A stretch of DNA of 54,997 bases from Haloarculaceae archaeon. Its GTDB lineage: Archaea; Halobacteriota; Halobacteria; Halobacteriales; Haloarculaceae. Positions 1 through 54,997 of the stretch are shown here, piece by piece. The stretch spans positions 1 to 54,997 of the forward strand of contig SKTU01000068.1 of the NCBI GenBank assembly GCA_007122455.1, read 5' to 3'. Made by a program: the position numbers and the translations under genes. Position 1 is the first letter of the stretch. Each line of letters begins with the position of its first letter. Under the pieces are notes generated by a model. It did no database searches and had not been told where the DNA came from. It saw nothing but the letters and a program-made list of their open reading frames with translations.

Positions 1-846
1 ACTGTGTACGATCTCGAACAGCGCCTTCCGCATCTCATTCGCGTTCAGGAGTTCCTCGACGAGTTGACGGAGGTCGACGAGCCGAGAGAAGCGAGCCGGG
101 AGCTTCCCACTCCTGTGGAGCACATCGAGGTCGACGACGTCTCCTTTTCGTACGACTCGACCGACCGAATCCTCTCGAACGTCTCCTTCGAGTTCGATCG
201 CGGCGAATTCATCGCCTTCGTCGGCCCGTCCGGTGCAGGCAAGTCGACGATCGCTTCACTTCTGAGTCGCCTTTACGAGCCCGACAGCGGTCGAATATAC
301 GCCAACGACGTTCCGATCGATCAAGTCGACATCAACGAGTGGCGTTCGCGGGTCTCGGTGGTCCGACAGCAGCCCCACATCTTCAACACGACGCTGGCGG
401 AGAACGTCGCGATCGGACGGGACGACGCCACGCGATCGGAGATCGAGCGAGTGTGTGAACTCGCGCGGGTCACGGAGTTCGTCGAGGAACTCCCCGACGG
501 CTACGAAACCGTACTCGGGGACAACGGGGTTCGGCTCTCCGGTGGCCAGCGCCAGCGCGTCGCGATCGCTCGGGCACTGCTGAAGGATGCCGACCTGTTG
601 ATCCTCGACGAAGCGACGAGCGATCTCGACACCAATCTCGAACAGCAGGTACACGACGCGATCGAGGCCTCCGAGCACGACCGAGCCCTGGTCGTTATCG
701 CCCACCGGCTCTCGACGGTCACGGACGCCGACCGGATCTACACCGTCGAACACGGGAAGATCACCGAAACCGGCAGTCACGGCGAACTCATAGACAACGA
801 CGGCCAGTACGCGGATCTCTACGCGATGCAGGCCGGGAGCAGCTGA
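1..846 (+). CDS. ABC exporter, C-terminal ATPase part (5' truncated by window edge)
   Basis: This is the nucleotide-binding end of a fused exporter subunit that would couple ATP hydrolysis to substrate export across the membrane. The reading frame is open to the first base. The first ~25 visible residues resemble the linker after a transmembrane domain, so the membrane half lies outside the window. Counting from the codon at base 4: Walker A GPSGAGKST at 74-82, Q-loop near 122-123, signature LSGGQ at 178-182, Walker B ending in D202-E203, and switch histidine at 234 (IAHRLST). All catalytic motifs are intact. The substrate cannot be told from this part; the nearby glycan genes make a lipid or glycolipid cargo possible, which is inference only. 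Confidence 0.93.
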   Translation, partial: TVYDLEQRLPHLIRVQEFLDELTEVDEPREASRELPTPVEHIEVDDVSFSYDSTDRILSNVSFEFDRGEFIAFVGPSGAGKSTIASLLSRLYEPDSGRIYANDVPIDQVDINEWRSRVSVVRQQPHIFNTTLAENVAIGRDDATRSEIERVCELARVTEFVEELPDGYETVLGDNGVRLSGGQRQRVAIARALLKDADLLILDEATSDLDTNLEQQVHDAIEASEHDRALVVIAHRLSTVTDADRIYTVEHGKITETGSHGELIDNDGQYADLYAMQAGSS

Positions 847-898
847 TCGGAGCGCAGTCTCTCGACGTCGTACTCTTCACAGATCTCCGTTCCCGTCG

Positions 899-1150
899 TT
901 AGCCGGCGACCTGTGCGTCGACGTCGCCGTCACCGGCGACCGTCACGTGGCAGCCGGAGAACTGAAACGAGAGCGAAAGCTCGACCGAGCCACCGATCTC
1001 GGAACGCTGAACGATCCGCTCGACGCTTTCGATGTCGATGACGTCGTAGAGCTGTTCGTCGATCCGAACCGGGTCGACGTTCCGCTCCTCGGAGACTGCC
1101 ATGACAACGCGATACTCCAGGTCGTCCGCTGTGGCCCGTGCGTCTACCAT
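899..1150 (-). CDS. HalOD1 output-domain protein (83 aa)
   Basis: A stand-alone halobacterial output domain 1 (HalOD1). These small acidic domains occur alone or at the end of haloarchaeal signalling proteins; their biochemical role is not established. It shows the usual layout: an N-terminal strand (EYRVVMAVSEE), a helix with the D-x-E-Q-L-Y-D-V-I-D core, a middle segment VERIVQRSE, then paired strands ending in VTVAGDGDV. The start is an ATG at 1148-1150. It lies 90 bases downstream of the Bat-type regulator stop on the same strand order, so a link to that sensor is possible. Three other HalOD1 proteins occur in this window (4780, 13476, 53431). Confidence 0.8.
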   Translation of the reverse strand: MVDARATADDLEYRVVMAVSEERNVDPVRIDEQLYDVIDIESVERIVQRSEIGGSVELSLSFQFSGCHVTVAGDGDVDAQVAG

Positions 1151-1240
1151 GGTTTCGGGGAGTAGCTATCGACCTATCGTCGTTGTCCGAACGGATATAG
1201 TGCGCAGAGCGGTCGGACACTACGTGTGTAGTATCCGTCG

Positions 1241-3451
1241 TCAGCGATTTCGGTCCCGGTCGTCGTTCGACGGAGAATCCCCGAAGAGCGACGAGAAGAG
1301 TTTCCGCTCGGTGGTTCGGAGGTGACGGTTGAACGTGGGCTGGGTGATGCCGAGGCGTTCGGCGACCTCCTCACCGGTGTTGGTCCGGGGCCAGTTGAAG
1401 TAGCCGTTCAGATATGCCGTCCGGACGGCCTCCAGCTGTCTGTCGGTGAGCTGCTCTTCGACGGCAGTTATCGGGTCCGTCCCCCTCTCGACGGCCGACC
1501 GCTCCCGTTTCGCCCGGAGTTCGACCGAGCGGTATCCGTCCTCGAGCGTCTCGATCAACTTCCGGACGTCGGCCGAACTGGGAAGGGTGACCGTCGTTTC
1601 GATCGTGTCGCCGTCCGCCACGAGCTCTTCGACGTTGGCGCCGTAGTCTGCGAGCCGCTCGTTGACGGGGGTTCGCGTAACCGTCGCGTCGACGGTCGCA
1701 TCGGCGCCGTCGGTCAGTCGACGGATCGACTCGACGGCGACGACTGACTCCAGAGCCGACGGATCGCCGTCGGTATCGAGATACAGCGTCGATCGCCCGT
1801 CGCTCCGTGGGAATACGCCTTCGACCCGAACCGGCTCGTCGACTGCACCTGTCAGTTTAGCCAACAGTGCGTCGCCGTCTTCGATACGGAGGTCGAGTTC
1901 GACGACCGACCTGCTGCGCAGCGATCGCTTGGTTTCGACCCCGTTGATCGCGTTCGCGACAGTCGTCCCCAGTTCGGTCAACAGCTTGCCGAAATCCCCC
2001 GCGAACGCGTCCGCTCGACTCGCGTACACCGACAGAACGCCGTAGGAGAGGTCGTTGTAGACGAGCGGAACGCTCATCGTCGACTGGAAGCCGCACGAGA
2101 GCGCTTGCTGCCGCCACCGATGTTCGCGGAAGCCCGTCGAAACGTCGTCGACCGCGACCGGCTCTCCGGAGACGATCGCGCGTGCCGTCGGCTCGTCGGT
2201 CTCCGACGTCGAGAGGGTGTCCAGATCCGTCGTGAGTGCGTCTAACTCGTCGAGATACCCTTCGTCGGTTCCGGCTCTGGCAACCGGACGAAGGCCAGCG
2301 TGGGTTCGATATCGCTCGCCGATCCAGGCGAACGACACCGAGCCGGCGTCGACGAGCTGTTCGCAGACCGCTTCGGCGATACCCTCGAGGGTGTCGGCGT
2401 CGACGAGCGCACTGTTGATCCGTCGGAGCAGGTCGTTGAACTCGTGAAGTCGCTCGAGCCGCTCGGTCCGTTCGGCGAGGGAGTTCCGCTGTTCGGCGAG
2501 TTCGGCTTCCCGGTCGACTCTGCCGAGGGCGGCGACTGCGTTCGCCGCGAGCAGTTCGGCGGGTTCGGTGAGCTCCTTCGCGACCGACTGGTCCGGGAGA
2601 CGGACGACGAGCAGTCCGTACTCGTCGAGTGTCGCGAACAGCTGTTGTCGTGGCACCGACGTTCGATCCGTGGGTTCCAGCACGCGGCCGGTCGGGTTGA
2701 TCTCCCCGTCGACGGTCGTGCTTTCCTGCTCGGCTCGCTGGAACGACGGGAGATCATCGGCAATCTCGGCGTTCCGGTGGCCACTCAGATCGATGGGTTG
2801 GTCACCGGTGGTGAACGCCTCCCACTCGGCGGTTCCGATCCCCTTGAGATCGGGATCGGGTTCGTTCGCTATCCACGCCGTCGGTTCCAGAACCGTTTCG
2901 TCCCCGTCGTAGAGGTAGACGACGACCTCGGCGTCGGGCCACACCGAAACGACGACGTCGGCGACGGTTTCGCAGACCTCCCCGGGATCGTCAGCGCGGA
3001 GCAGCCGACGCGCCGATTGGTTGAGCGCTTCCAGCGTTCGCTCGTGGTGTCGACGCTCGGTCGCGTCCCGGAGCACGCCGACGTGTTGGCGCGTTCCGTC
3101 GTCGAACTCGATCGTCGAGAACCGCGTCTCGATCGGGAGCGTGCTGTCGTCGGCCGTCCGAATCGCGGATTCGAGGACGCCGACGTTCGACTCCTCCTCG
3201 CGGAACTGAGCGATGATTCGGTCCGCCACGGCTATCGTCTCTTCGCCCGCAAGCATCGTGGAGTGGGATCCGACGAGTTCGTCCCGGGCGTATCCGGTCA
3301 TCGACGTGACGGCCTCGTTGACGGAGGTGATGACGAACGCCTCGTTCACGAGGAACACGCCGTCGGGAAGCTGTTCGAGGATCTTCGCCGCGTACTCGCC
3401 GTCCCGAAGCGACGTATCGGTGACGTCCTCGCGGTTCCGGTTCTCCGACAT
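1241..3451 (-). CDS. PAS/GAF sensor with Bat-type HTH (bacterio-opsin activator family), 736 aa
   Basis: Predicted cytoplasmic one-component sensor-regulator. From the N-terminus: a PAS domain (about residues 20-130; LPDGVFLVNEAF start, then the PAC-like part with FDDGTRQHVGVLRD), a first GAF-like domain (about 150-300), a short coiled-coil (AEQRNSLAERTERLERL), a second GAF domain (about 345-500; SVPLVYNDLSYGVLSVYA), the Bat-type middle domain, and a C-terminal HTH_10 helix-turn-helix in the last ~68 residues (LTDRQLEAVRTAYLNGYFNW, then GITQPTFNRHLRTTERKL). This order is typical of haloarchaeal Bat paralogues, which bind promoters of light-, oxygen- or redox-controlled genes. I chose the ATG at 3449-3451; a GTG two codons upstream (3455-3457) is possible. 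The ligand and targets are unknown. Confidence 0.9.
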   Translation of the reverse strand: MSENRNREDVTDTSLRDGEYAAKILEQLPDGVFLVNEAFVITSVNEAVTSMTGYARDELVGSHSTMLAGEETIAVADRIIAQFREEESNVGVLESAIRTADDSTLPIETRFSTIEFDDGTRQHVGVLRDATERRHHERTLEALNQSARRLLRADDPGEVCETVADVVVSVWPDAEVVVYLYDGDETVLEPTAWIANEPDPDLKGIGTAEWEAFTTGDQPIDLSGHRNAEIADDLPSFQRAEQESTTVDGEINPTGRVLEPTDRTSVPRQQLFATLDEYGLLVVRLPDQSVAKELTEPAELLAANAVAALGRVDREAELAEQRNSLAERTERLERLHEFNDLLRRINSALVDADTLEGIAEAVCEQLVDAGSVSFAWIGERYRTHAGLRPVARAGTDEGYLDELDALTTDLDTLSTSETDEPTARAIVSGEPVAVDDVSTGFREHRWRQQALSCGFQSTMSVPLVYNDLSYGVLSVYASRADAFAGDFGKLLTELGTTVANAINGVETKRSLRSRSVVELDLRIEDGDALLAKLTGAVDEPVRVEGVFPRSDGRSTLYLDTDGDPSALESVVAVESIRRLTDGADATVDATVTRTPVNERLADYGANVEELVADGDTIETTVTLPSSADVRKLIETLEDGYRSVELRAKRERSAVERGTDPITAVEEQLTDRQLEAVRTAYLNGYFNWPRTNTGEEVAERLGITQPTFNRHLRTTERKLFSSLFGDSPSNDDRDRNR

Positions 3452-3571
3452 AGTCACTTCTTTATGTGTGTACGGTTAACTTACTCGGTTTATTCCTGAA
3501 ATTATAGATTTCTGAAAGCCCATTATCGCCACCCATGACGTGTAAGATCGGTGGCGTCAGTGATTCTCTAT

Positions 3572-3604
3572 TTTACCACAGACGGTGATTATGGTCGTGG
3601 TAAA
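3572..3604. repeat. 8-bp perfect inverted repeat TTTACCAC / GTGGTAAA
   Basis: Arms at 3572-3579 and 3597-3604 with 17 bases between them, inside the AT-rich intergenic region 3452-3715 that separates the divergent regulator and terpene synthase-like genes. The arms are about 85 bases upstream of the predicted TATA box of the gene at 3716. It could be a dimeric operator or a chance palindrome. The rest of this intergenic stretch shows only AT-rich sequence and no ORF. Confidence 0.35.
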
Positions 3605-3683
3605 TGTACAATATAAAAAGAATGAATTTTAGAGATTGTCATTATAACATGAAATTTTCATATCGAGAACAAAATAAACAGAA

Positions 3684-3691
3684 AATTTAAG
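3684..3691 (+). promoter_or_regulatory. TATA box of the terpene synthase-like gene
   Basis: The sequence AATTTAAG is centred about 28 bases before the ATG at 3716. This is the archaeal TATA-to-start distance expected for a leaderless transcript, so the gene probably has its own promoter. Confidence 0.6.
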
Positions 3692-3715
3692 TGTTTAACG
3701 CAATGCTAACAGGGT

Positions 3716-4726
3716 ATGGCCCACAGGGCTCGTTGGCACACTGCATCAGAGCGGTACGGGGTACCGGGTATCGACGGTGGGGAGTACGCTCAACAGATCG
3801 ATAAGGTGTACTTACCGACGGCGGTTCGGGAGCACGTCGAAACGTACGATCGTATTATTGGCGACCGGGAACCGTTCCTCTGGAAATGGTTTCATAATCT
3901 CTCGGACGAGTTCGCGCTGAGCTCTATCGCCCCGGACGCGATGGACGCCGCGCGGGAACAGAAGACGCTACTGACGATCCTCGTAACAACACTCGACGAT
4001 CTCGCCGAGAAAGACGGTGCGACCGCGACGTTTCAGCGTGCGCGTCGCGAACTATTCGAGGCAATCGAAACCGACGACCGCGACCGAACGGACGCCGACT
4101 CGGACGTCCTCGCGTTCGTCGAGGAGTTGTGGACCGCCATCGACAGTCGGCTTCGGAACGCACCTCGCTACGACGAGTTCGCCGACGTCTTCGAATACGA
4201 CCTCCGTCAGACGGTCAACGCCATGGACTACTCGAGGGTCCTGAACGACAACGCGACGATGGCCAACCGAACCGAGGCCGAGCGGTTCGACGCGTACAAC
4301 ATGGCGATGTTTCCGTACGCCGACGTCGATCTGATGCACTCGCCGACGTTCCAGATCCGTGAACTGGGCGCGCTCCGGAGCCTCCTCTGTGAACTCCAGC
4401 AGATGGCGCGGATCGGTAACTGGCTCACCACCTGGGAGCGAGAGCTCGCCGAGGGCGATTTCAGCTCCGGGATCACGGTCTGTGCGCTGCGACGCGGCGT
4501 GATCCAACCCGCGGAGCTCCAGAACGCGGGGGAAGAGACCGTCGAGCGACTCGTTCAGCGAATTCGATCCCACGGAATCGAATCGGAGTTCGTTCGCGAT
4601 TGGCAGATCCGAAACAAGGCGGTCCGGAAGTCGACCGGAAAACTGCGGAGCGTCGACGCGGGTGCTATCATAGACGGCCTCGAAGCCGTGATGAATCACC
4701 ACCTCGCGAGTGACGGCTACAAGTGA
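3716..4726 (+). CDS. Class I terpene synthase-like protein (336 aa)
   Basis: Not annotated from overall similarity but from spaced motifs. Class I terpene cyclases bind Mg2+-diphosphate through an aspartate-rich motif and an NSE triad. Here D94-D95-x-x-E98 (TTLDDLAEKD) fits the first. N235-W-L-T-T239-x-x-x-E243 (IGNWLTTWERELAEGDFSSG) fits N-D-L-x-S/T-x-x-x-E with W in place of D, and is followed by the usual K/R-E-x-x-x-G-D context. R190 lies 45 residues upstream of N235, close to the position of the diphosphate-sensor arginine. The length and helical character match a single alpha domain. The C-terminal RY pair of bacterial cyclases is absent. The likely substrate is a C10-C20 prenyl diphosphate (inference). 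It stands alone, with its own TATA box at -28 and no partner P450 or prenyltransferase nearby. It could instead be a non-cyclising relative. Confidence 0.62.
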   Translation: MAHRARWHTASERYGVPGIDGGEYAQQIDKVYLPTAVREHVETYDRIIGDREPFLWKWFHNLSDEFALSSIAPDAMDAAREQKTLLTILVTTLDDLAEKDGATATFQRARRELFEAIETDDRDRTDADSDVLAFVEELWTAIDSRLRNAPRYDEFADVFEYDLRQTVNAMDYSRVLNDNATMANRTEAERFDAYNMAMFPYADVDLMHSPTFQIRELGALRSLLCELQQMARIGNWLTTWERELAEGDFSSGITVCALRRGVIQPAELQNAGEETVERLVQRIRSHGIESEFVRDWQIRNKAVRKSTGKLRSVDAGAIIDGLEAVMNHHLASDGYK

Positions 4727-4779
4727 CGCCGCTCCCTCGATCGGCCTACCGTGAAACTCGCTCGACGCTCGCGAGGTCC

Positions 4780-5049
4780 CTACCCTTCACAGCCCTCTAC
4801 TCGCAGATCGTTCCCCTCGATCTGGATCCGGTAGCCGAACGCGACGAGCGAGACGGAGATCCCTTTCGCGGATCTGACTAGGCGATCTAGAGCGTCCGGA
4901 TCGATAGAGCCGTACAGGGTGGAGCCGGGAGCCCGTCCGATCTCCGCCGGGTCGCGGTCCTCGGCAGTGGCTATCGCCTCGACGACGGCTACGCTCGGTA
5001 ACGTTTCGTTCCAGTCGTAATGTAGCGTGGCAGTACCACGTTGTCGCAT
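4780..5049 (-). CDS. HalOD1 output-domain protein (89 aa)
   Basis: Second stand-alone HalOD1 protein. It opens with a strand (ATLHYDWNETLPSVAVVEAIA), has the central D-P-D-A-L-D-R-L helix that most copies share, and closes with SLVAFGYRIQIEGNDLRVEG, the paired-strand end of the domain. The start ATG is at 5047-5049, with a good TATA box on the minus strand (about 5070-5079, centred 27 bases upstream), so it is probably transcribed alone and leaderless. It is convergent with the terpene synthase-like gene, whose stop is 53 bases away. The function is unknown beyond the family's presumed signalling role. Confidence 0.8.
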   Translation of the reverse strand: MRQRGTATLHYDWNETLPSVAVVEAIATAEDRDPAEIGRAPGSTLYGSIDPDALDRLVRSAKGISVSLVAFGYRIQIEGNDLRVEGCEG

Positions 5050-5172
5050 ACCTCTACCAGCGACTCTGCGTATTTAACGTCTCTTGAACCCCTGTGGAGT
5101 TTTATTCGGTGAATCGGTACGTCTTCCGTTCTTCGGCGTGGAACGGACGGTGACCGATTCAGGAGTGTCTTC

Positions 5173-6354
5173 TCATCGGATCGCCGCTCGGTGTAGCGTC
5201 TGGACTCGCTCGGCGTGATCCGCCCACGTCCACCGCTGTTCGAGGAGACGATCGTGTCCCGCCTGTCCCATCCGTCGAAGCCGGTCGCGGTCCGTGACTG
5301 TCGACGAGAGAGCCGCGACGAGCGCGTCAGCGTCCGCCGGGGGGATCAGAACGCCCGTCTCCCCGTCGACGACCTGTTCGGGGATCCCGTCAGTATCGGT
5401 GGCCAGCACCGCCGTTCGGCTCGCCATCGCCTCGTAGATCACCGTCGGACGCCCCTCCGAGCGACTCGGGAGCAACAGGAGATCCGCGATCGCGAACCAC
5501 CGGCGCAGCGCGAGCGGGGAGAGCCCGGAGTAGACGTACCGCTCCGGGAACGGACTCGCCGCGAGGGCCCGTTTCAGCTCGTCTCTCAGTCCGCCACCGG
5601 TCCCGACGAAGACGAACACGGTATCGGAGGGATCGAGCCGAGGAAGCGCCTCGATGATCTCCGAGACGCCCTTCGCTTCGGTGTACCGACCGACGAAGAG
5701 GACGACGGTCGTCTCGGCGTCGACGTCCAGTTCTCGGCGGATCTGCTGGCGCTGGTCGACCGGGAAGTTGTCCGGGTCCGCCCCGATCGGGACAGTCGTC
5801 ACCTTCTCCGGCGCCGTGAGGCGTCGGGCCTTTTCGGCGAGTCGGTCGCTGACGCAGAGCACTCCGGTTGCTTCGTCCAGCGTTTCCTCTATCATCGCCC
5901 GAACGCCGAACGGCTGTGAGTCGAGCGTGTTGAGAAGTGTCCCGTGGGAGACGACGAACAGCGGGAGGTCGTGGTCACGAACGTACGGTACCATTCCGTA
6001 GCCGTCGGGGTAGATGTGACACGCCTGAACGACGTCCGGCGGGTCGAAGTTGCGATCGACGTACTCCGGTATCCGGCGCGCGTACGACTTCCCGGAGACG
6101 CCGTAAAAGAGTCGCTTCGGGAGCAGATACCAGAACCGCGGATGGTGGACGGTGTATCCGCCCCAGCACTCGGTGCGGGGGAGCGACGAGTACGCCGAGT
6201 AGGGACCGACCGGCGGTGCGAACGGACGCGGGGATACGGCCTCGATCGCGGTTCCCGCCTCGTTGAGCGACCTGATGATGCGGTGATTGAACAATCCCTG
6301 ATACGGTCTGATGCTGTCAGGGTGGTTGATCGCGCTCGCGACAACAGAGTACAT
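5173..6354 (-). CDS. Glycosyltransferase family 4 (393 aa)
   Basis: A GT-B fold retaining transferase that would move a sugar from a nucleotide donor to a lipid-linked or surface glycan at the inner face of the membrane. The N-terminal half contains HPDSIRPYQGLFNHRII, a usual GT4 opening. The C-terminal Rossmann half has VVLFVGRYTEAKGVSEIIEA, and the E-x7-E region SEGRPTVIYEAMA with both glutamates of the donor site. Its start is 91 bases downstream of the GT2 gene stop on the same strand, so the two may be co-transcribed. Sugar specificity cannot be predicted. Confidence 0.9.
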   Translation of the reverse strand: MYSVVASAINHPDSIRPYQGLFNHRIIRSLNEAGTAIEAVSPRPFAPPVGPYSAYSSLPRTECWGGYTVHHPRFWYLLPKRLFYGVSGKSYARRIPEYVDRNFDPPDVVQACHIYPDGYGMVPYVRDHDLPLFVVSHGTLLNTLDSQPFGVRAMIEETLDEATGVLCVSDRLAEKARRLTAPEKVTTVPIGADPDNFPVDQRQQIRRELDVDAETTVVLFVGRYTEAKGVSEIIEALPRLDPSDTVFVFVGTGGGLRDELKRALAASPFPERYVYSGLSPLALRRWFAIADLLLLPSRSEGRPTVIYEAMASRTAVLATDTDGIPEQVVDGETGVLIPPADADALVAALSSTVTDRDRLRRMGQAGHDRLLEQRWTWADHAERVQTLHRAAIR

Positions 6355-6445
6355 TCGGTTCTGCTTCCGATCGTTCGCCGGCCGACAAAACTATGCGCCG
6401 GTTACCACCACCATCTCTCGGTCGACGTGGCGAGTGAACGACGAC

Positions 6446-7468
6446 TCACCGGTCCGTCGATCCGATCCGCGACGACGCAGTCGAGAGCAAAAGCCCCGCC
6501 ACCGCTATCGCGCCCACGACGACGAAGGCAGCGGTTTGGGCGACGGTCCCGCCGGAGTACCGGAGCAATCCGACCGCTGCGACCACAGCGAGGAGGACAC
6601 CACCGATCCGAAGCGCGCGAGCGGGAATGATTTCGAGGAAGATCGCTTTCACCAGCGTCAGCCCGTGGAGGACTGGATTGTGTGTGCTGGCTCCCTCGAC
6701 GTCGTAGTTGATCGTCGTCGCCACTTCCTCGATATCGTATCCCTCGCGTGCGGCGTGAAAGAGGAGTCCGAGACTGGCGTCCATCCCGTAGCCGACGTCG
6801 TCGCTCTCGACGATCGTCTCGATCACCTCCCTGCGGTACGCTCGGAACCCGCTCTGTGTGTCCGAAACGCCCGGTGAGGAGTACCGAAGCCGCAGTCCAG
6901 CGTTCGCGAGGAAGTTCACGACCGCCAGTCCCACGCGCCGGTACGCCGGGATCCGCGAGCCCGATCCGGCGACGAACCGGCTCCCGACGACGATCTCCGC
7001 ACCGCTCGTCCGCTGGGCGTCGAGGAGTTTGGGGATGTCAGACGGGTCGTGTTGGCCGTCGCCGTCGAGAATCACCAGCCGATCGACGTCGGTCACGTAG
7101 GCGTGGTGGAAGATCGTCTGTAGCGTCGCCCCGTACCCCTGGTTGTGCTCGTGTCTGACGACTTTCGCACCGGCGGCGCGTGCGCGCTCGCTCGTTTCGT
7201 CGTCGCTGCCGTCGTCGACGACGAGTATCGTGTCCGCGTAGCGTTTGGCATCCGCGACGACGTTCGCGATCGAGTGTGCCTCGTTGTACGCCGGGATGCC
7301 GACCATGATCTCCAACGCCGACGCACGTTCCGGCTCGACGATCGAACTCGTCTGATCTGCCAGCCCGTTCGCGGTTCCGGGATCGGATCGCACGCTTTCG
7401 AGGGAGAGGGCGTCTCGGTTCGATGGGCCGGACCGATTCGTGGGGTGTTCGGTATCCTGTCTACTCAT
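6446..7468 (-). CDS. GT2 family transferase, dolichyl-phosphate sugar synthase-like, with C-terminal membrane segments (340 aa)
   Basis: A GT-A fold transferase resembling dolichyl-phosphate mannose/glucose synthases, which load a sugar onto the polyprenyl phosphate carrier used in archaeal N-glycosylation. Visible motifs are VGIPAYNEAHSIANVV, DTILVVDDGSDD, the metal-binding LDGDGQHDP, VVGSRFVAGSG and DTQSGFRAYRREV. Two hydrophobic segments end the protein (GGVLLAVVAAVGLL and AAFVVVGAIAVAGLLL), suggesting membrane anchoring. I chose the ATG at 7466-7468 because AGGAG sits 8 bases before it on the minus strand; a longer frame to 7567 has no such support and its extra residues do not fit the fold. 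AglJ-like proteins are the nearest known role. Confidence 0.88.
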   Translation of the reverse strand: MSRQDTEHPTNRSGPSNRDALSLESVRSDPGTANGLADQTSSIVEPERASALEIMVGIPAYNEAHSIANVVADAKRYADTILVVDDGSDDETSERARAAGAKVVRHEHNQGYGATLQTIFHHAYVTDVDRLVILDGDGQHDPSDIPKLLDAQRTSGAEIVVGSRFVAGSGSRIPAYRRVGLAVVNFLANAGLRLRYSSPGVSDTQSGFRAYRREVIETIVESDDVGYGMDASLGLLFHAAREGYDIEEVATTINYDVEGASTHNPVLHGLTLVKAIFLEIIPARALRIGGVLLAVVAAVGLLRYSGGTVAQTAAFVVVGAIAVAGLLLSTASSRIGSTDR

Positions 7469-8098
7469 TACTCGTTCTCCTAGCCGGGACCAGGTCGGTC
7501 CGATCGTAGGGCTCAGACCTGTATTGTTACAACCAGAATAACTCTCACAGGCCCCCGTTTCGACCACACGGTAATCCCTAAAAACCGAGGACAGACGAGC
7601 GAATTCGACCCTCGTTCGAGACGACGTTTTCTCCTCGAAACTGTCCCTTCTCGGACGTACGATTCGCTATCTATAACACTCTGCTCCGAACGGATAAGTT
7701 AATAATAATAGATATTTTGTGAGCTTTTATTTTACGTACGATGCACGACATTATTCGTGATATGGTGTCTGATATATCTATTTGGTGATATATTTACAAC
7801 CAGCTACGGAATCGGCAAACTCCCCCACAGTGGACTGTTCTGATTCGACGGGATGCGAGAACCATCTCGTCTGTGAGTGGGTTCGTACGGTGCCGATGTA
7901 GGGGTGAACGGGCGCATAACAAAGCCCGGAGACGCGCTCCGTGGAGACAACCGGACTCGTCCATCGTCGCCGGACGCGACGACGGCCGTCCGAACATCCG
8001 ATATCCATGCAACGTGATCCAATCAGTAGTCGACTTCGATTCGAAGCGTCCAGCGTCACCGTCAACCGGAAGTGGTGCTGGTCGGGGGTGCGGCAGGA
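7469..8098. other. 630-base intergenic region between divergent glycan genes
   Basis: No convincing gene. The left part is ordinary GC-rich sequence. About 7680-7800 is clearly AT-rich, with runs such as TTAATAATAATAGATATTTTG (7698 onward) and two GATATAT words around 7775-7793. The right part is GC-rich again, with overlapping frames of basic composition that look like shadows. It must hold the promoters of the GT2 gene (leftward) and wecB (rightward); I cannot fix either. A long wecB leader or an unrecognised RNA is possible. Confidence 0.5.
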
Positions 8099-9196
8099 AT
8101 GAGCGAACGGATCGCCTTCGTACTCGGTACCCGTCCGGAGATCATCAAACTCGCGCCGGTGGTGCGCGTCTGCGAGGCGACGGACGTTCCGTACACGATC
8201 GTTCACACCGGACAGCACTACTCCGAGACGCTCGACTCGGTGTTCTTCGACCAGCTGGAGTTACCCGACCCGGATTACAACCTCGGCGTCGGATCCGGTT
8301 CCCACGGGGCCCAGACCGGGGAGATGCTAATCCGGCTCGAACGAATTCTCGAGGCGATTTCACCCGACATCGTCCTCGTTCAGGGAGACACGAATAGTGT
8401 TCTCGCGGGCGCTATCGCGGCCAGCAAGATGGACACCGAGCTCGGACACGTCGAGGCGGGGCTCCGGAGCTTCGATCGACGAATGCCGGAGGAGACGAAT
8501 CGCGTCGTCGCCGATCACGTCTCGCAGTATCTCTTCGCCCCGACCGAGCAGAGCAGACGCCAACTCCTCGAGGAGGGGATTCACGACTCCCGGATCACCG
8601 TCACAGGCAACACCGTCGTCGATGCGGTCAACCGGAACCGGGAGCTCGCTCGAACGAAGAGCAACGTCCTCTCGGATCTGGGGCTCCGGAGGACGTCGTT
8701 CTTCCTGATGACTGCTCACCGTGCGGAGAACGTCGACGACGAGGCGACGTTCAGACAGCTGCTCGAAGGCGTCGAACTGGCGGCGCGCGAGCACGACGTC
8801 GAGGTGATCTATCCGGTCCACCCCCGCGCGGAAAAGCGACTCGAGGAGTTCGGGATCGACGTTCCGGACCCGATCTGTACCGTCGAACCGCTGGAGTATC
8901 TCGACTTCCTTCGCCTCGAATCGGCCGCGGAGTTGATTCTCACTGATTCGGGTGGGGTACAGGAGGAGGCCTGTATTCTCGACGTGCCGTGCGTGACGAT
9001 GCGCGACAGCACCGAGCGGCCGGAGACGATCGAAGTCGGCGCGAATCTGCTCTGTCGCCCCGATGCGGTCGAAATCGCCCGCGGCGTCGCGGAGATGATG
9101 GACGCCGACACCGGCTGGGAGAACCCCTTCGGGGACGGCGACGCGAGCGAGCGAATCGTCCACGAACTGGTTGAACTGGAACCGATCCCGTCATGA
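8099..9196 (+). CDS. wecB: UDP-N-acetylglucosamine 2-epimerase (365 aa)
   Basis: Converts UDP-GlcNAc to UDP-ManNAc in the cytoplasm, the first step towards ManNAc uronic acid for surface glycans. Motifs: LGTRPEIIKLAPV at the N-terminus, HTGQHYSETLD, QGDTNS, EAGLRSFDRRMPEE, MTAHRAENVD, and DSGGVQEEA with the substrate-binding S-G-G and catalytic glutamates. The length is normal. I chose the ATG at 8099 because the family begins almost directly with the strand before LGTRPE; a GTG nine codons upstream adds only low-complexity residues. Its stop overlaps the start of the dehydrogenase gene as ATGA (9193-9196), so translation is probably coupled. Confidence 0.95.
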   Translation: MSERIAFVLGTRPEIIKLAPVVRVCEATDVPYTIVHTGQHYSETLDSVFFDQLELPDPDYNLGVGSGSHGAQTGEMLIRLERILEAISPDIVLVQGDTNSVLAGAIAASKMDTELGHVEAGLRSFDRRMPEETNRVVADHVSQYLFAPTEQSRRQLLEEGIHDSRITVTGNTVVDAVNRNRELARTKSNVLSDLGLRRTSFFLMTAHRAENVDDEATFRQLLEGVELAAREHDVEVIYPVHPRAEKRLEEFGIDVPDPICTVEPLEYLDFLRLESAAELILTDSGGVQEEACILDVPCVTMRDSTERPETIEVGANLLCRPDAVEIARGVAEMMDADTGWENPFGDGDASERIVHELVELEPIPS

Positions 9197-10485
9197 GCAC
9201 GGTTTGCGTCCACGGCCTGGGGTACATCGGTCTCCCGACGGCGACGATAATGGCGAATTACGACCACGAGGTGTACGGCTACGACGCTGCGCCCGAGGTT
9301 CGATCGCGGCTCCGCGACGGCGACATTCACCTCGACGAACCCGGCCTGCGCGCGTTCGTCACCCAGGCGCTGGAGTCCGACCAGCTCGAGATCACCGACG
9401 ACGTCGTCCCGGCGAAATACCACGTCATCTGCGTCCCGACGCCGTTCGAGCCGGAAACGAAGACCGCGGATCTGTCGTACGTGGAGGCCGCCGGTCGAGC
9501 GATCGTCGATCAGTTGCGCCACGGGGACACGGTAATCTTGGAGTCGACCGTTCCGCCCGGAACGACGGAGGAGGCGCTCCGCCCGATCCTCGAAGAGTCG
9601 GGACTCTCCGCCGGGGACGACTTCGCGCTGGTTCACTGTCCGGAGACGGTTCTCCCCGGAAACATCATCGCGGAGCTGCGGGAGAACAACCGCATCATCG
9701 GTGGCGTCAACGGCGTCTCGACGGAGTCGGCGGTTCGACTCTACGCCACGTTCGTCGAGGGCGAGATTCGGACGGTTCCGAACCCGACGATGGCGGAGTT
9801 CGTCAAACTCATCCAGAACACCTTCCGGGACGCAAACATCGCACTCGCCAACGAGATCGCGAAGCTAGCGGCCGATTACGGCCTCGACTCCAGGGAGGGT
9901 ATCGAATTGGCGAACAGCCACCCGCGCGTCGACATTCTCCAGCCCGGTCCCGGGGTCGGCGGCCACTGTCTGCCCATCGATCCGTGGTTCCTCGGTCAGC
10001 GTTCCTCGGAGCTCGATCTCATCGCGAAGGCACGAGAGGTCAACGACGGAATGTCGGGATACGTGATCGAACTGCTTCGCGAGGAACTCGGTGAACTCGC
10101 CGGTCAACGGATCGCCGTCCTCGGGGTCGCTTACAAGGGGAACGTCGGCGACGTCCGGATGAGTCCCGGACTGAAGCTCGCCCACGAGTTACAGCACGGC
10201 GATCGCCCACGTGAGATGACTGCCGCCGATGGTGGAACGTCGACGCCTCCCGAGATCCGTCTCCACGATCCCAACGTGGACGATCCGACGCTGGAGTTAA
10301 CGGATCTGGAGACGGCGACGACCGATGCCAACGCCGCGGTCGTGACGACCGATCACGACGCCTTCGAGGCGTTCGACCCGGGGGCGTTCCGCGAACGCAT
10401 GGCGGATCCGATCGTGGTAGACACGAAGGCGATCCTGGAGCCGTCCGAGTGGCGGCGTGAAGGATTCACCGTTCGTCGAATTTAA
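9193..10485 (+). CDS. wecC: UDP-N-acetyl-D-mannosamine dehydrogenase (430 aa)
   Basis: NAD-dependent oxidation of UDP-ManNAc to UDP-ManNAcA, the product of the upstream epimerase being its substrate. The Rossmann motif HGLGYIGLPTATIMA is at the N-terminus. ESTVPPGTTEEAL and CPETVLPGN are typical of UDP-sugar dehydrogenases. The catalytic cysteine is in PGVGGHCLPIDPWFL, and the C-terminal domain has VLGVAYKGNVGDVRMSPG. The gene overlaps wecB by ATGA, forming a two-gene operon. A related UDP-glucose dehydrogenase (AglM type) is the main alternative, but the wecB neighbour favours ManNAc. After it comes a ~118-base gap with a fresh promoter, so the operon probably ends here. Confidence 0.92.
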   Translation: MSTVCVHGLGYIGLPTATIMANYDHEVYGYDAAPEVRSRLRDGDIHLDEPGLRAFVTQALESDQLEITDDVVPAKYHVICVPTPFEPETKTADLSYVEAAGRAIVDQLRHGDTVILESTVPPGTTEEALRPILEESGLSAGDDFALVHCPETVLPGNIIAELRENNRIIGGVNGVSTESAVRLYATFVEGEIRTVPNPTMAEFVKLIQNTFRDANIALANEIAKLAADYGLDSREGIELANSHPRVDILQPGPGVGGHCLPIDPWFLGQRSSELDLIAKAREVNDGMSGYVIELLREELGELAGQRIAVLGVAYKGNVGDVRMSPGLKLAHELQHGDRPREMTAADGGTSTPPEIRLHDPNVDDPTLELTDLETATTDANAAVVTTDHDAFEAFDPGAFRERMADPIVVDTKAILEPSEWRREGFTVRRI

Positions 10486-10603
10486 TTTTCGAGACGTCGT
10501 GGATCGTATTCCATACGTCGGACATTGGTCAGTGTAAGGGAACATTTCCGCCCATTATGGAGTTGATACTTATCAATAGTCGGTGGGTTACTTTTCGTTA
10601 ACT

Positions 10604-11245
10604 ATGATCATGGGTGGGGAGACGGTACCTCCCGAACAAACTGATTCGGGCGAGTCCACGACCCGATCTACCTCCAGTGGCGAGTTGGCGATCGACGACG
10701 CTACCCTATCAGCTCTCTCGGACGGTGAGCGGAACGACGGCGACCGCCTCGACACCGGCGACGTGTTCGAGATTCTGAAGAACCGGCGACGGCGTCGCGT
10801 GATCCAGTTCCTCGAGGAGACCGACGACGGCGTCGCGACGCTCGACGACCTGGCAGAACACATCGCCGCCAAGGAGAACGGCATCGACGTCTCGCAGTTA
10901 TCCTCGAGCCAACGCAAGCGCGTCTACATTGGACTCTACCAGTGTCATCTCCCGAAAATGGACAAGTTCGGCGTGATAAACTACCGGAAGCGACGCGGCA
11001 TCATAGAGCTTCAGGAGGTGCCGCAGCTGGAACGGTATCTCGGGGAGCCGGACGCCCGACTCGACGGCAGATCGGCAGTAGCCGCTGCGGTTACCGTCTC
11101 CGCGGTCGTGGCCGTCGGACTTTCGGGCGTCGGACCGCTCTCCGCGGTCCCGACTGCCGGGTGGACGATCCCCTGTATCGCCGCGCTACTTTGGCTCGCG
11201 TTCACCGACCGATCCCAGTTCGGTCGACCAGCTCGCGAGGAGTAG
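10604..11245 (+). CDS. DUF7344-like winged-helix protein with C-terminal membrane segments (213 aa)
   Basis: Haloarchaeal ArsR-like winged-helix domain (about residues 45-130; TGDVFEILKNRRRRRVIQFL, LDDLAEHIAAKEN, KRVYIGLYQCHLPKMDKFGV, then the wing INYRKRRGII) followed by two hydrophobic segments (AVAAAVTVSAVVAVGLSG and TIPCIAALLWLAFT). It is probably a membrane-tethered transcription regulator; the ligand and targets are unknown. The start is ambiguous between ATGs at 10604 and 10610; TATA-like ACTTATCAA near 10568-10576 fits a leaderless 10604 start. A GTG at 10583 is less likely. The last 60 bases overlap the opposite-strand paralogue tail to tail. Confidence 0.8.
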   Translation: MIMGGETVPPEQTDSGESTTRSTSSGELAIDDATLSALSDGERNDGDRLDTGDVFEILKNRRRRRVIQFLEETDDGVATLDDLAEHIAAKENGIDVSQLSSSQRKRVYIGLYQCHLPKMDKFGVINYRKRRGIIELQEVPQLERYLGEPDARLDGRSAVAAAVTVSAVVAVGLSGVGPLSAVPTAGWTIPCIAALLWLAFTDRSQFGRPAREE

Positions 11246-11746
11246 CTTCCGCGTCGGTCTCGCCCGCTCGAGGTACCTGTGGGCGAGTGATATCGCCAAC
11301 ACGCCACTCAGAACGACGATCGTAACGGCGGTCGCCGATATCGGCAAGTCGCTGCCGTGCACGACCACCAGCAGTAGCGTACCGACGACTACGACCGCGG
11401 TGTAGTAGAGCGGCCACGGCGGCCGATCCACGCTGAATATCGCGAACAGCTCGTCGACCCGATCGGTTATCAGGAGTTCCCGGTCGTCTTCGCCGTACTC
11501 GACGAGTCCGTGTTCCAGCAGTTTCGGCACGTGGACCTGATACAGCGAGATGTAGATGCGGCGCACGTCCGTACTTGCGATCTCGTCCGGATCGGCGTTC
11601 GCCTCCGAAGCGGCGATCTGGCGTGCCGCCTCCCGGAGCTCGACCGGGCCGGAACGCCGCTCCAGAATGTACAACAGCTGCCGTCGTCGGCTGTTGCTCA
11701 ACACGTCGAAGACGTCGTCGGTCGCTAACTCGTTGCTCGTACTCAT
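11186..11746 (-). CDS. DUF7344-like winged-helix protein with membrane segments (186 aa)
   Basis: Paralogue of the gene at 10604: TDDVFDVLSNSRRRQLLYIL, then a helix LREAARQIAASEA, RRIYISLYQVHVPKLLEHGL (matching the other copy almost position for position), and a wing ending in LLITDRV. Two hydrophobic segments follow (LYYTAVVVVGTLLLVVV and AVTIVVLSGVLAISLA). A TATA-like GTATATG lies ~31 bases upstream of the ATG on the minus strand. The 3' ends of the two paralogues overlap by 60 bases, so each transcript is antisense to the other's end. A membrane-bound repressor or activator of nearby glycan genes is a reasonable guess, not shown. Confidence 0.8.
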   Translation of the reverse strand: MSTSNELATDDVFDVLSNSRRRQLLYILERRSGPVELREAARQIAASEANADPDEIASTDVRRIYISLYQVHVPKLLEHGLVEYGEDDRELLITDRVDELFAIFSVDRPPWPLYYTAVVVVGTLLLVVVHGSDLPISATAVTIVVLSGVLAISLAHRYLERARPTRKLLLASWSTELGSVGEREPK

Positions 11747-11965
11747 TACGAGGTCGCCGGCGTGTGGCTACTCGTTCATATACCCGTAATGGCGTTTAGT
11801 TACACGTACCATAGTCTCAAAAGTATGTAATTAACGAGTACCGGTCCTGGCTACGGGCGGCTCCCACGTCGGTGACCCCTGAGTGAGGATTCGACCGTTC
11901 GCAATTCGAACGACGAGGTCTCCCCGAGCGGTAACGCTCCGCTATCGGAACGAGTCGGCGCCGTT

Positions 11966-12874
11966 TCAGATGGGTGGGGATAGCCGCAGCGTCTTCAGTC
12001 CCTCGTCGATTCCGATCGTCGGCTCGTATCCGAGGTGTTCGCGGGCTCGGCTCACGTCGGCACAGCTGTGGGAGATGTCACCCGAGCGCGGCTCCGTGTG
12101 AACGATCTCCGAATCGCTTCCCTCGATGCGGCGGATTCGCTCGGCCAGCCGGCGGATGCTCACCGAGCTGCCGGTTCCGACGTTGTAGGCGGTTCCGACC
12201 TCGTCGGTGACGGCGGCCAGCTGGTTGGCCCTGACGACGTCGTTGACGTGGACGAAGTCCCTCGTCTGCGTGCCGTCGCCGTGAACCGTGATCGGTTCGC
12301 CGTCCCGGGCCTGTCGACAGAACGCCGTGACGACGCCGGCGTAATCGCCGCCAGTCTGCCCCGGCCCGTACACGTTGAAGTATCGGAGTGCAACCGCGTC
12401 GAGCCCGTATAACTCGTGGTAGAGTTGCGCGTACTGATCGGTCACCAGCTTGTCGAGCCCGTACGGCGACGTCGGCTCCAGCGGATGGCTCTCGTCGATA
12501 GGCACCGACTCGGGCTCTCCGTAGACCGCTGCACTGGAGGCGACCACGACTCTCGCATCGTATCTTCGGGCGGCTTCCAGCACGTTCAACGTTCCCGTCG
12601 CGTTGATAGCGTGGCTCCGTTCCGGCTCCGCCACCGACTCGGCGACGCTCACCAGTGCTGCCTGGTGGAACACGATATCTACCCCTTCCGTGGCACGGTC
12701 GACGATCGCACGGTCCCGGATGTCCCCTTCGATGCTGTTGACGTTGCGGGGCGTCGACGGCTCCGGATCGACGTCGAGTACTCTGATCTCGTTGTCCGCC
12801 CGGAGCGCGTCAACTAAGTGACCGCCGATGAAGCCGGATCCCCCCGTAACCAGAATCACGTTGTCCTCTATCAC
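11966..12874 (-). CDS. NAD-dependent sugar epimerase, GalE family (302 aa)
   Basis: Extended short-chain dehydrogenase acting on a nucleotide sugar, probably 4-epimerisation of UDP-Glc/UDP-GlcNAc. Motifs: VTGGSGFIGGHLVDAL (NAD binding), IEGDIRD, VFHQAALVSV, ASSAAVYGE, and the catalytic Y-x-x-x-K in SPYGLDKLVTD, followed by RYFNVYGPGQ and the RDFVHVNDVVRAN substrate loop. It is about 302 residues, normal for archaeal GalE-like enzymes. It belongs functionally with the glycan genes from 5173 to 10485, although the regulator pair separates it. A TATA-like GTATAC lies ~31 bases upstream. Dehydratase activity is less likely. Confidence 0.9.
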   Translation of the reverse strand: MIEDNVILVTGGSGFIGGHLVDALRADNEIRVLDVDPEPSTPRNVNSIEGDIRDRAIVDRATEGVDIVFHQAALVSVAESVAEPERSHAINATGTLNVLEAARRYDARVVVASSAAVYGEPESVPIDESHPLEPTSPYGLDKLVTDQYAQLYHELYGLDAVALRYFNVYGPGQTGGDYAGVVTAFCRQARDGEPITVHGDGTQTRDFVHVNDVVRANQLAAVTDEVGTAYNVGTGSSVSIRRLAERIRRIEGSDSEIVHTEPRSGDISHSCADVSRAREHLGYEPTIGIDEGLKTLRLSPPI

Positions 12875-12960
12875 GCGATTGGCTTGGGATAGCTGGCGGC
12901 TTTAGTATACAGTGGCTGACTGATCGGTTTGGTGCCGATACCGACGGTTCGTTCGACCGC

Positions 12961-12996
12961 TCGAAACGGCCGACTCTGCCGTCGTCGAAACGGCCG
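12961..12996. repeat. 12-bp direct repeat TCGAAACGGCCG
   Basis: Two exact copies at 12961-12972 and 12985-12996, with a 24-base period, in the intergenic region between the epimerase and the PadR-like gene. They lie upstream of both promoters. They may be a tandem regulator site or a simple local duplication. Confidence 0.4.
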
Positions 12997-13130
12997 GTTA
13001 GGCCGAGCAAATCGAGTGCGGGAACCGAATTGTCGTCGTCACCAGACCATCCGTGTACTGTGACGTTATCGAATGGCGTGTAATTTCATACGCTATTAAC
13101 GAAGTATCGGGACTTCCTCCGTAGTTCGTA

Positions 13131-13412
13131 ATGTTCAATCTCACAGCCTTCCAGCGCGACCTGCTGTACGTTGCTGCAGGGCTGAACCGTCCTTCGGGTC
13201 AGCGAATCAAGTCGGAGTTAGAGGAGGATATCGGCGAGATAACGCACGGTCGGCTGTACCCGAATCTCGATACGCTGGTCGAACTCGGATACGTGACTCA
13301 GGGGGAGATCGACAGACGGACGAACTACTACGAGCTGACAGACGACGGAAGACGGGCGCTCAGGAAACGCCGCGAGTGGGAGGACAGATACGTCGATTTC
13401 GACGACGACTGA
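13131..13412 (+). CDS. PadR-family winged-helix regulator (93 aa)
   Basis: Small cytoplasmic DNA-binding protein. LTAFQRDLLYVAAGLNRPSG begins the first helix, GQRIKSELEEDIGEITHGRLYPNLDTL is the recognition-helix region, and GYVTQGEIDRRTNYYELTDDGRRAL is the wing, the usual PadR/PhaF pattern. It lacks the long C-terminal dimerisation helix of full PadR, as many haloarchaeal members do. AT-rich CGCTATTAACGAAG about 30 bases upstream probably holds the TATA box. The convergent neighbour is a HalOD1 gene, and no target is obvious. Confidence 0.85.
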   Translation: MFNLTAFQRDLLYVAAGLNRPSGQRIKSELEEDIGEITHGRLYPNLDTLVELGYVTQGEIDRRTNYYELTDDGRRALRKRREWEDRYVDFDDD

Positions 13413-13475
13413 CGGGCGGTAGATCGGATTCGTCCGCTCCGACGGAGTGGCGTGGCAGCCGCTCTCGCCTATCGA

Positions 13476-13802
13476 TCACTGACCGTCCGTCGAGGGGGCG
13501 TACACGAGGACGTTCCCGTCGCGAAACACCGTGACGGTGCAGCCCCGGTGTGTGAACGTGAAGTGGTCGCTGATGCAGCCGGTCGATCCGCCGATCCGAA
13601 ACAGGCGATTCAGACAGTCGGGGTCGATGGATTCCGAGAGCGGCGGACCGACGTGTGGTTCGACGCCCGTGAGCTCCGCGATCGAGTTCACGACCGTGTG
13701 ACTCACCGACTCGGACGATCCCCAATCGTGGGTTGTGTGGTAGACGTCGAAGAATGGATCGTAGCCGACGTTGTCAGACTGGTCTTGGTGATTATCGATC
13801 AT
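13476..13802 (-). CDS. HalOD1 output-domain protein (108 aa)
   Basis: Third HalOD1 copy. The domain begins around YHTTHDWGSSESVSHTVVNS, contains the D-P-D-C-L-N-R-L helix matching the other copies, and ends in FTFTHRGCTVTVFRDGNVLV. I prefer the ATG at 13800-13802, which has AGAGGT about 10 bases upstream on the minus strand; a longer frame to 13865 is possible but its extra residues are basic and unlike the family. It is convergent with the PadR-like gene, with 63 bases between stops. Role unknown. Confidence 0.75.
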   Translation of the reverse strand: MIDNHQDQSDNVGYDPFFDVYHTTHDWGSSESVSHTVVNSIAELTGVEPHVGPPLSESIDPDCLNRLFRIGGSTGCISDHFTFTHRGCTVTVFRDGNVLVYAPSTDGQ

Positions 13803-14051
13803 TGGTCGGACGGACCTCTTTACGTACTGGGTTTCAACTCCTCTACCTTTGTTAGCGACTCTCAATTGAGCTCTCTCGAGCGGCCGCAGATGGAAATAGT
13901 GTATTTACTGTGAACGTATCACCGACTGATAACCGTCTACGTCCGCGTTATCCAGTGCTGAAGCGCTCTGGTGCCGACCTGACGGACCTCGACGCGAACG
14001 GTTACGCTCTTTGTCAGGTTCCGCGGCTTGTCGATCGAGCGTCCGCAGGTC

Positions 14052-14486
14052 TCATTCTTCGGTCAGCGCCTGTTCGCGAAGCGCCTCCCCTTCGTCTGTC
14101 GAGACCGTCAGCTCCGGAACCGGTGCGGGCTGGTGTTCGGTGTCGATCGCAACGAAGACGAAGTACGATTCGGTCGTGACCTCCGCCTCGCCCGTCAGCG
14201 GATCCTCGGCGTAGGCCCGGACGCGGACGCGGACGCTCGTTCGTCCGGAGTCGTAGGTGTACGCCTCGATGAGCGCGATGTCGCCGATCTCCAGCGGTCG
14301 CTCGAAGTCGACCGAGTTGATGTGCGCCGTGACGCATGGTTTGCCGGCGAACCGCATCGCGCTCATCGCGCCCGTCTCGTCCATCCACCGGAGCACGTTC
14401 CCTCCGTGGGCCGAGCCGAGGTTGTTCGCGTGGTTCGGCTGGATCCGGTTTCGGTCCTCGATGAACGTGTGCATGAGATCGACCAT
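14052..14486 (-). CDS. Acyl-CoA thioesterase, hotdog fold (144 aa)
   Basis: Hydrolyses acyl-CoA to free acid and CoA in the cytoplasm. Single hotdog domain: the N-terminal NHANNLGSAHGGNVLRWMDE carries the conserved N-x-x-G-x-x-x-G-G and D-E residues of the YciA/BACH family, followed by AHINSVDFERPLEIGDI and VRVRVRAYAEDPLTGE. About 145 residues is normal for one hotdog unit. The ATG at 14486 has a TATA-like TTTTCATAAC centred ~28 bases upstream; an internal ATG four codons later is an alternative. Chain-length preference cannot be read from the sequence. It is divergent from gatE with ~124 bases between. Confidence 0.88.
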   Translation of the reverse strand: MVDLMHTFIEDRNRIQPNHANNLGSAHGGNVLRWMDETGAMSAMRFAGKPCVTAHINSVDFERPLEIGDIALIEAYTYDSGRTSVRVRVRAYAEDPLTGEAEVTTESYFVFVAIDTEHQPAPVPELTVSTDEGEALREQALTEE

Positions 14487-14610
14487 GCGACACCGTTACG
14501 TCGCGGTCCGTTATGAAAACCGGCGACTGCTTCGTCCAGCTGGCCGCGAACACCGAAACGATGGACGAACCTCGCATCTTTTTTGAGCGTCGCACGCGGA
14601 GTCGGGAGTA

Positions 14611-16464
14611 ATGAGCCACGATTACGAGGCGTTAGGGCTCGTCGCCGGCCTCGAGATCCACCAGCAGCTCGACACGGCGACGAAGCTGTTCTGTAACTGC
14701 CCGACGGAACGCCGCGATCCGGCCGAATCCTGCCGGTCGTTCACCCGGTATCTTCACCCGACGAAGTCGGAGCTCGGCGAGCTCGACGAGGCGGCACTCG
14801 AGGAATCCCGCGTCGACCGGGAGTTCGAGTATCTCGCCTTCGACACCACCTGTCTCGTCGAAGAGGACGACGAGCCGCCGGCCCGTCTCGACCGCGAGGC
14901 GCTGGACGTTGCCATGGAGATCGCAGTACTGCTCGACTGTGACGTGGTCGACCAGGCGCACGTGATGCGGAAGATCGTCGTCGACGGCTCCAACACGTCC
15001 GGGTTCCAGCGGTCGTCGCTGATCGCGACCGACGGCGAAATCGAAACCGCCGACGGATCGGTCGGCATCGCCGATCTGCTGCTCGAGGAGGAGTCGGCCG
15101 CCCGGATCGAAGAGACCGACGACGGCGTGGTGTACGGTCTCGACCGGCTCGGCATCCCGCTCGTCGAGATCGGAACCGATCCGGACATCCGATCGCCAGC
15201 ACAGGCCCGCCAGGCGGCCGAGCGGATCGGCATGCTGCTTCGATCGACTGGCAGCGTCAAGCGCGGACTCGGGACGATCCGGCAGGACGTCAACGTCTCG
15301 ATCGCCGAGGGCGCTCGCGTCGAACTGAAGGGCGTCCAGAGCCTCGACGACATCGACGACATCGTCGCCGGTGAGGTCGGTCGGCAGGTCGAACTGCTGG
15401 ATATCGCCGAGACGCTCAGAGAGCGGGATGCGGCGGTCACCGAGCCGACGGACGTCACGGACGTCTTCGAGGGGACCGACAGCGGCGTCATCGCCGGTGC
15501 GGAGGCGGTAACTGCTGTCAAACTGGAGGGGTTCGACGGCGTCGTCGGTCGGGAGATACAACCCGATCGGCGGCTCGGAACTGAGCTGTCCGATCACGCG
15601 AAGCGACACGGCGCCGGCGGCATCTTCCACACCGACGAACTCCCCGCCTACGGCGTCACCGAGTCGGAGATCGAGCGGCTCCGCGAGGCGGTCGACGCCG
15701 GCGCGGACGACGCAGTCGCGCTCGTCGCCGCCGGAGAGGCGATCGCGACGCAAGCGATCGACGCGGTGGCCGACCGGGCCGAAGTCGCGATCGAGGGTGT
15801 CCCCGAGGAGACGCGCGGCGCCAACGACGACGGCACGTCCCGGTATCTCCGACCGCTCCCCGGCGCCGCGCGGATGTATCCTGAAACCGACGTCCCACCG
15901 GTCGACCCGGATCCCTCCGAGATCGACCGTCCCGAACTGCTCACCGAGCGCGTCGATCGCTACTGCGAGACGTACGGGCTCGACGCCGGTCTCGCAGAGC
16001 AGGTCGCCTTCGGTCGACAGATGCCCGCTTTCGAACGCGCGCTCGAGGCCGGGATCGATCCCACGCTGGCGGCCAACACGTTCGAGTCGACGCTCACGGA
16101 ACTCCGCCGCGACGGTGTCTCCGTCGAAGCGCTCGAGGACGCGGAACTGATCGCGGTTCTCGAACTCGTCGAGGACGGCGAACTGGCGAAGGAGGGGATC
16201 GCCCCGGTCCTGCGAGAGCTCGCCGAGGATCGATCGCTCGACGCCGAGTCGGCGATCGAGGCGGCCGGGCTCGGCGGCGTCGACGAGAGCGAGGTCCGCG
16301 AGGTCGTCAGCGAGGTCGTCGAACGGAACGAATCGCAGGTCCGCGAGCAGGGTATGGGTGCGTTCTCCGCACTCATGGGGGAGTGTATGGGTGCGCTTCG
16401 CGGAAAGGCCGACGGCGAGATCGTCTCCGAACTCCTCCGCGAGGAGATCGGCGAGCGAACCTGA
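14611..16464 (+). CDS. gatE: Glu-tRNA(Gln) amidotransferase subunit E (617 aa)
   Basis: Kinase/transamidase subunit of the archaeal GatDE complex, which turns Glu-tRNA(Gln) into Gln-tRNA(Gln). GLVAGLEIHQQLDTATKLFC is the GatB/E signature opening. FDTTCLVEEDDEPP, VDGSNTSGFQRSSLIA and RQDVNVSIAEGARVELKGVQ form the cradle domain. The middle (about residues 270-410) is the GAD insertion seen in GatE but not GatB. The tail QGMGAFSALMGECMGALRGK is the C-terminal tRNA-binding end. Full length. A T-rich TATA-like box (TCTTTTTTGAG) lies ~27 bases before the ATG. GatD is not in this window. Confidence 0.97.
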   Translation: MSHDYEALGLVAGLEIHQQLDTATKLFCNCPTERRDPAESCRSFTRYLHPTKSELGELDEAALEESRVDREFEYLAFDTTCLVEEDDEPPARLDREALDVAMEIAVLLDCDVVDQAHVMRKIVVDGSNTSGFQRSSLIATDGEIETADGSVGIADLLLEEESAARIEETDDGVVYGLDRLGIPLVEIGTDPDIRSPAQARQAAERIGMLLRSTGSVKRGLGTIRQDVNVSIAEGARVELKGVQSLDDIDDIVAGEVGRQVELLDIAETLRERDAAVTEPTDVTDVFEGTDSGVIAGAEAVTAVKLEGFDGVVGREIQPDRRLGTELSDHAKRHGAGGIFHTDELPAYGVTESEIERLREAVDAGADDAVALVAAGEAIATQAIDAVADRAEVAIEGVPEETRGANDDGTSRYLRPLPGAARMYPETDVPPVDPDPSEIDRPELLTERVDRYCETYGLDAGLAEQVAFGRQMPAFERALEAGIDPTLAANTFESTLTELRRDGVSVEALEDAELIAVLELVEDGELAKEGIAPVLRELAEDRSLDAESAIEAAGLGGVDESEVREVVSEVVERNESQVREQGMGAFSALMGECMGALRGKADGEIVSELLREEIGERT

Positions 16465-16519
16465 CATCGAGCTCGGTCGGCTGCGGGAGTTACTAGTAGG
16501 GTAGGCTCCCAGGGTCGGT

Positions 16520-17755
16520 ATGGAACTTCCGCACGTGACGGCACTGGAGTGTACGCTGTGTGGCGCGTCGTACGACCCCGAACAGCTTCTCTACACCTGT
16601 CCCGAACACGAGGGCGTTCGCGGGATCCTCGAACTTCGCTACGACTACGGGGAGGTACTCGACCGGTTCGACGAGGAGCTCGATGGAGCGATCGACAGCC
16701 AGTGGAAATACCGCGCGTTCCTGCCGGTCGATCCGTCCGTCGACCCGGTCTCGCTGGGCGAAGGCGGGACGCCACTGTTGAACGCACCGCAGCTCGGTGC
16801 GGAGCTCGGGATCGACGTTCGAGTGAAGGACGAGGGGCGGAATCCGACGGGGGTGTTGAAGGACCGGGCGTCGAGCGTCGGCGTCACCAAGGCTCGCGCA
16901 GCCGGCTACGACGTGGTCACCTGTGCCTCGACCGGTAACGCGGCTGCCTCCCTCGCCGGTTACGCCGCCCGTGGATCGATCCCCTGTCGGATATTCGTTC
17001 CGGGCGACGCCCCGGAGGGGAAGCTCGCACAGCCGCTCGTCTACGGCGCCGACGTCCTCGCCGTCGAGGGGAGCTACGACGAGGCGTACGATCTGAGCAT
17101 GGCCGTAACGGAGCGCTACGGCTGGTACAACCGGAACGCGGCGATCAATCCGTTTCTGGTCGAGGGAAAGCGAACGGTCGGCCACGAACTCGCCGAACAG
17201 ACGCGGGATTCGGTTCCCGACTGGGTCGTCTTCGCGATGGGCGACGGCTGTACCGTCTACGGTGGCTGGCGCGGCTTCCGGGAGTTCGACGAGTTGGGAT
17301 TCGTCGAACGGACGCCCCGGTTCCTCGGCGTTCAGGCCGAGGGGGCCAGCGCGATCCACGACGCGTTTCACGACCACGACGACGTCGACGACGTCGCGGA
17401 GACGGTTGCCGACAGCATCGCCGTCGGCCGCCCGCGAAACACCGTCAAGGCCTGCAAGGCGCTCTCAGAGAGCGACGGCGACGCGGTCGTCGTGAGCGAC
17501 GAGGAGATCCTCGCCGCGGAGCGGCTCCTCGGACACACCGAAGGGATCTACGCCGAACCGGCGGGTGCCACTCCCGTCGCGGGCGTTCGAGCCGCTCGTC
17601 GGGCGGGGATCATCGAACCCGACGACTCGGTCGTCGTCGTCGTCACCGGCAACGGGTTGAAGGATACTGACGCAGCCCTCTCGGCCGGCGGGGAGGTCGA
17701 TCCGATCGCCCCGACGATCGAGGAGATCGATTCGCGATACGGCGAGTCGGCTTAA
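16520..17755 (+). CDS. thrC: Threonine synthase (411 aa)
   Basis: PLP enzyme that turns O-phosphohomoserine into threonine. The N-terminus has a small cysteine cluster (CTLCGASYDPEQLLYTCPEH) common in archaeal ThrC. The PLP lysine is K114 in NPTGVLKDRASSVG. CASTGNAAASLAGYAARG binds the cofactor phosphate, and VVVVTGNGLKDTD is the C-terminal phosphate region. Length is normal. TATA-like GTTACTAGTAGG is ~29 bases upstream, so it has its own promoter rather than relying on gatE. Its stop overlaps that of trmJ by 4 bases on the opposite strand. Confidence 0.96.
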   Translation: MELPHVTALECTLCGASYDPEQLLYTCPEHEGVRGILELRYDYGEVLDRFDEELDGAIDSQWKYRAFLPVDPSVDPVSLGEGGTPLLNAPQLGAELGIDVRVKDEGRNPTGVLKDRASSVGVTKARAAGYDVVTCASTGNAAASLAGYAARGSIPCRIFVPGDAPEGKLAQPLVYGADVLAVEGSYDEAYDLSMAVTERYGWYNRNAAINPFLVEGKRTVGHELAEQTRDSVPDWVVFAMGDGCTVYGGWRGFREFDELGFVERTPRFLGVQAEGASAIHDAFHDHDDVDDVAETVADSIAVGRPRNTVKACKALSESDGDAVVVSDEEILAAERLLGHTEGIYAEPAGATPVAGVRAARRAGIIEPDDSVVVVVTGNGLKDTDAALSAGGEVDPIAPTIEEIDSRYGESA

Positions 17756-18480
17756 TCCCGATTTCGCGCGTCTCGGGCCCACATCGCGCCGCGCCGTAAC
17801 GTGCCGCGGAGCGTCCGTGCCTCCCGTCCGGTCGGATGAGCACGGCCGATCAGCCGGCGAAACATGCGCTCGGCCTTTGATCGCTTTTCGGGGGGATGGC
17901 CGATCGCCTCGAGATACGCTCCGAACTCCTCGTGGAGCCCCTCGATCTCCCGCTCGTCGGCTCGTTCGTGAGGGTTCTCAGGATGTTGGCTCTCTTCGAC
18001 CGTCAGCTCCCTGAGTTCGTAGAGGACGATCGTCGCGGCCTGTGCGAGGTTCAAAACGGGGTAGTCGCCGCTCGCGGGGATCGATAGCACGCGATCGAAG
18101 CGGGCGAGTTCGTCGTTCGTCAGGCCGACGCGTTCGCGGCCGAAGACCAGGCAGGCGTCGGTCTCGACTCCCTGGAGTTCCTCGACGAGCGACGCCGGTT
18201 CGAGGAACGGGTAGCGGACGTGGCTACTCGCGTTCTCGTTCGTCGTCGCCGTGCAGGCGATCGTGTAGAAGTTCTCGACGAGGTGCTGGAGTTCGACCGT
18301 GCGTGCGTTCGGCAGTACGTCCTCGCGGGCGTGGCCGGCGAAGCCGAACGCCTCTCCCTCCGGATCGAGTTCGGGCGGATCGACCAGATACAGTTCGGAG
18401 AGCCCGAAGTTCTTCATCCCCCGCGCGATTGTGCCGACGTTCCCCGGTGTTTCGGCGCCGACGACCGCGACGGCGATCAT
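17752..18480 (-). CDS. trmJ: tRNA (cytidine/uridine-2'-O-)-methyltransferase, TrmJ type (242 aa)
   Basis: SPOUT-class (SpoU) methyltransferase that 2'-O-methylates a tRNA anticodon-loop nucleotide (position 32 in known TrmJ) using SAM. Motif 1 is VVGAETPGNVGTIARGMKNF; motif 2 is CLVFGRERVGLTNDELARFD; motif 3 is VLNLAQAATIVLYELRE, which makes the trefoil knot. A C-terminal extension of ~80 residues (KRSKAERMFRRLIGRA) is typical of TrmJ. The start overlaps the upstream gene as ATGA (18477-18480), so the pair forms an operon with likely translational coupling. Confidence 0.92.
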   Translation of the reverse strand: MIAVAVVGAETPGNVGTIARGMKNFGLSELYLVDPPELDPEGEAFGFAGHAREDVLPNARTVELQHLVENFYTIACTATTNENASSHVRYPFLEPASLVEELQGVETDACLVFGRERVGLTNDELARFDRVLSIPASGDYPVLNLAQAATIVLYELRELTVEESQHPENPHERADEREIEGLHEEFGAYLEAIGHPPEKRSKAERMFRRLIGRAHPTGREARTLRGTLRRGAMWARDARNRD

Positions 18481-18995
18481 GTGATGTCCGAGTAATCCAT
18501 CCCCAGCGCGTCTAGCTCCTCGTCGTCGATCTCTTCGAGCGCCTCCTCGAACGTCGGGAGTTCGTCGACGTCCGGCGTCGGGTGCGGAACGTTGTCGGGC
18601 TCCGTGTCGACGTGGTCGTCGTTACCGTATCCGTCCGGTGCTCGGTTCCCGGCGGCGAACCACTCGTGGAAGGCGTCGGCGAAGTCGCTCTGGCCCTTGT
18701 AGTCGCTCCCCCCGGACTCGCGGAACCAGTAGAGGAACTCGGGTTCGTGGTCGGGACAGAGAAGGACTTCCGCGAGCGGTTCGCCGTACACCATTCGAGC
18801 GACGTTGCAGTCGGCGCGTTCCTCCTCGATCAGCCAGCAGGCGTCGCACGGTTCGCCGACGACGACCCGCAGTCGGATGAGTCGCCTGCGGGTTTCCTCG
18901 GGCATCTCCTCCAGTGGCCGCAGCTCGCCGTCCTCGTCGAACACCTCCTCCTCGTCGAACCGCCATCCCCGGAGCGCGATCGAGACCTTTCCCAT
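18477..18995 (-). CDS. Conserved haloarchaeal protein with Cys/His zinc-type site (172 aa)
   Basis: I do not recognise a named function. The protein is strongly acidic. The middle has GEPCDACWLIEEERADCNVA followed by EVLLCPDHEPEFLYWF, a C-x2-C ... C ... C-P-D-H pattern that could bind one zinc ion. The C-terminal third is low-complexity acidic. The ATG at 18993-18995 follows a TATA-like CTTATAC ~27 bases upstream; a longer frame to 19010 lacks support. It is the first gene of an operon with trmJ (ATGA overlap), which suggests a role near tRNA modification or translation, by association only. Confidence 0.75.
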   Translation of the reverse strand: MGKVSIALRGWRFDEEEVFDEDGELRPLEEMPEETRRRLIRLRVVVGEPCDACWLIEEERADCNVARMVYGEPLAEVLLCPDHEPEFLYWFRESGGSDYKGQSDFADAFHEWFAAGNRAPDGYGNDDHVDTEPDNVPHPTPDVDELPTFEEALEEIDDEELDALGMDYSDIT

Positions 18996-19090
18996 ACGAC
19001 CACTCGGCACTGCCAGCGTATAAGCGCGTCCGTCTCGTCCGCACTGCCGATATCAGTCCGTTTTAGCGACGGCCGCCCCTATCGGACTCC

Positions 19091-20215
19091 ATGCGAACGG
19101 TAGACGCCGCCGGTCTCCCGATCGGCGACGACCACCCACCCCGGATAATGGGCGTTCTCAACGTCTCCGAGGAGTCCCCCTACGACCCGAGCGTCTTCGA
19201 CGACCCCGGTGAGGCTGCGGCGTACGTCGACGGAATGATCGACGACGGCGCCGACATCGTCGACGTCGGTCTCGAGTCGGCGAACAAGCGTTTCGAGGTG
19301 CTCTCGGCCGACGAGGAGCTCGAGCGGCTCGGGACGGCCGTCGAAACGATCGAATCCGTCTCCGGCGACGCCGTCTTCTCCATCGAAACGCGATACCACG
19401 AGGTCGCCGAAGCCGCCCTCGAGCGCGGGTTCGAGATGGTCAACGACATCTGTGGTTTCGCGGATCCGGAGATGCCCCGCGTCTGCGAGGAGTACGACGT
19501 CGCCGTCGCCAAGATGGCTTCGCCGCCCGACCTGACGCGCCCGGGTGCCGTCGAGTCGATCGACGACATCTACGACGCGCTGGCACTGAACGGCTTCACC
19601 GACAAGACGATCCTCGATCCGGCCTTCGGCGGCTGGTCGGACGAAAAGACGACGGACGACGACCGGGAGACGTTCGACCGGCTCCGGGAGTTCCGCGGTT
19701 ACGGACGCCCGCTCCTCGTCTCGATCAACCGGAAGAACTTCCTCCGAGAGATCGCGAACCGCTCGACCGAGGAAGCGCTTCCCGTCTCGCTCGCCGCGAC
19801 GGCGATGGCCGTCGAACGCGGCGCTCACGTCGTTCGAACGCACGACGTCGCCGAAACCGTCGACGCGGCGCTCGTCGGCGAGGAGTTCACCGCCGATCGC
19901 ACTCGAGCACCGGAACTGGGGGTCGAGACGCTGGACGTGACGAGGGATCGCGAGTTCGCGCGCCACCTCTCCCGGGTATCGGAGACCGACGGCTCCCCGT
20001 CGGTGGTATCTCACGTCGTCGAGCTCTCCCTCGAGCCGGCTGCCGAGGAATACGTCGCACGGCGGGCGAAACGGGAGGGCGTTCGGGCGTTTACGGGCGA
20101 CTCGCTGCTTCTCGTCGGATCGAAGGCGGAACTGCGGTCGCTTCGAGCGGCGGTAGGGGACGGTCCAGACTCGGTTATCCGTGCCCTAAACGCCGTCTGC
20201 GAGGGCGGTTCGTGA
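19091..20215 (+). CDS. Dihydropteroate synthase-like protein (374 aa)
   Basis: TIM-barrel protein of the DHPS family. IMGVLNVSEESPYDPSVF replaces the canonical IMGIxNxTPDSF, VNDICGFADPEMP fits the second loop, LDPAFGGW matches D-P-G-x-G only partly, and LVSINRKNFL fits the S-R-K-S-F substrate-loop region. About 100 C-terminal residues beyond the barrel (VSHVVELSLEPAAEEYVARR onward) are unusual. The next gene is mptE, so a step in folate or tetrahydromethanopterin-type cofactor synthesis is likely. The altered motifs mean it may not join pABA exactly as classical FolP does. A TATA-like GTTTTAGCG is ~28 bases before the ATG. Confidence 0.8.
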   Translation: MRTVDAAGLPIGDDHPPRIMGVLNVSEESPYDPSVFDDPGEAAAYVDGMIDDGADIVDVGLESANKRFEVLSADEELERLGTAVETIESVSGDAVFSIETRYHEVAEAALERGFEMVNDICGFADPEMPRVCEEYDVAVAKMASPPDLTRPGAVESIDDIYDALALNGFTDKTILDPAFGGWSDEKTTDDDRETFDRLREFRGYGRPLLVSINRKNFLREIANRSTEEALPVSLAATAMAVERGAHVVRTHDVAETVDAALVGEEFTADRTRAPELGVETLDVTRDREFARHLSRVSETDGSPSVVSHVVELSLEPAAEEYVARRAKREGVRAFTGDSLLLVGSKAELRSLRAAVGDGPDSVIRALNAVCEGGS

Positions 20216-20349
20216 TCTGACGTGCGGCTGACGCACGGCGGACAGTACGAGAAAGCTTATGCCGGATCCACTAAAACGGGCGAGTGGAAGCCCGAAGGAC
20301 ACACCCGGGTAGGGGTACCTTGGTGGCCTTTGGGCCCAGTCTTCACACG

Positions 20350-21054
20350 ATGAGTGGTCACGCTATGCCGTTCGAGCGGTGGGAACCCGCCTACGAGGCG
20401 ATCCGCTCGGATCTCGGTTACGACCGGGCCGACGACGAGCGTGCGCGCGACGTCCTCGGATCGCTTCTCTCCTCCGAGGAGCCGCTCTCGCTCGACGACG
20501 TCGCACTCCCCGGCGCCGTCGCCGTCTGCGGCGCCGCACCGTCGCTGTCTGAGGAACTCGACGTCGTTGACCGTGCGGATACGGTCGTGGCCGCCTCGAC
20601 GGCCGCCGACGTCGTTCGGGACGCCGGCCTCGTCGTCGACTGCATGGTCACCGATCTCGACAAGAACCCCGACGTCGCTCGGGAGTTGACTGACCGGGGC
20701 GTTCCGGTCGCGGTTCACGCACACGGCGACAACGTCGACGCCCTCCGTCGGTACGTCCCGTCGTTCGATCCGAAATCGATCCTCCCGACGACGCAGGTCG
20801 CTCCAGTCCCGCCGGTCGTCAACGTCGGCGGATTCACAGACGGCGACCGTGCCGCGTTCCTCGCCTCCGCTGCCGGCGCCGACCGCTTACTCTTTGCCGG
20901 CTGGGAGTTCGACGATCCGACCGTCTCGACTGAAAAGGCACGGAAGCTGCTGTGGGCCGAGCGGCTCCTTTACTGGCTCGAACGCGAGCGAGGCGAACGG
21001 TTCAGCGTGCTCGAGGGTCGCCGGGACCGGATCGAGCTCCCGTGGCTCTCCTAA
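20350..21054 (+). CDS. mptE: 6-hydroxymethyl-7,8-dihydropterin diphosphokinase MptE (234 aa)
   Basis: Archaeal enzyme of the DUF115 family that transfers diphosphate from ATP to 6-hydroxymethyl-dihydropterin, giving the substrate for pterin-dependent cofactor synthesis. It replaces bacterial FolK. Motifs: AVCGAAPSLSEEL (nucleotide-binding G-x-A/G-P-S-L), VDCMVTDLDKNPDVARE (metal-binding D-L-D), AHGDNVDALRRYV, LLFAGWEFDDP and KARKLLWAERLLYWLE. I chose the ATG at 20350; the frame extends 22 codons upstream but those residues are basic and unlike the family. Another ATG at 20365 is possible. It follows the DHPS-like gene by ~134 bases, with a TATA-like AAGCTTATG about 90 bases before the ATG. 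Confidence 0.9.
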   Translation: MSGHAMPFERWEPAYEAIRSDLGYDRADDERARDVLGSLLSSEEPLSLDDVALPGAVAVCGAAPSLSEELDVVDRADTVVAASTAADVVRDAGLVVDCMVTDLDKNPDVARELTDRGVPVAVHAHGDNVDALRRYVPSFDPKSILPTTQVAPVPPVVNVGGFTDGDRAAFLASAAGADRLLFAGWEFDDPTVSTEKARKLLWAERLLYWLERERGERFSVLEGRRDRIELPWLS

Positions 21055-21080
21055 CCGGCACGGTTTGTGCCGTCCGACTG

Positions 21081-21090
21081 GTTTAAAAGA
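21081..21090 (+). promoter_or_regulatory. TATA box of the MBL hydrolase gene
   Basis: GTTTAAAAGA is centred about 27 bases before the ATG at 21112. This supports that start over an earlier in-frame one at 21067 and indicates a leaderless transcript. Confidence 0.6.
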
Positions 21091-21111
21091 TCCTGCGTCC
21101 AAAGCCGTTCA

Positions 21112-22065
21112 ATGCCAGCGTCTGTCCCCGTCCACCGCATCGGTTTCGAACTCCCGTGGCCGCCTCACACGTCGTACGCCTACGTGCTCGGGACGGACGA
21201 ACCGCTTCTCGTCGACGCCGGCGCCCCCGGAGACGACGGGTGGAAGACGCTTGCGACGGAGCTCGAAGGAATCGGCCTCGCTCCAGCGGATATCGAACAC
21301 GTTCTCGTCACACATCCACACACGGATCACGCCGGGCAGGTCGAGCGCCTTCTCGAAGCGGGCGACCCGACCGTCTACGCCCCAATCGGCGTTCGGGAGC
21401 GCCTCTCCCGGCCGCCCGACGATCTGGCTGAGGTCGTCCAGAGGAACGCGATCGAGATCGGTCACCCCGATCCGGCGTCCCCAGTTGCCGACGCCGTCGA
21501 CTCGCTGAAGCGAAACCGACGGGTTCTCCCGCCGGACGGGATCGACGTCGAGGTCGCGTTCGGCGAACCGTTTGACGTCGGCGAACTCTCCTTCGAGGCG
21601 ATACACGCGCCGGGCCATCAGGCGAACCAGGCGGCTTTCTACGACGACGGTCGCCTGTTCGCCGGCGACGCGCTCGCGGAGCCGTTCCGAACGGCGGCAC
21701 TGCACACCGGGCTTGATCGCGGCTGTACGGACGCGATCGACGCCTTCTATCGGGGACGTGAGAACCTCTCGGCGTACGAGATCGACCGCGTCTACCCCGG
21801 CCACGGCCCGGTGTTCGACGACGCCACGGCGGCGATCGAGCGGGATCTCTCCGAACTCGACGCGCTCGTCGAGTCGTGTCACGAGGTGGTGGCGTCTGTC
21901 GGTTCGGCGACCGCCTACGAGGTAACCGCCGAACGCGTCGACGACCCCCAACGGCTCGGCTTCTCGGTATACGAGTCGGTCGGCGCGCTGGCTCGCCTCG
22001 AGCGTCGTGGCGAGATCGACTCCTCACTGGTGGGCGACGTGCGGTATTACGAACCCTCCTTTTGA
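21112..22065 (+). CDS. Metallo-beta-lactamase fold hydrolase (317 aa)
   Basis: Cytoplasmic metal-dependent hydrolase. The metal site H-x-H-x-D-H is in VLVTHPHTDHAGQVERLL. Further ligands are in APGHQANQAAFYDDG (His), LFAGDALAEP (Asp) and VYPGHGPVFDD (His), so the active site looks complete. About 60 C-terminal residues form an extra helical region (ERDLSELDALVESCHEVVAS) like the LACTB2/RNase-like subgroup, which often has a winged-helix tail. Substrate is not predictable; glyoxalase II-like thioester or nucleic-acid hydrolysis are options. The start is set by the TATA box at 21081-21090. Confidence 0.88.
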   Translation: MPASVPVHRIGFELPWPPHTSYAYVLGTDEPLLVDAGAPGDDGWKTLATELEGIGLAPADIEHVLVTHPHTDHAGQVERLLEAGDPTVYAPIGVRERLSRPPDDLAEVVQRNAIEIGHPDPASPVADAVDSLKRNRRVLPPDGIDVEVAFGEPFDVGELSFEAIHAPGHQANQAAFYDDGRLFAGDALAEPFRTAALHTGLDRGCTDAIDAFYRGRENLSAYEIDRVYPGHGPVFDDATAAIERDLSELDALVESCHEVVASVGSATAYEVTAERVDDPQRLGFSVYESVGALARLERRGEIDSSLVGDVRYYEPSF

Positions 22066-22070
22066 GTTGC

Positions 22071-23042
22071 TCACGGCAGTAGAACGACCTTCCCGCTCGA
22101 TCGTCGCGCCTCGATGAACTCGTGGGCCTCGGCGGCCTCGGTGAGGTCGAACGTGTGGCCGATTCGGATCTCGAGCGTCCCGTCACCGAGTAGCTGGACC
22201 AGCTCGGGGATCGCTCCGAGTACTCGCCCGGAGTCGTGTCCGAGTGCGCGCCCGAGGTGATAGCCGATCACGCGCTGGTTGGCGAACAGTAGATCGGTCG
22301 TCTTCGGTCGTCCGGGTTCGCCCGACGCCGCACCGTAGACGACGATCCGTCCGAACTCGCGGAGAGCGTCGAGACTCCGTGCCGTCGTCTCGCCGCCGAC
22401 GCCGTCGAGAACCAGATCGACACCCTCGCCGTCGGTGAGTTCGTCCACGCGCTCGTCGAAGGCCGTTTCCGTGTAGTCGATTCCGTGATCGACGCCGAAC
22501 TCGGCGGCCGTCTCGAGCTTCTCCGCCGTCGACGCCGTCCCGAACACCTCTGCCCCCGCCTCCGACGCGAGCTGAACCGCGGCCGTTCCGACGCCGCCAG
22601 CGCAGGCGTGAATCAGGACGCGCTCGCCGGCCTCCAGTTCGCCCCACTCGTGGAGGCAGTTGTGGGCGGTGATCCACTGGAGTGGAAAGCCGGCCGCTTG
22701 CTGGAACGTCATCGCCTCGGGGATGTCAATCAGACCGCGAGCGTCGGCGATCGTGTACTCGGCGTACCCGCCGCCGTTCACGATCGTCACGACCGACTCG
22801 CCGGGTTCCCGATCGACGCCTTCGCCGACGGCGTCGATCACACCTGCCACTTCGTTGCCCGGAACGAACGGCGGCTCGGGCCCGCCCAGATACTCCCCGC
22901 GACGTTGCATGATGTCCGCAAAGTTGACACCAGCTGCACGAACGTCGATCCGGACCTCTCCGGAACCTGGTTCCGGGGCGTCGGTTTCGACCAGCTCGAG
23001 CGTGTCGGCGTCACCGAACGCGGTCGCTTCGATGGCTCGCAT
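22071..23042 (-). CDS. Zinc-free quinone oxidoreductase, MDR superfamily (323 aa)
   Basis: NADPH-dependent reductase for quinones or activated alkenes. The GroES-like half contains GEVRIDVRAAGVNFADIMQR and FVPGNEVAGVIDAVGEGV. The Rossmann half has VLIHACAGGVGTAAVQLASE with the A-x-G-G-V-G NADPH motif, and GVDLVLDGVGGETTARSLD. The structural-zinc cysteines of alcohol dehydrogenases are absent, as expected for the quinone oxidoreductase branch. It is divergently transcribed from the GlcD-like oxidase; TATA boxes for both lie in the 101-base gap. A redox role alongside that oxidase is possible. Confidence 0.92.
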   Translation of the reverse strand: MRAIEATAFGDADTLELVETDAPEPGSGEVRIDVRAAGVNFADIMQRRGEYLGGPEPPFVPGNEVAGVIDAVGEGVDREPGESVVTIVNGGGYAEYTIADARGLIDIPEAMTFQQAAGFPLQWITAHNCLHEWGELEAGERVLIHACAGGVGTAAVQLASEAGAEVFGTASTAEKLETAAEFGVDHGIDYTETAFDERVDELTDGEGVDLVLDGVGGETTARSLDALREFGRIVVYGAASGEPGRPKTTDLLFANQRVIGYHLGRALGHDSGRVLGAIPELVQLLGDGTLEIRIGHTFDLTEAAEAHEFIEARRSSGKVVLLP

Positions 23043-23143
23043 ACTTCGTTCGAGGGACAGTAGCGCTTAAAACCACGGGGGGGATCGTCCGCCTCCGTCC
23101 AGCGCTGGACAGTTTTAAGACCGCTCGGCCGTCTTTCTCTGTA
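23043..23143. promoter_or_regulatory. Divergent promoter region with two mirrored TATA boxes
   Basis: CTTAAAAC (about 23067-23074), read on the minus strand, is ~27 bases before the quinone oxidoreductase start. GTTTTAAG (about 23112-23119) is ~28 bases before the GlcD-like start. The two boxes are inverted copies of each other. Both transcripts are probably leaderless. Confidence 0.6.
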
Positions 23144-24559
23144 ATGACGTACGACTGTTCGTTTCTCACCGAGATTCTCGACGAGGACCAGGTGTCGTTC
23201 GGCGACTCCGCTCGACAGAACCACGCCGAGGACTGGGGTGGTGCGAAGATGGCCGTCACGCCTGACGCGGTTTGCTGGCCCGAATCGACCGCGGATGTCT
23301 CCGCCGTTCTCGAGGCCGCAAACGACCGAGAAATCCCGGTGACGCCGTACGCTGCCGGCACGTCGCTCGAGGGGAACGCCGTTCCCGCATTTAAAGGCAT
23401 CAGCCTGGATCTCATGCGGATGGACTCGGTGATCGACGTCCGTCCCGACGACCTCCAGATCGACGTCGAGCCCGGCGTCATGGGGTCGGCGGTCAACGAC
23501 GCCGTCGAGAGTCACGGGCTCTTCTTCCCGCCGCTTCCCTCCTCCGGCGACATCTCGACGATCGGCGGGATGATCGTCAACGACGCGTCGGGGATGAAGA
23601 CCGTCAAATACGGCGAGGTCGCTGACTGGGTGCTGGAGCTCGAGGTCGTTCTCGCGGACGGCACCGTCGTCGAGACGGGATCGAAGGCGGTCAAGACCTC
23701 CTCGGGATACAATTTGAAGGAGCTCATCATCGGGAGCGAGGGGACGCTCGGGATCGTCACGCGTGCGACGCTGGAACTCGAGGGACTGCCCGAGCAGATC
23801 CGCGGCGGTCGTGCGATCTTCCCGACCCTCGACGACGCCGCCGAGGCGATCTTCGACGCCATCAGGTCCGGCGTCGACGTCGCGAAGATCGAGCTGATCG
23901 ACGAGCTGGCTGCCACGATGGCCAACGACTACCTGGGGACGGGACTCCCCGACGCGCCGATGATCTTCGTGGAGTTTCACGCCAACCACGGCATCGAAGA
24001 GGAGATCGCCTTCTGTCGGAGCATCTTCGAGGCCCACGACGTCGAACAGTTCGAGACCGCGGGCGAGGAGCGGATGGACGAGCTCTGGCAGGCGCGAAAG
24101 GACATGGCCTACGTCGTCCGGGAGTGGGATCCGAGCCTGCAGTCGCTCCATCCGGGCGACGTGACGGTGCCGATCAGCAAGTATCCGGAGCTCATCCGGT
24201 TGTCGAAGGAACTCGGCGAGGAGTACGGGCTCTCGGTTTCGTGTTTCGGCCACGCCGGCGACGGCAACGTCCACTACACGATACTGGTCGACCCGGAGGA
24301 CCCGGAGATGGTCGAGGCCGGCGAGGAGGTCTACCGCAAGGTCGTCGAACAGGCCATCGACTGGGGTGGAACTGCCACCGGTGAACACGGGATCGGACTG
24401 GGGAAGCGACAGTTCCTCGAACTCGAACACGGCGAGGCGGGCGTCGAACTCATGCGCCGGATCAAATCCGTCTTCGATCCGAAGGACACGCTCAACCCCG
24501 GAAAGATGTTTCCGGAGACCGTCGAGAAGGGCGGTCGCGTCCAGTTGACTCAGGACTGA
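23144..24559 (+). CDS. FAD-linked oxidase, D-lactate dehydrogenase/GlcD family (471 aa)
   Basis: Flavoenzyme oxidising a D-2-hydroxy acid such as D-lactate or glycolate. The PCMH FAD-binding domain covers about residues 35-215 (PVTPYAAGTSLEGNAVPAF for the FAD pyrophosphate, FFPPLPSSGDISTIGGMIVN, KTSSGYNLKELIIGSEGTLG). The C-terminal half has SCFGHAGDGNVHYTIL and GTATGEHGIGLGKRQFLELE with active-site histidines, ending in DTLNPGKMFP. It is a complete single-subunit size. No GlcE/GlcF partner with iron-sulfur clusters is adjacent, so the electron acceptor is unknown. Confidence 0.92.
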   Translation: MTYDCSFLTEILDEDQVSFGDSARQNHAEDWGGAKMAVTPDAVCWPESTADVSAVLEAANDREIPVTPYAAGTSLEGNAVPAFKGISLDLMRMDSVIDVRPDDLQIDVEPGVMGSAVNDAVESHGLFFPPLPSSGDISTIGGMIVNDASGMKTVKYGEVADWVLELEVVLADGTVVETGSKAVKTSSGYNLKELIIGSEGTLGIVTRATLELEGLPEQIRGGRAIFPTLDDAAEAIFDAIRSGVDVAKIELIDELAATMANDYLGTGLPDAPMIFVEFHANHGIEEEIAFCRSIFEAHDVEQFETAGEERMDELWQARKDMAYVVREWDPSLQSLHPGDVTVPISKYPELIRLSKELGEEYGLSVSCFGHAGDGNVHYTILVDPEDPEMVEAGEEVYRKVVEQAIDWGGTATGEHGIGLGKRQFLELEHGEAGVELMRRIKSVFDPKDTLNPGKMFPETVEKGGRVQLTQD

Positions 24560-24617
24560 TCGGCGGGTTCGGCGGAACGTAGCTTTTTGACTCCTCGCGT
24601 TGTCGTACCGCACACAG

Positions 24618-25016
24618 ATGGGATACGAAGTCGTTGACCTCGAGGACGTACCGATAGAGGATCTCGCCGAAATCGACGCGGTACCGCCGGATCTCGACAT
24701 CCGTCCTGTCGGGAGGGCGCTGGGACTCGAGGAGATGCGAGCGACCGTGTGGTATTTCGATCCCGGCGAGGAGATTCAGTATCACGCCCACAGCGAGCAG
24801 GAGGAGGTCTTCTTCGTCCTCGAGGGCGAGTTCTCGCTGAAACTCGGCCGCTCGGGCGAAGAGGAGTACGTCGAGGCCGGTCCCGGAGCGTTCTGGGTGG
24901 CTAAACCTGAGATCGGTCACGGCCACCGAAACGTCGGCGAGGAAACCGGTGTGGTTCTCGCGCTCGGAGCGCCGCCGGTCGAGGACCCCGGTCTCGATCC
25001 CCACTCCCTCGATTAG
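24618..25016 (+). CDS. Cupin-domain protein (132 aa)
   Basis: Single beta-barrel cupin. The first motif is YHAHSEQEEVFFVLEGEFSL, with H-x-H and the downstream glutamate that bind metal. The second is GAFWVAKPEIGHGHRNVGEE, supplying the last histidine. The fold suits a dioxygenase, isomerase or small-molecule sensor; no specific function is evident. The ATG at 24618 is favoured over a TTG at 24600, and TATA-like AGCTTTTTGA lies ~30 bases upstream. The 3' end overlaps the convergent glutaredoxin-like gene by 4 bases. Confidence 0.85.
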   Translation: MGYEVVDLEDVPIEDLAEIDAVPPDLDIRPVGRALGLEEMRATVWYFDPGEEIQYHAHSEQEEVFFVLEGEFSLKLGRSGEEEYVEAGPGAFWVAKPEIGHGHRNVGEETGVVLALGAPPVEDPGLDPHSLD

Positions 25017-25288
25017 ACGGGGAGTTCGACGTCGTCGACCGAGTCGGCGTCGCCGTAGCTCAGCTCGAGGAACTCGATGATGCGAGCCGACTCCGCCATC
25101 GTCAGCCCGTAGTCGTCGTCGACGAGCACCGGCACCTGTCGCTGCCCCGAGACGCGACGTACCTCGTTCCGCTTCGAGTGTAGCCCCTCGACCCAGACGC
25201 TGTCGTACTCGAGTTCGAGGTCCTCGAGCGTATCGACGACGTACTCGCAGAACGGACACCCCTCCAGTCGGTAGAGCGTTCGGCCCAT
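25013..25288 (-). CDS. Glutaredoxin/GST N-terminal domain protein (91 aa)
   Basis: Thioredoxin-fold protein. RLEGCPFCEYVVDTLEDLEL carries the dithiol C-P-F-C site at residues 11-14; RQVPVLVDDDYGLTMAESARI provides the cis-proline (VPVL) and the E-S of the thiol-binding site. It lacks a GST helical domain, so it is a stand-alone glutaredoxin-like or mycoredoxin-like reductase. It may act with gamma-glutamylcysteine, the haloarchaeal low-molecular-weight thiol (established for the group, inferred here). It is divergent from the redoxin-like gene, with TATA boxes for both in the 70-base gap. Confidence 0.85.
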   Translation of the reverse strand: MGRTLYRLEGCPFCEYVVDTLEDLELEYDSVWVEGLHSKRNEVRRVSGQRQVPVLVDDDYGLTMAESARIIEFLELSYGDADSVDDVELPV

Positions 25289-25358
25289 GGGGCCTCATGG
25301 GCAGCGAGAAGCAAAAAGCCGACGGGGAGTTTAAGCCAACGGCGTCTGACCTACTCGC
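25289..25358. promoter_or_regulatory. Divergent promoters of the glutaredoxin-like and redoxin-like genes
   Basis: On the plus strand AGTTTAAGCC (about 25328-25337) is ~27 bases before the ATG at 25359. On the minus strand GGCTTTTTGC (about 25309-25318) is ~26 bases before the ATG at 25288. Both fit leaderless transcription, and the shared 70-base gap allows joint control. Confidence 0.55.
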
Positions 25359-25835
25359 ATGCCTCCATCGGTCGGCGACGACGCGCCCGCGTTCGAAGCA
25401 CTCTGCTGTGACGGCGAAACGTTCCGTCCCCGATCGCTAGCGGACGTCGGCGGCGAGAGAGGAACCGTGTTGATTTTCGACGGGTTCGTCTTCAGTGCGA
25501 TCGCGTCGAACTGGTGGCGTCGCTACGAGACCGCCGGCTGGGACGCGTTCGACGGCGTCGAGGCGTACGGCATCGTCCGGGACGGGCCGTACTCGATCAA
25601 CGAGTTTCTCCGACAACTCGACAGCCCGTTTTCGATCTTCAGCGATCTCGACGGGACAGTCGCCGAGACCTACGAACTGCTCGTCGAGCGCGACGGAATG
25701 GCCGGAACGAAAACAGCACGGAGGGCCGTGTTCGTCCTCGACGCCGACGGGACGGTCGCGTACGCGTGGGAGGCCGACGACTGGATCTCCCCGATCCCGG
25801 TCGAGGACGTCGAAACCGCTGTCGGATCGCTGTAG
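25359..25835 (+). CDS. Redoxin (AhpC/TSA-like) protein lacking the usual peroxidatic Cys (158 aa)
   Basis: Thioredoxin-fold protein with the peroxiredoxin layout: VGDDAPAFEALCCDGETFRP at the start, GTVLIFDGFVF as the central strand, DGPYSINEFLRQ, SPFSIFSDLDGTVAETYEL and the typical RAVFVLDADGTVAYAWEAD. After the central strand, where peroxiredoxins have T/S-x-x-C, it reads FSAIASNWW with no cysteine. The only cysteines are C16-C17 near the N-terminus. Peroxidase activity by the normal route is therefore doubtful. It is divergent from a glutaredoxin-like gene, so a thiol-related role remains plausible. Confidence 0.8.
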   Translation: MPPSVGDDAPAFEALCCDGETFRPRSLADVGGERGTVLIFDGFVFSAIASNWWRRYETAGWDAFDGVEAYGIVRDGPYSINEFLRQLDSPFSIFSDLDGTVAETYELLVERDGMAGTKTARRAVFVLDADGTVAYAWEADDWISPIPVEDVETAVGSL

Positions 25836-25838
25836 GAC

Positions 25839-27059
25839 CTACTCGACGCCCATCCGTTTGGCGATCGTGTTGAGCTGGATCTCGTCGGTTCCCTCGACGA
25901 TTCTGAGAAGCCGCGCCGTCTGGAGTTCGCTCATAAACGGGTTCTCCTCTGCGAGACCGTTTCCACCGTGAATCCCGACGACGTCTTCCGCGACGTCGTA
26001 CAGCACGTTGGTTGCGAGATACTTCACGATCGAGGAGGCTTCGATGGCTGAGTCCCCACGTTCGGTCTGCCACGCGAGCCGCAATCCCGCCGCATCCGCG
26101 GCGTAGCTCTTGGCACGTCCCTCGGCGATCTTGTGGGAAATTCCCTGAAACGACCCGATGGATTCGCCGAACGCCTCCCGCTCGTTGGCGTACTCGACCG
26201 CACGATCGAGCAGGAATTCGGCGTGACCGACCGACTGTGCGCCGATTTCTAGCCGTCCGAGTGAGAGAAACTCCATCGCGTCGTAGAAGGCACGGTCGAC
26301 GGTTCCGAGCACGCGCGTTTCGGGGACGCGAACGTCGTCGAGGGTGAGTTCTCCCTGCCGGCCGACGGCGCCGACGGCGTTGTTTAGCGCCGTTATCTCG
26401 TACTCGTCGGCTTCGACGATGAAGCAGGTGATGCCGCCGTATCGACCCGCCTCCGACTGGGGCGTCGTCCGTGCGAACAGTTGAACGAAGTCCGCGTACG
26501 GGGCGTTCGTGATCCACTGTTTCGTCCCGTTTATCACCCACTCGTCGCCGTCCTTCTCGGCGGTGGTCTTCATGTTCGGCGAATCCGATCCGACACCGGG
26601 TTCAGTCTGTGCGAAGGCGGTCGACGTCTCGCCACGAACCGTCGGTTTCAGGTACGTTTCGATCTGCTCTCGGTCCGCCTGTGCCAGCAGCGGTTTGGGT
26701 CCCTCCGGCCCCGCGAGGACACACTCCGTCAGGCCGGGTCCGGTCGATGCGACGTGTTTCACCGCACGGTACCACGTGACGTTCGAAACCCCCTCGCCGC
26801 CGACCTCCTCCGGGAGGTTCATCGCGTAGAAGCCGGCCTCTGCGGATTTTCGGCGCAATTCCCCCATCGCGTCGACGACCTCGTCGACGAGGCGGCCGTC
26901 GTCCTCGTGGCGCTTCCGGGGATTCGACCACGTCTCACCCAGTTCCGCCTCAAGCGGTTCGACTTCACGCTCGATGAACTCCTCGAGAGCGGAGAGAATC
27001 AGTGCCGTCTCTTCGTCGGTGTCGAAGCTTACGCCCGACACCGAGGAACTCATTGTCAT
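25839..27059 (-). CDS. Acyl-CoA dehydrogenase (406 aa)
   Basis: FAD enzyme that puts a 2,3-double bond into an acyl-CoA in beta-oxidation or branched amino acid breakdown. AFAQTEPGVGSDSPNMKTTA and VINGTKQWITNAPYADFVQL are the central beta-domain signatures. REAFGESIGSFQGISHKIAE and YDVAEDVVGIHGGNGLAEEN are in the C-terminal helical domain. The catalytic base is the glutamate of RIVEGTDEIQLNTIA. ATGs at 27059 and 27053 are both possible; the TATA-like GGTTAAAGAA on the minus strand ~27 bases before 27059 favours the first. It is divergent from the racemase-like gene in the catabolic block. Confidence 0.93.
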   Translation of the reverse strand: MTMSSSVSGVSFDTDEETALILSALEEFIEREVEPLEAELGETWSNPRKRHEDDGRLVDEVVDAMGELRRKSAEAGFYAMNLPEEVGGEGVSNVTWYRAVKHVASTGPGLTECVLAGPEGPKPLLAQADREQIETYLKPTVRGETSTAFAQTEPGVGSDSPNMKTTAEKDGDEWVINGTKQWITNAPYADFVQLFARTTPQSEAGRYGGITCFIVEADEYEITALNNAVGAVGRQGELTLDDVRVPETRVLGTVDRAFYDAMEFLSLGRLEIGAQSVGHAEFLLDRAVEYANEREAFGESIGSFQGISHKIAEGRAKSYAADAAGLRLAWQTERGDSAIEASSIVKYLATNVLYDVAEDVVGIHGGNGLAEENPFMSELQTARLLRIVEGTDEIQLNTIAKRMGVE

Positions 27060-27142
27060 GCAACTACGTGACACTATGGATTCTTTAACCCTGCGTGTTC
27101 CGACGACGGCAGGCTTATGTGAGCCCGACGACACCGACAATC
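27060..27142. promoter_or_regulatory. Divergent promoters of acyl-CoA dehydrogenase and racemase-like genes
   Basis: Minus-strand TATA-like GGTTAAAGAA (about 27082-27091) is ~27 bases before the dehydrogenase start. Plus-strand GCTTATGTG (about 27113-27121) is ~27 bases before the ATG at 27143. The compact gap suggests the two catabolic genes may respond to one regulator. Confidence 0.55.
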
Positions 27143-28309
27143 ATGCGACTAGATGACATCCGTGTACTCGACATGACGCGGCTGTTACCCGGCCCGTACG
27201 CCACCCAGCTTCTGGCCGACGCCGGTGCCGACGTGGTCAAGATCGAAGATACCGGCGCGGGCGATTACGCCCGCCACTCGCCGCCGCCGAACGACCGCGG
27301 GGTTGGTGGCATCTTCGACGCGGTCAACCGGGGAAAACGGAGCGTCGCGATCGACCTCAAGGCCGACGACGGTCGGGCGGCGTTCCACGCGCTGGTCGAA
27401 GAGGCCGACGTCGTCATCGAGGGATTCCGACCGGGGGTGACCGAGCGGCTCGGAGCCGACTACGAGACGCTCACCGATTACAACGACGAGCTGGTCTACT
27501 GTTCGCTGTCGGGCTACGGGCAAACCGGTCCGTACCGGCAGCGTCCGGGCCACGATATCAACTACATCGGGCTCGCGGGACTTCTGGACATGACCCGGCG
27601 GGACGACAGCGAGACGCCTCGGTTACCGGGATACCAGATCGCGGACATGGGTGGTGGTCTACTGGCGGCGTTTTCCATCGTGGCGGCGCTCCTCTCGCGT
27701 GAACTGGGCGACGGTGGCGAGTATCTCGACGTCGCACTCACCGACGCGGTCGTCTCCTTCTCACAGGCGATCGCGCCGGGGGCTCTCGCCGGGGATTCTC
27801 CCCGGCCCGGCGAGACGCCGCTCACCGGAGAGTATCCGTGGTACGACGTCTACGAGACGTCGGACGGGCGGTACGTCACGATCGGTGCCCTCGAGCCACA
27901 GTTCTGGAGGGCGTTCTGTGACGCGGTGGATCGTCCGGATCTGCTCGACGCACACGGCGCCGACGACCCGGCGGAGCTGCAGGCACTGCGGGAGGAACTG
28001 GAGTCGCTCTTCGCCGAGCGTTCTCGAGAGGAGTGGGTCGAGCTGATGACCGACCACGACGGCACCGTCGACGGGGTTTATCGACCGTCGGAGGCGTTCG
28101 AACACCCCCAGATCGAATCGCGCGGCTACATCGAAGATCACGGCGAGGCCCCGTCCCGGATCGGACTTCCGATCGTGGGCCCGGACGTTCCGGACCGGGG
28201 TACGACCGAGATCCCCGCACAGGGAGAACACACCGAGGAACTGCTCGTCGAGGCGGGGTTGGATCCGGGTGCCGTCGAGACGCTTCACCAGAGGGGGGTT
28301 GTGCGATGA
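27143..28309 (+). CDS. CaiB/BaiF family protein, alpha-methylacyl-CoA racemase-like (388 aa)
   Basis: Class III CoA-transferase fold. RVLDMTRLLPGPYATQLLAD and DVVKIEDTGAGDYAR form the N-terminal Rossmann part with the CoA site. GQTGPYRQRPGHDINYIGLAG has the H-D-I-N-Y motif, and YQIADMGGGLLAAF the catalytic aspartate region, both typical of alpha-methylacyl-CoA racemases rather than formyl-CoA transferases. It would invert the 2-methyl stereocentre so a dehydrogenase can act. The ATG at 27143 is supported by a TATA box ~27 bases upstream; a longer frame from 27095 is not. It overlaps the LLM oxidoreductase as ATGA, so the two are co-translated. Confidence 0.88.
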   Translation: MRLDDIRVLDMTRLLPGPYATQLLADAGADVVKIEDTGAGDYARHSPPPNDRGVGGIFDAVNRGKRSVAIDLKADDGRAAFHALVEEADVVIEGFRPGVTERLGADYETLTDYNDELVYCSLSGYGQTGPYRQRPGHDINYIGLAGLLDMTRRDDSETPRLPGYQIADMGGGLLAAFSIVAALLSRELGDGGEYLDVALTDAVVSFSQAIAPGALAGDSPRPGETPLTGEYPWYDVYETSDGRYVTIGALEPQFWRAFCDAVDRPDLLDAHGADDPAELQALREELESLFAERSREEWVELMTDHDGTVDGVYRPSEAFEHPQIESRGYIEDHGEAPSRIGLPIVGPDVPDRGTTEIPAQGEHTEELLVEAGLDPGAVETLHQRGVVR

Positions 28310-29280
28310 CGCTGGATCTGCTGTTGACGAGTCAGTCCGGGGACGCGGCCGACGTCGCCGGTCGTGCCGAAGCGCTCGGCTACGGATCGCTGTGGCTCGG
28401 CGAGCTGTGGGGGACGGCTGCGCCGGTGAAGCTGGCCCAGATAGCGACCCAGACCGAGACGATCGGCCTCGGAACCGCGATCCTCAACGTCTACTCCCGG
28501 TCGCCGGCGGTGCTCGCGATGACCGCGGCGTCACTCGACGAGCTCTCCGACGGGCGGTTCACTCTCGGCGTCGGAACGTCGACGCGGAAGGCGATCGAAG
28601 ATCTCCACAGCACCGACTTCGACCGACCCGTTCGACGCTCCCACGAGACGATCGAGCTGATCAAGGCGTTCCTCGACGGCGACGATCGGGTCGAGTACGA
28701 CGGTGAGCTGCTCTCCGCGGCCGACTTCCCGCCGCTCGGCCGCGAGGTTCCCGTCTACCACGCCGCGCTCGGTCCGGCCAACCGCCGCGTCGTCGCGCGG
28801 CTCTGTGACGGATGGATTCCGCACAACATCCCCTTCTCGGAACTTCCCGACGCGTTCGACTACGTAGTCGAACATCTCCCGGACGGCCGTCGTCCCGACG
28901 ACGTGGTCGTCGCGCCGTACGTCCCGTCCGCGGTCGACGACGACGCCGAGACTGCTCGCGACGTCGTTCGTGGTCACGTCGCCTACTACGTCGGCAACGG
29001 CGACGGGTACAAGCGAGCCGTCGGGGCGAAATATCCCGACGCGGCTGACGCGGTTCGAGAGGCGTGGACCGACGGTGACCGTCGCCGAGCGGCCGCAGCC
29101 GTTACCGACGAGATGGTCGACGACCTGGGCGTCGCGGGCACTCCCGAACGGGCCCGCGAACGGATGCGGGAACTCCTCGAATCGGCGGTCATCGACCGAC
29201 CGATGCTCGTGGTCCCGGGGAATGCCTCCGAAGCGGTCGCCGAGCGAACAATCGAAGCGCTGGCACCCGAACGGCTGTAG
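28306..29280 (+). CDS. LLM-class flavin/F420-dependent oxidoreductase (324 aa)
   Basis: Luciferase-like TIM-barrel enzyme of the F420-dependent methylene-H4MPT reductase (Mer)-like branch. LTSQSGDAADVAGRAEALGY, SLWLGELWG, TIGLGTAILNVYSRSPAVLA and GRFTLGVGTSTRKAIED are diagnostic; VYHAALGPANRRVVARLCDG follows. It begins inside the stop of the racemase-like gene (ATGA at 28306-28309) and so probably serves the same route. Haloarchaea make F420, so an F420H2-linked reduction or oxidation is likely, but FMN use cannot be excluded. Confidence 0.88.
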   Translation: MTLDLLLTSQSGDAADVAGRAEALGYGSLWLGELWGTAAPVKLAQIATQTETIGLGTAILNVYSRSPAVLAMTAASLDELSDGRFTLGVGTSTRKAIEDLHSTDFDRPVRRSHETIELIKAFLDGDDRVEYDGELLSAADFPPLGREVPVYHAALGPANRRVVARLCDGWIPHNIPFSELPDAFDYVVEHLPDGRRPDDVVVAPYVPSAVDDDAETARDVVRGHVAYYVGNGDGYKRAVGAKYPDAADAVREAWTDGDRRRAAAAVTDEMVDDLGVAGTPERARERMRELLESAVIDRPMLVVPGNASEAVAERTIEALAPERL

Positions 29281-29413
29281 TACGGAAACTGGCGAACAGG
29301 CGATCCGTTTTTCGTCGGCGAGCCGTGGATCACACTACCACTTGGCGGCCCGCCGTCGACTCGTCAGCTCACAGCGCCGGTGGTCCTTCTCTGGTTGATA
29401 AACCTCCGTCCGA

Positions 29414-30196
29414 TCAGAAGCTAAAGAGGTCGATCCCTCCTGTCACACCGACGACTTGACCGGTGACGTAGTCCGCCTGCTCGGAGCTGAGATAGGCGAC
29501 GAGGTTGGCGACGTCCTCCTCGCGGCCGAGCTGTCGCATGGGCGTCGCTTTGGCGATGCGCGCGAAGTATTCGTCGTACTCCGACAGCTCCTCGATACTC
29601 ATCTCCGCCAGTTGGCCGACGACGATGTTCGGCGTGATGACGTTCGAAGTGACGTTCTTTCGAGCTCCCTCGAGCGCGAGGGTCTTGCCGAAGCCGATGA
29701 GTGCGGCTTTGGTCGCCGAGTAGGAGGCCTGTCCGAAGCCGCCCTGCCAGCCGGCCATCGACGACATGTTGATCACTCGGCCCCACTCTCGCTCGAGCAT
29801 TCCGGGAAAAACTGCTTTACTGATGTTGTACGTCCCGGTGAGATTGATCTCGATGTCGCGATCCCAGATCTCGTCGTCGTAGTCCTTCAGCTGGGCGCGA
29901 GCGTCGACCATCGCCGCGTTGTTGACGAGAATGTCGATCCCACCGGTCTCGGCCTCGAGCGCTGCGACCGTGTCCTCGACCGTCTCGCGGTCGGTGAGAT
30001 CACACTCCACCGCGTGGGCCGCACCGTCGTAGTCGCCACCGTTGATCTCCTCGGCCACGCTCTCGGCCGCGCTGGCGTCGACGTCCAGGACGATGACCTC
30101 TGTGCCTTCGTTGGCGAGGACCCGACAGTCCTCGCTCCCGATGCGTCCGCCACCCCCCGTGACGAGGGCAGTTCGATCGTCGATTCCGAAATCCAT
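29414..30196 (-). CDS. Short-chain dehydrogenase/reductase (260 aa)
   Basis: Classical NAD(P)-dependent SDR. LVTGGGGRIGSEDCRVLAN is the cofactor motif (T-G-x-x-x-x-I-G variant), VLDVDAS follows strand 2, ILVNNAAMVDARA is the N-N-A-A motif, INMSSMAGWQGG holds the catalytic serine, and SYSATKAALIGFGK the Y-x-x-x-K. The C-terminus ends ADYVTGQVVGVTGGIDLF, as in 3-oxoacyl-ACP/3-hydroxyacyl-CoA-type members. The ATG at 30194-30196 starts directly before the first strand; a frame to 30253 adds unlikely residues. It is divergent from a second SDR and probably oxidises a hydroxyacyl or alcohol intermediate. Confidence 0.9.
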   Translation of the reverse strand: MDFGIDDRTALVTGGGGRIGSEDCRVLANEGTEVIVLDVDASAAESVAEEINGGDYDGAAHAVECDLTDRETVEDTVAALEAETGGIDILVNNAAMVDARAQLKDYDDEIWDRDIEINLTGTYNISKAVFPGMLEREWGRVINMSSMAGWQGGFGQASYSATKAALIGFGKTLALEGARKNVTSNVITPNIVVGQLAEMSIEELSEYDEYFARIAKATPMRQLGREEDVANLVAYLSSEQADYVTGQVVGVTGGIDLFSF

Positions 30197-30355
30197 ACGA
30201 GTTGGTTCTCCCCCGGTACCCCGATAACAGTTTGGTGTGGTCTCCCACGGCACGTTCTCGTTCGGATCTCGATAACGTCCGATCGGTGGCTATCTTTATT
30301 AATCGAGCCTAGAAACGAGTAGCCGTTATATGTCCACATCAGGCAGTATCCGCCG
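30197..30355. promoter_or_regulatory. Divergent promoter region between two SDR genes
   Basis: The plus-strand TATA-like TTATATG (30326-30332) lies ~27 bases before a GTG at 30356, which supports that codon as a leaderless start over the ATG at 30365. AT-rich TATCTTTATTAATC (30291 onward) is a second candidate element. The leftward promoter is not clear. Confidence 0.5.
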
Positions 30356-31141
30356 GTGGTCGCGATGATCGAGCAGTTCAGCGTCGCCGACCAGAACGTC
30401 ATCGTAACTGGATCGAGCCAGGGGATCGGCGAGTCGATCGCGACGCGGTTCGCCGACGACGGTGCAAACGTCGTCGTCACCTCTCGATCTCAGGAGAAGG
30501 TGGCGGCGGTCGCCGACGAGATCAACGACAGCGACAGTCCGGGTCGCGCCATCGCCGTCGAGTGCGACGTCCGCGACCGCGACGCCGTGGAGGCGCTCGT
30601 CGAAACGACGGTCGAGGAGTTCGGGTCCCTCGACACGATGATCAACAACGCCGGCGCCTCGTTCATGGCGAAGTTCGACGACATTTCGTCGAACGGCTGG
30701 AAAACCATCGTCGACATCAACCTCCACGGAACGTTCCACGGGGCACAGGTCGCGGGGCAGGCGATGCAGGAGTCCGGCGGCGGTCGAATCATTAACTTCG
30801 CGTCCGTGGCCGGGACGCAGGGCTCCCCGAGCATGAGCCACTACGGCGCGGCGAAAGCTGCCATCGTCAACCTGACGACGTCTCTCGCCGTCCAGTACGC
30901 GGAACACGACATCCGAGTCAACTGTATCGCCCCGGGCCTCGTCGCTACCCCCGGCGTCGAATCGCAGATGGGTATCACTGCCGGCGACATCGACCGGTCG
31001 TCGGTCGACCGCCAGATCGGCGTTCCCGAGGAGATCGCCGACCTCGCGCAGTTCCTCGCGAGCGACGCCTCCTCGTATCTGATCGGCGAGACCGTCGTCG
31101 CCAAGGGCGTCCCCCGTCTCCAGGAGTCGGCCGAAGCCTGA
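30356..31141 (+). CDS. Short-chain dehydrogenase/reductase (261 aa)
   Basis: Second classical SDR, only moderately similar to its divergent neighbour. VIVTGSSQGIGESIATRFAD is the T-G-x-x-x-G-I-G motif, MINNAGASFMAKFDD the N-N-A-G, INFASVAGTQG the catalytic serine, SHYGAAKAAIVNLTTSLAVQ the Y-x-x-x-K, and VNCIAPGLVATPG the usual P-G loop. The tail DASSYLIGETVVAKGVPRLQ is typical. The start could be the GTG at 30356, in register with the TATA box, or the ATG at 30365. It precedes the ThDP enzyme by ~75 bases. Likely a step in the same catabolic block. Confidence 0.9.
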   Translation: MVAMIEQFSVADQNVIVTGSSQGIGESIATRFADDGANVVVTSRSQEKVAAVADEINDSDSPGRAIAVECDVRDRDAVEALVETTVEEFGSLDTMINNAGASFMAKFDDISSNGWKTIVDINLHGTFHGAQVAGQAMQESGGGRIINFASVAGTQGSPSMSHYGAAKAAIVNLTTSLAVQYAEHDIRVNCIAPGLVATPGVESQMGITAGDIDRSSVDRQIGVPEEIADLAQFLASDASSYLIGETVVAKGVPRLQESAEA

Positions 31142-31183
31142 ACCGGTCGTCGGCGTTTTCCTTTCCAAACCGCCGGATGGGTG

Positions 31184-31194
31184 AACTATAAACG
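31184..31194 (+). promoter_or_regulatory. TATA box of the ThDP enzyme gene
   Basis: AACTATAAACG is centred ~28 bases before the ATG at 31217 and too close to the in-frame ATG at 31196. This favours 31217 as the start and a leaderless transcript. Confidence 0.55.
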
Positions 31195-31216
31195 CATGGC
31201 AGAGACAGGGATAGCC

Positions 31217-32911
31217 ATGGTCGACTCATACACCGGTGCGGATCTGTTCGTCGAAGCGCTCGAAGAGTACAACGTCGAGCGCGTGTTCGGTAACCCCGGA
31301 ACGACTGAAGTACCCGTTTTGGACGCGCTCTCGAGGAGCGACATCGAGTACGTGCTCGGACTTCACGAGGACATCGCCGTCGGGATGGCCGGTGGCTACG
31401 CCCAGACGCGCAGATACCACGCCCACGAGAACCCAGAGATCAACCCCGTCGGCGTCGTGAATCTCCACATCGCGCCGGGGTTGGCCCACGGTCTTGGGAA
31501 CCTCTACGCCGCGAAGATGACCGGCGCGCCGCTCGTCGTCACGGCGGGGAACCACAGCACCGATTTCCGTCACGAGGAGCCGATTCTCAGCGGCGAACTC
31601 GTCGAGATGGCCGATCAGTTCACGAAGTGGAGTGCCGAGGTACTGGACGTCGACACGATTCCGACGATGGTCCGGCGGGCGTTCCGGGTCGCGCTGACGC
31701 CGCCGACAGGTCCCGTCTTTCTCGGGCTTCCGCTCGACGTGATGACCGACGAAACCGACGAGCGGCCGGAGCGACTCGGTTCGATCCCGAATGCTGGGCG
31801 AGGGGATCCGACTCAGATCGAGCGGGCAGCGGATTTCCTTTTGGACGCCGACGAGCCGGTGATGATCGTCGGCGATCAGATCGCCAGATCGGGCACGGAC
31901 GCCGTTCAGGCGGCCGTCGATCTCGCCGAAACGGCGGGGCTCCGCGTCCACGGGGAGATCCTTTCCAGCGAGGTCGACTTCCCGACCGGACACGATCAGT
32001 GGGTGTCGTACGTCCCGCCGACCGAACACGTCGCGGCGTCGATCATGGACACCGACACGCTGCTCTTCGTCGGCTGTTCGACGCACACGACGACGACCCG
32101 GTACGAGGACCAGCTCGTCGATCCCTCGACGACCTGTATCCACGTCGGTCCGGACGCGTGGGAACTCGGAAAGAACCAGATCGCGGACGCGGCCGTCCTC
32201 GGGGATCCCGGTCTCGTCCTCGAACAGCTCACGGAACACGTCGGCGACCGGCTCGACTCGGCGACCCGCGAGGACCGTGTCGAACGCGTCCGGGACGCCA
32301 AGCGGGTTGCCGACGATCGGTTGGCGGACATGGGTGAGGGAGACGCTGCAGCGGACGATCCCCGCGCCTCGAAGGCCACGCTCGTCGACGCGATCTCCGA
32401 CGTCGCGGGCGACGCCTACATCGTCGACGAGGGGATCACCTCGAAATACGTGATGCTCACGCGACGCGAGCTCGTGGCGAACCAGTTCATTTCGAACAAG
32501 GGCGGTGGTCTGGGTTACGGCCTCCCGGCGTCCGTCGGTGCCGCGATCGCGGAGAGCGACACGGACGACCCACGGGAGGTGCTCGGCTTCGTCGGCGACG
32601 GCTCGTATCTCTACTACCCGCACACGCTCTACACGGCGGCCCGCTACGACGTCGATCTCACCGTCGTCATTCCCGACAACCGGAACTACCGCATCCTCAA
32701 GAACAACACGCTCGCGGTGCTCGGCGGTGAGGAGGAGGATTACGACTTCGTCGGGATGGATTTCGAACCGCCGGTCGACATTCCGAAGAACGCCGAGAGC
32801 CACGGTGCCCGCGGCCACCTCGTCGACGAGCCCGACGCGATCGGCGAGACGATCCGCGACGCACTCGAGCGGTCCGGTCCGGACGTCCTCGACGTGTTGG
32901 TTCACGACTGA
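31217..32911 (+). CDS. Thiamine diphosphate-dependent decarboxylase/lyase, benzoylformate decarboxylase-like (564 aa)
   Basis: Three-domain ThDP enzyme. The Pyr domain has VFGNPGTTEVPVLDAL, LHEDIAVGMAGGYAQ with the conserved ThDP-activating glutamate, and VVNLHIAPGLAHGLGNL with the histidine equivalent to H70 of benzoylformate decarboxylase (MdlC). The PP domain has GGGLGYGLPASVGAAI and the Mg-ThDP motif GDGSYLYY ... PDNRNY. The serine equivalent to MdlC S26 is threonine here, and my alignment puts threonine where MdlC has H281. The reaction is therefore uncertain: 2-keto acid decarboxylation or 2-hydroxyacyl-CoA lysis. The neighbours (racemase-like, acyl-CoA dehydrogenase, SDRs) suit either. 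No carboligase FAD region is obvious. Confidence 0.88.
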   Translation: MVDSYTGADLFVEALEEYNVERVFGNPGTTEVPVLDALSRSDIEYVLGLHEDIAVGMAGGYAQTRRYHAHENPEINPVGVVNLHIAPGLAHGLGNLYAAKMTGAPLVVTAGNHSTDFRHEEPILSGELVEMADQFTKWSAEVLDVDTIPTMVRRAFRVALTPPTGPVFLGLPLDVMTDETDERPERLGSIPNAGRGDPTQIERAADFLLDADEPVMIVGDQIARSGTDAVQAAVDLAETAGLRVHGEILSSEVDFPTGHDQWVSYVPPTEHVAASIMDTDTLLFVGCSTHTTTTRYEDQLVDPSTTCIHVGPDAWELGKNQIADAAVLGDPGLVLEQLTEHVGDRLDSATREDRVERVRDAKRVADDRLADMGEGDAAADDPRASKATLVDAISDVAGDAYIVDEGITSKYVMLTRRELVANQFISNKGGGLGYGLPASVGAAIAESDTDDPREVLGFVGDGSYLYYPHTLYTAARYDVDLTVVIPDNRNYRILKNNTLAVLGGEEEDYDFVGMDFEPPVDIPKNAESHGARGHLVDEPDAIGETIRDALERSGPDVLDVLVHD

Positions 32912-33013
32912 ACCGCCCTCGGTCGTACGGTGACGTATCGGTTCGGTGGGGTGTTTCGGCAGTTATTTGCCCGTGGATGAGATATCTGACACCAATGTCA
33001 ACAACTGTCGTAC

Positions 33014-33020
33014 GGGAGGT
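33014..33020 (+). promoter_or_regulatory. Shine-Dalgarno site GGGAGGT before the APH-type gene
   Basis: GGGAGGT ends three bases before the ATG at 33024. It is one of the few strong ribosome-binding sites in the window and decides the start over an earlier in-frame one at 32946. It implies a transcript with a leader, possibly continuing from the ThDP gene. Confidence 0.65.
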
Positions 33021-33023
33021 AGT

Positions 33024-34106
33024 ATGACGGACTCGAGCCAGGAGTACTTCGAGCGGATCGTCGACGAGGACGCTCTCGAGGCGTATCTCGAGCGAGAGCT
33101 CGGTCCTGCCGACCGCTTCGAGGTCGAGCGACACGGGGAGGGCCACTCCAACGAGACGCTGTTCGTGACGTGGGGCGACGATGAGCTGGTCATCCGGCGC
33201 CCGCCGCCGGGGGAGACCGCCGAAAACGCCCACGACGTCCTCCGGGAGCACCGCGTCGTGAGTGCGCTCCAGGACACGGACGTCCGGGTTCCCCGGACGC
33301 GGGCCGCCTGCGACGACCACTCGGTCCTCGGCTGTGACTTCTACGTGATGGATCGGATGGAGGGCGACGTCCTCCGGGACGACGAGGTCGAGCGGTTCGC
33401 GACGCCCGAGTTCCGCGAACGGATCGGCCACGAGATGATCGACCGGCTCGTTGAGATCCACGAGGTCGACTACGAGGCGGTCGGCCTGGAGTTCGGTGAT
33501 TTCGGCTACCCGCCGGGCTTTACCCAGCGACAGGTCCGCCGCTGGTCGGAGCAACTGATGTGGGCCTTCGAGGTCACCGCCGACGTTCGCGAGGTCGAGC
33601 AGCTCTACGACGTGATGGAGTGGCTCTACGACAACGTCCCCGACGACGAGGAGATCCCGACGACGCTCGTTCACGGGGATTACAAGCTCGACAACGTGAT
33701 GTTCGCTCCTGGAACGCCACCGGAGATCAACGCGATCATGGACTGGGAGATGTCGACGCTCGGTGATCCGTTCACGGATCTGGCGTGGATGCTGTCGTAC
33801 TGGCACGACTCGAAGGATCCTGAACCGGCGATTCCCGAACTGGAGGCACGGTTCATGACTCGGGAGGGGTATCCGACCCGCCGCGAACTGGTGGAGCGCT
33901 ACGAGTCCAAGACCGGCTACAGCTTCGACAACTGGCGGTTCTACTGGGTGCTGGCGGTGTACAAACTCGCCGGACTCGGCGAGATGTTCTTCCGACGACA
34001 TCTGGAGGGGAACGCCGACGACGACATGTATCCGAAGATGGAATACCGCGTTCCGCACCTCGCCGAGAAGGCCGTCGAGATCATCGACGGCGATCGAACG
34101 CTGTAA
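33024..34106 (+). CDS. APH-family phosphotransferase, ACAD10/11 kinase-domain-like (360 aa)
   Basis: Small-molecule kinase of the aminoglycoside phosphotransferase/choline kinase fold. GEGHSNETLFVTWGDDELVIRR is the N-lobe with the lysine position replaced by arginine (VIRRPPPGE). The catalytic loop is LVHGDYKLDNVMFAPG (H-G-D-x-x-x-x-N), and the metal-binding Asp is in IMDWEMSTLGDPFTDLAWML. This pattern matches the kinase domain fused to acyl-CoA dehydrogenase in eukaryotic ACAD10/11, which phosphorylates 4-hydroxyacyl-CoA. Here it is free-standing, near a separate acyl-CoA dehydrogenase. It is not expected to be an antibiotic resistance enzyme. Confidence 0.87.
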   Translation: MTDSSQEYFERIVDEDALEAYLERELGPADRFEVERHGEGHSNETLFVTWGDDELVIRRPPPGETAENAHDVLREHRVVSALQDTDVRVPRTRAACDDHSVLGCDFYVMDRMEGDVLRDDEVERFATPEFRERIGHEMIDRLVEIHEVDYEAVGLEFGDFGYPPGFTQRQVRRWSEQLMWAFEVTADVREVEQLYDVMEWLYDNVPDDEEIPTTLVHGDYKLDNVMFAPGTPPEINAIMDWEMSTLGDPFTDLAWMLSYWHDSKDPEPAIPELEARFMTREGYPTRRELVERYESKTGYSFDNWRFYWVLAVYKLAGLGEMFFRRHLEGNADDDMYPKMEYRVPHLAEKAVEIIDGDRTL

Positions 34107-34148
34107 TTAACCGTCTTCCTTTTGCCGACGCCGGCCCTGCGTTGAGCT

Positions 34149-35786
34149 ATGTCGACGGTTCCGGACGTCGCGTGGTACGCCGTAATGGTCGTCGGGATCG
34201 GCGCCTCCGTCGGCGTCGTCTACCTGCTGTCCCGTCCTCGCGGTCGCTGGGGTCGACTCGCCCGAAAGCGGCTCGTTCTGGGCGTCCCGTGGGGGACGCT
34301 CATCGCCGTCGGTACCGTCATCGCGGTGTATCTGTTCCTCCAGGATGGGCTCACCGACCCACGCGATCCGGTCGTCATCCCGTTTCGAGCGTGGTCGTAC
34401 ACGTATCCGCTCGGGTTTCTCGCGTCCGGATTCGCCCACTCGAGCCTCGGACACATCACCGGGAACCTTCTCAGTGCGCTCGTCTTCGGGTCGCTCGCGG
34501 AGTACGCCTGGAGCCACTACCCGGAGAAGCGCGGATCGCAGGCGTTCTCGTCGCTCGGCAGTAACCCCTTCGCTCGGATCGTCGGCTTCGCCGTCGGCGT
34601 CTTCGCCGTTTCGATCTTCACAGGGATGTTCGCGCTGGGACCGGTGATCGGCTTCTCGGGAACCGTCTTCGCGTTCGTCGGCTTCGCCCTGGTCCGGTTC
34701 CCCCTGGCGACGATCGTCGCGACGCTGTTCACGAGCGTCGTCCGTTTGCTCTACAACACCGTTCGGAACCCCGAGATCGCCGTCGTCGTCGGCGAAACGA
34801 CTGTCGGCCGCCCGTGGTGGGCCGGGACCGCGCTGCAGGGCCACGCGATCGGGCTGTTCGCCGGCGTCGTGCTCGGCGTCGTGTTGCTCTATCGTCGCGA
34901 CGTGCGTCCCTCGCCGGAGCACATCTGGCTCGCCGCGCTGATATTTGCAGTCGATCGCGGGATGTGGGCAGTGTATCTCATCGAGGGCTCGGGAGAGTAC
35001 CGACTGTTCCGGGCGCTCGGCGTCGCACTCGTGTTCGTTCTCGCCGCGGTCGTCGCCGGAAGTGCCGTCGCATCCGCGCGGACACTGATCCACCGGATCG
35101 ACCTCAGTCGCCGGGAAGCGGCTTTCGGCGTCGCGGTCTCAATACTGCTGGCGCTGTCGCTCGTTGCGGTTCCGTTCAACCTCTTCGTCGTCGACGACCC
35201 GACTGCCGGTCTCGAGGACGCCCAGCCAACAGACGTTGGCGACTACACGGTGTTTTACGCCACGGACGTTCCCAACCAGTTCGTCCCCGCGGTGCCGATG
35301 CCCGGCGGGAACACGACCGACGATCGGGTGCGTGCCAGCGGCGTCATCGTCGTCTCCGAGCAACGCAACATCTGGTGGGAGGAGGTGTCGACGACGGAGC
35401 TTCGCGTCAACCGGCAGGAAACGATCCGTCTCGGTGGCGTCGGCTGGTCGGAAACCGTCCACGCCTCGCGGACGACGTGGACGGTCGCCGGCGGTAACAC
35501 GACGTATAACGTCCAGCTCGGAACGGACGAGGAGATATCGGTCGTCCACCGGGCGGAGCCGGCCCGTGCGGACGCGATGATCGACGGCCGCAACGTGACG
35601 ATCGCGCCCGTCGACGATCGGTTCGAGATCCGGGTGACGCGGGACAACGAGACGCTCGGCGTCACGCCGATCCCGGAGGAGGACGTTCGCCTCGCTGCCG
35701 GAGGGATCGTCTTCGAACGCGACGGTTCAGTCGTCGTCGCGACGCGGGACGAAACGGAGATCAGGATCGCGAGTCGCTCAGGCTGA
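34149..35786 (+). CDS. Rhomboid-family intramembrane serine protease with C-terminal domain (545 aa)
   Basis: Multi-spanning membrane protease that cuts transmembrane substrates within the bilayer. The catalytic pair is S170 in VIGFSGTVFAFVG (G-x-S-G) and H232 in LQGHAIGLFAGV; the conserved H-x-x-x-N is H102-N106 (GHITGNLLS). Two additional hydrophobic segments precede the core and three follow it, the last being AVSILLALSLVAVPFNLFVV. About 190 soluble residues end the protein, rich in strands and N-x-T sequons (GGNTTDD, GGNTTYN), which suggests an extracellular beta domain. Such a tail is not part of the basic rhomboid. The gene starts 42 bases after the APH-type gene but seems unrelated in function. 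Confidence 0.87.
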   Translation: MSTVPDVAWYAVMVVGIGASVGVVYLLSRPRGRWGRLARKRLVLGVPWGTLIAVGTVIAVYLFLQDGLTDPRDPVVIPFRAWSYTYPLGFLASGFAHSSLGHITGNLLSALVFGSLAEYAWSHYPEKRGSQAFSSLGSNPFARIVGFAVGVFAVSIFTGMFALGPVIGFSGTVFAFVGFALVRFPLATIVATLFTSVVRLLYNTVRNPEIAVVVGETTVGRPWWAGTALQGHAIGLFAGVVLGVVLLYRRDVRPSPEHIWLAALIFAVDRGMWAVYLIEGSGEYRLFRALGVALVFVLAAVVAGSAVASARTLIHRIDLSRREAAFGVAVSILLALSLVAVPFNLFVVDDPTAGLEDAQPTDVGDYTVFYATDVPNQFVPAVPMPGGNTTDDRVRASGVIVVSEQRNIWWEEVSTTELRVNRQETIRLGGVGWSETVHASRTTWTVAGGNTTYNVQLGTDEEISVVHRAEPARADAMIDGRNVTIAPVDDRFEIRVTRDNETLGVTPIPEEDVRLAAGGIVFERDGSVVVATRDETEIRIASRSG

Positions 35787-36446
35787 CCACTCGATCCGGA
35801 ACACTTCAGTCTCGATCGTCCGCGTTTCCTCTCGGTGGTGGTCGAACTGCTTCGGGAGATCGAACTCGGCGGCGAAGGCGTGTGTCACCTCGCCGCCGTT
35901 GTCGGCCGCGAACGCCTCGACGAACTCGCGACTACCGGCGTTGTGAACCGAGTACGAGACCGACGCGATGTCGGCGGTCGTCTCGAGGAACGCTCGATCG
36001 GCACCCTCGTTGCCGGTCTGGGCGCCGAACGGTGGATTCATGAGCACCGTTACCGGCTCGTCCGCACAGATCGGTGCCTCGGTCGCGTCGGCACGAACCC
36101 ACGAGACGTCCGCCGTCGCTGCGACTCGACGCTCGTTCTCGACGGCGGTCGTCAGCGGTGCCGGGTCGACGTCGATCCCGACGGTACGTTTCGGTCCCCG
36201 AAGCGCCGAGCCGAGTGCGAGCATTCCCGTTCCACAGCCGAGATCGACGATGGTTCGCCCCTCGATGTCGCCCTGGAGGTCGGCGACGTGGACGATCTGT
36301 GCCGCGAGGTCCGGCGGCGTGTGGTACTGCTCCAGCGGCGCACGCGGGTTTTCGAACCCCGCAACGACGCCGAGTTCCTGTGCGAGCCGTCGCCGCGTCC
36401 CTCCCGCGGTCCCGCCTGTCATGAGGTGTGAATACTCTACAGGCAT
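35778..36446 (-). CDS. METTL5-like N6-adenine RNA methyltransferase (222 aa)
   Basis: SAM-dependent methyltransferase, probably acting on rRNA adenine. LEQYHTPPDLAAQIVHVADL opens the fold, IVDLGCGTGMLALGSAL is motif I, VGIDVDPAP is motif II, and VLMNPPFGAQ is the N-P-P-F catalytic motif of N6-adenine methylases. The GAQ after NPPF and the short size match the archaeal METTL5 relatives (their eukaryotic counterpart methylates 18S rRNA). The ATG at 36446 has a TATA-like AATAATTACC ~28 bases upstream; a second ATG 8 codons later is possible. The 3' end overlaps the rhomboid gene by 9 bases. Confidence 0.88.
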   Translation of the reverse strand: MPVEYSHLMTGGTAGGTRRRLAQELGVVAGFENPRAPLEQYHTPPDLAAQIVHVADLQGDIEGRTIVDLGCGTGMLALGSALRGPKRTVGIDVDPAPLTTAVENERRVAATADVSWVRADATEAPICADEPVTVLMNPPFGAQTGNEGADRAFLETTADIASVSYSVHNAGSREFVEAFAADNGGEVTHAFAAEFDLPKQFDHHREETRTIETEVFRIEWSA

Positions 36447-36542
36447 ACTAATAATTTTGTCTATGCGCTATGGTAATTATTCGTTCCCGTTTTCGGTTCG
36501 GTGACGCGATAACTTCTTTCCGGTTCTCTCACAACGGGTGGT

Positions 36543-36761
36543 ATGGACTGTCCTCGGTGTTCGTCGCAACTAGAGCGATACAGTCTCGGGGGGAAGGAGT
36601 CGGTCACCTGTGAGAACTGCGGCTACATCGGGGTGCCGATCGAGCATCGCGGTGAATCGCGGCGACTGGAGACGTGGGACGACGCACTCGAGCGGTTCCG
36701 GGACCGCTACGGGAGCGAGGACGAGCAGCTGACGCCGGCGTTCGTTCCGATCGAGGAGTAA
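36543..36761 (+). CDS. Small zinc-ribbon protein (72 aa)
   Basis: MDCPRCSSQLERYSL and ESVTCENCGYIGVPIEHRGE give two C-x2-C knuckles spaced for one zinc ion, like a short zinc ribbon. The remainder (ETWDDALERFRDRYGSED) is an acidic helix. Many such small haloarchaeal proteins exist with unknown roles, probably in nucleic-acid or protein binding. It is convergent with the salactin-like gene, with only 8 bases between stops. The start ATG is the only sensible one. Confidence 0.8.
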   Translation: MDCPRCSSQLERYSLGGKESVTCENCGYIGVPIEHRGESRRLETWDDALERFRDRYGSEDEQLTPAFVPIEE

Positions 36762-36769
36762 TTACGTAA

Positions 36770-37795
36770 TCAATCCTCGGCTTCGGCCTCGACCTCGGCG
36801 CCAGCGGCACTGTCGTCGGCCTCCTGCGTGCGCGAGGCGACGAGTGCCCCGCGAGCGACGCTGTAGAGCGGTTCGCTCGCTCGCGTGACGTCGCTGATCG
36901 AGAACGGGATGTTCGCCTTCTCGAACCGTTCCTCGAAGAGCTTCTCGAAGCCAGGCGGGCTCGCCGTCCCGCCCGTGACGACGACGGGGACGTCCAGTCC
37001 TTCCTCGACGTCCTCCTCGTTGACCTCCCGGGAGATGTTCTCGATGACGTAGTCGAGTAGGTTGTCGTAGTAGATCGACAGCGCCCCCTCGACGCCGCCC
37101 GCGTCGGTCGTGAAGTCGAGCCGGAAGTCGTCCTCCTTGATCGAGGTCACCTTGTCGACGTTTTCGCCCGTCGCGGTCGCGGTCTGCTCGTCGATCCAGT
37201 CACCGCCCCGGGCGACGCTGAACGTCATCACCGGAACCGCGTAGTAGGCCAGACAGACGTTCGTCATGCCCGCCCCGAAGCTGATGCCGAGCCCGGTGAA
37301 GTTGTGGTCAGCCAGCTCCGAGTAGATGACCGACATCCCCTCGTTGATCGGCTCGGGATCGTACCCCATGTCGTCGAGGAACGATTCGAGCGTCTTCTGG
37401 TGATACAGCGTCGATAGATCCGAATCGATCGGATCGGCCGGCGTCGAGAAGTGGACCGGCTCGTTGGGTCGGTCCGGTTCGCCGATGACCTGTTCGATGA
37501 TGAGTTTGATCATCGGAATCGCGGATTTCTCCTCCGAGGAGAGGATACCGTGTTTCATCGGCCGGCGGGTCTCCTCGTTGAAGATGTTCGCGAAGTTCAG
37601 TGCGTCGTCGCCGACAACGTAGACGTTGTCGTCCTTGCGGATGTGGAGGACGTCCGATCGGGAGAGCATCCGCTCGGCCATATCGCTGTACTCGATTTCG
37701 ACGAACGAATTCCGCTGGGAGACGAACACCGTCTCGTTACCGTCCTGCTTGGCCGATACGAGATTCATCGTCCCAACGTCTATTCCACGTGCCAT
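36770..37795 (-). CDS. Salactin-like actin homologue (341 aa)
   Basis: Actin/Hsp70-fold ATPase of the haloarchaeal salactin type, a family shown in Halobacterium to form dynamically unstable filaments. Phosphate-1 motif GIDVGTMN at 4-11, phosphate-2 [10 protein letters not shown] at 170-179, and the adenosine motif [12 protein letters not shown] at 271-282. The C-terminus is a short acidic tail (EAEAED). It is close to the size of the minimal actin fold. A minus-strand TATA (CTTTATTG, ~29 bases before the ATG) indicates its own leaderless promoter in the 41-base gap behind the membrane-protein gene. A role in cell shape or DNA partition is inferred from the family. Confidence 0.85.
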
Positions 37796-37836
37796 GTGCT
37801 AAACCGCGCTGGCCGGACAATAAAGCTACCTGCCGT

Positions 37837-38706
37837 TCACTTTCGAGAAAGGAGCGACTTCAGCCGGCCGACGATCCCGTCCGGTTGGGCCTCGGCCTCC
37901 CGCTTCTGTTTCTCCCTGAGTTCCTGGAGGGCTGCCATCTGTTCGTCGACGCCACCGCTGGACGTTTCGGTTCGGTGTTCCCCGCCCTGGAGTCCTCGCA
38001 GCCCCGAAACGGCGTCGTCGACGCCCGCCGAGCGGTAGGTTTTGGCCGAGGACTGATCGACGTCGATCCCCTCGAGCTCGGCGTCCGTGTTTATGCGGAG
38101 TCGCTCCGTTTCGACCTTCTCGACGCCGCCCCAGGTGAGCTCCGTGCTCTCCATGGCCTCTTCGATGTCCCGCCGAACCTGCTCGTCGGTCACCTCCGGA
38201 TCCGATTCCGTGGTCCCCTCCGTTGCGGCGACCCCTTCGACGCGCTCGACGTGGTAACTCACGAGCGCCGCCGCCGTCGCCGAGAGGACGCTTACGAGGC
38301 CGATCGCGTAGACGGTCACTCCCTGTGGACTGTAATCCGGCGTGCCGTAGTTCCAGTTGCTCGGATACACTGCCACGAAGAACCCGACCGCGAGAACTGT
38401 CACGACGAGGCCACCGCCGGCAACGTAGAGCGCGCGCTGATCGGCCGGAAGCAGTACGACGACCGAACTCAACACGATCGGGAGCCCTAATGCGCCGGCG
38501 GCGAACGCTATCTGACGGACGCTGAACACGTCACCGGAGACGAGTGCTCGTTCGACGACGAACAGGACGAGGCCGACGAGCCCCAGTCCGAGCCCTGCAA
38601 AGAACAGCGCAAAGCCGAGATACACGTCGGTGCGACGGTCGGGCTCGCCGATGTAACGCCGGTACAGATCGACGAGGCGATCCTCGGATGTGTCCGTCCC
38701 GCTCAT
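37837..38706 (-). CDS. Haloarchaeal membrane protein with cytoplasmic C-terminal domain (289 aa)
   Basis: I do not recognise a named function. Residues ~25-150 carry four hydrophobic segments (GFALFFAGLGLGLVGLVLFV, AFAAGALGLPIVLSSVVVLL, GGGLVVTVLAVGFFVAVY, TVYAIGLVSVLSATAAALVS). The last ~130 residues are charged, with a conserved-looking TWGGVEKVETERLRINTDAE segment and a coiled-coil-like end (EQMAALQELREKQKREAEAQ). A Shine-Dalgarno-like GGGGTG precedes the ATG. The gene follows the lipoprotein gene by 24 bases and precedes the salactin-like gene by 41, so it could be a membrane anchor for either; this is inference. Confidence 0.75.
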   Translation of the reverse strand: MSGTDTSEDRLVDLYRRYIGEPDRRTDVYLGFALFFAGLGLGLVGLVLFVVERALVSGDVFSVRQIAFAAGALGLPIVLSSVVVLLPADQRALYVAGGGLVVTVLAVGFFVAVYPSNWNYGTPDYSPQGVTVYAIGLVSVLSATAAALVSYHVERVEGVAATEGTTESDPEVTDEQVRRDIEEAMESTELTWGGVEKVETERLRINTDAELEGIDVDQSSAKTYRSAGVDDAVSGLRGLQGGEHRTETSSGGVDEQMAALQELREKQKREAEAQPDGIVGRLKSLLSRK

Positions 38707-38730
38707 TGGGCACCCCTTTCGAGCGGGGGC

Positions 38731-39996
38731 CTATGACTGTTGGGCCTCTATCCGTCTCGTGACCCATGCGGCTCGGTTGCGCCCCTTGTCGGCGACGAGC
38801 TCTCCGGCTCTGTAGGCGAAAAGCGCATACGACGCACCGTTCGTGGTCGAAGTGGCGGCCTCGTCACCGCTCCGGATCGCGTTCGGTGCGATCCGTCCCG
38901 TCTGTCGTGCGACGTAGTCGCTTCCGGCGAGTCGATCGACGGCGTCGACGGCGTCGCGCTTCGCGTCGAGTAACGACTCCGGCGTCGGATCCGCCCCCGA
39001 AAGGACGCTCTCGGCCGCCGCCGCGATCCCGTCGTAGCGAGCGAGCCACTCGAGGAGTTCGAGAAGCGACCGTGCCGGCTGGGTCCCGATGCGCTCGCGG
39101 GCGTCGTCGACGACGCTCGCCCCGTTTCGTTCGGTCGCCGCGAGGACGTACCGTATCTGCGCCGTCGGATCGTTTCCCGGATTTGGGGGTTCCTCGTCGG
39201 CATCGTCGGGGGCGCGCGCGGCCGCTTCCTTGAGTGCGCCGATCGCGATCGATCGGACCGCACGCTCGCTCGACTGGACGGAGTGGTCCGTCGCCGCGTC
39301 CCGGAACCGGACTGCGTCGTCGTACGCCCGCCGTCCGATCGCGATCGAGCGTCTGATGCGGGCCGCGGCCTCCGGCCACTCTCCGTCGGTCGGTTCGCCG
39401 ATGGACGATGGAAGCGCTTCCTCGGCTCGCGCGATCGTTCCGAGCGACACGTCCGTCGGCTGTTGGAGCTGGTAGTCGGTTTCGGTCGGGAACGACTCGA
39501 CCGCATCGGTCACCGCCCGGAGTTTCTCCTCGAGCCCCGTTCGATCTATCGTTTCGGCCGCCGCGCCCGCGTATCCGGCGATACGCGCCGCCCGGCGGAG
39601 CTCTCGCGTGGTTCGGGAGAGCGCCCGCTCCGTCGGCTCGTACTCCCGGAGCGTCCTCGCTCGCTGGCGGCCGTTCGCGAGAAACTGTTCGGGGTCCTCT
39701 ACCGATTCGACGATTCGATCCCCGTCGATCGCTTCGAGGGCGACGTCGATTTCCTCGAGCACGCCGACGAACTGATCGACCGCGGCTTCGAGGTGACCTG
39801 CCTCGACGGGATCCAGCGAGTCGACTGCCGGAACCGAGAGTCCGTACAGTTCGGCCAGCAGGTCCTCGGTTTCGTTCGGCACTGACGCCGGGGTCACCGT
39901 CTCGTAGTCGTCGTTTCGCTCGACCGTCCCGTCGTTACAGCCAGCGAGCGCGACCCCCGCTCCAACGGTCAGCAGTCGCCGTCGCGACCAACCCAT
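38731..39996 (-). CDS. Tat-exported lipoprotein, helical (421 aa)
   Basis: The N-terminus WSRRRLLTVGAGVALAGCND has a twin-arginine motif and a lipobox ending in L-A-G-C at position 19, so the protein should be folded inside, exported by Tat and lipid-anchored on the outer face. The mature part is almost all helix, acidic and alanine-rich (for example RAARIAGYAGAAAETIDRTG), without cysteines or recognisable catalytic motifs. It looks like a conserved haloarchaeal surface protein. It heads a probable operon with the membrane-protein gene (24-base gap). Confidence 0.8.
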   Translation of the reverse strand: MGWSRRRLLTVGAGVALAGCNDGTVERNDDYETVTPASVPNETEDLLAELYGLSVPAVDSLDPVEAGHLEAAVDQFVGVLEEIDVALEAIDGDRIVESVEDPEQFLANGRQRARTLREYEPTERALSRTTRELRRAARIAGYAGAAAETIDRTGLEEKLRAVTDAVESFPTETDYQLQQPTDVSLGTIARAEEALPSSIGEPTDGEWPEAAARIRRSIAIGRRAYDDAVRFRDAATDHSVQSSERAVRSIAIGALKEAAARAPDDADEEPPNPGNDPTAQIRYVLAATERNGASVVDDARERIGTQPARSLLELLEWLARYDGIAAAAESVLSGADPTPESLLDAKRDAVDAVDRLAGSDYVARQTGRIAPNAIRSGDEAATSTTNGASYALFAYRAGELVADKGRNRAAWVTRRIEAQQS

Positions 39997-40041
39997 GCGA
40001 ATACGTACGGCCGCAAAGAGAAACGCTTTCGGTGGCGGTCG

Positions 40042-41094
40042 TTACCACGTGCCGTGGAACGTGTCGAAGGCGAGATCCTCGAGCGGCTCCTCACCGATCG
40101 CGATTCGGTACTCCTGGGGGGTGACCATCGGCTGTTTGAACTGCGGGCCGTCGTCGGTCGTGATCCGCGGACAGCCGGTGTTGACGTAGGCGTCGAGGCC
40201 GAAGTTCGTCAGTCGGTCGGGCGTCACCTCGTCCATCGTCAACAGGTAGGCGCTGTCGTTGTTCTCGACGATCTCCTCGGCGATCTCCCATCGACCCTGT
40301 CCGATCTTCGTGCAGTAGATGACGCCCCACTCCTCGGCGTCCATCGCCTTGTGGACGGTCGCGTAGCGCTGCTTCATGAACTGCTCCGTGTCGGCGATCG
40401 TGACGACGTTGTTGACCGGATCGGCGATGATCACCGTCTTGTCGGGGTGTTCCATCGCCAGCCCGAGCGGGTGGAACTTCCCGCCGCCGACGTAGAGCAC
40501 CTGATCGGCGTCGACGTCGGCCGACGCGTAGTTACAGCCGAGCACCTGTCCCTCGTGAGTGAGGCGCTCGTCGCCGCGGCGGACGTGAACCTCGTATCCC
40601 CGCTCCTCGAGCCACGCGCGCATCTCGTCGAACTTGTTCATGTGCTGGGCGGTCGTCACGAGGCCGACGGCCGGTTCCTCTTCGGGCGGCTTCAGTTCCG
40701 CGAGGGATTTCTCCATGATCGGCGTGACCTCGACGTTCGAGAAGAGCGGGACGTAGATGATCTTCTCAGACTCCTTCATCGGGGAGTGACCGAAGTGGAC
40801 GAAGACGTCCGTCCGGCGCATCATTTCGGTGTCGAGGTCGCAGGCGCCGTAACACGGCTGCCCGGAGATCAGTACGCGGACGCCGTCCGGCAGCTCAGCC
40901 CGGAGGTCGTCGGCGACGCGCGGCCCCCGCCGCTTCAACCCCTCCGGGAACTGTAATCCGACCGTCGAGGCGTTCCGCTCGGAAACCGCCTGAAGGATTC
41001 GCTCTATCTCGTAATCCCACGTCCGGTCGTGTTTCAGGGCCATTCCCGTGTTTCGGAGGTCGCCCTCGGTTCGATCCGTCGATTCCTGACTCAT
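40042..41094 (-). CDS. dph2: 2-(3-amino-3-carboxypropyl)histidine synthase, diphthamide synthesis (350 aa)
   Basis: Non-canonical radical-SAM enzyme that transfers the 3-amino-3-carboxypropyl group of SAM to a histidine of elongation factor 2. Three cluster cysteines can be placed: C81 or C85 in SGQPCYGACDLD, C187 in VLGCNYASADVD, and C308 in VNTGCPRITTDD, one in each of three similar domains. FPEGLKRRGPRVADDL and YVGGGKFHPLGLAME are also diagnostic. Archaea use a homodimer, so one gene suffices. A minus-strand TATA-like TTTTACG lies ~27 bases before the ATG, within an unusual palindromic region. Confidence 0.95.
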   Translation of the reverse strand: MSQESTDRTEGDLRNTGMALKHDRTWDYEIERILQAVSERNASTVGLQFPEGLKRRGPRVADDLRAELPDGVRVLISGQPCYGACDLDTEMMRRTDVFVHFGHSPMKESEKIIYVPLFSNVEVTPIMEKSLAELKPPEEEPAVGLVTTAQHMNKFDEMRAWLEERGYEVHVRRGDERLTHEGQVLGCNYASADVDADQVLYVGGGKFHPLGLAMEHPDKTVIIADPVNNVVTIADTEQFMKQRYATVHKAMDAEEWGVIYCTKIGQGRWEIAEEIVENNDSAYLLTMDEVTPDRLTNFGLDAYVNTGCPRITTDDGPQFKQPMVTPQEYRIAIGEEPLEDLAFDTFHGTW

Positions 41095-41103
41095 TGGCTC
41101 CCG

Positions 41104-41131
41104 TTACGCCCGCGGGCGTAAAACGCCCGCG
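41104..41131. repeat. Overlapping palindromes: three copies of ACGCCCGCG over the dph2 TATA box
   Basis: ACGCCCGCG occurs at 41106-41114 and 41123-41131 (direct) and as its complement CGCGGGCGT at 41111-41119. Bases 41104-41121 form a perfect 18-base palindrome. Bases 41111-41119 and 41123-41131 form a second inverted repeat with a 3-base spacer. The spacer and flanks (TAAAACG) coincide with the predicted dph2 TATA box, so a bound regulator would block or recruit TBP. Confidence 0.6.
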
Positions 41132-41193
41132 TTTCGTCGGAACGAAGCGCCGTATCCGCCACGACTATACGTCCGCGGTCCAATTTCGGACTA

Positions 41194-41577
41194 ATGAGCG
41201 TCGAGACGACACCCGAAGCGCGCGCGAGTGAGCTCGCCGAGGAGCTCGGAACCGTCATCACCGAGATGGACGCCTACCAGACCTTCGAGGAGGCCAAAGC
41301 CGCAGTCGAGAGCGACGAGGAACTGCAGGCGGAGATCCGCGAGTTCGAGCAGCTCCGCGAGAACTTCATGCTCGCCCGACAGGCCGGCGACGCGACGAAC
41401 GACGATCTCCGAGAGCTGCAGGCCGCCCAACAGGAGCTCCACGAACAGCCGACGATGGCCGAATTCCTGCAGGCGAAATCGACGATCGAGCTGAAGCTTC
41501 AGGACCTGAACCACACGATCTCTGAGCCGCTAGCGATCGACTTCGGCGAGAAGGCCGGCGGCTGCTGTCAGGACTGA
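41194..41577 (+). CDS. YlbF/YmcA-family helical protein (127 aa)
   Basis: Two long amphipathic helices typical of the YlbF family: EEAKAAVESDEELQAEIREF and NDDLRELQAAQQELHEQPTM with FLQAKSTIELKLQDLNHTIS. In Bacillus the family (YlbF, YmcA, with YaaT) affects RNA processing and competence; the haloarchaeal role is unknown. The C-terminal end G-G-C-C-Q-D places two adjacent cysteines at the tail, perhaps for metal or thiol chemistry. TATA-like ACTATACGT lies ~27 bases before the ATG, so it has its own leaderless promoter, divergent from dph2. Confidence 0.82.
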   Translation: MSVETTPEARASELAEELGTVITEMDAYQTFEEAKAAVESDEELQAEIREFEQLRENFMLARQAGDATNDDLRELQAAQQELHEQPTMAEFLQAKSTIELKLQDLNHTISEPLAIDFGEKAGGCCQD

Positions 41578-41700
41578 CCGACGTACGCTTTTCTCCGCCA
41601 CCGACGTTACGGTGATCGCCGACGGCCACGGTTGGGCGACGGCGTCGATTCCGCCCTCGCGACCGCCCGGATTTTTAAGCGTCGATCACCCACCGCCGGT

Positions 41701-42525
41701 ATGGTTCACTCCGATTGGGGTTCGTGGTTGCCCACGGCCGTCGACGACGCCGACCCGGACGGCCTCGATCTCTGGTATCTCGGTTGTAACGGCTTCGTCT
41801 TGAAGGCGGACGACGGCACGACGCTGTTCATCGACCCGTATCTCGGTACCGGAGATCCGCCGAGAACCGTTCGCATGATCCCGGTTCCGTTCGATCCACA
41901 CGACGTCGCTGCGGCCGACGCGGTGTTGGCGACCCACGAGCACACCGATCACGTACACGGCCCGTCCCAGGCACCGATCCTCGAGCGCACCGACGCGACG
42001 TTCTACGGGCCGTCGGCGTCGATCTCCGCCGCCGCCGACTGGCGGGAGACGTACGACGTCGAGGAGGACGACTTCCACGAACTCGAAGAGGGCGATCAGT
42101 TCGACCTCGGGTCGCTCTCGATCACCGTCGAGGGGGCAAACGATCCCGACGCCACCCATCCCGTCTCGTACGTGATCGAACACGAAGCGGGGACGTTTTT
42201 CCACGGCGGCGACGGTCGCCCCGGTCCGGTCCTCGAAGAGATCGGCGAACGGTACGACATCGACCTCGGTGTGGTCGCGTTCGGCTCGGCCGGGATGATC
42301 CTCGACAAGGAGAGCCGCGAACCGAAGTACACCAAGTGGTACGCCGACGAGAACGAAGCCGCCGAAGCGGCCGCTCAGCTCGGTCTCGACCGGCTCGTCC
42401 CCACTCACTGGGACATGTGGAAGGGACTGACGGCTGATCCTGGGGCGATGGGTCCTCACGTCCGGACGTACGACTACCCGCGGAGCCTCGAGATCCTCGA
42501 GATCGGCGATAAGACGTCGCTGTAG
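41701..42525 (+). CDS. UlaG-like metallo-beta-lactamase fold hydrolase (274 aa)
   Basis: Metal-dependent hydrolase of the UlaG (L-ascorbate-6-phosphate lactonase) group. The metal motif is VLATHEHTDHVHGP; other ligands are expected in FFHGGDGRPGP and RLVPTHWDMWKG. LWYLGCNGFVLKADDGTTLF is the typical opening. The segment KYTKWYADENEAAEAAAQLG is seen in UlaG relatives. Ascorbate use is unlikely in a haloarchaeon, so the true substrate is unknown. The ATG at 41701 is supported by TATA-like ATTTTTAAG ~27 bases upstream; a longer frame from 41632 is not. Confidence 0.87.
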   Translation: MVHSDWGSWLPTAVDDADPDGLDLWYLGCNGFVLKADDGTTLFIDPYLGTGDPPRTVRMIPVPFDPHDVAAADAVLATHEHTDHVHGPSQAPILERTDATFYGPSASISAAADWRETYDVEEDDFHELEEGDQFDLGSLSITVEGANDPDATHPVSYVIEHEAGTFFHGGDGRPGPVLEEIGERYDIDLGVVAFGSAGMILDKESREPKYTKWYADENEAAEAAAQLGLDRLVPTHWDMWKGLTADPGAMGPHVRTYDYPRSLEILEIGDKTSL

Positions 42526-42586
42526 CCGCGTATCGATCGCTGAATCGGTCCGCCCTTTTAAGCGACAGACGACGTAGGGTCGAGAC

Positions 42587-43816
42587 ATGACTGAGAAGGC
42601 CTCGACCGAGCCGGTCGTCGTTTCGGGGGACGGCGTCACCGTCGAGAAGTCGTTCGACCCCGACGAGTTTCCCGTACCGGCGATCGTTCTCGAGATCGAA
42701 AACCGCCGCGAACAGTCGATCGAACTCCAGCTAATCGACACGGTTCCGGAGGACGCGGTGGCGGACGTCGGCTTTCATCCGGAGTACGGTGCCGAGTATT
42801 GGTACACCGACGAGACGGATCTCGTCTTCGAGCGGGAACTCGAGCCATCGGAGACGTTTGTAACCGTCTACGGGCTTCGCGAGGGTGACGTAGAACGGCT
42901 GCTCACCGAACCCACGATCGGTCGCGTCGACCCCGCTGACGACCGCGACGAGGGAATCGTCTCCGCGATCAAGGCCGTCGAGGAGGACGTGATTTCGGAG
43001 GTCGAACTCGAAGATCCGTCGGGCGAACCGCGAAACGGCGATACGGACGTCGAAACGCCCGACCTGCTTGACGAGGATTCCGACGACCCCCCCGCCATCG
43101 AGGAGCCGGACGACTCCCAGATCGACTCACCGGCGGACGCGTCCGCGGAGGAGTCGGACGATACTTCGGAGACCGAACTGAACGACCCTCCGGAGCCAGA
43201 GGGGCTGACGGATGCCGCGGTCGGGGAGTCGGAGCGTTCGGCGAGCGATTCGACGACCGACGAACTCGTTGCCGCACTCGCCGAAGAACTGCGTAGCGGC
43301 GACGTCTCCGAGTCGGATCTCGAGACGCTCCGTGCCGCCGTCGAGCCGGCGTCGTCGGGCAGTGTCGAGGCACGTCTCCAGCGGCTCCAGGGCCGGATGG
43401 CCGATCTCGACGCATACGTCGACGCGCTGGAGGCGTTTCTCGACGAAAACGGCGATGCTCGGACGCTGCTGTCGAAGCTCGACGACGAGATCGAGGCGGT
43501 CGACGCCAGAGTCGACGCGCTCGAGGAGCAGCTCGACGACGCGATCGACGACGCGAACTCCCGAACGGAGAAGCTCGCGGCAGCCGTCGAATCCGAACTC
43601 GGCGAGATGTGGGAGGACCTCGACGTCACCCGCTCTCGACTCGCGGATCTGGAGGCCGGCCACGAGTCGATCGAAACCGAGTTCGATTCGCTGCAGGCCG
43701 ACACGGTGACGGATTCGGACGTCGAAGAGCTCTCGGACGACATCGATCGGCTCGACGACCAGCTCGACGACCTCGCCGAGATGCGGGCCCGTCTCGAGAC
43801 CGCGTTCGGCAGCTGA
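42587..43816 (+). CDS. Haloarchaeal acidic coiled-coil protein (409 aa)
   Basis: No named family recognised. Residues ~1-100 form a compact strand-rich domain (VSGDGVTVEKSFDPDEFPVP, IVLEIENRREQSIELQLIDT, YWYTDETDLVFERELEPSET) resembling an immunoglobulin-like or CARDB-like module. Residues ~125-215 are a very acidic disordered linker. Residues ~250-405 are a continuous heptad coiled coil (RLQRLQGRMADLDAYVDALE, DDEIEAVDARVDALEEQLDD, DIDRLDDQLDDLAEMRARLE). There is no signal peptide or membrane segment, so it should be a cytoplasmic scaffold or oligomeriser. A TTTTAAG TATA box is ~30 bases before the ATG. Confidence 0.75.
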   Translation: MTEKASTEPVVVSGDGVTVEKSFDPDEFPVPAIVLEIENRREQSIELQLIDTVPEDAVADVGFHPEYGAEYWYTDETDLVFERELEPSETFVTVYGLREGDVERLLTEPTIGRVDPADDRDEGIVSAIKAVEEDVISEVELEDPSGEPRNGDTDVETPDLLDEDSDDPPAIEEPDDSQIDSPADASAEESDDTSETELNDPPEPEGLTDAAVGESERSASDSTTDELVAALAEELRSGDVSESDLETLRAAVEPASSGSVEARLQRLQGRMADLDAYVDALEAFLDENGDARTLLSKLDDEIEAVDARVDALEEQLDDAIDDANSRTEKLAAAVESELGEMWEDLDVTRSRLADLEAGHESIETEFDSLQADTVTDSDVEELSDDIDRLDDQLDDLAEMRARLETAFGS

Positions 43817-43968
43817 TCGGGAGTATCGTCGCCGACCGGATATTTCGTGGTCTTCGATTCGGTTCCATCTCTCGTTTGATTCAAATTCTATGAACCGCTA
43901 CGATACTCTCTATGAGGGTGCGGTCGGAAACCGGACTCGTTTAGTTTATCGCCATCCTTTGCCCGGCA

Positions 43969-44847
43969 ATGACGACTGTTCGTGTCGCCGTTCCTCGAAA
44001 GGGCCGCCCCCTCGAGGCCGTGCTGAACCGCCTCTCCGGACGGTTCGGCGTCGAGGAGGGGTTCGTCGACGAGATCGCCTCGACGCTCAGCTACGAGAAG
44101 GCGATCACCAAGGGGAACGTCGACGCCGACGGCGACGTGTACGAACGTCTGGCAGACTACAGCGCGCCCGGAGAGCCGTACGGCCCGGAGTACACGCTGT
44201 TCCGGGACGCCCGGAACGGCATGCCCCGACGGATCGTCTTCGACAGCCTCCGGATCGATCTCGGCGAGGTCGAACTCCAGCTCATCGGTCGGGAGGAGCC
44301 GGTTCGAGCGCTCCGCAAGCACGAGTTCGCCCTGGGGTTCGACAGCGCGGATCTCGTCCTCGAAGACGTCGTCTCGCTCGCCCCGGAGCCGCTCGCGACG
44401 CTCGGCGAGATCAACGATCGGATCGACCCGCGGGAGTCGGACGTTCGCGTCGTTGGCGGGCTGGGCGACACCGTCTATCACACGCTGCTCTCGGCACCGG
44501 ACGTCTCCGAGAGCCCGACCCGATCGTTCCTCGAGCGCTACGAGGGGCCGCTCTGTATCTCCCCTCGGTACGAGCGGCTCGTCGAGGCGGTGCTCGGCTC
44601 GGACGCGACCGACGGGATCGTCTTCCGGTATCCCGGCGACCGCGAGGAGGAGGCCGCCATCGAGAGCGTCGGTCTCGGCGTCTACCTCACGGTCACCGGT
44701 TCGACGGCCCGCGAGCACGGACTCCGCGTCGGTGAGGAGCTGTTCCCGAGCGAGACAGTCCTGCTCGAGAACCCGACCGAGAGTTCGGCGGCCGCCGAAC
44801 GGATCGCGAACGATCTCGTCGACGGAATCGGTGTTCCTGCCTGTTGA
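43969..44847 (+). CDS. HisG-like (ATP phosphoribosyltransferase-like) protein (292 aa)
   Basis: The opening VRVAVPRKGRPLEAVLNRLS resembles the first strand of HisG, and the size is similar to long-form HisG. The middle departs from it: LADYSAPGEPYGPEYTLFRD and LRKHEFALGFDSADLVLEDV are not typical, although the latter resembles the A-D-L/V-G-I-T-G region. I do not see the full PRPP-binding motif (E-x-x-P ... G-x-T-D/E-x-x). It could be a HisG paralogue with a new role, or a periplasmic-binding-fold relative. No other his genes lie nearby. TATA-like GTTTAGTTTATCG is ~25 bases upstream of the ATG. Confidence 0.6.
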   Translation: MTTVRVAVPRKGRPLEAVLNRLSGRFGVEEGFVDEIASTLSYEKAITKGNVDADGDVYERLADYSAPGEPYGPEYTLFRDARNGMPRRIVFDSLRIDLGEVELQLIGREEPVRALRKHEFALGFDSADLVLEDVVSLAPEPLATLGEINDRIDPRESDVRVVGGLGDTVYHTLLSAPDVSESPTRSFLERYEGPLCISPRYERLVEAVLGSDATDGIVFRYPGDREEEAAIESVGLGVYLTVTGSTAREHGLRVGEELFPSETVLLENPTESSAAAERIANDLVDGIGVPAC

Positions 44848-44886
44848 GGGCGGAACCGTTACGTTACGGCACCCGATAGCAACGCC

Positions 44887-47190
44887 GTGGAGGCGACTGT
44901 CGAGTGGCTCCGGGACCGACCGTACGTCGACGAACAGCCGTGCGCCTACGAGCGCCTCGAGGGACGGAGCGCGTCGTTTTCGGCGATCGATCTCGACGCC
45001 CGACTCGAGCGCGCCCTCGAAGCACGTGGCATCGAGCGGCTCTACGACCACCAGGCCGATGCGATCCGGTCGGTTCGGAGCGGTCGCGACGTCGTTCTGT
45101 CGACCGAAACCGCCAGCGGAAAGAGTCTCGCGTACACCGTTCCCGCGTTCAAGCGGGCGATGGATCGACGCGCGACGACGCTGTATCTCGCACCACAGGT
45201 TGCACTCATAAACGATCAGACGGAGACGCTCTCCGATCTCGCCGCTGACCTGGGATTCGCGAGCGGCGTCACCGTCGAGGCGTACACCGGCCGGCTCTCC
45301 CGAAGCGAAAAGCAGGCGGTACGGGAGCGACAGCCGACGGTGCTTCTCTGTACGCCGGACATGCTCCACTACGGTCTGCTGCCGCACGCACGACGGCTGT
45401 GGTCGTGGTTCTTCGAGCGGCTCGAAACCGTCGTCGTCGACGAGATTCACGAGTACCGGGGGATTTTTGGGAGCCACGTCGCCGGCGTCTTCCGCCGTCT
45501 CGATCGGCTCTGCTCGGAGTTCGGCGCCGATCCGGAGTTCGTTTGCTGTTCGGCGACGATCGGCAACCCGGTCGAACACGCTGGGACGGTGACTGGTCGT
45601 GCGGCCCCCCGGATCGAACTGGTCGAGGAGGACACGAGCGCCAGCGGAGCGACCCACTGGCTCCTCTGGAACCCGCCGGAGTACGGCGACGGTGGATGGG
45701 GAAGCGGCCGCCGCCGCTCCTCGCACACCGAATCCGAGCGGCTGTTCTGCGATCTCCTCTCCCGTGGGCACCAGACGCTCGTGTTCACGAGCGCCCGGCA
45801 GACGGCTGAGCGATACGCGAGCAGCTCCGCCAGCCGGCTTCGCGAGCGCGGTGATCACGAGATCGCGCGGTCGGTCGCGGCGTATCAGGCGTCCCTCCCC
45901 GACGACCGACGACGCGAGATCGAAGCCGGACTCGTTTCGGGGGACGTGCGTGGGGTCTGGAGCACGAACGCGCTCGAACTCGGCGTCGATATCGGTGGTC
46001 TCGACGCGGTGATCCTCGACGGCTATCCCGGAACGCGAATGGAGGCGCTCCAGCAAGCCGGACGGGCGGGACGTGGCCTCGAACCGTCGCTCGTCGTGCT
46101 CGTTGCCGGAGAGGATCAGCTCGATCAGTATCTGATGAACGATCCGGCGGCGTTCTTCGAGGCCGAGCCGGAGCGTGCGGTTACGAACCCCGAAAACGAG
46201 CGGCTGTTACCCGATCACGTTCGCGCCGCGGCCGACGAGGCGTGGCTCCGTCCCGGCGACGACGAGCGGTTCGGCGATTCGTTCCCCGACGTGGTGGCAG
46301 ATCTCACCGACCGCGGCCTGCTCTCGCGGCGCGAGACGAACGACGGGATCCGATGGCTCCACAACGGTTCGAGCCCACAGCACGAGATCAGCCTCCGGAC
46401 CATCGAGCAGCGGTCGATCCAGCTTCGGGGACCGAGCGGGGAGACGTTGGCGTCGCTCCCCTTCGCGGACGCGCTCCGGGACGCCCACGAGGGCGCGATA
46501 TATCACCACCAGGGGCGGCGCTACGAGGTCGAAGCGCTCGACCTCGAGGCGAACGTCGCACAGCTTCAGTCGACGTGGGCGGACTACTTCACGCGCGTAC
46601 TCCACGAGAAGACGATCACAGTCGAGGCCGACCTCGACCGCACGCCGCTGGAGGCGCGCCCCGACGTCGAGGCCCGCTTCGCGGAGGTGACGATGCGAAA
46701 GCGGATCACGGGTTTCCAGCGGTTCGACGGATCGACCGGCGAATCGATCGGGACCGTCGATCTCGATCTTCCAGAGACGACGTTGCGAACGCGGGCGCTG
46801 TACGTTCCGCTCCCGGACGACGCCGTTTCGGCGCTCGGTGACGGGGTTCCGGGCGGGATCCACGCCGCCGAGCACGCGATGATCTCGATGCTCCCGACCC
46901 GAGTGCTCTGTGACCGCCGCGATATCGGCGGCGTGTCGACGCCGCTTCACCCGCATACGGCCACCGCGACGATCTTCGTCTACGACGGCTATCCCGGGGG
47001 TGTAAACCTCGCACGGTCGGGATACGACGAACTCGACGAGTTGCTGGAGACGACTCGAGAGATGGTCTCCCGCTGTCCCTGCGACGGCGGCTGTCCGGCC
47101 TGCGTGCAGTCGCCACACTGCGGGAACGCGAACGATCCGCTCGAAAAAGAGCTGTCCGTGGTTCTTCTGGATCGGTTACTGGATCGGTGA
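44887..47190 (+). CDS. DEAD/DEAH-box helicase with DUF1998, MrfA-like (767 aa)
   Basis: Superfamily 2 DNA helicase. Walker A is TETASGKSLAY, the DEAH-type box is VVVDEIHEYRGIFGSHVAGV, motif III is CCSATIGNP, and the second RecA domain has WSTNALELGVDIGGLDAVIL and QQAGRAGRG. The C-terminal DUF1998 region ends with RCPCDGGCPACVQSPHCGNA, the four-cysteine zinc cluster of the MrfA/YprA family, which repairs mitomycin-type crosslinks with the exonuclease MrfB in Bacillus. No mrfB-like gene is adjacent. The start is a GTG at 44887, 39 bases after the HisG-like stop. Confidence 0.92.
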   Translation: MEATVEWLRDRPYVDEQPCAYERLEGRSASFSAIDLDARLERALEARGIERLYDHQADAIRSVRSGRDVVLSTETASGKSLAYTVPAFKRAMDRRATTLYLAPQVALINDQTETLSDLAADLGFASGVTVEAYTGRLSRSEKQAVRERQPTVLLCTPDMLHYGLLPHARRLWSWFFERLETVVVDEIHEYRGIFGSHVAGVFRRLDRLCSEFGADPEFVCCSATIGNPVEHAGTVTGRAAPRIELVEEDTSASGATHWLLWNPPEYGDGGWGSGRRRSSHTESERLFCDLLSRGHQTLVFTSARQTAERYASSSASRLRERGDHEIARSVAAYQASLPDDRRREIEAGLVSGDVRGVWSTNALELGVDIGGLDAVILDGYPGTRMEALQQAGRAGRGLEPSLVVLVAGEDQLDQYLMNDPAAFFEAEPERAVTNPENERLLPDHVRAAADEAWLRPGDDERFGDSFPDVVADLTDRGLLSRRETNDGIRWLHNGSSPQHEISLRTIEQRSIQLRGPSGETLASLPFADALRDAHEGAIYHHQGRRYEVEALDLEANVAQLQSTWADYFTRVLHEKTITVEADLDRTPLEARPDVEARFAEVTMRKRITGFQRFDGSTGESIGTVDLDLPETTLRTRALYVPLPDDAVSALGDGVPGGIHAAEHAMISMLPTRVLCDRRDIGGVSTPLHPHTATATIFVYDGYPGGVNLARSGYDELDELLETTREMVSRCPCDGGCPACVQSPHCGNANDPLEKELSVVLLDRLLDR

Positions 47191-47232
47191 CGGAATCGTT
47201 GCGGAGGAACGGCGACGAGCTCGATGGGACTG

Positions 47233-48144
47233 TCACGTCAGCTTTCCGACGGCGTCGCGAGCGTTCGCGGCCGTTTTGACCCCCGGACGACCGAAGAGGG
47301 ATGCGATCAGGGCACCCCCGTATTTGAGTCGGTTTTCGGTTCCGCTGCGAGCCGCTCTCGCGAAGCAGGCAATCGCTTCCGTCGTCCAGCGATCCTCTCT
47401 CAGCCGGATGTGTCCCTCCTTGTAGTAGATCTCCGCGAGGACGGCCCGTCGGATCTCCGGGTAGCGGTCGTAGACGTCGCTGCGGGCGTCGATGACCTGC
47501 TTCATTCCCTCGATCTTGTTCAATCCCGTCCAGGTCCTGCTTTCGCTTCGCCGGTTGAACGTGAGGACCTCGTCGACGTAGTCGAACCGGGTTCTCCGCG
47601 CCAGCTGAATCATCAGATCGCTATCGTTTGCAGCGGTGAACTGGGCGAGCGGGATCGTTTCCGCGAGCAGATCCCGCTCGATGAGCATCGATCCGGTGTA
47701 GCAGGGGAACGTCTCGAAACGTAGCGTCCGCTCGAGCACGTCGCCGGACATTTCGGGAGGTGGGCGGCGCTGCCAGCCGTTGTCCTGCCGCACGCCGCTG
47801 TAGGCGACGCCGACGTCCGGGTCGTCCACCAGTACGTCCACGGTCTTCGAGAGCTTCCCCTCGAGAAATAGATCGTCGTCGTCCAGGAAGTGGACGTACT
47901 CCCCCGTCGATCGCTCGATCCCGTCGGTTCTGGCGACCGAACAGCCGCCGTTTCTGTCCCTGATGACGCTCGTCACCTCGTCGCCGTACCGGTCGAGCAC
48001 GGGTTCGGCGTTCCCCTCCCCCGAGTCGTCGACGACGACGAGTTCGACCGGTTCGTAATCCTGGGCCAGCACGCTCTCGATCGCCTCCTCGAGGAGTTCA
48101 TTCCGGTAGTAGGTCGTGATAACGACCGAGATCAGCGGGTTCAT
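47233..48144 (-). CDS. Glycosyltransferase family 2 (303 aa)
   Basis: Inverting GT-A transferase for surface glycans. Motifs: VVITTYYRNELLEEAIESVL, ELVVVDDSGEGN (nucleotide site), RNGGCSVARTDGIERSTGEY, and the D-x-D region VHFLDDDDLFLEGK. FPCYTGSMLIERDLL and NDSDLMIQLARR give the acceptor-side N/E-D. No membrane segment. A minus-strand TATA (TTAAATAA, about 48166-48173) lies ~27 bases before the ATG, so it is leaderless. It borders the second glycan locus and is divergent from the first copy of the unrecognised three-copy family. Confidence 0.9.
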   Translation of the reverse strand: MNPLISVVITTYYRNELLEEAIESVLAQDYEPVELVVVDDSGEGNAEPVLDRYGDEVTSVIRDRNGGCSVARTDGIERSTGEYVHFLDDDDLFLEGKLSKTVDVLVDDPDVGVAYSGVRQDNGWQRRPPPEMSGDVLERTLRFETFPCYTGSMLIERDLLAETIPLAQFTAANDSDLMIQLARRTRFDYVDEVLTFNRRSESRTWTGLNKIEGMKQVIDARSDVYDRYPEIRRAVLAEIYYKEGHIRLREDRWTTEAIACFARAARSGTENRLKYGGALIASLFGRPGVKTAANARDAVGKLT

Positions 48145-48318
48145 TCGCCCGTTCTACGGCACATCTTTATTTAAGTAACCGTCAGGTAACGCGACGAATT
48201 CGGCCGCAGCCCTGCGATGCTGCCCGCTGGTGTGGCCGCAGCTGTTCGATCGAAGACATCCCTCCCTGTCGTCCTTAGGGCAGCGATTACAATACCCCGC
48301 GGCAGGTGACGTAACTCC
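48145..48318. promoter_or_regulatory. Divergent promoter region of the second glycan locus
   Basis: Minus-strand TTAAATAA (about 48166-48173) serves the GT2 gene. Plus-strand ATTACAAT (48286-48293) is ~28 bases before the GTG at 48319 and supports that non-ATG start. No further gene or structure seen. Confidence 0.55.
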
Positions 48319-49173
48319 GTGACGACGATCGACGTATCACGCGCCACCGCGCTTCGGGAGAACGTTCCGGCGGCGTTACGTCGGGTCGGTTCCTCGATCC
48401 GGGAGGAGACGACACGGATGTACGTACCGCTCCGGTACGGTTGGCTCGGCCGATTTCGGTCCACCGCTTCGCTCCCCAAGGTCATCACGGTCGCGGGAGC
48501 GGACGTCGGATACCGTCTGACGCTCTCGAACGAACAGTTCCCGACGCAGGACGATCAGCTACCGGAATCCGGGCCGTACGACGAGCCGGTCGTCGGCTCG
48601 ATAGGGGGGCCGTGGGACCGATTCAAGCAACCGTGGACGGAGACGGTCTTCTTCAGGAGCTTCGTCGAGCACTACTGCGAGGGGCGTGAGTGGCCGGAGA
48701 CCGACTACTACGACTGGTACGTCGAGTTCAGTACGAAGGACCAGACGCCAGCGGAGCGGTTTCGCGACATCGACCGGCTGTTCGAATCGATGAACGAACG
48801 CGGATACGTCCCACAGGCGGAACTCGTGGCCGGCGAACCGAACGAGATGGAGCGACCGAGGATGACGACGAGAACGATACTCGGCGAGACGTTTCCCGAC
48901 GAACCCGTAGTCGGGATCGGTAGACGCGGAGAGATCATCCGTCTGAACGGCGGCCACCACCGGCTGTCGTTCGCGAGGCTCCTCGGACTCGAGGAGGTTC
49001 CCGTGATCGTCACCATCCGTCACGAGCGGTGGGCGACGGTTCGCGACGCGTTCGAGCGGGCGAACTCGCTGTCGGAGCTTCCCGACAGCTACCGCCAGCA
49101 CGCGGGACACCCCGATCTCCCGCGGGTTCCGGATCGGGCGAACCCGAAGCCGGAGGTGGGGCGATCGGCATGA
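48319..49173 (+). CDS. Glycan-locus protein family, copy 1, ParB/sulfiredoxin-like motif (284 aa)
   Basis: One of three divergent paralogues in this locus (others at 50378 and 52451). No named family recognised. Shared blocks here: G-P-W-D-R (97-101), EGREWPETD (121-129), a helix ending in RGY (161-163), GRRGEI (201-206), NGGHHRLSFARLLGLEEVPV (210-229) and RHERW (234-238). The G-x-H-H-R-L-x-x-A-x-x-L-G motif resembles the nucleotide-binding box of the ParB/sulfiredoxin fold, which includes CTPases and a serine kinase. A phosphotransferase or nucleotide-binding role is inferred. GTG start with TATA at -28; an ATG at 48418 with GGAGGAG nearby is an alternative, but the paralogues keep the N-terminal helix. 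It overlaps the next glycosyltransferase as ATGA. Confidence 0.75.
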   Translation: MTTIDVSRATALRENVPAALRRVGSSIREETTRMYVPLRYGWLGRFRSTASLPKVITVAGADVGYRLTLSNEQFPTQDDQLPESGPYDEPVVGSIGGPWDRFKQPWTETVFFRSFVEHYCEGREWPETDYYDWYVEFSTKDQTPAERFRDIDRLFESMNERGYVPQAELVAGEPNEMERPRMTTRTILGETFPDEPVVGIGRRGEIIRLNGGHHRLSFARLLGLEEVPVIVTIRHERWATVRDAFERANSLSELPDSYRQHAGHPDLPRVPDRANPKPEVGRSA

Positions 49174-50381
49174 ACGTCCTCTACTATCTCCGACGGTTCC
49201 CCAAACTGTCGGAGAGCTTCGTTCTCAACGAGATATACGAGCTCGAGCGGGCCGGTCACGAGGTCGCCGTCTGCGCGCTCTACCGGACTGACGAGGAACT
49301 CACTCACGAGGAGTTCGGGGAGCTCGACGTTCCAATTCGGTACATCGAACCGCCTACGTACCGGAACGCGACGGAGCTGCTCTCCATCAAAGCCCTCCAT
49401 CCGCGAATCCTCCGACGCGCATTTCACCGCCTCTCTCCCGTGGATCACGTCGCGAACCTCTATCGGGCCAGGCGGTGTATCGAGTTCGTCGACGATCTCG
49501 ACGAGGGGATCGACCACGTCCACACCCACTTCGCGATGCGGACGCAGTTCCCGGCCAGATACGTCGCGGCGTACTACGGCGTACCGTTTACGATCACCAC
49601 TCACGCCAACGACCTGTTCAGCGAACCCGTCGGTCGCTACACCGGGAGCTTGCTCCGGAGCGCAGACCGGATCGTCACGATATCGGAGTACAACAGGGAG
49701 TACATCCGGAACCGATTCGCCGAGGAGACGCCGATCGACGTCGTTCGCGCCGGCATCAGACCCGAGAAGTTCTCCCCGATCGTCCCGACCGTGGACAATC
49801 GCGTGCTGACGGTCGGACGGTTCGTCGAAAAGAAGGGGCTGGAGTACGCGCTCGAGGCGATCGATCGGGTCGCCGAGCGGATTCCCGAGGTCGAGTACCA
49901 CGTCGTCGGCTCCGGTCGCCGACGGGACGCACTCGAACGCAAAGTCGAGAAACTCGGCCTCGAATCCAACGTCACGTTCCTGAACAACGTCGACGATCAG
50001 CAGCTGCGCGCTGAGTACGCCGAGGCGCGCTGTTTTCTGCTCCCGTGCGTCGTCGCCGAGTCGGGGGATCGGGACGGGATTCCAGTCGTGCTCATGGAGG
50101 CGATGGCGACGAAGACTCCCGCCGTTTCCACGCGGGTTTCCGGGATCCCGGAACTGATCGATCACGAAGTGAACGGCCTGTTGACCGAGCCGCGGGACCC
50201 CACGGCGACGGCGGAGGCGGTGGTGCGTCTGCTTCGGAACGACGAGGAGTGGTCGGCCTATCGCACTCGCGCCCATGAGCGGGTCGTCTCCGAGTTCAAC
50301 ATCGCGACGGAGGTCGAGCGACTGGAGGCGTCGTTCGAGGCTGCCCGCGCGTCCGACGAGACGACGCGGTATCGAGACTAA
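49170..50381 (+). CDS. Glycosyltransferase family 4 (403 aa)
   Basis: GT-B retaining transferase. The start YYLRRFPKLSESFVLNEIYE is characteristic of the group including WcaL/AmsK-like transferases. HTHFAMRTQFPARYVAAYYG and TITTHANDLFSEPVGRYTG follow, then VLTVGRFVEKKGLEYALEAI in the C-terminal half and the donor-site E-x7-E in ESGDRDGIPVVLMEAMATKT. The ATG at 49170 overlaps the stop of family copy 1 (ATGA at 49170-49173), with GGAGGTGGGG upstream, so the two proteins are made together. Its stop overlaps copy 2 by 4 bases, tail to tail. Sugar unknown. Confidence 0.9.
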   Translation: MNVLYYLRRFPKLSESFVLNEIYELERAGHEVAVCALYRTDEELTHEEFGELDVPIRYIEPPTYRNATELLSIKALHPRILRRAFHRLSPVDHVANLYRARRCIEFVDDLDEGIDHVHTHFAMRTQFPARYVAAYYGVPFTITTHANDLFSEPVGRYTGSLLRSADRIVTISEYNREYIRNRFAEETPIDVVRAGIRPEKFSPIVPTVDNRVLTVGRFVEKKGLEYALEAIDRVAERIPEVEYHVVGSGRRRDALERKVEKLGLESNVTFLNNVDDQQLRAEYAEARCFLLPCVVAESGDRDGIPVVLMEAMATKTPAVSTRVSGIPELIDHEVNGLLTEPRDPTATAEAVVRLLRNDEEWSAYRTRAHERVVSEFNIATEVERLEASFEAARASDETTRYRD

Positions 50382-51289
50382 GCGACGTCGCGATCGCTCC
50401 GAATTCCCTCCGGAAGCACGTCCTGTACGTCCGGATGGTCGAGATGTTCTGTCGCCCTTTCCGACAGTTCGCCCACGGAGTCGGCGTTGCTGATCTCCGT
50501 GCGGAGTTGCTGCCACTGGCTGTGTCGCACGAGAACTCTCACCGGAATGGTCTCCACACCGAGGATCCTCGCGGCGATGAACCGGTGTCGCCCGTCGTCG
50601 AGTATTATCTCTCCGTCGCGGCCGATGTCGACGGCGACCTCGTGGTGTTCCGGCTCGAGGGCTGGTGAGTCGAACGGCGTCCCCTCCCGGTCGTGGATCT
50701 CTCGCTGCGTGAGATAGCCGTGTTCGCGCATGTGGTGGTAGAGTTCGTCCAGGTTCTCCAGTCGCGAGTCGATCCGACGCTCCGAACCGTACCGGTTCAT
50801 GTACAGCTCCTGATCGGACTCCAGCCACTCCTCCGTCAGCCACCGGTAGATCTCGGTATCCTTCCAGGGCGTTCCGTTCTCGAAGTGGTCCACCGCCGAC
50901 GCGTACAGCTGGTAGTTGTCGATGTGTACCAGCGTCGGGTGGTCGAATCCCTCCGCTGCACCCCGTATCATCATCCGATCGGTCGTGCGGTTTCTGTCCC
51001 ACTCTCCGCCTCTCACGTGGGTCGTGAACTTCGAAATACGGTTCCAGAAGTGCGGCGACAGCAGATACTCCACGCTCCGCGGGTCGACGTGGATTCGGCG
51101 ATACCGCTCGGGTGCGGCTCGTCCGTATCTGAGTCGATGAACGGCCCGGTTTGCGGTCGGTTCGACACGAGTTTTCCACCGCTTCCAGACCTCGAACCGA
51201 ACGGATTCCCCGAGGGTGCGGAGAGTCGAAACGACGCTCTCCCGTCGCAGAATCCCGATTCCGGTGGCTGATCGGGATCCCTTCATCAT
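50378..51289 (-). CDS. Glycan-locus protein family, copy 2, ParB/sulfiredoxin-like motif (303 aa)
   Basis: Paralogue of the genes at 48319 and 52451. Shared blocks: an N-terminal basic helical region ending HRLRYG (51-56), RIHVDPRSVEYLLS, G-E-W-D-R (95-99), GTPWKDTE (139-146), a helix ending in HGY (190-192), DIGRDGEIILDDGRHRFIAA (221-240) and VRHSQW (254-259). The R/H-rich DGRHRF motif sits where copy 1 has GGHHRL. No signal peptide or clear membrane helix; the basic N-terminus could bind membrane surfaces. TATA-like CATAACAATAC lies ~29 bases before the ATG on the minus strand. Function unknown; association with glycosyltransferases suggests glycan modification, perhaps phosphorylation. Confidence 0.75.
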   Translation of the reverse strand: MMKGSRSATGIGILRRESVVSTLRTLGESVRFEVWKRWKTRVEPTANRAVHRLRYGRAAPERYRRIHVDPRSVEYLLSPHFWNRISKFTTHVRGGEWDRNRTTDRMMIRGAAEGFDHPTLVHIDNYQLYASAVDHFENGTPWKDTEIYRWLTEEWLESDQELYMNRYGSERRIDSRLENLDELYHHMREHGYLTQREIHDREGTPFDSPALEPEHHEVAVDIGRDGEIILDDGRHRFIAARILGVETIPVRVLVRHSQWQQLRTEISNADSVGELSERATEHLDHPDVQDVLPEGIRSDRDVA

Positions 51290-51377
51290 TCGCTGTTGAA
51301 AGCCCCCGTATCCGTATTGTTATGCACGAGTTGCCGTCGGGGATCCCGGGATACGCCGTTCGGACGCTTCCCTCGAT

Positions 51378-52358
51378 TCATCCTGTCGGAGCGGCGGGTC
51401 GGATCCGTCGCTCGACGGCTGTCAGTGCGTCTATCGTCGGAGCGACGTAGTCGGTGGGGAGAAGCCACAGGAGGAGATAGACGACGGCCGACCGTGGATC
51501 GCGCTGCCGCGTCAACAGCGCGTAGTACGCGGCTCTGGCTGCCGATCGGTTGCCGGCCTCCAGATACCGCTCTCCGGCGCCCCGGTAGTGGGTGGCCCAC
51601 GCCCTGTCGGTTACGCCGTGGGCGTCCAACGTATCGGCGTGTTTCTCGAGGAACGCTTCCCGGTACGTGAACAGCGATTCCAGATCCTCGATCATCGCAC
51701 CGTCGTGGTACATTCGGTCGAGCATCGGCTCCCCGACGTAGTCGACGTCGTAGTTTCGGCTCACTCTGAGATAGAAGTCCCAGTCCGCACAGAACCGGAG
51801 CTGTTCGTCGAATCCGCCGACGTCGTCGAGGACATCATGACGCACCATCACGCTCGACGGCGTGCGGATCGTGTTTCGAACGAGCAACTCCGGATCGACG
51901 GAGTCCCCGTACTCCGGGACGAAGGTGAAGAGTCGACCGCCGTCGCCGTCCACGGCTCTGTAGCCCGCGTGGACCAACCCGAGCCGCTCCGTGCCGGATT
52001 CGAACGCCGACAGCTGCCGTGCGGTCTTCTCGGGCCACCAGCGGTCGTCGTCGTCCAGGAAGGCGAGGTATTCGGCGTCGGTTTCGGCCACCGCCTGGTT
52101 ACGTGCCGCCGGGAGCCCTCGCGGCGTGTCGTTGTGGACGTATTCGAACGGGCGGTCCGGATAGCTCCGTCGTAACTCCTCGACGACGTCGTTCGTCCTG
52201 TCGTCGCTGCTCGCGTCGACGACGACGATCTCGATGGCGTCGTACGTCTGTTGACAGACACTCTCGATGGCCTCTCGGACGTGGTCGGGCCGGTCCATCG
52301 TCGCTATCAGTGCCGCGACGGATGCGTCGGACTCCTGCATATCTGTCGTATCGTCCAA
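51378..52358 (-). CDS. Glycosyltransferase family 2 (326 aa)
   Basis: Inverting GT-A transferase. ALIATMDRPDHVREAIESVC opens the fold; IEIVVVDASSDDRTNDVV is the nucleotide site; RGLPAARNQAVAETDAEYLA precedes the D-x-D region FLDDDDRWWPEK; RTPSSVMVRHDVLDDVGGFD and FCADWDFYLRVSRNY provide the acceptor-side E/D. A C-terminal helical tail (ERYLEAGNRSAARAAYYALL) resembles a TPR-like extension common in haloarchaeal GT2 proteins. ATGs at 52358 or 52340 are both possible. It sits between family copies 2 and 3, all on the minus strand with gaps of about 90 bases. Confidence 0.9.
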   Translation of the reverse strand: MDDTTDMQESDASVAALIATMDRPDHVREAIESVCQQTYDAIEIVVVDASSDDRTNDVVEELRRSYPDRPFEYVHNDTPRGLPAARNQAVAETDAEYLAFLDDDDRWWPEKTARQLSAFESGTERLGLVHAGYRAVDGDGGRLFTFVPEYGDSVDPELLVRNTIRTPSSVMVRHDVLDDVGGFDEQLRFCADWDFYLRVSRNYDVDYVGEPMLDRMYHDGAMIEDLESLFTYREAFLEKHADTLDAHGVTDRAWATHYRGAGERYLEAGNRSAARAAYYALLTRQRDPRSAVVYLLLWLLPTDYVAPTIDALTAVERRIRPAAPTG

Positions 52359-52450
52359 AAATCGTCGAGACAGGTGAAAGTTATGAGAGGCTTAATGCGT
52401 GGACGACGTCTCCGTGAACGAACGTTTGCTCGAACGCTTCGGCGATCGGA

Positions 52451-53230
52451 CTACCATTCGAACTCGGACAGATCGGGATGATCGATGGTGTCGTTCGGAT
52501 CCGTCCGTCCGAGTCGGAGTTCGTTTCGACGTCGCTGCCAGTCGTGGTGGCGAACGAGTACACGCGCTGGAATCCGGTCGACGTCGAGGAGTTTGGCGAT
52601 ACTGAGGCGGTGGCTCCCGCTGTTGTTGTGGATGAGCTGTCCGTCGCGGCCGACGTTCACCGTGACCTCGTCGAGAACTGGAGAGGGCTGGTAGCCGTTC
52701 GTACGGATCGCCTCGAAGAGTTCGTCGTACGCCGACAGCATCTCCAGCATCTTCGACTCGGTCGTACAGAGTTCCCAGCGACTGTTCGGCCACCGCCGAT
52801 TCCACTCCGTACCGTCGGACGTCACCTTCCGTACGAACTCGGTTTCCGCCCACGGGACCCCGTCCAGAAAGCGCTCCCTGAATCCCGAGTGGAGTGCGAG
52901 ATCCTCCCACGAGTCCACCGAGCGGTCCCAGTTTCCGCAGACAACTCTCCCCGTGTTCTCGTATTTGTCGAACCGCCTCTTTTCGTCTGTCGCGATCCGT
53001 GGATGATCGTACGGGCGCTGGATCGCCGTCACGTCGTCCGGGTCCACGTATATGCGTTCGAACGGATCCGCGTCGCTGTACCGTAGCGGAAAGAGGGTAT
53101 GCAGGTGTGCGCGGTGGCGGAGCAACTGGTTGCGCGCACGCTCTCGCACGCCGACTCGGGAGCTGACGGCTCCGTATATCCGGGCAAGCGTACTCCCGAC
53201 GTTCGGAATTCGCTGATTCGTCGAGTTCAC
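52451..53230 (-). CDS. Glycan-locus protein family, copy 3, ParB/sulfiredoxin-like motif (259 aa)
   Basis: Third and shortest paralogue. Blocks: basic N-terminal helices ending FPLRYS (47-52), FERIYVDPDDVTAIQ, G-N-W-D-R (99-103), DGVPWAETE (123-131), a helix ending in NGY (178-180), VNVGRDGQLIHNNSGSHRLS (191-210), AKLLDVDRIPARVLVRHHDW (212-231). It ends soon after the motif domain (DHPDLSEFEW), so that domain is close to the C-terminus in all copies. Copies 2 and 3 share RVLVRH exactly, closer to each other than to copy 1. No membrane segment is clear. Function unknown; inferred to serve the neighbouring transferase. Confidence 0.75.
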   Translation of the reverse strand: MNSTNQRIPNVGSTLARIYGAVSSRVGVRERARNQLLRHRAHLHTLFPLRYSDADPFERIYVDPDDVTAIQRPYDHPRIATDEKRRFDKYENTGRVVCGNWDRSVDSWEDLALHSGFRERFLDGVPWAETEFVRKVTSDGTEWNRRWPNSRWELCTTESKMLEMLSAYDELFEAIRTNGYQPSPVLDEVTVNVGRDGQLIHNNSGSHRLSIAKLLDVDRIPARVLVRHHDWQRRRNELRLGRTDPNDTIDHPDLSEFEW

Positions 53231-53397
53231 TGCTCTACGTACGCGGTGTTTTCAGATCGACAAAGCTACCGTCCGCTTAACTGGCAACAGGCTGCCCGTC
53301 CTCGGGGCGATCTGTTTGATTCGCCCTGCCGCGCTGATGAATCGCTCGAAGAGAGTCTTCTCGGCCTCTGAGTGTGCCGACCGGATCGAGAGATGGT

Positions 53398-53430
53398 AAC
53401 TAATTCAAACCCACCCTTCCAAGGGTTCGT
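53398..53430 (+). promoter_or_regulatory. TATA box and 6-bp inverted repeat before the HalOD1 gene
   Basis: AACTAATTCAAAC is centred ~27 bases before the ATG at 53431, indicating a leaderless transcript. Between them ACCCTT (53413-53418) and AAGGGT (53421-53426) form a perfect inverted repeat with a 2-base spacer, positioned to act as an operator just before the start site. Confidence 0.5.
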
Positions 53431-53733
53431 ATGACTGACGCGTCTGACCGCTCACTCGGCGAGGACGCCTCTCACGTAGAGGACGGGGCGATCCGCGCTC
53501 AGTACGAGTGGTCGTCGACGGCACCGTCGACGGCGGTCGTCGAGACGGTTGCGATCGCCAGTAATCGCGAGCCAATCGCACTCGAACCGCTGTACGAATC
53601 GCTGGATCCGGATGCACTGAACACGATCGTTCGGTCGAGCGGCTCGCCGTCGACCGTCGCGTTCTCGTTCGCCGGCTACCGCGTCACCGTTCGCAGTATC
53701 GGGGAGATCGTCGTTCGAGACGAAACGGGATAG
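53431..53733 (+). CDS. HalOD1 output-domain protein (100 aa)
   Basis: Fourth HalOD1 copy. After a short variable N-terminus, AIRAQYEWSSTAPSTAVVET is the first strand-helix unit. LEPLYESLDPDALNTIVRSS is the conserved middle helix, with the L-Y-E-S-L-D-P-D-A-L core that also matches the copy at 4780. VAFSFAGYRVTVRSIGEIVV is the final hairpin. The ATG at 53431 is fixed by the TATA box at -27. It lies divergent from family copy 3 with a 200-base gap. Signalling role presumed only. Confidence 0.82.
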   Translation: MTDASDRSLGEDASHVEDGAIRAQYEWSSTAPSTAVVETVAIASNREPIALEPLYESLDPDALNTIVRSSGSPSTVAFSFAGYRVTVRSIGEIVVRDETG

Positions 53734-54162
53734 GTCACGTCCTGTCGGTACTGATTTGGGTTCCATCCAAATGTGGTTGAACCACGATGTCGTTCTGAAA
53801 ACTCGACAAATATCAAAGCGAATCATTATATTTGTTTTTTAGATATGATAGTTGATAGGAGGTGTCGTCGCGGGTCTCGAAAGTCGAGATCGATCTGTCG
53901 CACGCACGATCGAGACCGACAATTGATCCGTTACACTGGGTGAAGCGGCAGCTAAAGCGGCTCTCCGCTGTACGAAGGTCGTCGAGGACTCCGGTGTCGA
54001 AGGTTTCACCAACATTCGTCGGACGTGTCGAACGTGATGGGAAAATACGCTCTATATGCCGATTTCACGCTCGAACGGTACGGTTCCGAGAGAGCAGCTC
54101 CGGTGTCGGTATAAATATACTCGATACGATATGTAATGAGATGTTCTCGTTCTCAAACTATT
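53734..54162. other. 429-base gene-poor, AT-richer intergenic region
   Basis: No acceptable gene. An AT-rich patch at about 53810-53860 (ATCATTATATTTG, then TTTTTTAGATATG) is followed by GC-rich sequence whose only open frame gives a basic, non-haloarchaeal peptide. A strong TATA-like element GGTATAAATATAC sits at 54108-54120; it is nearly symmetrical and has no gene at the right distance either way. It may drive an antisense or small RNA. Confidence 0.5.
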
Positions 54163-54705
54163 TCACGAACGGTCGGTGGAACCCACCGGTCGTTCGTTCT
54201 CGCTCGTCTGCTCGGTCGGCCAATCCCCGCCCACGTCGGGGACGTAACTGCCGAGAAACACGACGTTCGCTCGACCGAAACTGACTCTCGTGACGTCACC
54301 CTGCTGTTCCATGCGAGTCAGTACGCGACTCGTCTTCGATTTCGACCAGCTGGTCATATCGGGTATCTGCGACTGTTTCACGCACCCGTCGTTGGCAACC
54401 AACAACCGGAGAACCCACTCCTGGTTGGTCTGGACCGACGCCCGCCCTGTGGGGAGTGCTGTCGGATCCCACTCCCCACTGGATACCAACCTTCCGGACG
54501 GTGTGAACAGTTCGTCCATCCTCTCTACCCTGTCACCTCTTCGACTGTAAAGCAACAGGGCGAACACGCTGACGAGAACGGTACACGCTCCGAGGAACGT
54601 TCCGACGCTGAACGACGGAACGTCGATACCGAACAGCAACACCGGTGCCACGGCTACGGCGGGTATGCGATCATCCGGATTGCTCCGACCCGACGAAAGG
54701 ATCAC
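54163..54705 (-). CDS. Membrane-anchored winged-helix protein (180 aa)
   Basis: The N-terminal third is hydrophobic (AVAVAPVLLFGIDV, then FLGACTVLVSVFALLLYSRR), giving one or two membrane spans. After a linker comes a MarR/IclR-like winged helix (about residues 93-152; NQEWVLRLLVANDGCVKQSQ, DMTSWSKSKTSRVLTRMEQQ, GDVTRVSFGRANVVFL) in which SKSKTSRVLTRM is the recognition helix. This is a common haloarchaeal layout for a membrane-tethered regulator; ligand and targets are unknown. The start is a GTG at 54703-54705, with TATA-like CTATTATG ~33 bases upstream. Confidence 0.75.
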   Translation of the reverse strand: MILSSGRSNPDDRIPAVAVAPVLLFGIDVPSFSVGTFLGACTVLVSVFALLLYSRRGDRVERMDELFTPSGRLVSSGEWDPTALPTGRASVQTNQEWVLRLLVANDGCVKQSQIPDMTSWSKSKTSRVLTRMEQQGDVTRVSFGRANVVFLGSYVPDVGGDWPTEQTSENERPVGSTDRS

Positions 54706-54997
54706 AGCTCACGTCGCTTCAACGAAGATTTGTTCATAATAGATCGTTCATTTATCCACCGTAGACTCAACTCATACTGTCCTGTAGTGGCTGTAACCAT
54801 TTAGTTATCATCAGGGAAAATCTGTCGAGAACCGAAAATATCAGTAATTGGTCCGTATCGTCCGGCGGGGAGTGTCGGTGGCTCTGTGCAGTGAGTGAGC
54901 GAGCGACGGTCATCCGCATGGTTTGCGGTTGGGAGTCTCGGCGGTCCACTGAGTTGGTGCGTTTCAGGCTGTGTGTTTGAATGCGAGCGCTGTGGTC
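54706..54997. other. Intergenic region reaching the window edge, possible tail of a minus-strand gene
   Basis: Bases 54706-54840 are AT-rich promoter-like sequence for the membrane regulator. On the minus strand the last bases read TTALAFKHTA followed by a stop near 54964, which could be the last codons of a gene beyond the window. A small hairpin CCGCA-TGGTT-TGCGG lies at 54914-54928. I cannot identify the gene; too little is visible. Confidence 0.3.

What the first reader, a model, noticed from the sequence alone, without database searches (positions are those of the whole stretch)
47233..53230. Three paralogues of an unrecognised protein family interleaved with glycosyltransferases
The proteins at 48319 (+), 50378 (-) and 52451 (-) share ordered blocks: an N-terminal basic helical region ending in L-R-Y, G-x-W-D-R, G-x-P/E-W-x-x-T-E/D, a helix ending in G-Y, then G-R-x-G-x-I/L and G-x-H-R-L/F-x-x-A-x-x-L-x-x-x-x-x-P-V/A. 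They are divergent, so not a recent duplication. Each sits beside a GT2 or GT4 gene and each seems to have its own promoter. A repeated protein-plus-transferase pairing suggests an undescribed step in haloarchaeal surface-glycan assembly.
Basis: partly seen in the sequence, partly recalled or inferred. Interest (0 to 1): 0.78.

Follow-up and report, generated by a model that had tools for sequence, protein, structure and literature searches.

The report
ParB-fold family in surface-glycan clusters
Three unnamed genes in a salt-loving archaeon belong to a widespread, undescribed protein family related to nucleotide-binding ParB and serine-kinase proteins; the family tends to sit among sugar-coat genes and may add phosphate to surface sugars, which is untested.

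Summary
Three divergent paralogues (48319-49173 +, 50378-51289 -, 52451-53230 -) interleave with two GT2 genes and one GT4 gene; no Pfam or NCBIfam model matches them above its cut-off. The family occurs in 150 of 391 Halobacteria genomes searched, in scattered bacteria and in a Lokiarchaeon. It is not randomly placed: 52 of 108 distinct loci have a GT2/GT4 within 3 kb, against 1 of 40 control stretches; 39 of 108 have none within 8 kb. It is not without relatives: the C-terminal core is a divergent ParB/sulfiredoxin-type NTP-binding fold, nearest to the SerK/SbnI serine kinases (Foldseek, profile-profile 92.5% against ParB_N, weak repeated SbnI hits). A stretch with GxWD and WxxT is the family's own. 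In one bacterial/Lokiarchaeal clade it is fused to a SAM methyltransferase whose closest solved relative by profile is WbdD, the O-antigen kinase/phosphate-methyltransferase, by a modest margin. Best explanation: an NTP-dependent glycan-modifying enzyme, most likely a kinase of lipid-linked surface glycans. Fold and context are supported; the kinase chemistry is inferred, and the SerK-type Asp is not conserved.

The parts
48319..49173 (+). family copy 1 (284 aa); ParB/SerK-like core in the C-terminal third, about 48901-49044
   Evidence: ParB-labelled PHROGs hits, most within residues 196-245, best 0.0025; tree group of 10 rows, 97
50378..51289 (-). family copy 2 (303 aa), the copy whose structure was predicted
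   Evidence: AlphaFold2 pLDDT 85.5; Foldseek rows 1-43 are ParB, KorB, Noc, PadC, Srx or SbnI structures, apart from Atu1540 (2hwj), whose fold I did not check
52451..53230 (-). family copy 3 (259 aa)
   Evidence: 55% identical to a copy in genome G047
51116..51262 (-). copy 2: long N-terminal basic helix (residues 10-58), possible membrane or partner contact (inferred)
   Evidence: DSSP of the model
50993..51010 (-). copy 2: G-G-x-W-D-R motif (residues 94-99); W97 in 138 of 138 aligned members, D98 in 99%
50501..50641 (-). copy 2: ParB/SerK-like core (residues 217-263): E..V..GR.G....(D/N)GxHR...A..L...PV.V..RH..W...R
50582..50593 (-). copy 2: GxxR nucleotide-phosphate motif (residues 233-236, GRHR)
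   Evidence: motif defined in PMC12704722
50429..50437 (-). copy 2: H-P-D motif (residues 285-287), where the methyltransferase begins in fused relatives
47233..48144 (-). GT2 glycosyltransferase, divergent from copy 1
   Evidence: PF00535 3.9e-27
49170..50381 (+). GT4 glycosyltransferase; its ATG overlaps the stop of copy 1; convergent with copy 2
   Evidence: PF13692 8.5e-38; sequence
51378..52358 (-). GT2 glycosyltransferase between copies 3 and 2
   Evidence: PF00535 1.7e-24

Best explanation
The three proteins belong to a so far unnamed family of NTP-binding enzymes with a divergent ParB/sulfiredoxin fold, nearest to the SerK/SbnI branch. A stretch of about 100 residues (GxWD ... WxxT) lies between the first strand and the core helix. 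They act in assembly of surface glycans at the cytoplasmic face of the membrane. The most likely reaction is transfer of a phosphate from a nucleotide to a hydroxyl of a lipid-linked glycan. The invariant GxxR loop would bind the nucleotide phosphates; the conserved D98, T145, R224, H256 and H285-D287 would bind or activate the sugar. In the bacterial/Lokiarchaeal clade a C-terminal SAM methyltransferase would then methylate that phosphate, as WbdD does. In haloarchaea the domain normally stands alone, often as several divergent paralogues per cluster, each perhaps acting on its own sugar. Shown: family, fold class, conservation, neighbourhood, fusion. Inferred: nucleotide binding by these members, phosphotransfer, glycan substrate, membrane site.
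For: Fold: Foldseek of the copy 2 model gives ParB, KorB, Noc, sulfiredoxin and SbnI structures; the highest probabilities are SbnI 6nr6 with ADP (0.96), SbnI 5ujd (0.93) and ParB 7bm8 (0.91), though no match has E <= 0.001. Profile-profile 92.5% with nine haloarchaeal ParB_N proteins, against 0.1% for a control pair. SbnI chains are the best PDB sequence hits of the 60-row profile, E 0.12. SbnI is an NCBIfam hit of 2 of 11 members scanned, E 0.0098 and 0.0084. The three-protein profile also gives weak hits (1.7e-5 to 9.5e-4 per genome); the four of these I examined are CBS-SerK-like proteins with a DGHHR motif. Nucleotide motif GxxR: G 99%, R 100% of 138. Glycan role: GT2/GT4 within 3 kb in 52 of 108 loci against 1 of 40 controls; flippase 27 of 108 against 2 of 40; neighbours include sugar epimerases, AglB core, Gfo/Idh, DegT (these were not compared with controls). 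Phosphate: the methyltransferase fused in 9 relatives matches WbdD best of 177,635 PDB sequences by profile (top four, 1.5e-7 to 1.8e-7; next 4e-6), and WbdD is first by structure (1.0e-8). WbdD's phosphate-site pair H132-H133 (PMC3482155, passages) aligns with HH in 9 of 9. A bacterial ParB-fold/SAM-methyltransferase fusion, not known to be one of ours, binds ATP (PMC12704722).
Against: The residue that aligns with SbnI's DGxHR Asp (thought catalytic or metal-binding in SerK and SbnI; recalled) is D in only 55 of 138, so SerK's chemistry cannot simply be carried over. No SerK chain is among the 50 Foldseek rows shown. With the 39-row profile the best PDB hit is a designed helical protein (0.083) and SbnI only 0.6. 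Two relatives, L136 and L141, lack the GxWD motif and fell out of the 138-row count by its filter. HH is not unique to phosphate methyltransferases: NodS and RebM have His or Tyr pairs there and YcgJ also shows HH. WbdD R203, the specific residue, could not be aligned. CmoB scores almost as well as WbdD in Foldseek (1.7e-8 against 1.0e-8), and with a single sequence YcgJ and ToxA rank above WbdD. Haloarchaeal members lack a methyltransferase of this type: one separate gene beside a family gene was found, and one weak hit in a control stretch. 39 of 108 loci have no GT2/GT4 within 8 kb, and 2 of 5 annotated plasmid loci are not in glycan clusters. 17 of 28 ParB-fold proteins tested in PMC12704722 bound no NTP.
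Confidence: 0.45

Rival explanations
1. A nucleotide-sensing regulatory or scaffold subunit: the ParB-like domain binds an NTP without catalysis and switches or recruits the neighbouring glycosyltransferase, flippase or fused methyltransferase.
For: ParB and Noc use the fold as a switch, PadC as a scaffold (PMC12704722 discussion). Several divergent copies occur per cluster: 27 of 100 loci carry two or more, and copy 1's group always has another copy within 3 kb (10 of 10 against 50 of 128).
Against: About a dozen polar or aromatic residues are nearly invariant across bacteria and archaea, both outside the ParB core (W97, D98, W142, T145, H285, D287) and inside it (R224, R236, R255, H256, W259, R263), more than a binding-only module seems to need. 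No constant partner was seen: GT2, GT4 or methyltransferase vary.
Confidence: 0.25
2. A glycan-modifying enzyme of another chemistry on the same fold (for example nucleotide-dependent transfer of another group, or NTP-driven activation of a carboxylated sugar).
For: The fold supports diverse chemistry: serine phosphorylation in SerK/SbnI, peroxiredoxin repair in sulfiredoxin (PMC12704722). The SerK-type Asp is not conserved, which leaves room for a new mechanism. Haloarchaeal glycans are rich in uronic acids (recalled).
Against: No specific positive evidence. The best link to a chemistry is the WbdD-like methyltransferase.
Confidence: 0.18
3. DNA-binding regulators of the glycan cluster, as canonical ParB relatives.
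For: ParB-labelled PHROGs hits for copies 1 and 2, best 0.0025 and 0.0079; none for copy 3. In one of five annotated plasmid loci an 'AAA family ATPase' lies next to the family gene; whether it is ParA-like was not checked.
Against: No HTH match in the family proteins scanned, fusion to a SAM methyltransferase, enzyme-like conserved residues in the family's own stretch, PF02195 finds nothing in the window's genome.
Confidence: 0.04
4. The glycan link is an indirect island effect: these are genes of variable genomic islands that happen to carry glycan clusters.
For: Copies are multiple and patchy (150 of 391 genomes), 16 plasmid records carry one, and 39 of 108 loci lack GTs within 8 kb.
Against: The association is also seen outside haloarchaea: 7 of 11 bacterial or Lokiarchaeal loci with a fused or long form have a GT2/GT4 within 9 kb, and the domain is fused to a methyltransferase; start/stop overlap with a GT4 gene in the window.
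Confidence: 0.08

Closest known systems
SerK / SbnI free-serine kinases (ParB-fold)
   Same: SbnI is the best PDB hit of the 60-row profile and has the highest Foldseek probability for the core; GxHR loop; four CBS-SerK-like haloarchaeal proteins found by the three-protein profile
   Different: Family-specific stretch with GxWD/WxxT, long N-terminal helix, C-terminal HPD; the DGxHR Asp only in 55 of 138; glycan neighbourhood instead of amino-acid metabolism
Canonical ParB / Noc / KorB
   Same: Fold of the C-terminal core and GxxR motif
   Different: No HTH domain detected, not detected by PF02195
WbdD (E. coli O9a) and K. pneumoniae O7 ORF6 kinase-methyltransferase chain terminators
   Same: Combination of an NTP-binding domain and a SAM methyltransferase in a glycan cluster; methyltransferase of the fused clade closest to WbdD among solved proteins by profile
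   Different: WbdD's kinase is eukaryotic-type and O7's is AmiN-like (PMC3482155, PMC11231755, passages); here the NTP domain is ParB-fold and the methyltransferase is C-terminal instead of N-terminal. A coiled-coil ruler was not looked for. Haloarchaeal members lack the methyltransferase.
ParB-CTPase-fold fusions surveyed in PMC12704722
   Same: Bacterial SAM-methyltransferase fusions that bind ATP are reported there; Methyltransf_23 fusions are listed, as commoner in phages
   Different: That survey started from PF02195, which does not detect this family; the words glycosyltransferase, polysaccharide and glycan do not occur in its main text. Our fused protein has no relative in the phage collection. 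Whether the tested fusion belongs to this family is unknown; its dataset was not readable here.

Membership tests
ParB/sulfiredoxin (ParB-CTPase) fold superfamily | core fold by structure | tested here: met
   Foldseek rows 1-43 are ParB, KorB, Noc, PadC, Srx or SbnI apart from Atu1540; probabilities up to 0.96, but E-values 0.05 or more and low TM normalised to the query because the core is about a quarter of the protein
ParB/sulfiredoxin (ParB-CTPase) fold superfamily | GxxR phosphate-binding motif (Box II) | tested here: met
   G233 99%, R236 100% of 138 members
ParB/sulfiredoxin (ParB-CTPase) fold superfamily | detected by PF02195 (ParB_N) | tested here: not met
   no PF02195 hit at E <= 10 for the window proteins or E <= 1 for ten long or fused ones; none in G000. 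Profile-profile comparison does link them
ParB/sulfiredoxin (ParB-CTPase) fold superfamily | binds an NTP | not testable with these tools
   needs a binding assay
canonical ParB | HTH domain | tested here: not met
   no HTH match in the members scanned
canonical ParB | ParA partner gene | tested here: inconclusive
   no dedicated ParA search; in 5 annotated plasmid loci none is named ParA, one has an adjacent 'AAA family ATPase'
SerK/SbnI serine kinases | DGxHR with the Asp | tested here: not met
   D in 55 of 138, otherwise N, A, S, Y and others; role of the Asp recalled
SerK/SbnI serine kinases | phosphorylates free serine | not testable with these tools
   no assay
WbdD-type kinase-methyltransferase terminators | methyltransferase with His-His and Arg phosphate site | tested here: inconclusive
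   HH 9 of 9; an invariant Arg lies near the C-terminus but could not be aligned with R203; HH is shared with other methyltransferases
WbdD-type kinase-methyltransferase terminators | glycan kinase activity | not testable with these tools
   no assay
WbdD-type kinase-methyltransferase terminators | eukaryotic-type kinase fold | tested here: not met
   the fused NTP domain is the ParB-fold family

The most novel reading that the evidence does not exclude
A new class of glycan kinase built on the ParB/SerK fold, spread through haloarchaea and scattered bacteria. It phosphorylates lipid-linked surface glycans and, when fused to a WbdD-like methyltransferase, caps them with methyl phosphate. Haloarchaeal clusters would use sets of divergent paralogues, some obligately paired, to place different phosphates, so phosphorylated glycans would be a common and overlooked feature of haloarchaeal surfaces.
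Probability: 0.35. Interest if true: 0.82.

Novelty: new variant of a known kind. Interest (0 to 1): 0.62.

Why it matters
It gives a fold and a testable chemistry to a large group of 'hypothetical proteins' in haloarchaeal glycan clusters (found in 150 of 391 genomes of the class). It would extend the ParB fold into glycan biosynthesis, where my paper searches found no mention of it, and would add another kinase fold to the few known kinase-methyltransferase glycan terminators. Phosphate on haloarchaeal surface glycans could be checked directly by mass spectrometry.

Tried and rejected
Pfam, NCBIfam and PHROGs annotation of the window proteins gave only weak ParB/SbnI hints. PDB hits to pentatricopeptide repeat proteins are a repeat-count artefact (each repeat scores about 3 to 4 bits against one helix) and were rejected. 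Viral contigs gave no confirmed relative with A3 and the phage collection none with the fused protein (the window proteins themselves were not run there), so a phage origin was not followed. I looked for a WbdD-like methyltransferase beside standalone members: one separate gene was found (L182, 85 bases upstream, 47 bits) and one weak hit in a control stretch (2.3e-4), so 'kinase plus methyltransferase in trans' is not the general haloarchaeal arrangement. The R203 test with the C-terminal half of the methyltransferase failed, WbdD not being recovered. A phmmer search with one methyltransferase alone ranked YcgJ and ToxA above WbdD, so the WbdD link depends on the profile. The comparison of the family profile with the methyltransferase profile (35%) rests on 14 columns of the HPD motif that I had left in both and means nothing more. 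A careful tree did not finish; only the quick tree with SH-aLRT support is used. Long N-terminal extensions of some haloarchaeal frames (up to 868 aa) were taken as open frame, not as fusions, and not tested further. No promoter test was made.

Papers: PMC12704722 outline, passages and sections 6, 8 and 10; PMC5120207, PMC11231755 and PMC3482155 passages only; all others search listings with the starts of abstracts. The claim that this family is not described in print rests in the open-access library only. The role of the SerK/SbnI Asp, ParB topology and the uronic-acid content of haloarchaeal glycans are recalled.
Full report
What is in the window. The three proteins are real ORFs at the given places. 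They share ordered blocks at 31-36% identity to the first and alternate with two GT2 genes and one GT4 gene. Copy 1 overlaps the GT4 start by ATGA. Copies 3 and 2 flank a GT2 on one strand. The window's genome has further copies: four in a 12,959-base contig (C29) and one in C144.

Distribution. With a 39-row family alignment (A2), 150 of 391 genomes of the class match at E <= 1e-10; at most seven candidates were scored per genome, so copy numbers are lower bounds. A scan of genome contigs with a four-row alignment gave 43 loci out of 76 pattern matches: mostly haloarchaea, and also two nanohaloarchaea, a Lokiarchaeon, and bacterial records titled Desulfobacterales, Desulfurellaceae, WOR-3, Nealsonbacteria, Catenovulum, Nevskiales, Thioalkalivibrio, Azospirillum, Vitreoscilla, Brocadiaceae, Gemmataceae, Puniceicoccaceae, Fuchsiella and Halonatronum (Fuchsiella and Halonatronum match the family model at only 72-90 bits). 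Viral contigs (A3) and phages (fused protein) gave none. Of 16 haloarchaeal plasmid records with a match, 14 annotate it as 'hypothetical protein' and 2 have no annotation there.

Neighbourhood. I took 112 stretches with a family gene: the window, 28 from relatives' genomes, 43 from genome contigs and 40 high-scoring ones from the class search. Four duplicated another, leaving 108; one focal gene per stretch was counted. Five further fetched stretches (L067-L071, four CBS-SerK-like proteins and one fragment) were left out before the count. As control I drew 40 random stretches, two from each of 20 contigs of genomes that carry the family. GT2 and GT4 genes were called with HMMs iterated from the window's own GTs. 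Within 3 kb, 52 of 108 family loci and 1 of 40 controls have a GT; within 8 kb, 69 of 108 and 3 of 40 (Fisher p 2e-8 and 2e-10). Haloarchaeal loci alone: 41 of 89 and 57 of 89. Flippases within 3 kb: 27 of 108 against 2 of 40. Limits: several loci come from one genome (G000, G044, G047) so they are not independent; the class-search loci were picked by score; some contigs are short; most controls lie on main chromosomes; 39 of 108 loci have no detected GT within 8 kb. Other recurring neighbours, judged by one scanned representative per cluster and not compared with controls, are NDP-sugar epimerases, Gfo/Idh oxidoreductases, DUF1616, AglB core, DegT aminotransferase and type I phosphodiesterase. 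Of five annotated plasmid loci viewed, two Halobaculum ones show flippase, glycosyltransferase, epimerase, acetyltransferase and alkaline-phosphatase-family genes, a Halobellus one shows glycosyltransferase and sugar-nucleotide genes, while the Natrononativus and Natrarchaeobaculum ones do not look like glycan clusters.

What fold it is. The family escapes Pfam, including PF02195, and NCBIfam at their cut-offs. PHROGs gave ParB-labelled hits from 0.0025 for copy 1 and 0.0079 for copy 2, none for copy 3. AlphaFold2 with 60 rows gave a good model of copy 2 (pLDDT 85.5, pTM 0.81). In Foldseek the first 43 rows are ParB, KorB, Noc, PadC, sulfiredoxin or SbnI structures, apart from Atu1540 (2hwj), whose fold I did not check; the highest probabilities are SbnI with ADP (0.96, rmsd 2.2 over 75 columns), SbnI (0.93) and ParB (0.91). 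No E-value was below 0.001; the matching core is about a quarter of the protein. No SerK chain is among the 50 rows shown. Profile-profile comparison with nine of the ten haloarchaeal ParB_N loci (six of the nine over the PF02195 cut-off; the tenth is a near copy) gave 92.5% with the 60-row alignment and 91.6% with the 39-row one, on 27 and 39 columns; a control pair gave 0.1%. PDB sequence hits are weak throughout: Spo0J 0.87 with the three-row profile, SbnI 0.6 behind a designed protein at 0.083 with the 39-row profile, three SbnI sequences first at 0.12 to 0.21 with the 60-row profile. SbnI is an NCBIfam hit of 2 of 11 members scanned. The three-row profile also gave some 20 weak hits in other frames at 1.7e-5 to 9.5e-4 per genome; the four I scanned are CBS-SerK-like proteins with a DGHHR motif. 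Their later 70-78 bit scores are inflated because such proteins entered the iterated model.

Conservation. The count uses 138 distinct members with at least 100 bits that cover the model from position 30 or earlier to 185 or later; shorter or weaker frames were dropped, among them L136 and L141, which lack GxWD. Over the 138, W97, G226, R236 and H256 are in 100%, D98, R224, G191 and G233 in 99%, W142 98%, R255 94%, T145 93%, and H-P-D at 285-287 in 97-100% of the 115 that reach it. G233-x-x-R236 is the phosphate motif whose Arg is needed for NTP binding in other ParB-fold proteins (PMC12704722 section 8). The position of the SbnI DGxHR Asp is D in only 55 of 138. GxWD, WxxT and HPD are family features outside the common ParB core. 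This pattern speaks for an enzyme, but not for simple SerK chemistry.

The fusion. In nine relatives the family domain runs from its HPD motif into a SAM methyltransferase of about 180 residues (one of them, L142, is cut at its N-terminal side and another, L136, lacks GxWD). By Pfam, 8 of 10 scanned long frames match a methyltransferase family at E < 0.001 and 4 of these pass a curated cut-off; L109 and L141 do not. With the profile of the nine, L109 also matches and L141 does not. In the quick tree eight of these fused members form one group together with L107, whose frame stops before a methyltransferase (9 rows, support 98); L136, L141 and L142 were not in the tree. A model of the Desulfobacterales protein is confident (pLDDT 92). 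Foldseek's first hit is WbdD (1.0e-8), closely followed by CmoB (1.7e-8). A profile of the methyltransferase alone has WbdD as its first four distinct PDB sequences (1.5e-7 to 1.8e-7, next 4e-6). WbdD phosphorylates the terminal mannose of an O antigen and methylates that phosphate; H132, H133 and R203 are needed for the second step (PMC3482155, passages). The HH pair aligns and is invariant in 9 of 9, but such pairs occur in other methyltransferases, and R203 could not be aligned. The kinase half of such terminators is known to differ in fold: eukaryotic-type in WbdD, AmiN-like in K. pneumoniae O7 (PMC11231755, passages). A ParB-fold kinase would be another. Of 11 bacterial or Lokiarchaeal loci with a fused or long form, 7 have a GT2/GT4 within 9 kb; L105 and L114 also have flippase, FkbM methyltransferase, Maf and GT8 genes between them.

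Paralogue sets. 27 of 100 loci carry two or more of the 138 members. The group that holds copy 1 always has another family gene within 3 kb (10 of 10, four of them close relatives) against 50 of 128 others (Fisher p 1.5e-4). In a Brocadiaceae contig a relative of copy 3 (support 88) and a member of copy 1's group lie end to end, as distant counterparts of the window's set. This hints that unlike members work together.

Judgement. The family and its ParB-like fold are well supported, the glycan association well supported as a tendency. Phosphotransfer to a glycan is the best single guess at the chemistry, at about 0.35 to 0.45. It rests mainly on the SerK/SbnI affinity of the core and the WbdD affinity of the fused methyltransferase, both of modest strength. 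No binding or activity was tested.

Noticed in passing
L067:9323-10177, L069:9804-10640, L070:9756-10604, L071:9752-10606: CBS-CBS proteins with a C-terminal SerK-like domain (motif DGHHR, then HHP), about 280 aa, in four of the haloarchaeal genomes; some 16 further weak hits may be the same but were not scanned.
   Followed up: partly
L182:8423-9187: Separate methyltransferase gene related to the fused one, 85 bases upstream of a standalone family gene in a haloarchaeon: an unfused counterpart.
   Followed up: partly
L066:797-2629 (22 frames in all): Hydrophobic protein without any Pfam match at 1e-4, within 8 kb of the family gene in 21 of 108 loci and in 0 of 40 controls: a second unnamed glycan-cluster family; no membrane-span prediction was run.
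   Followed up: partly
L225:5675-7312, L226:4624-6264: Alkaline-phosphatase-family genes near the family gene in two Halobaculum plasmids, and a type I phosphodiesterase cluster in 6 of 108 loci; suggestive of phosphate chemistry but not tested against controls.
   Followed up: no
window 44887-47190: MrfA-like DEAD-box helicase with MZB domain (PF09369), next to the cluster.
   Followed up: no
window 54163-54705: DUF7343 / MarR-like protein beyond the cluster.
   Followed up: no
G000:C29 (L039:4863-8244): Four further family copies side by side in the window's genome, including a short member of copy 1's group.
   Followed up: partly
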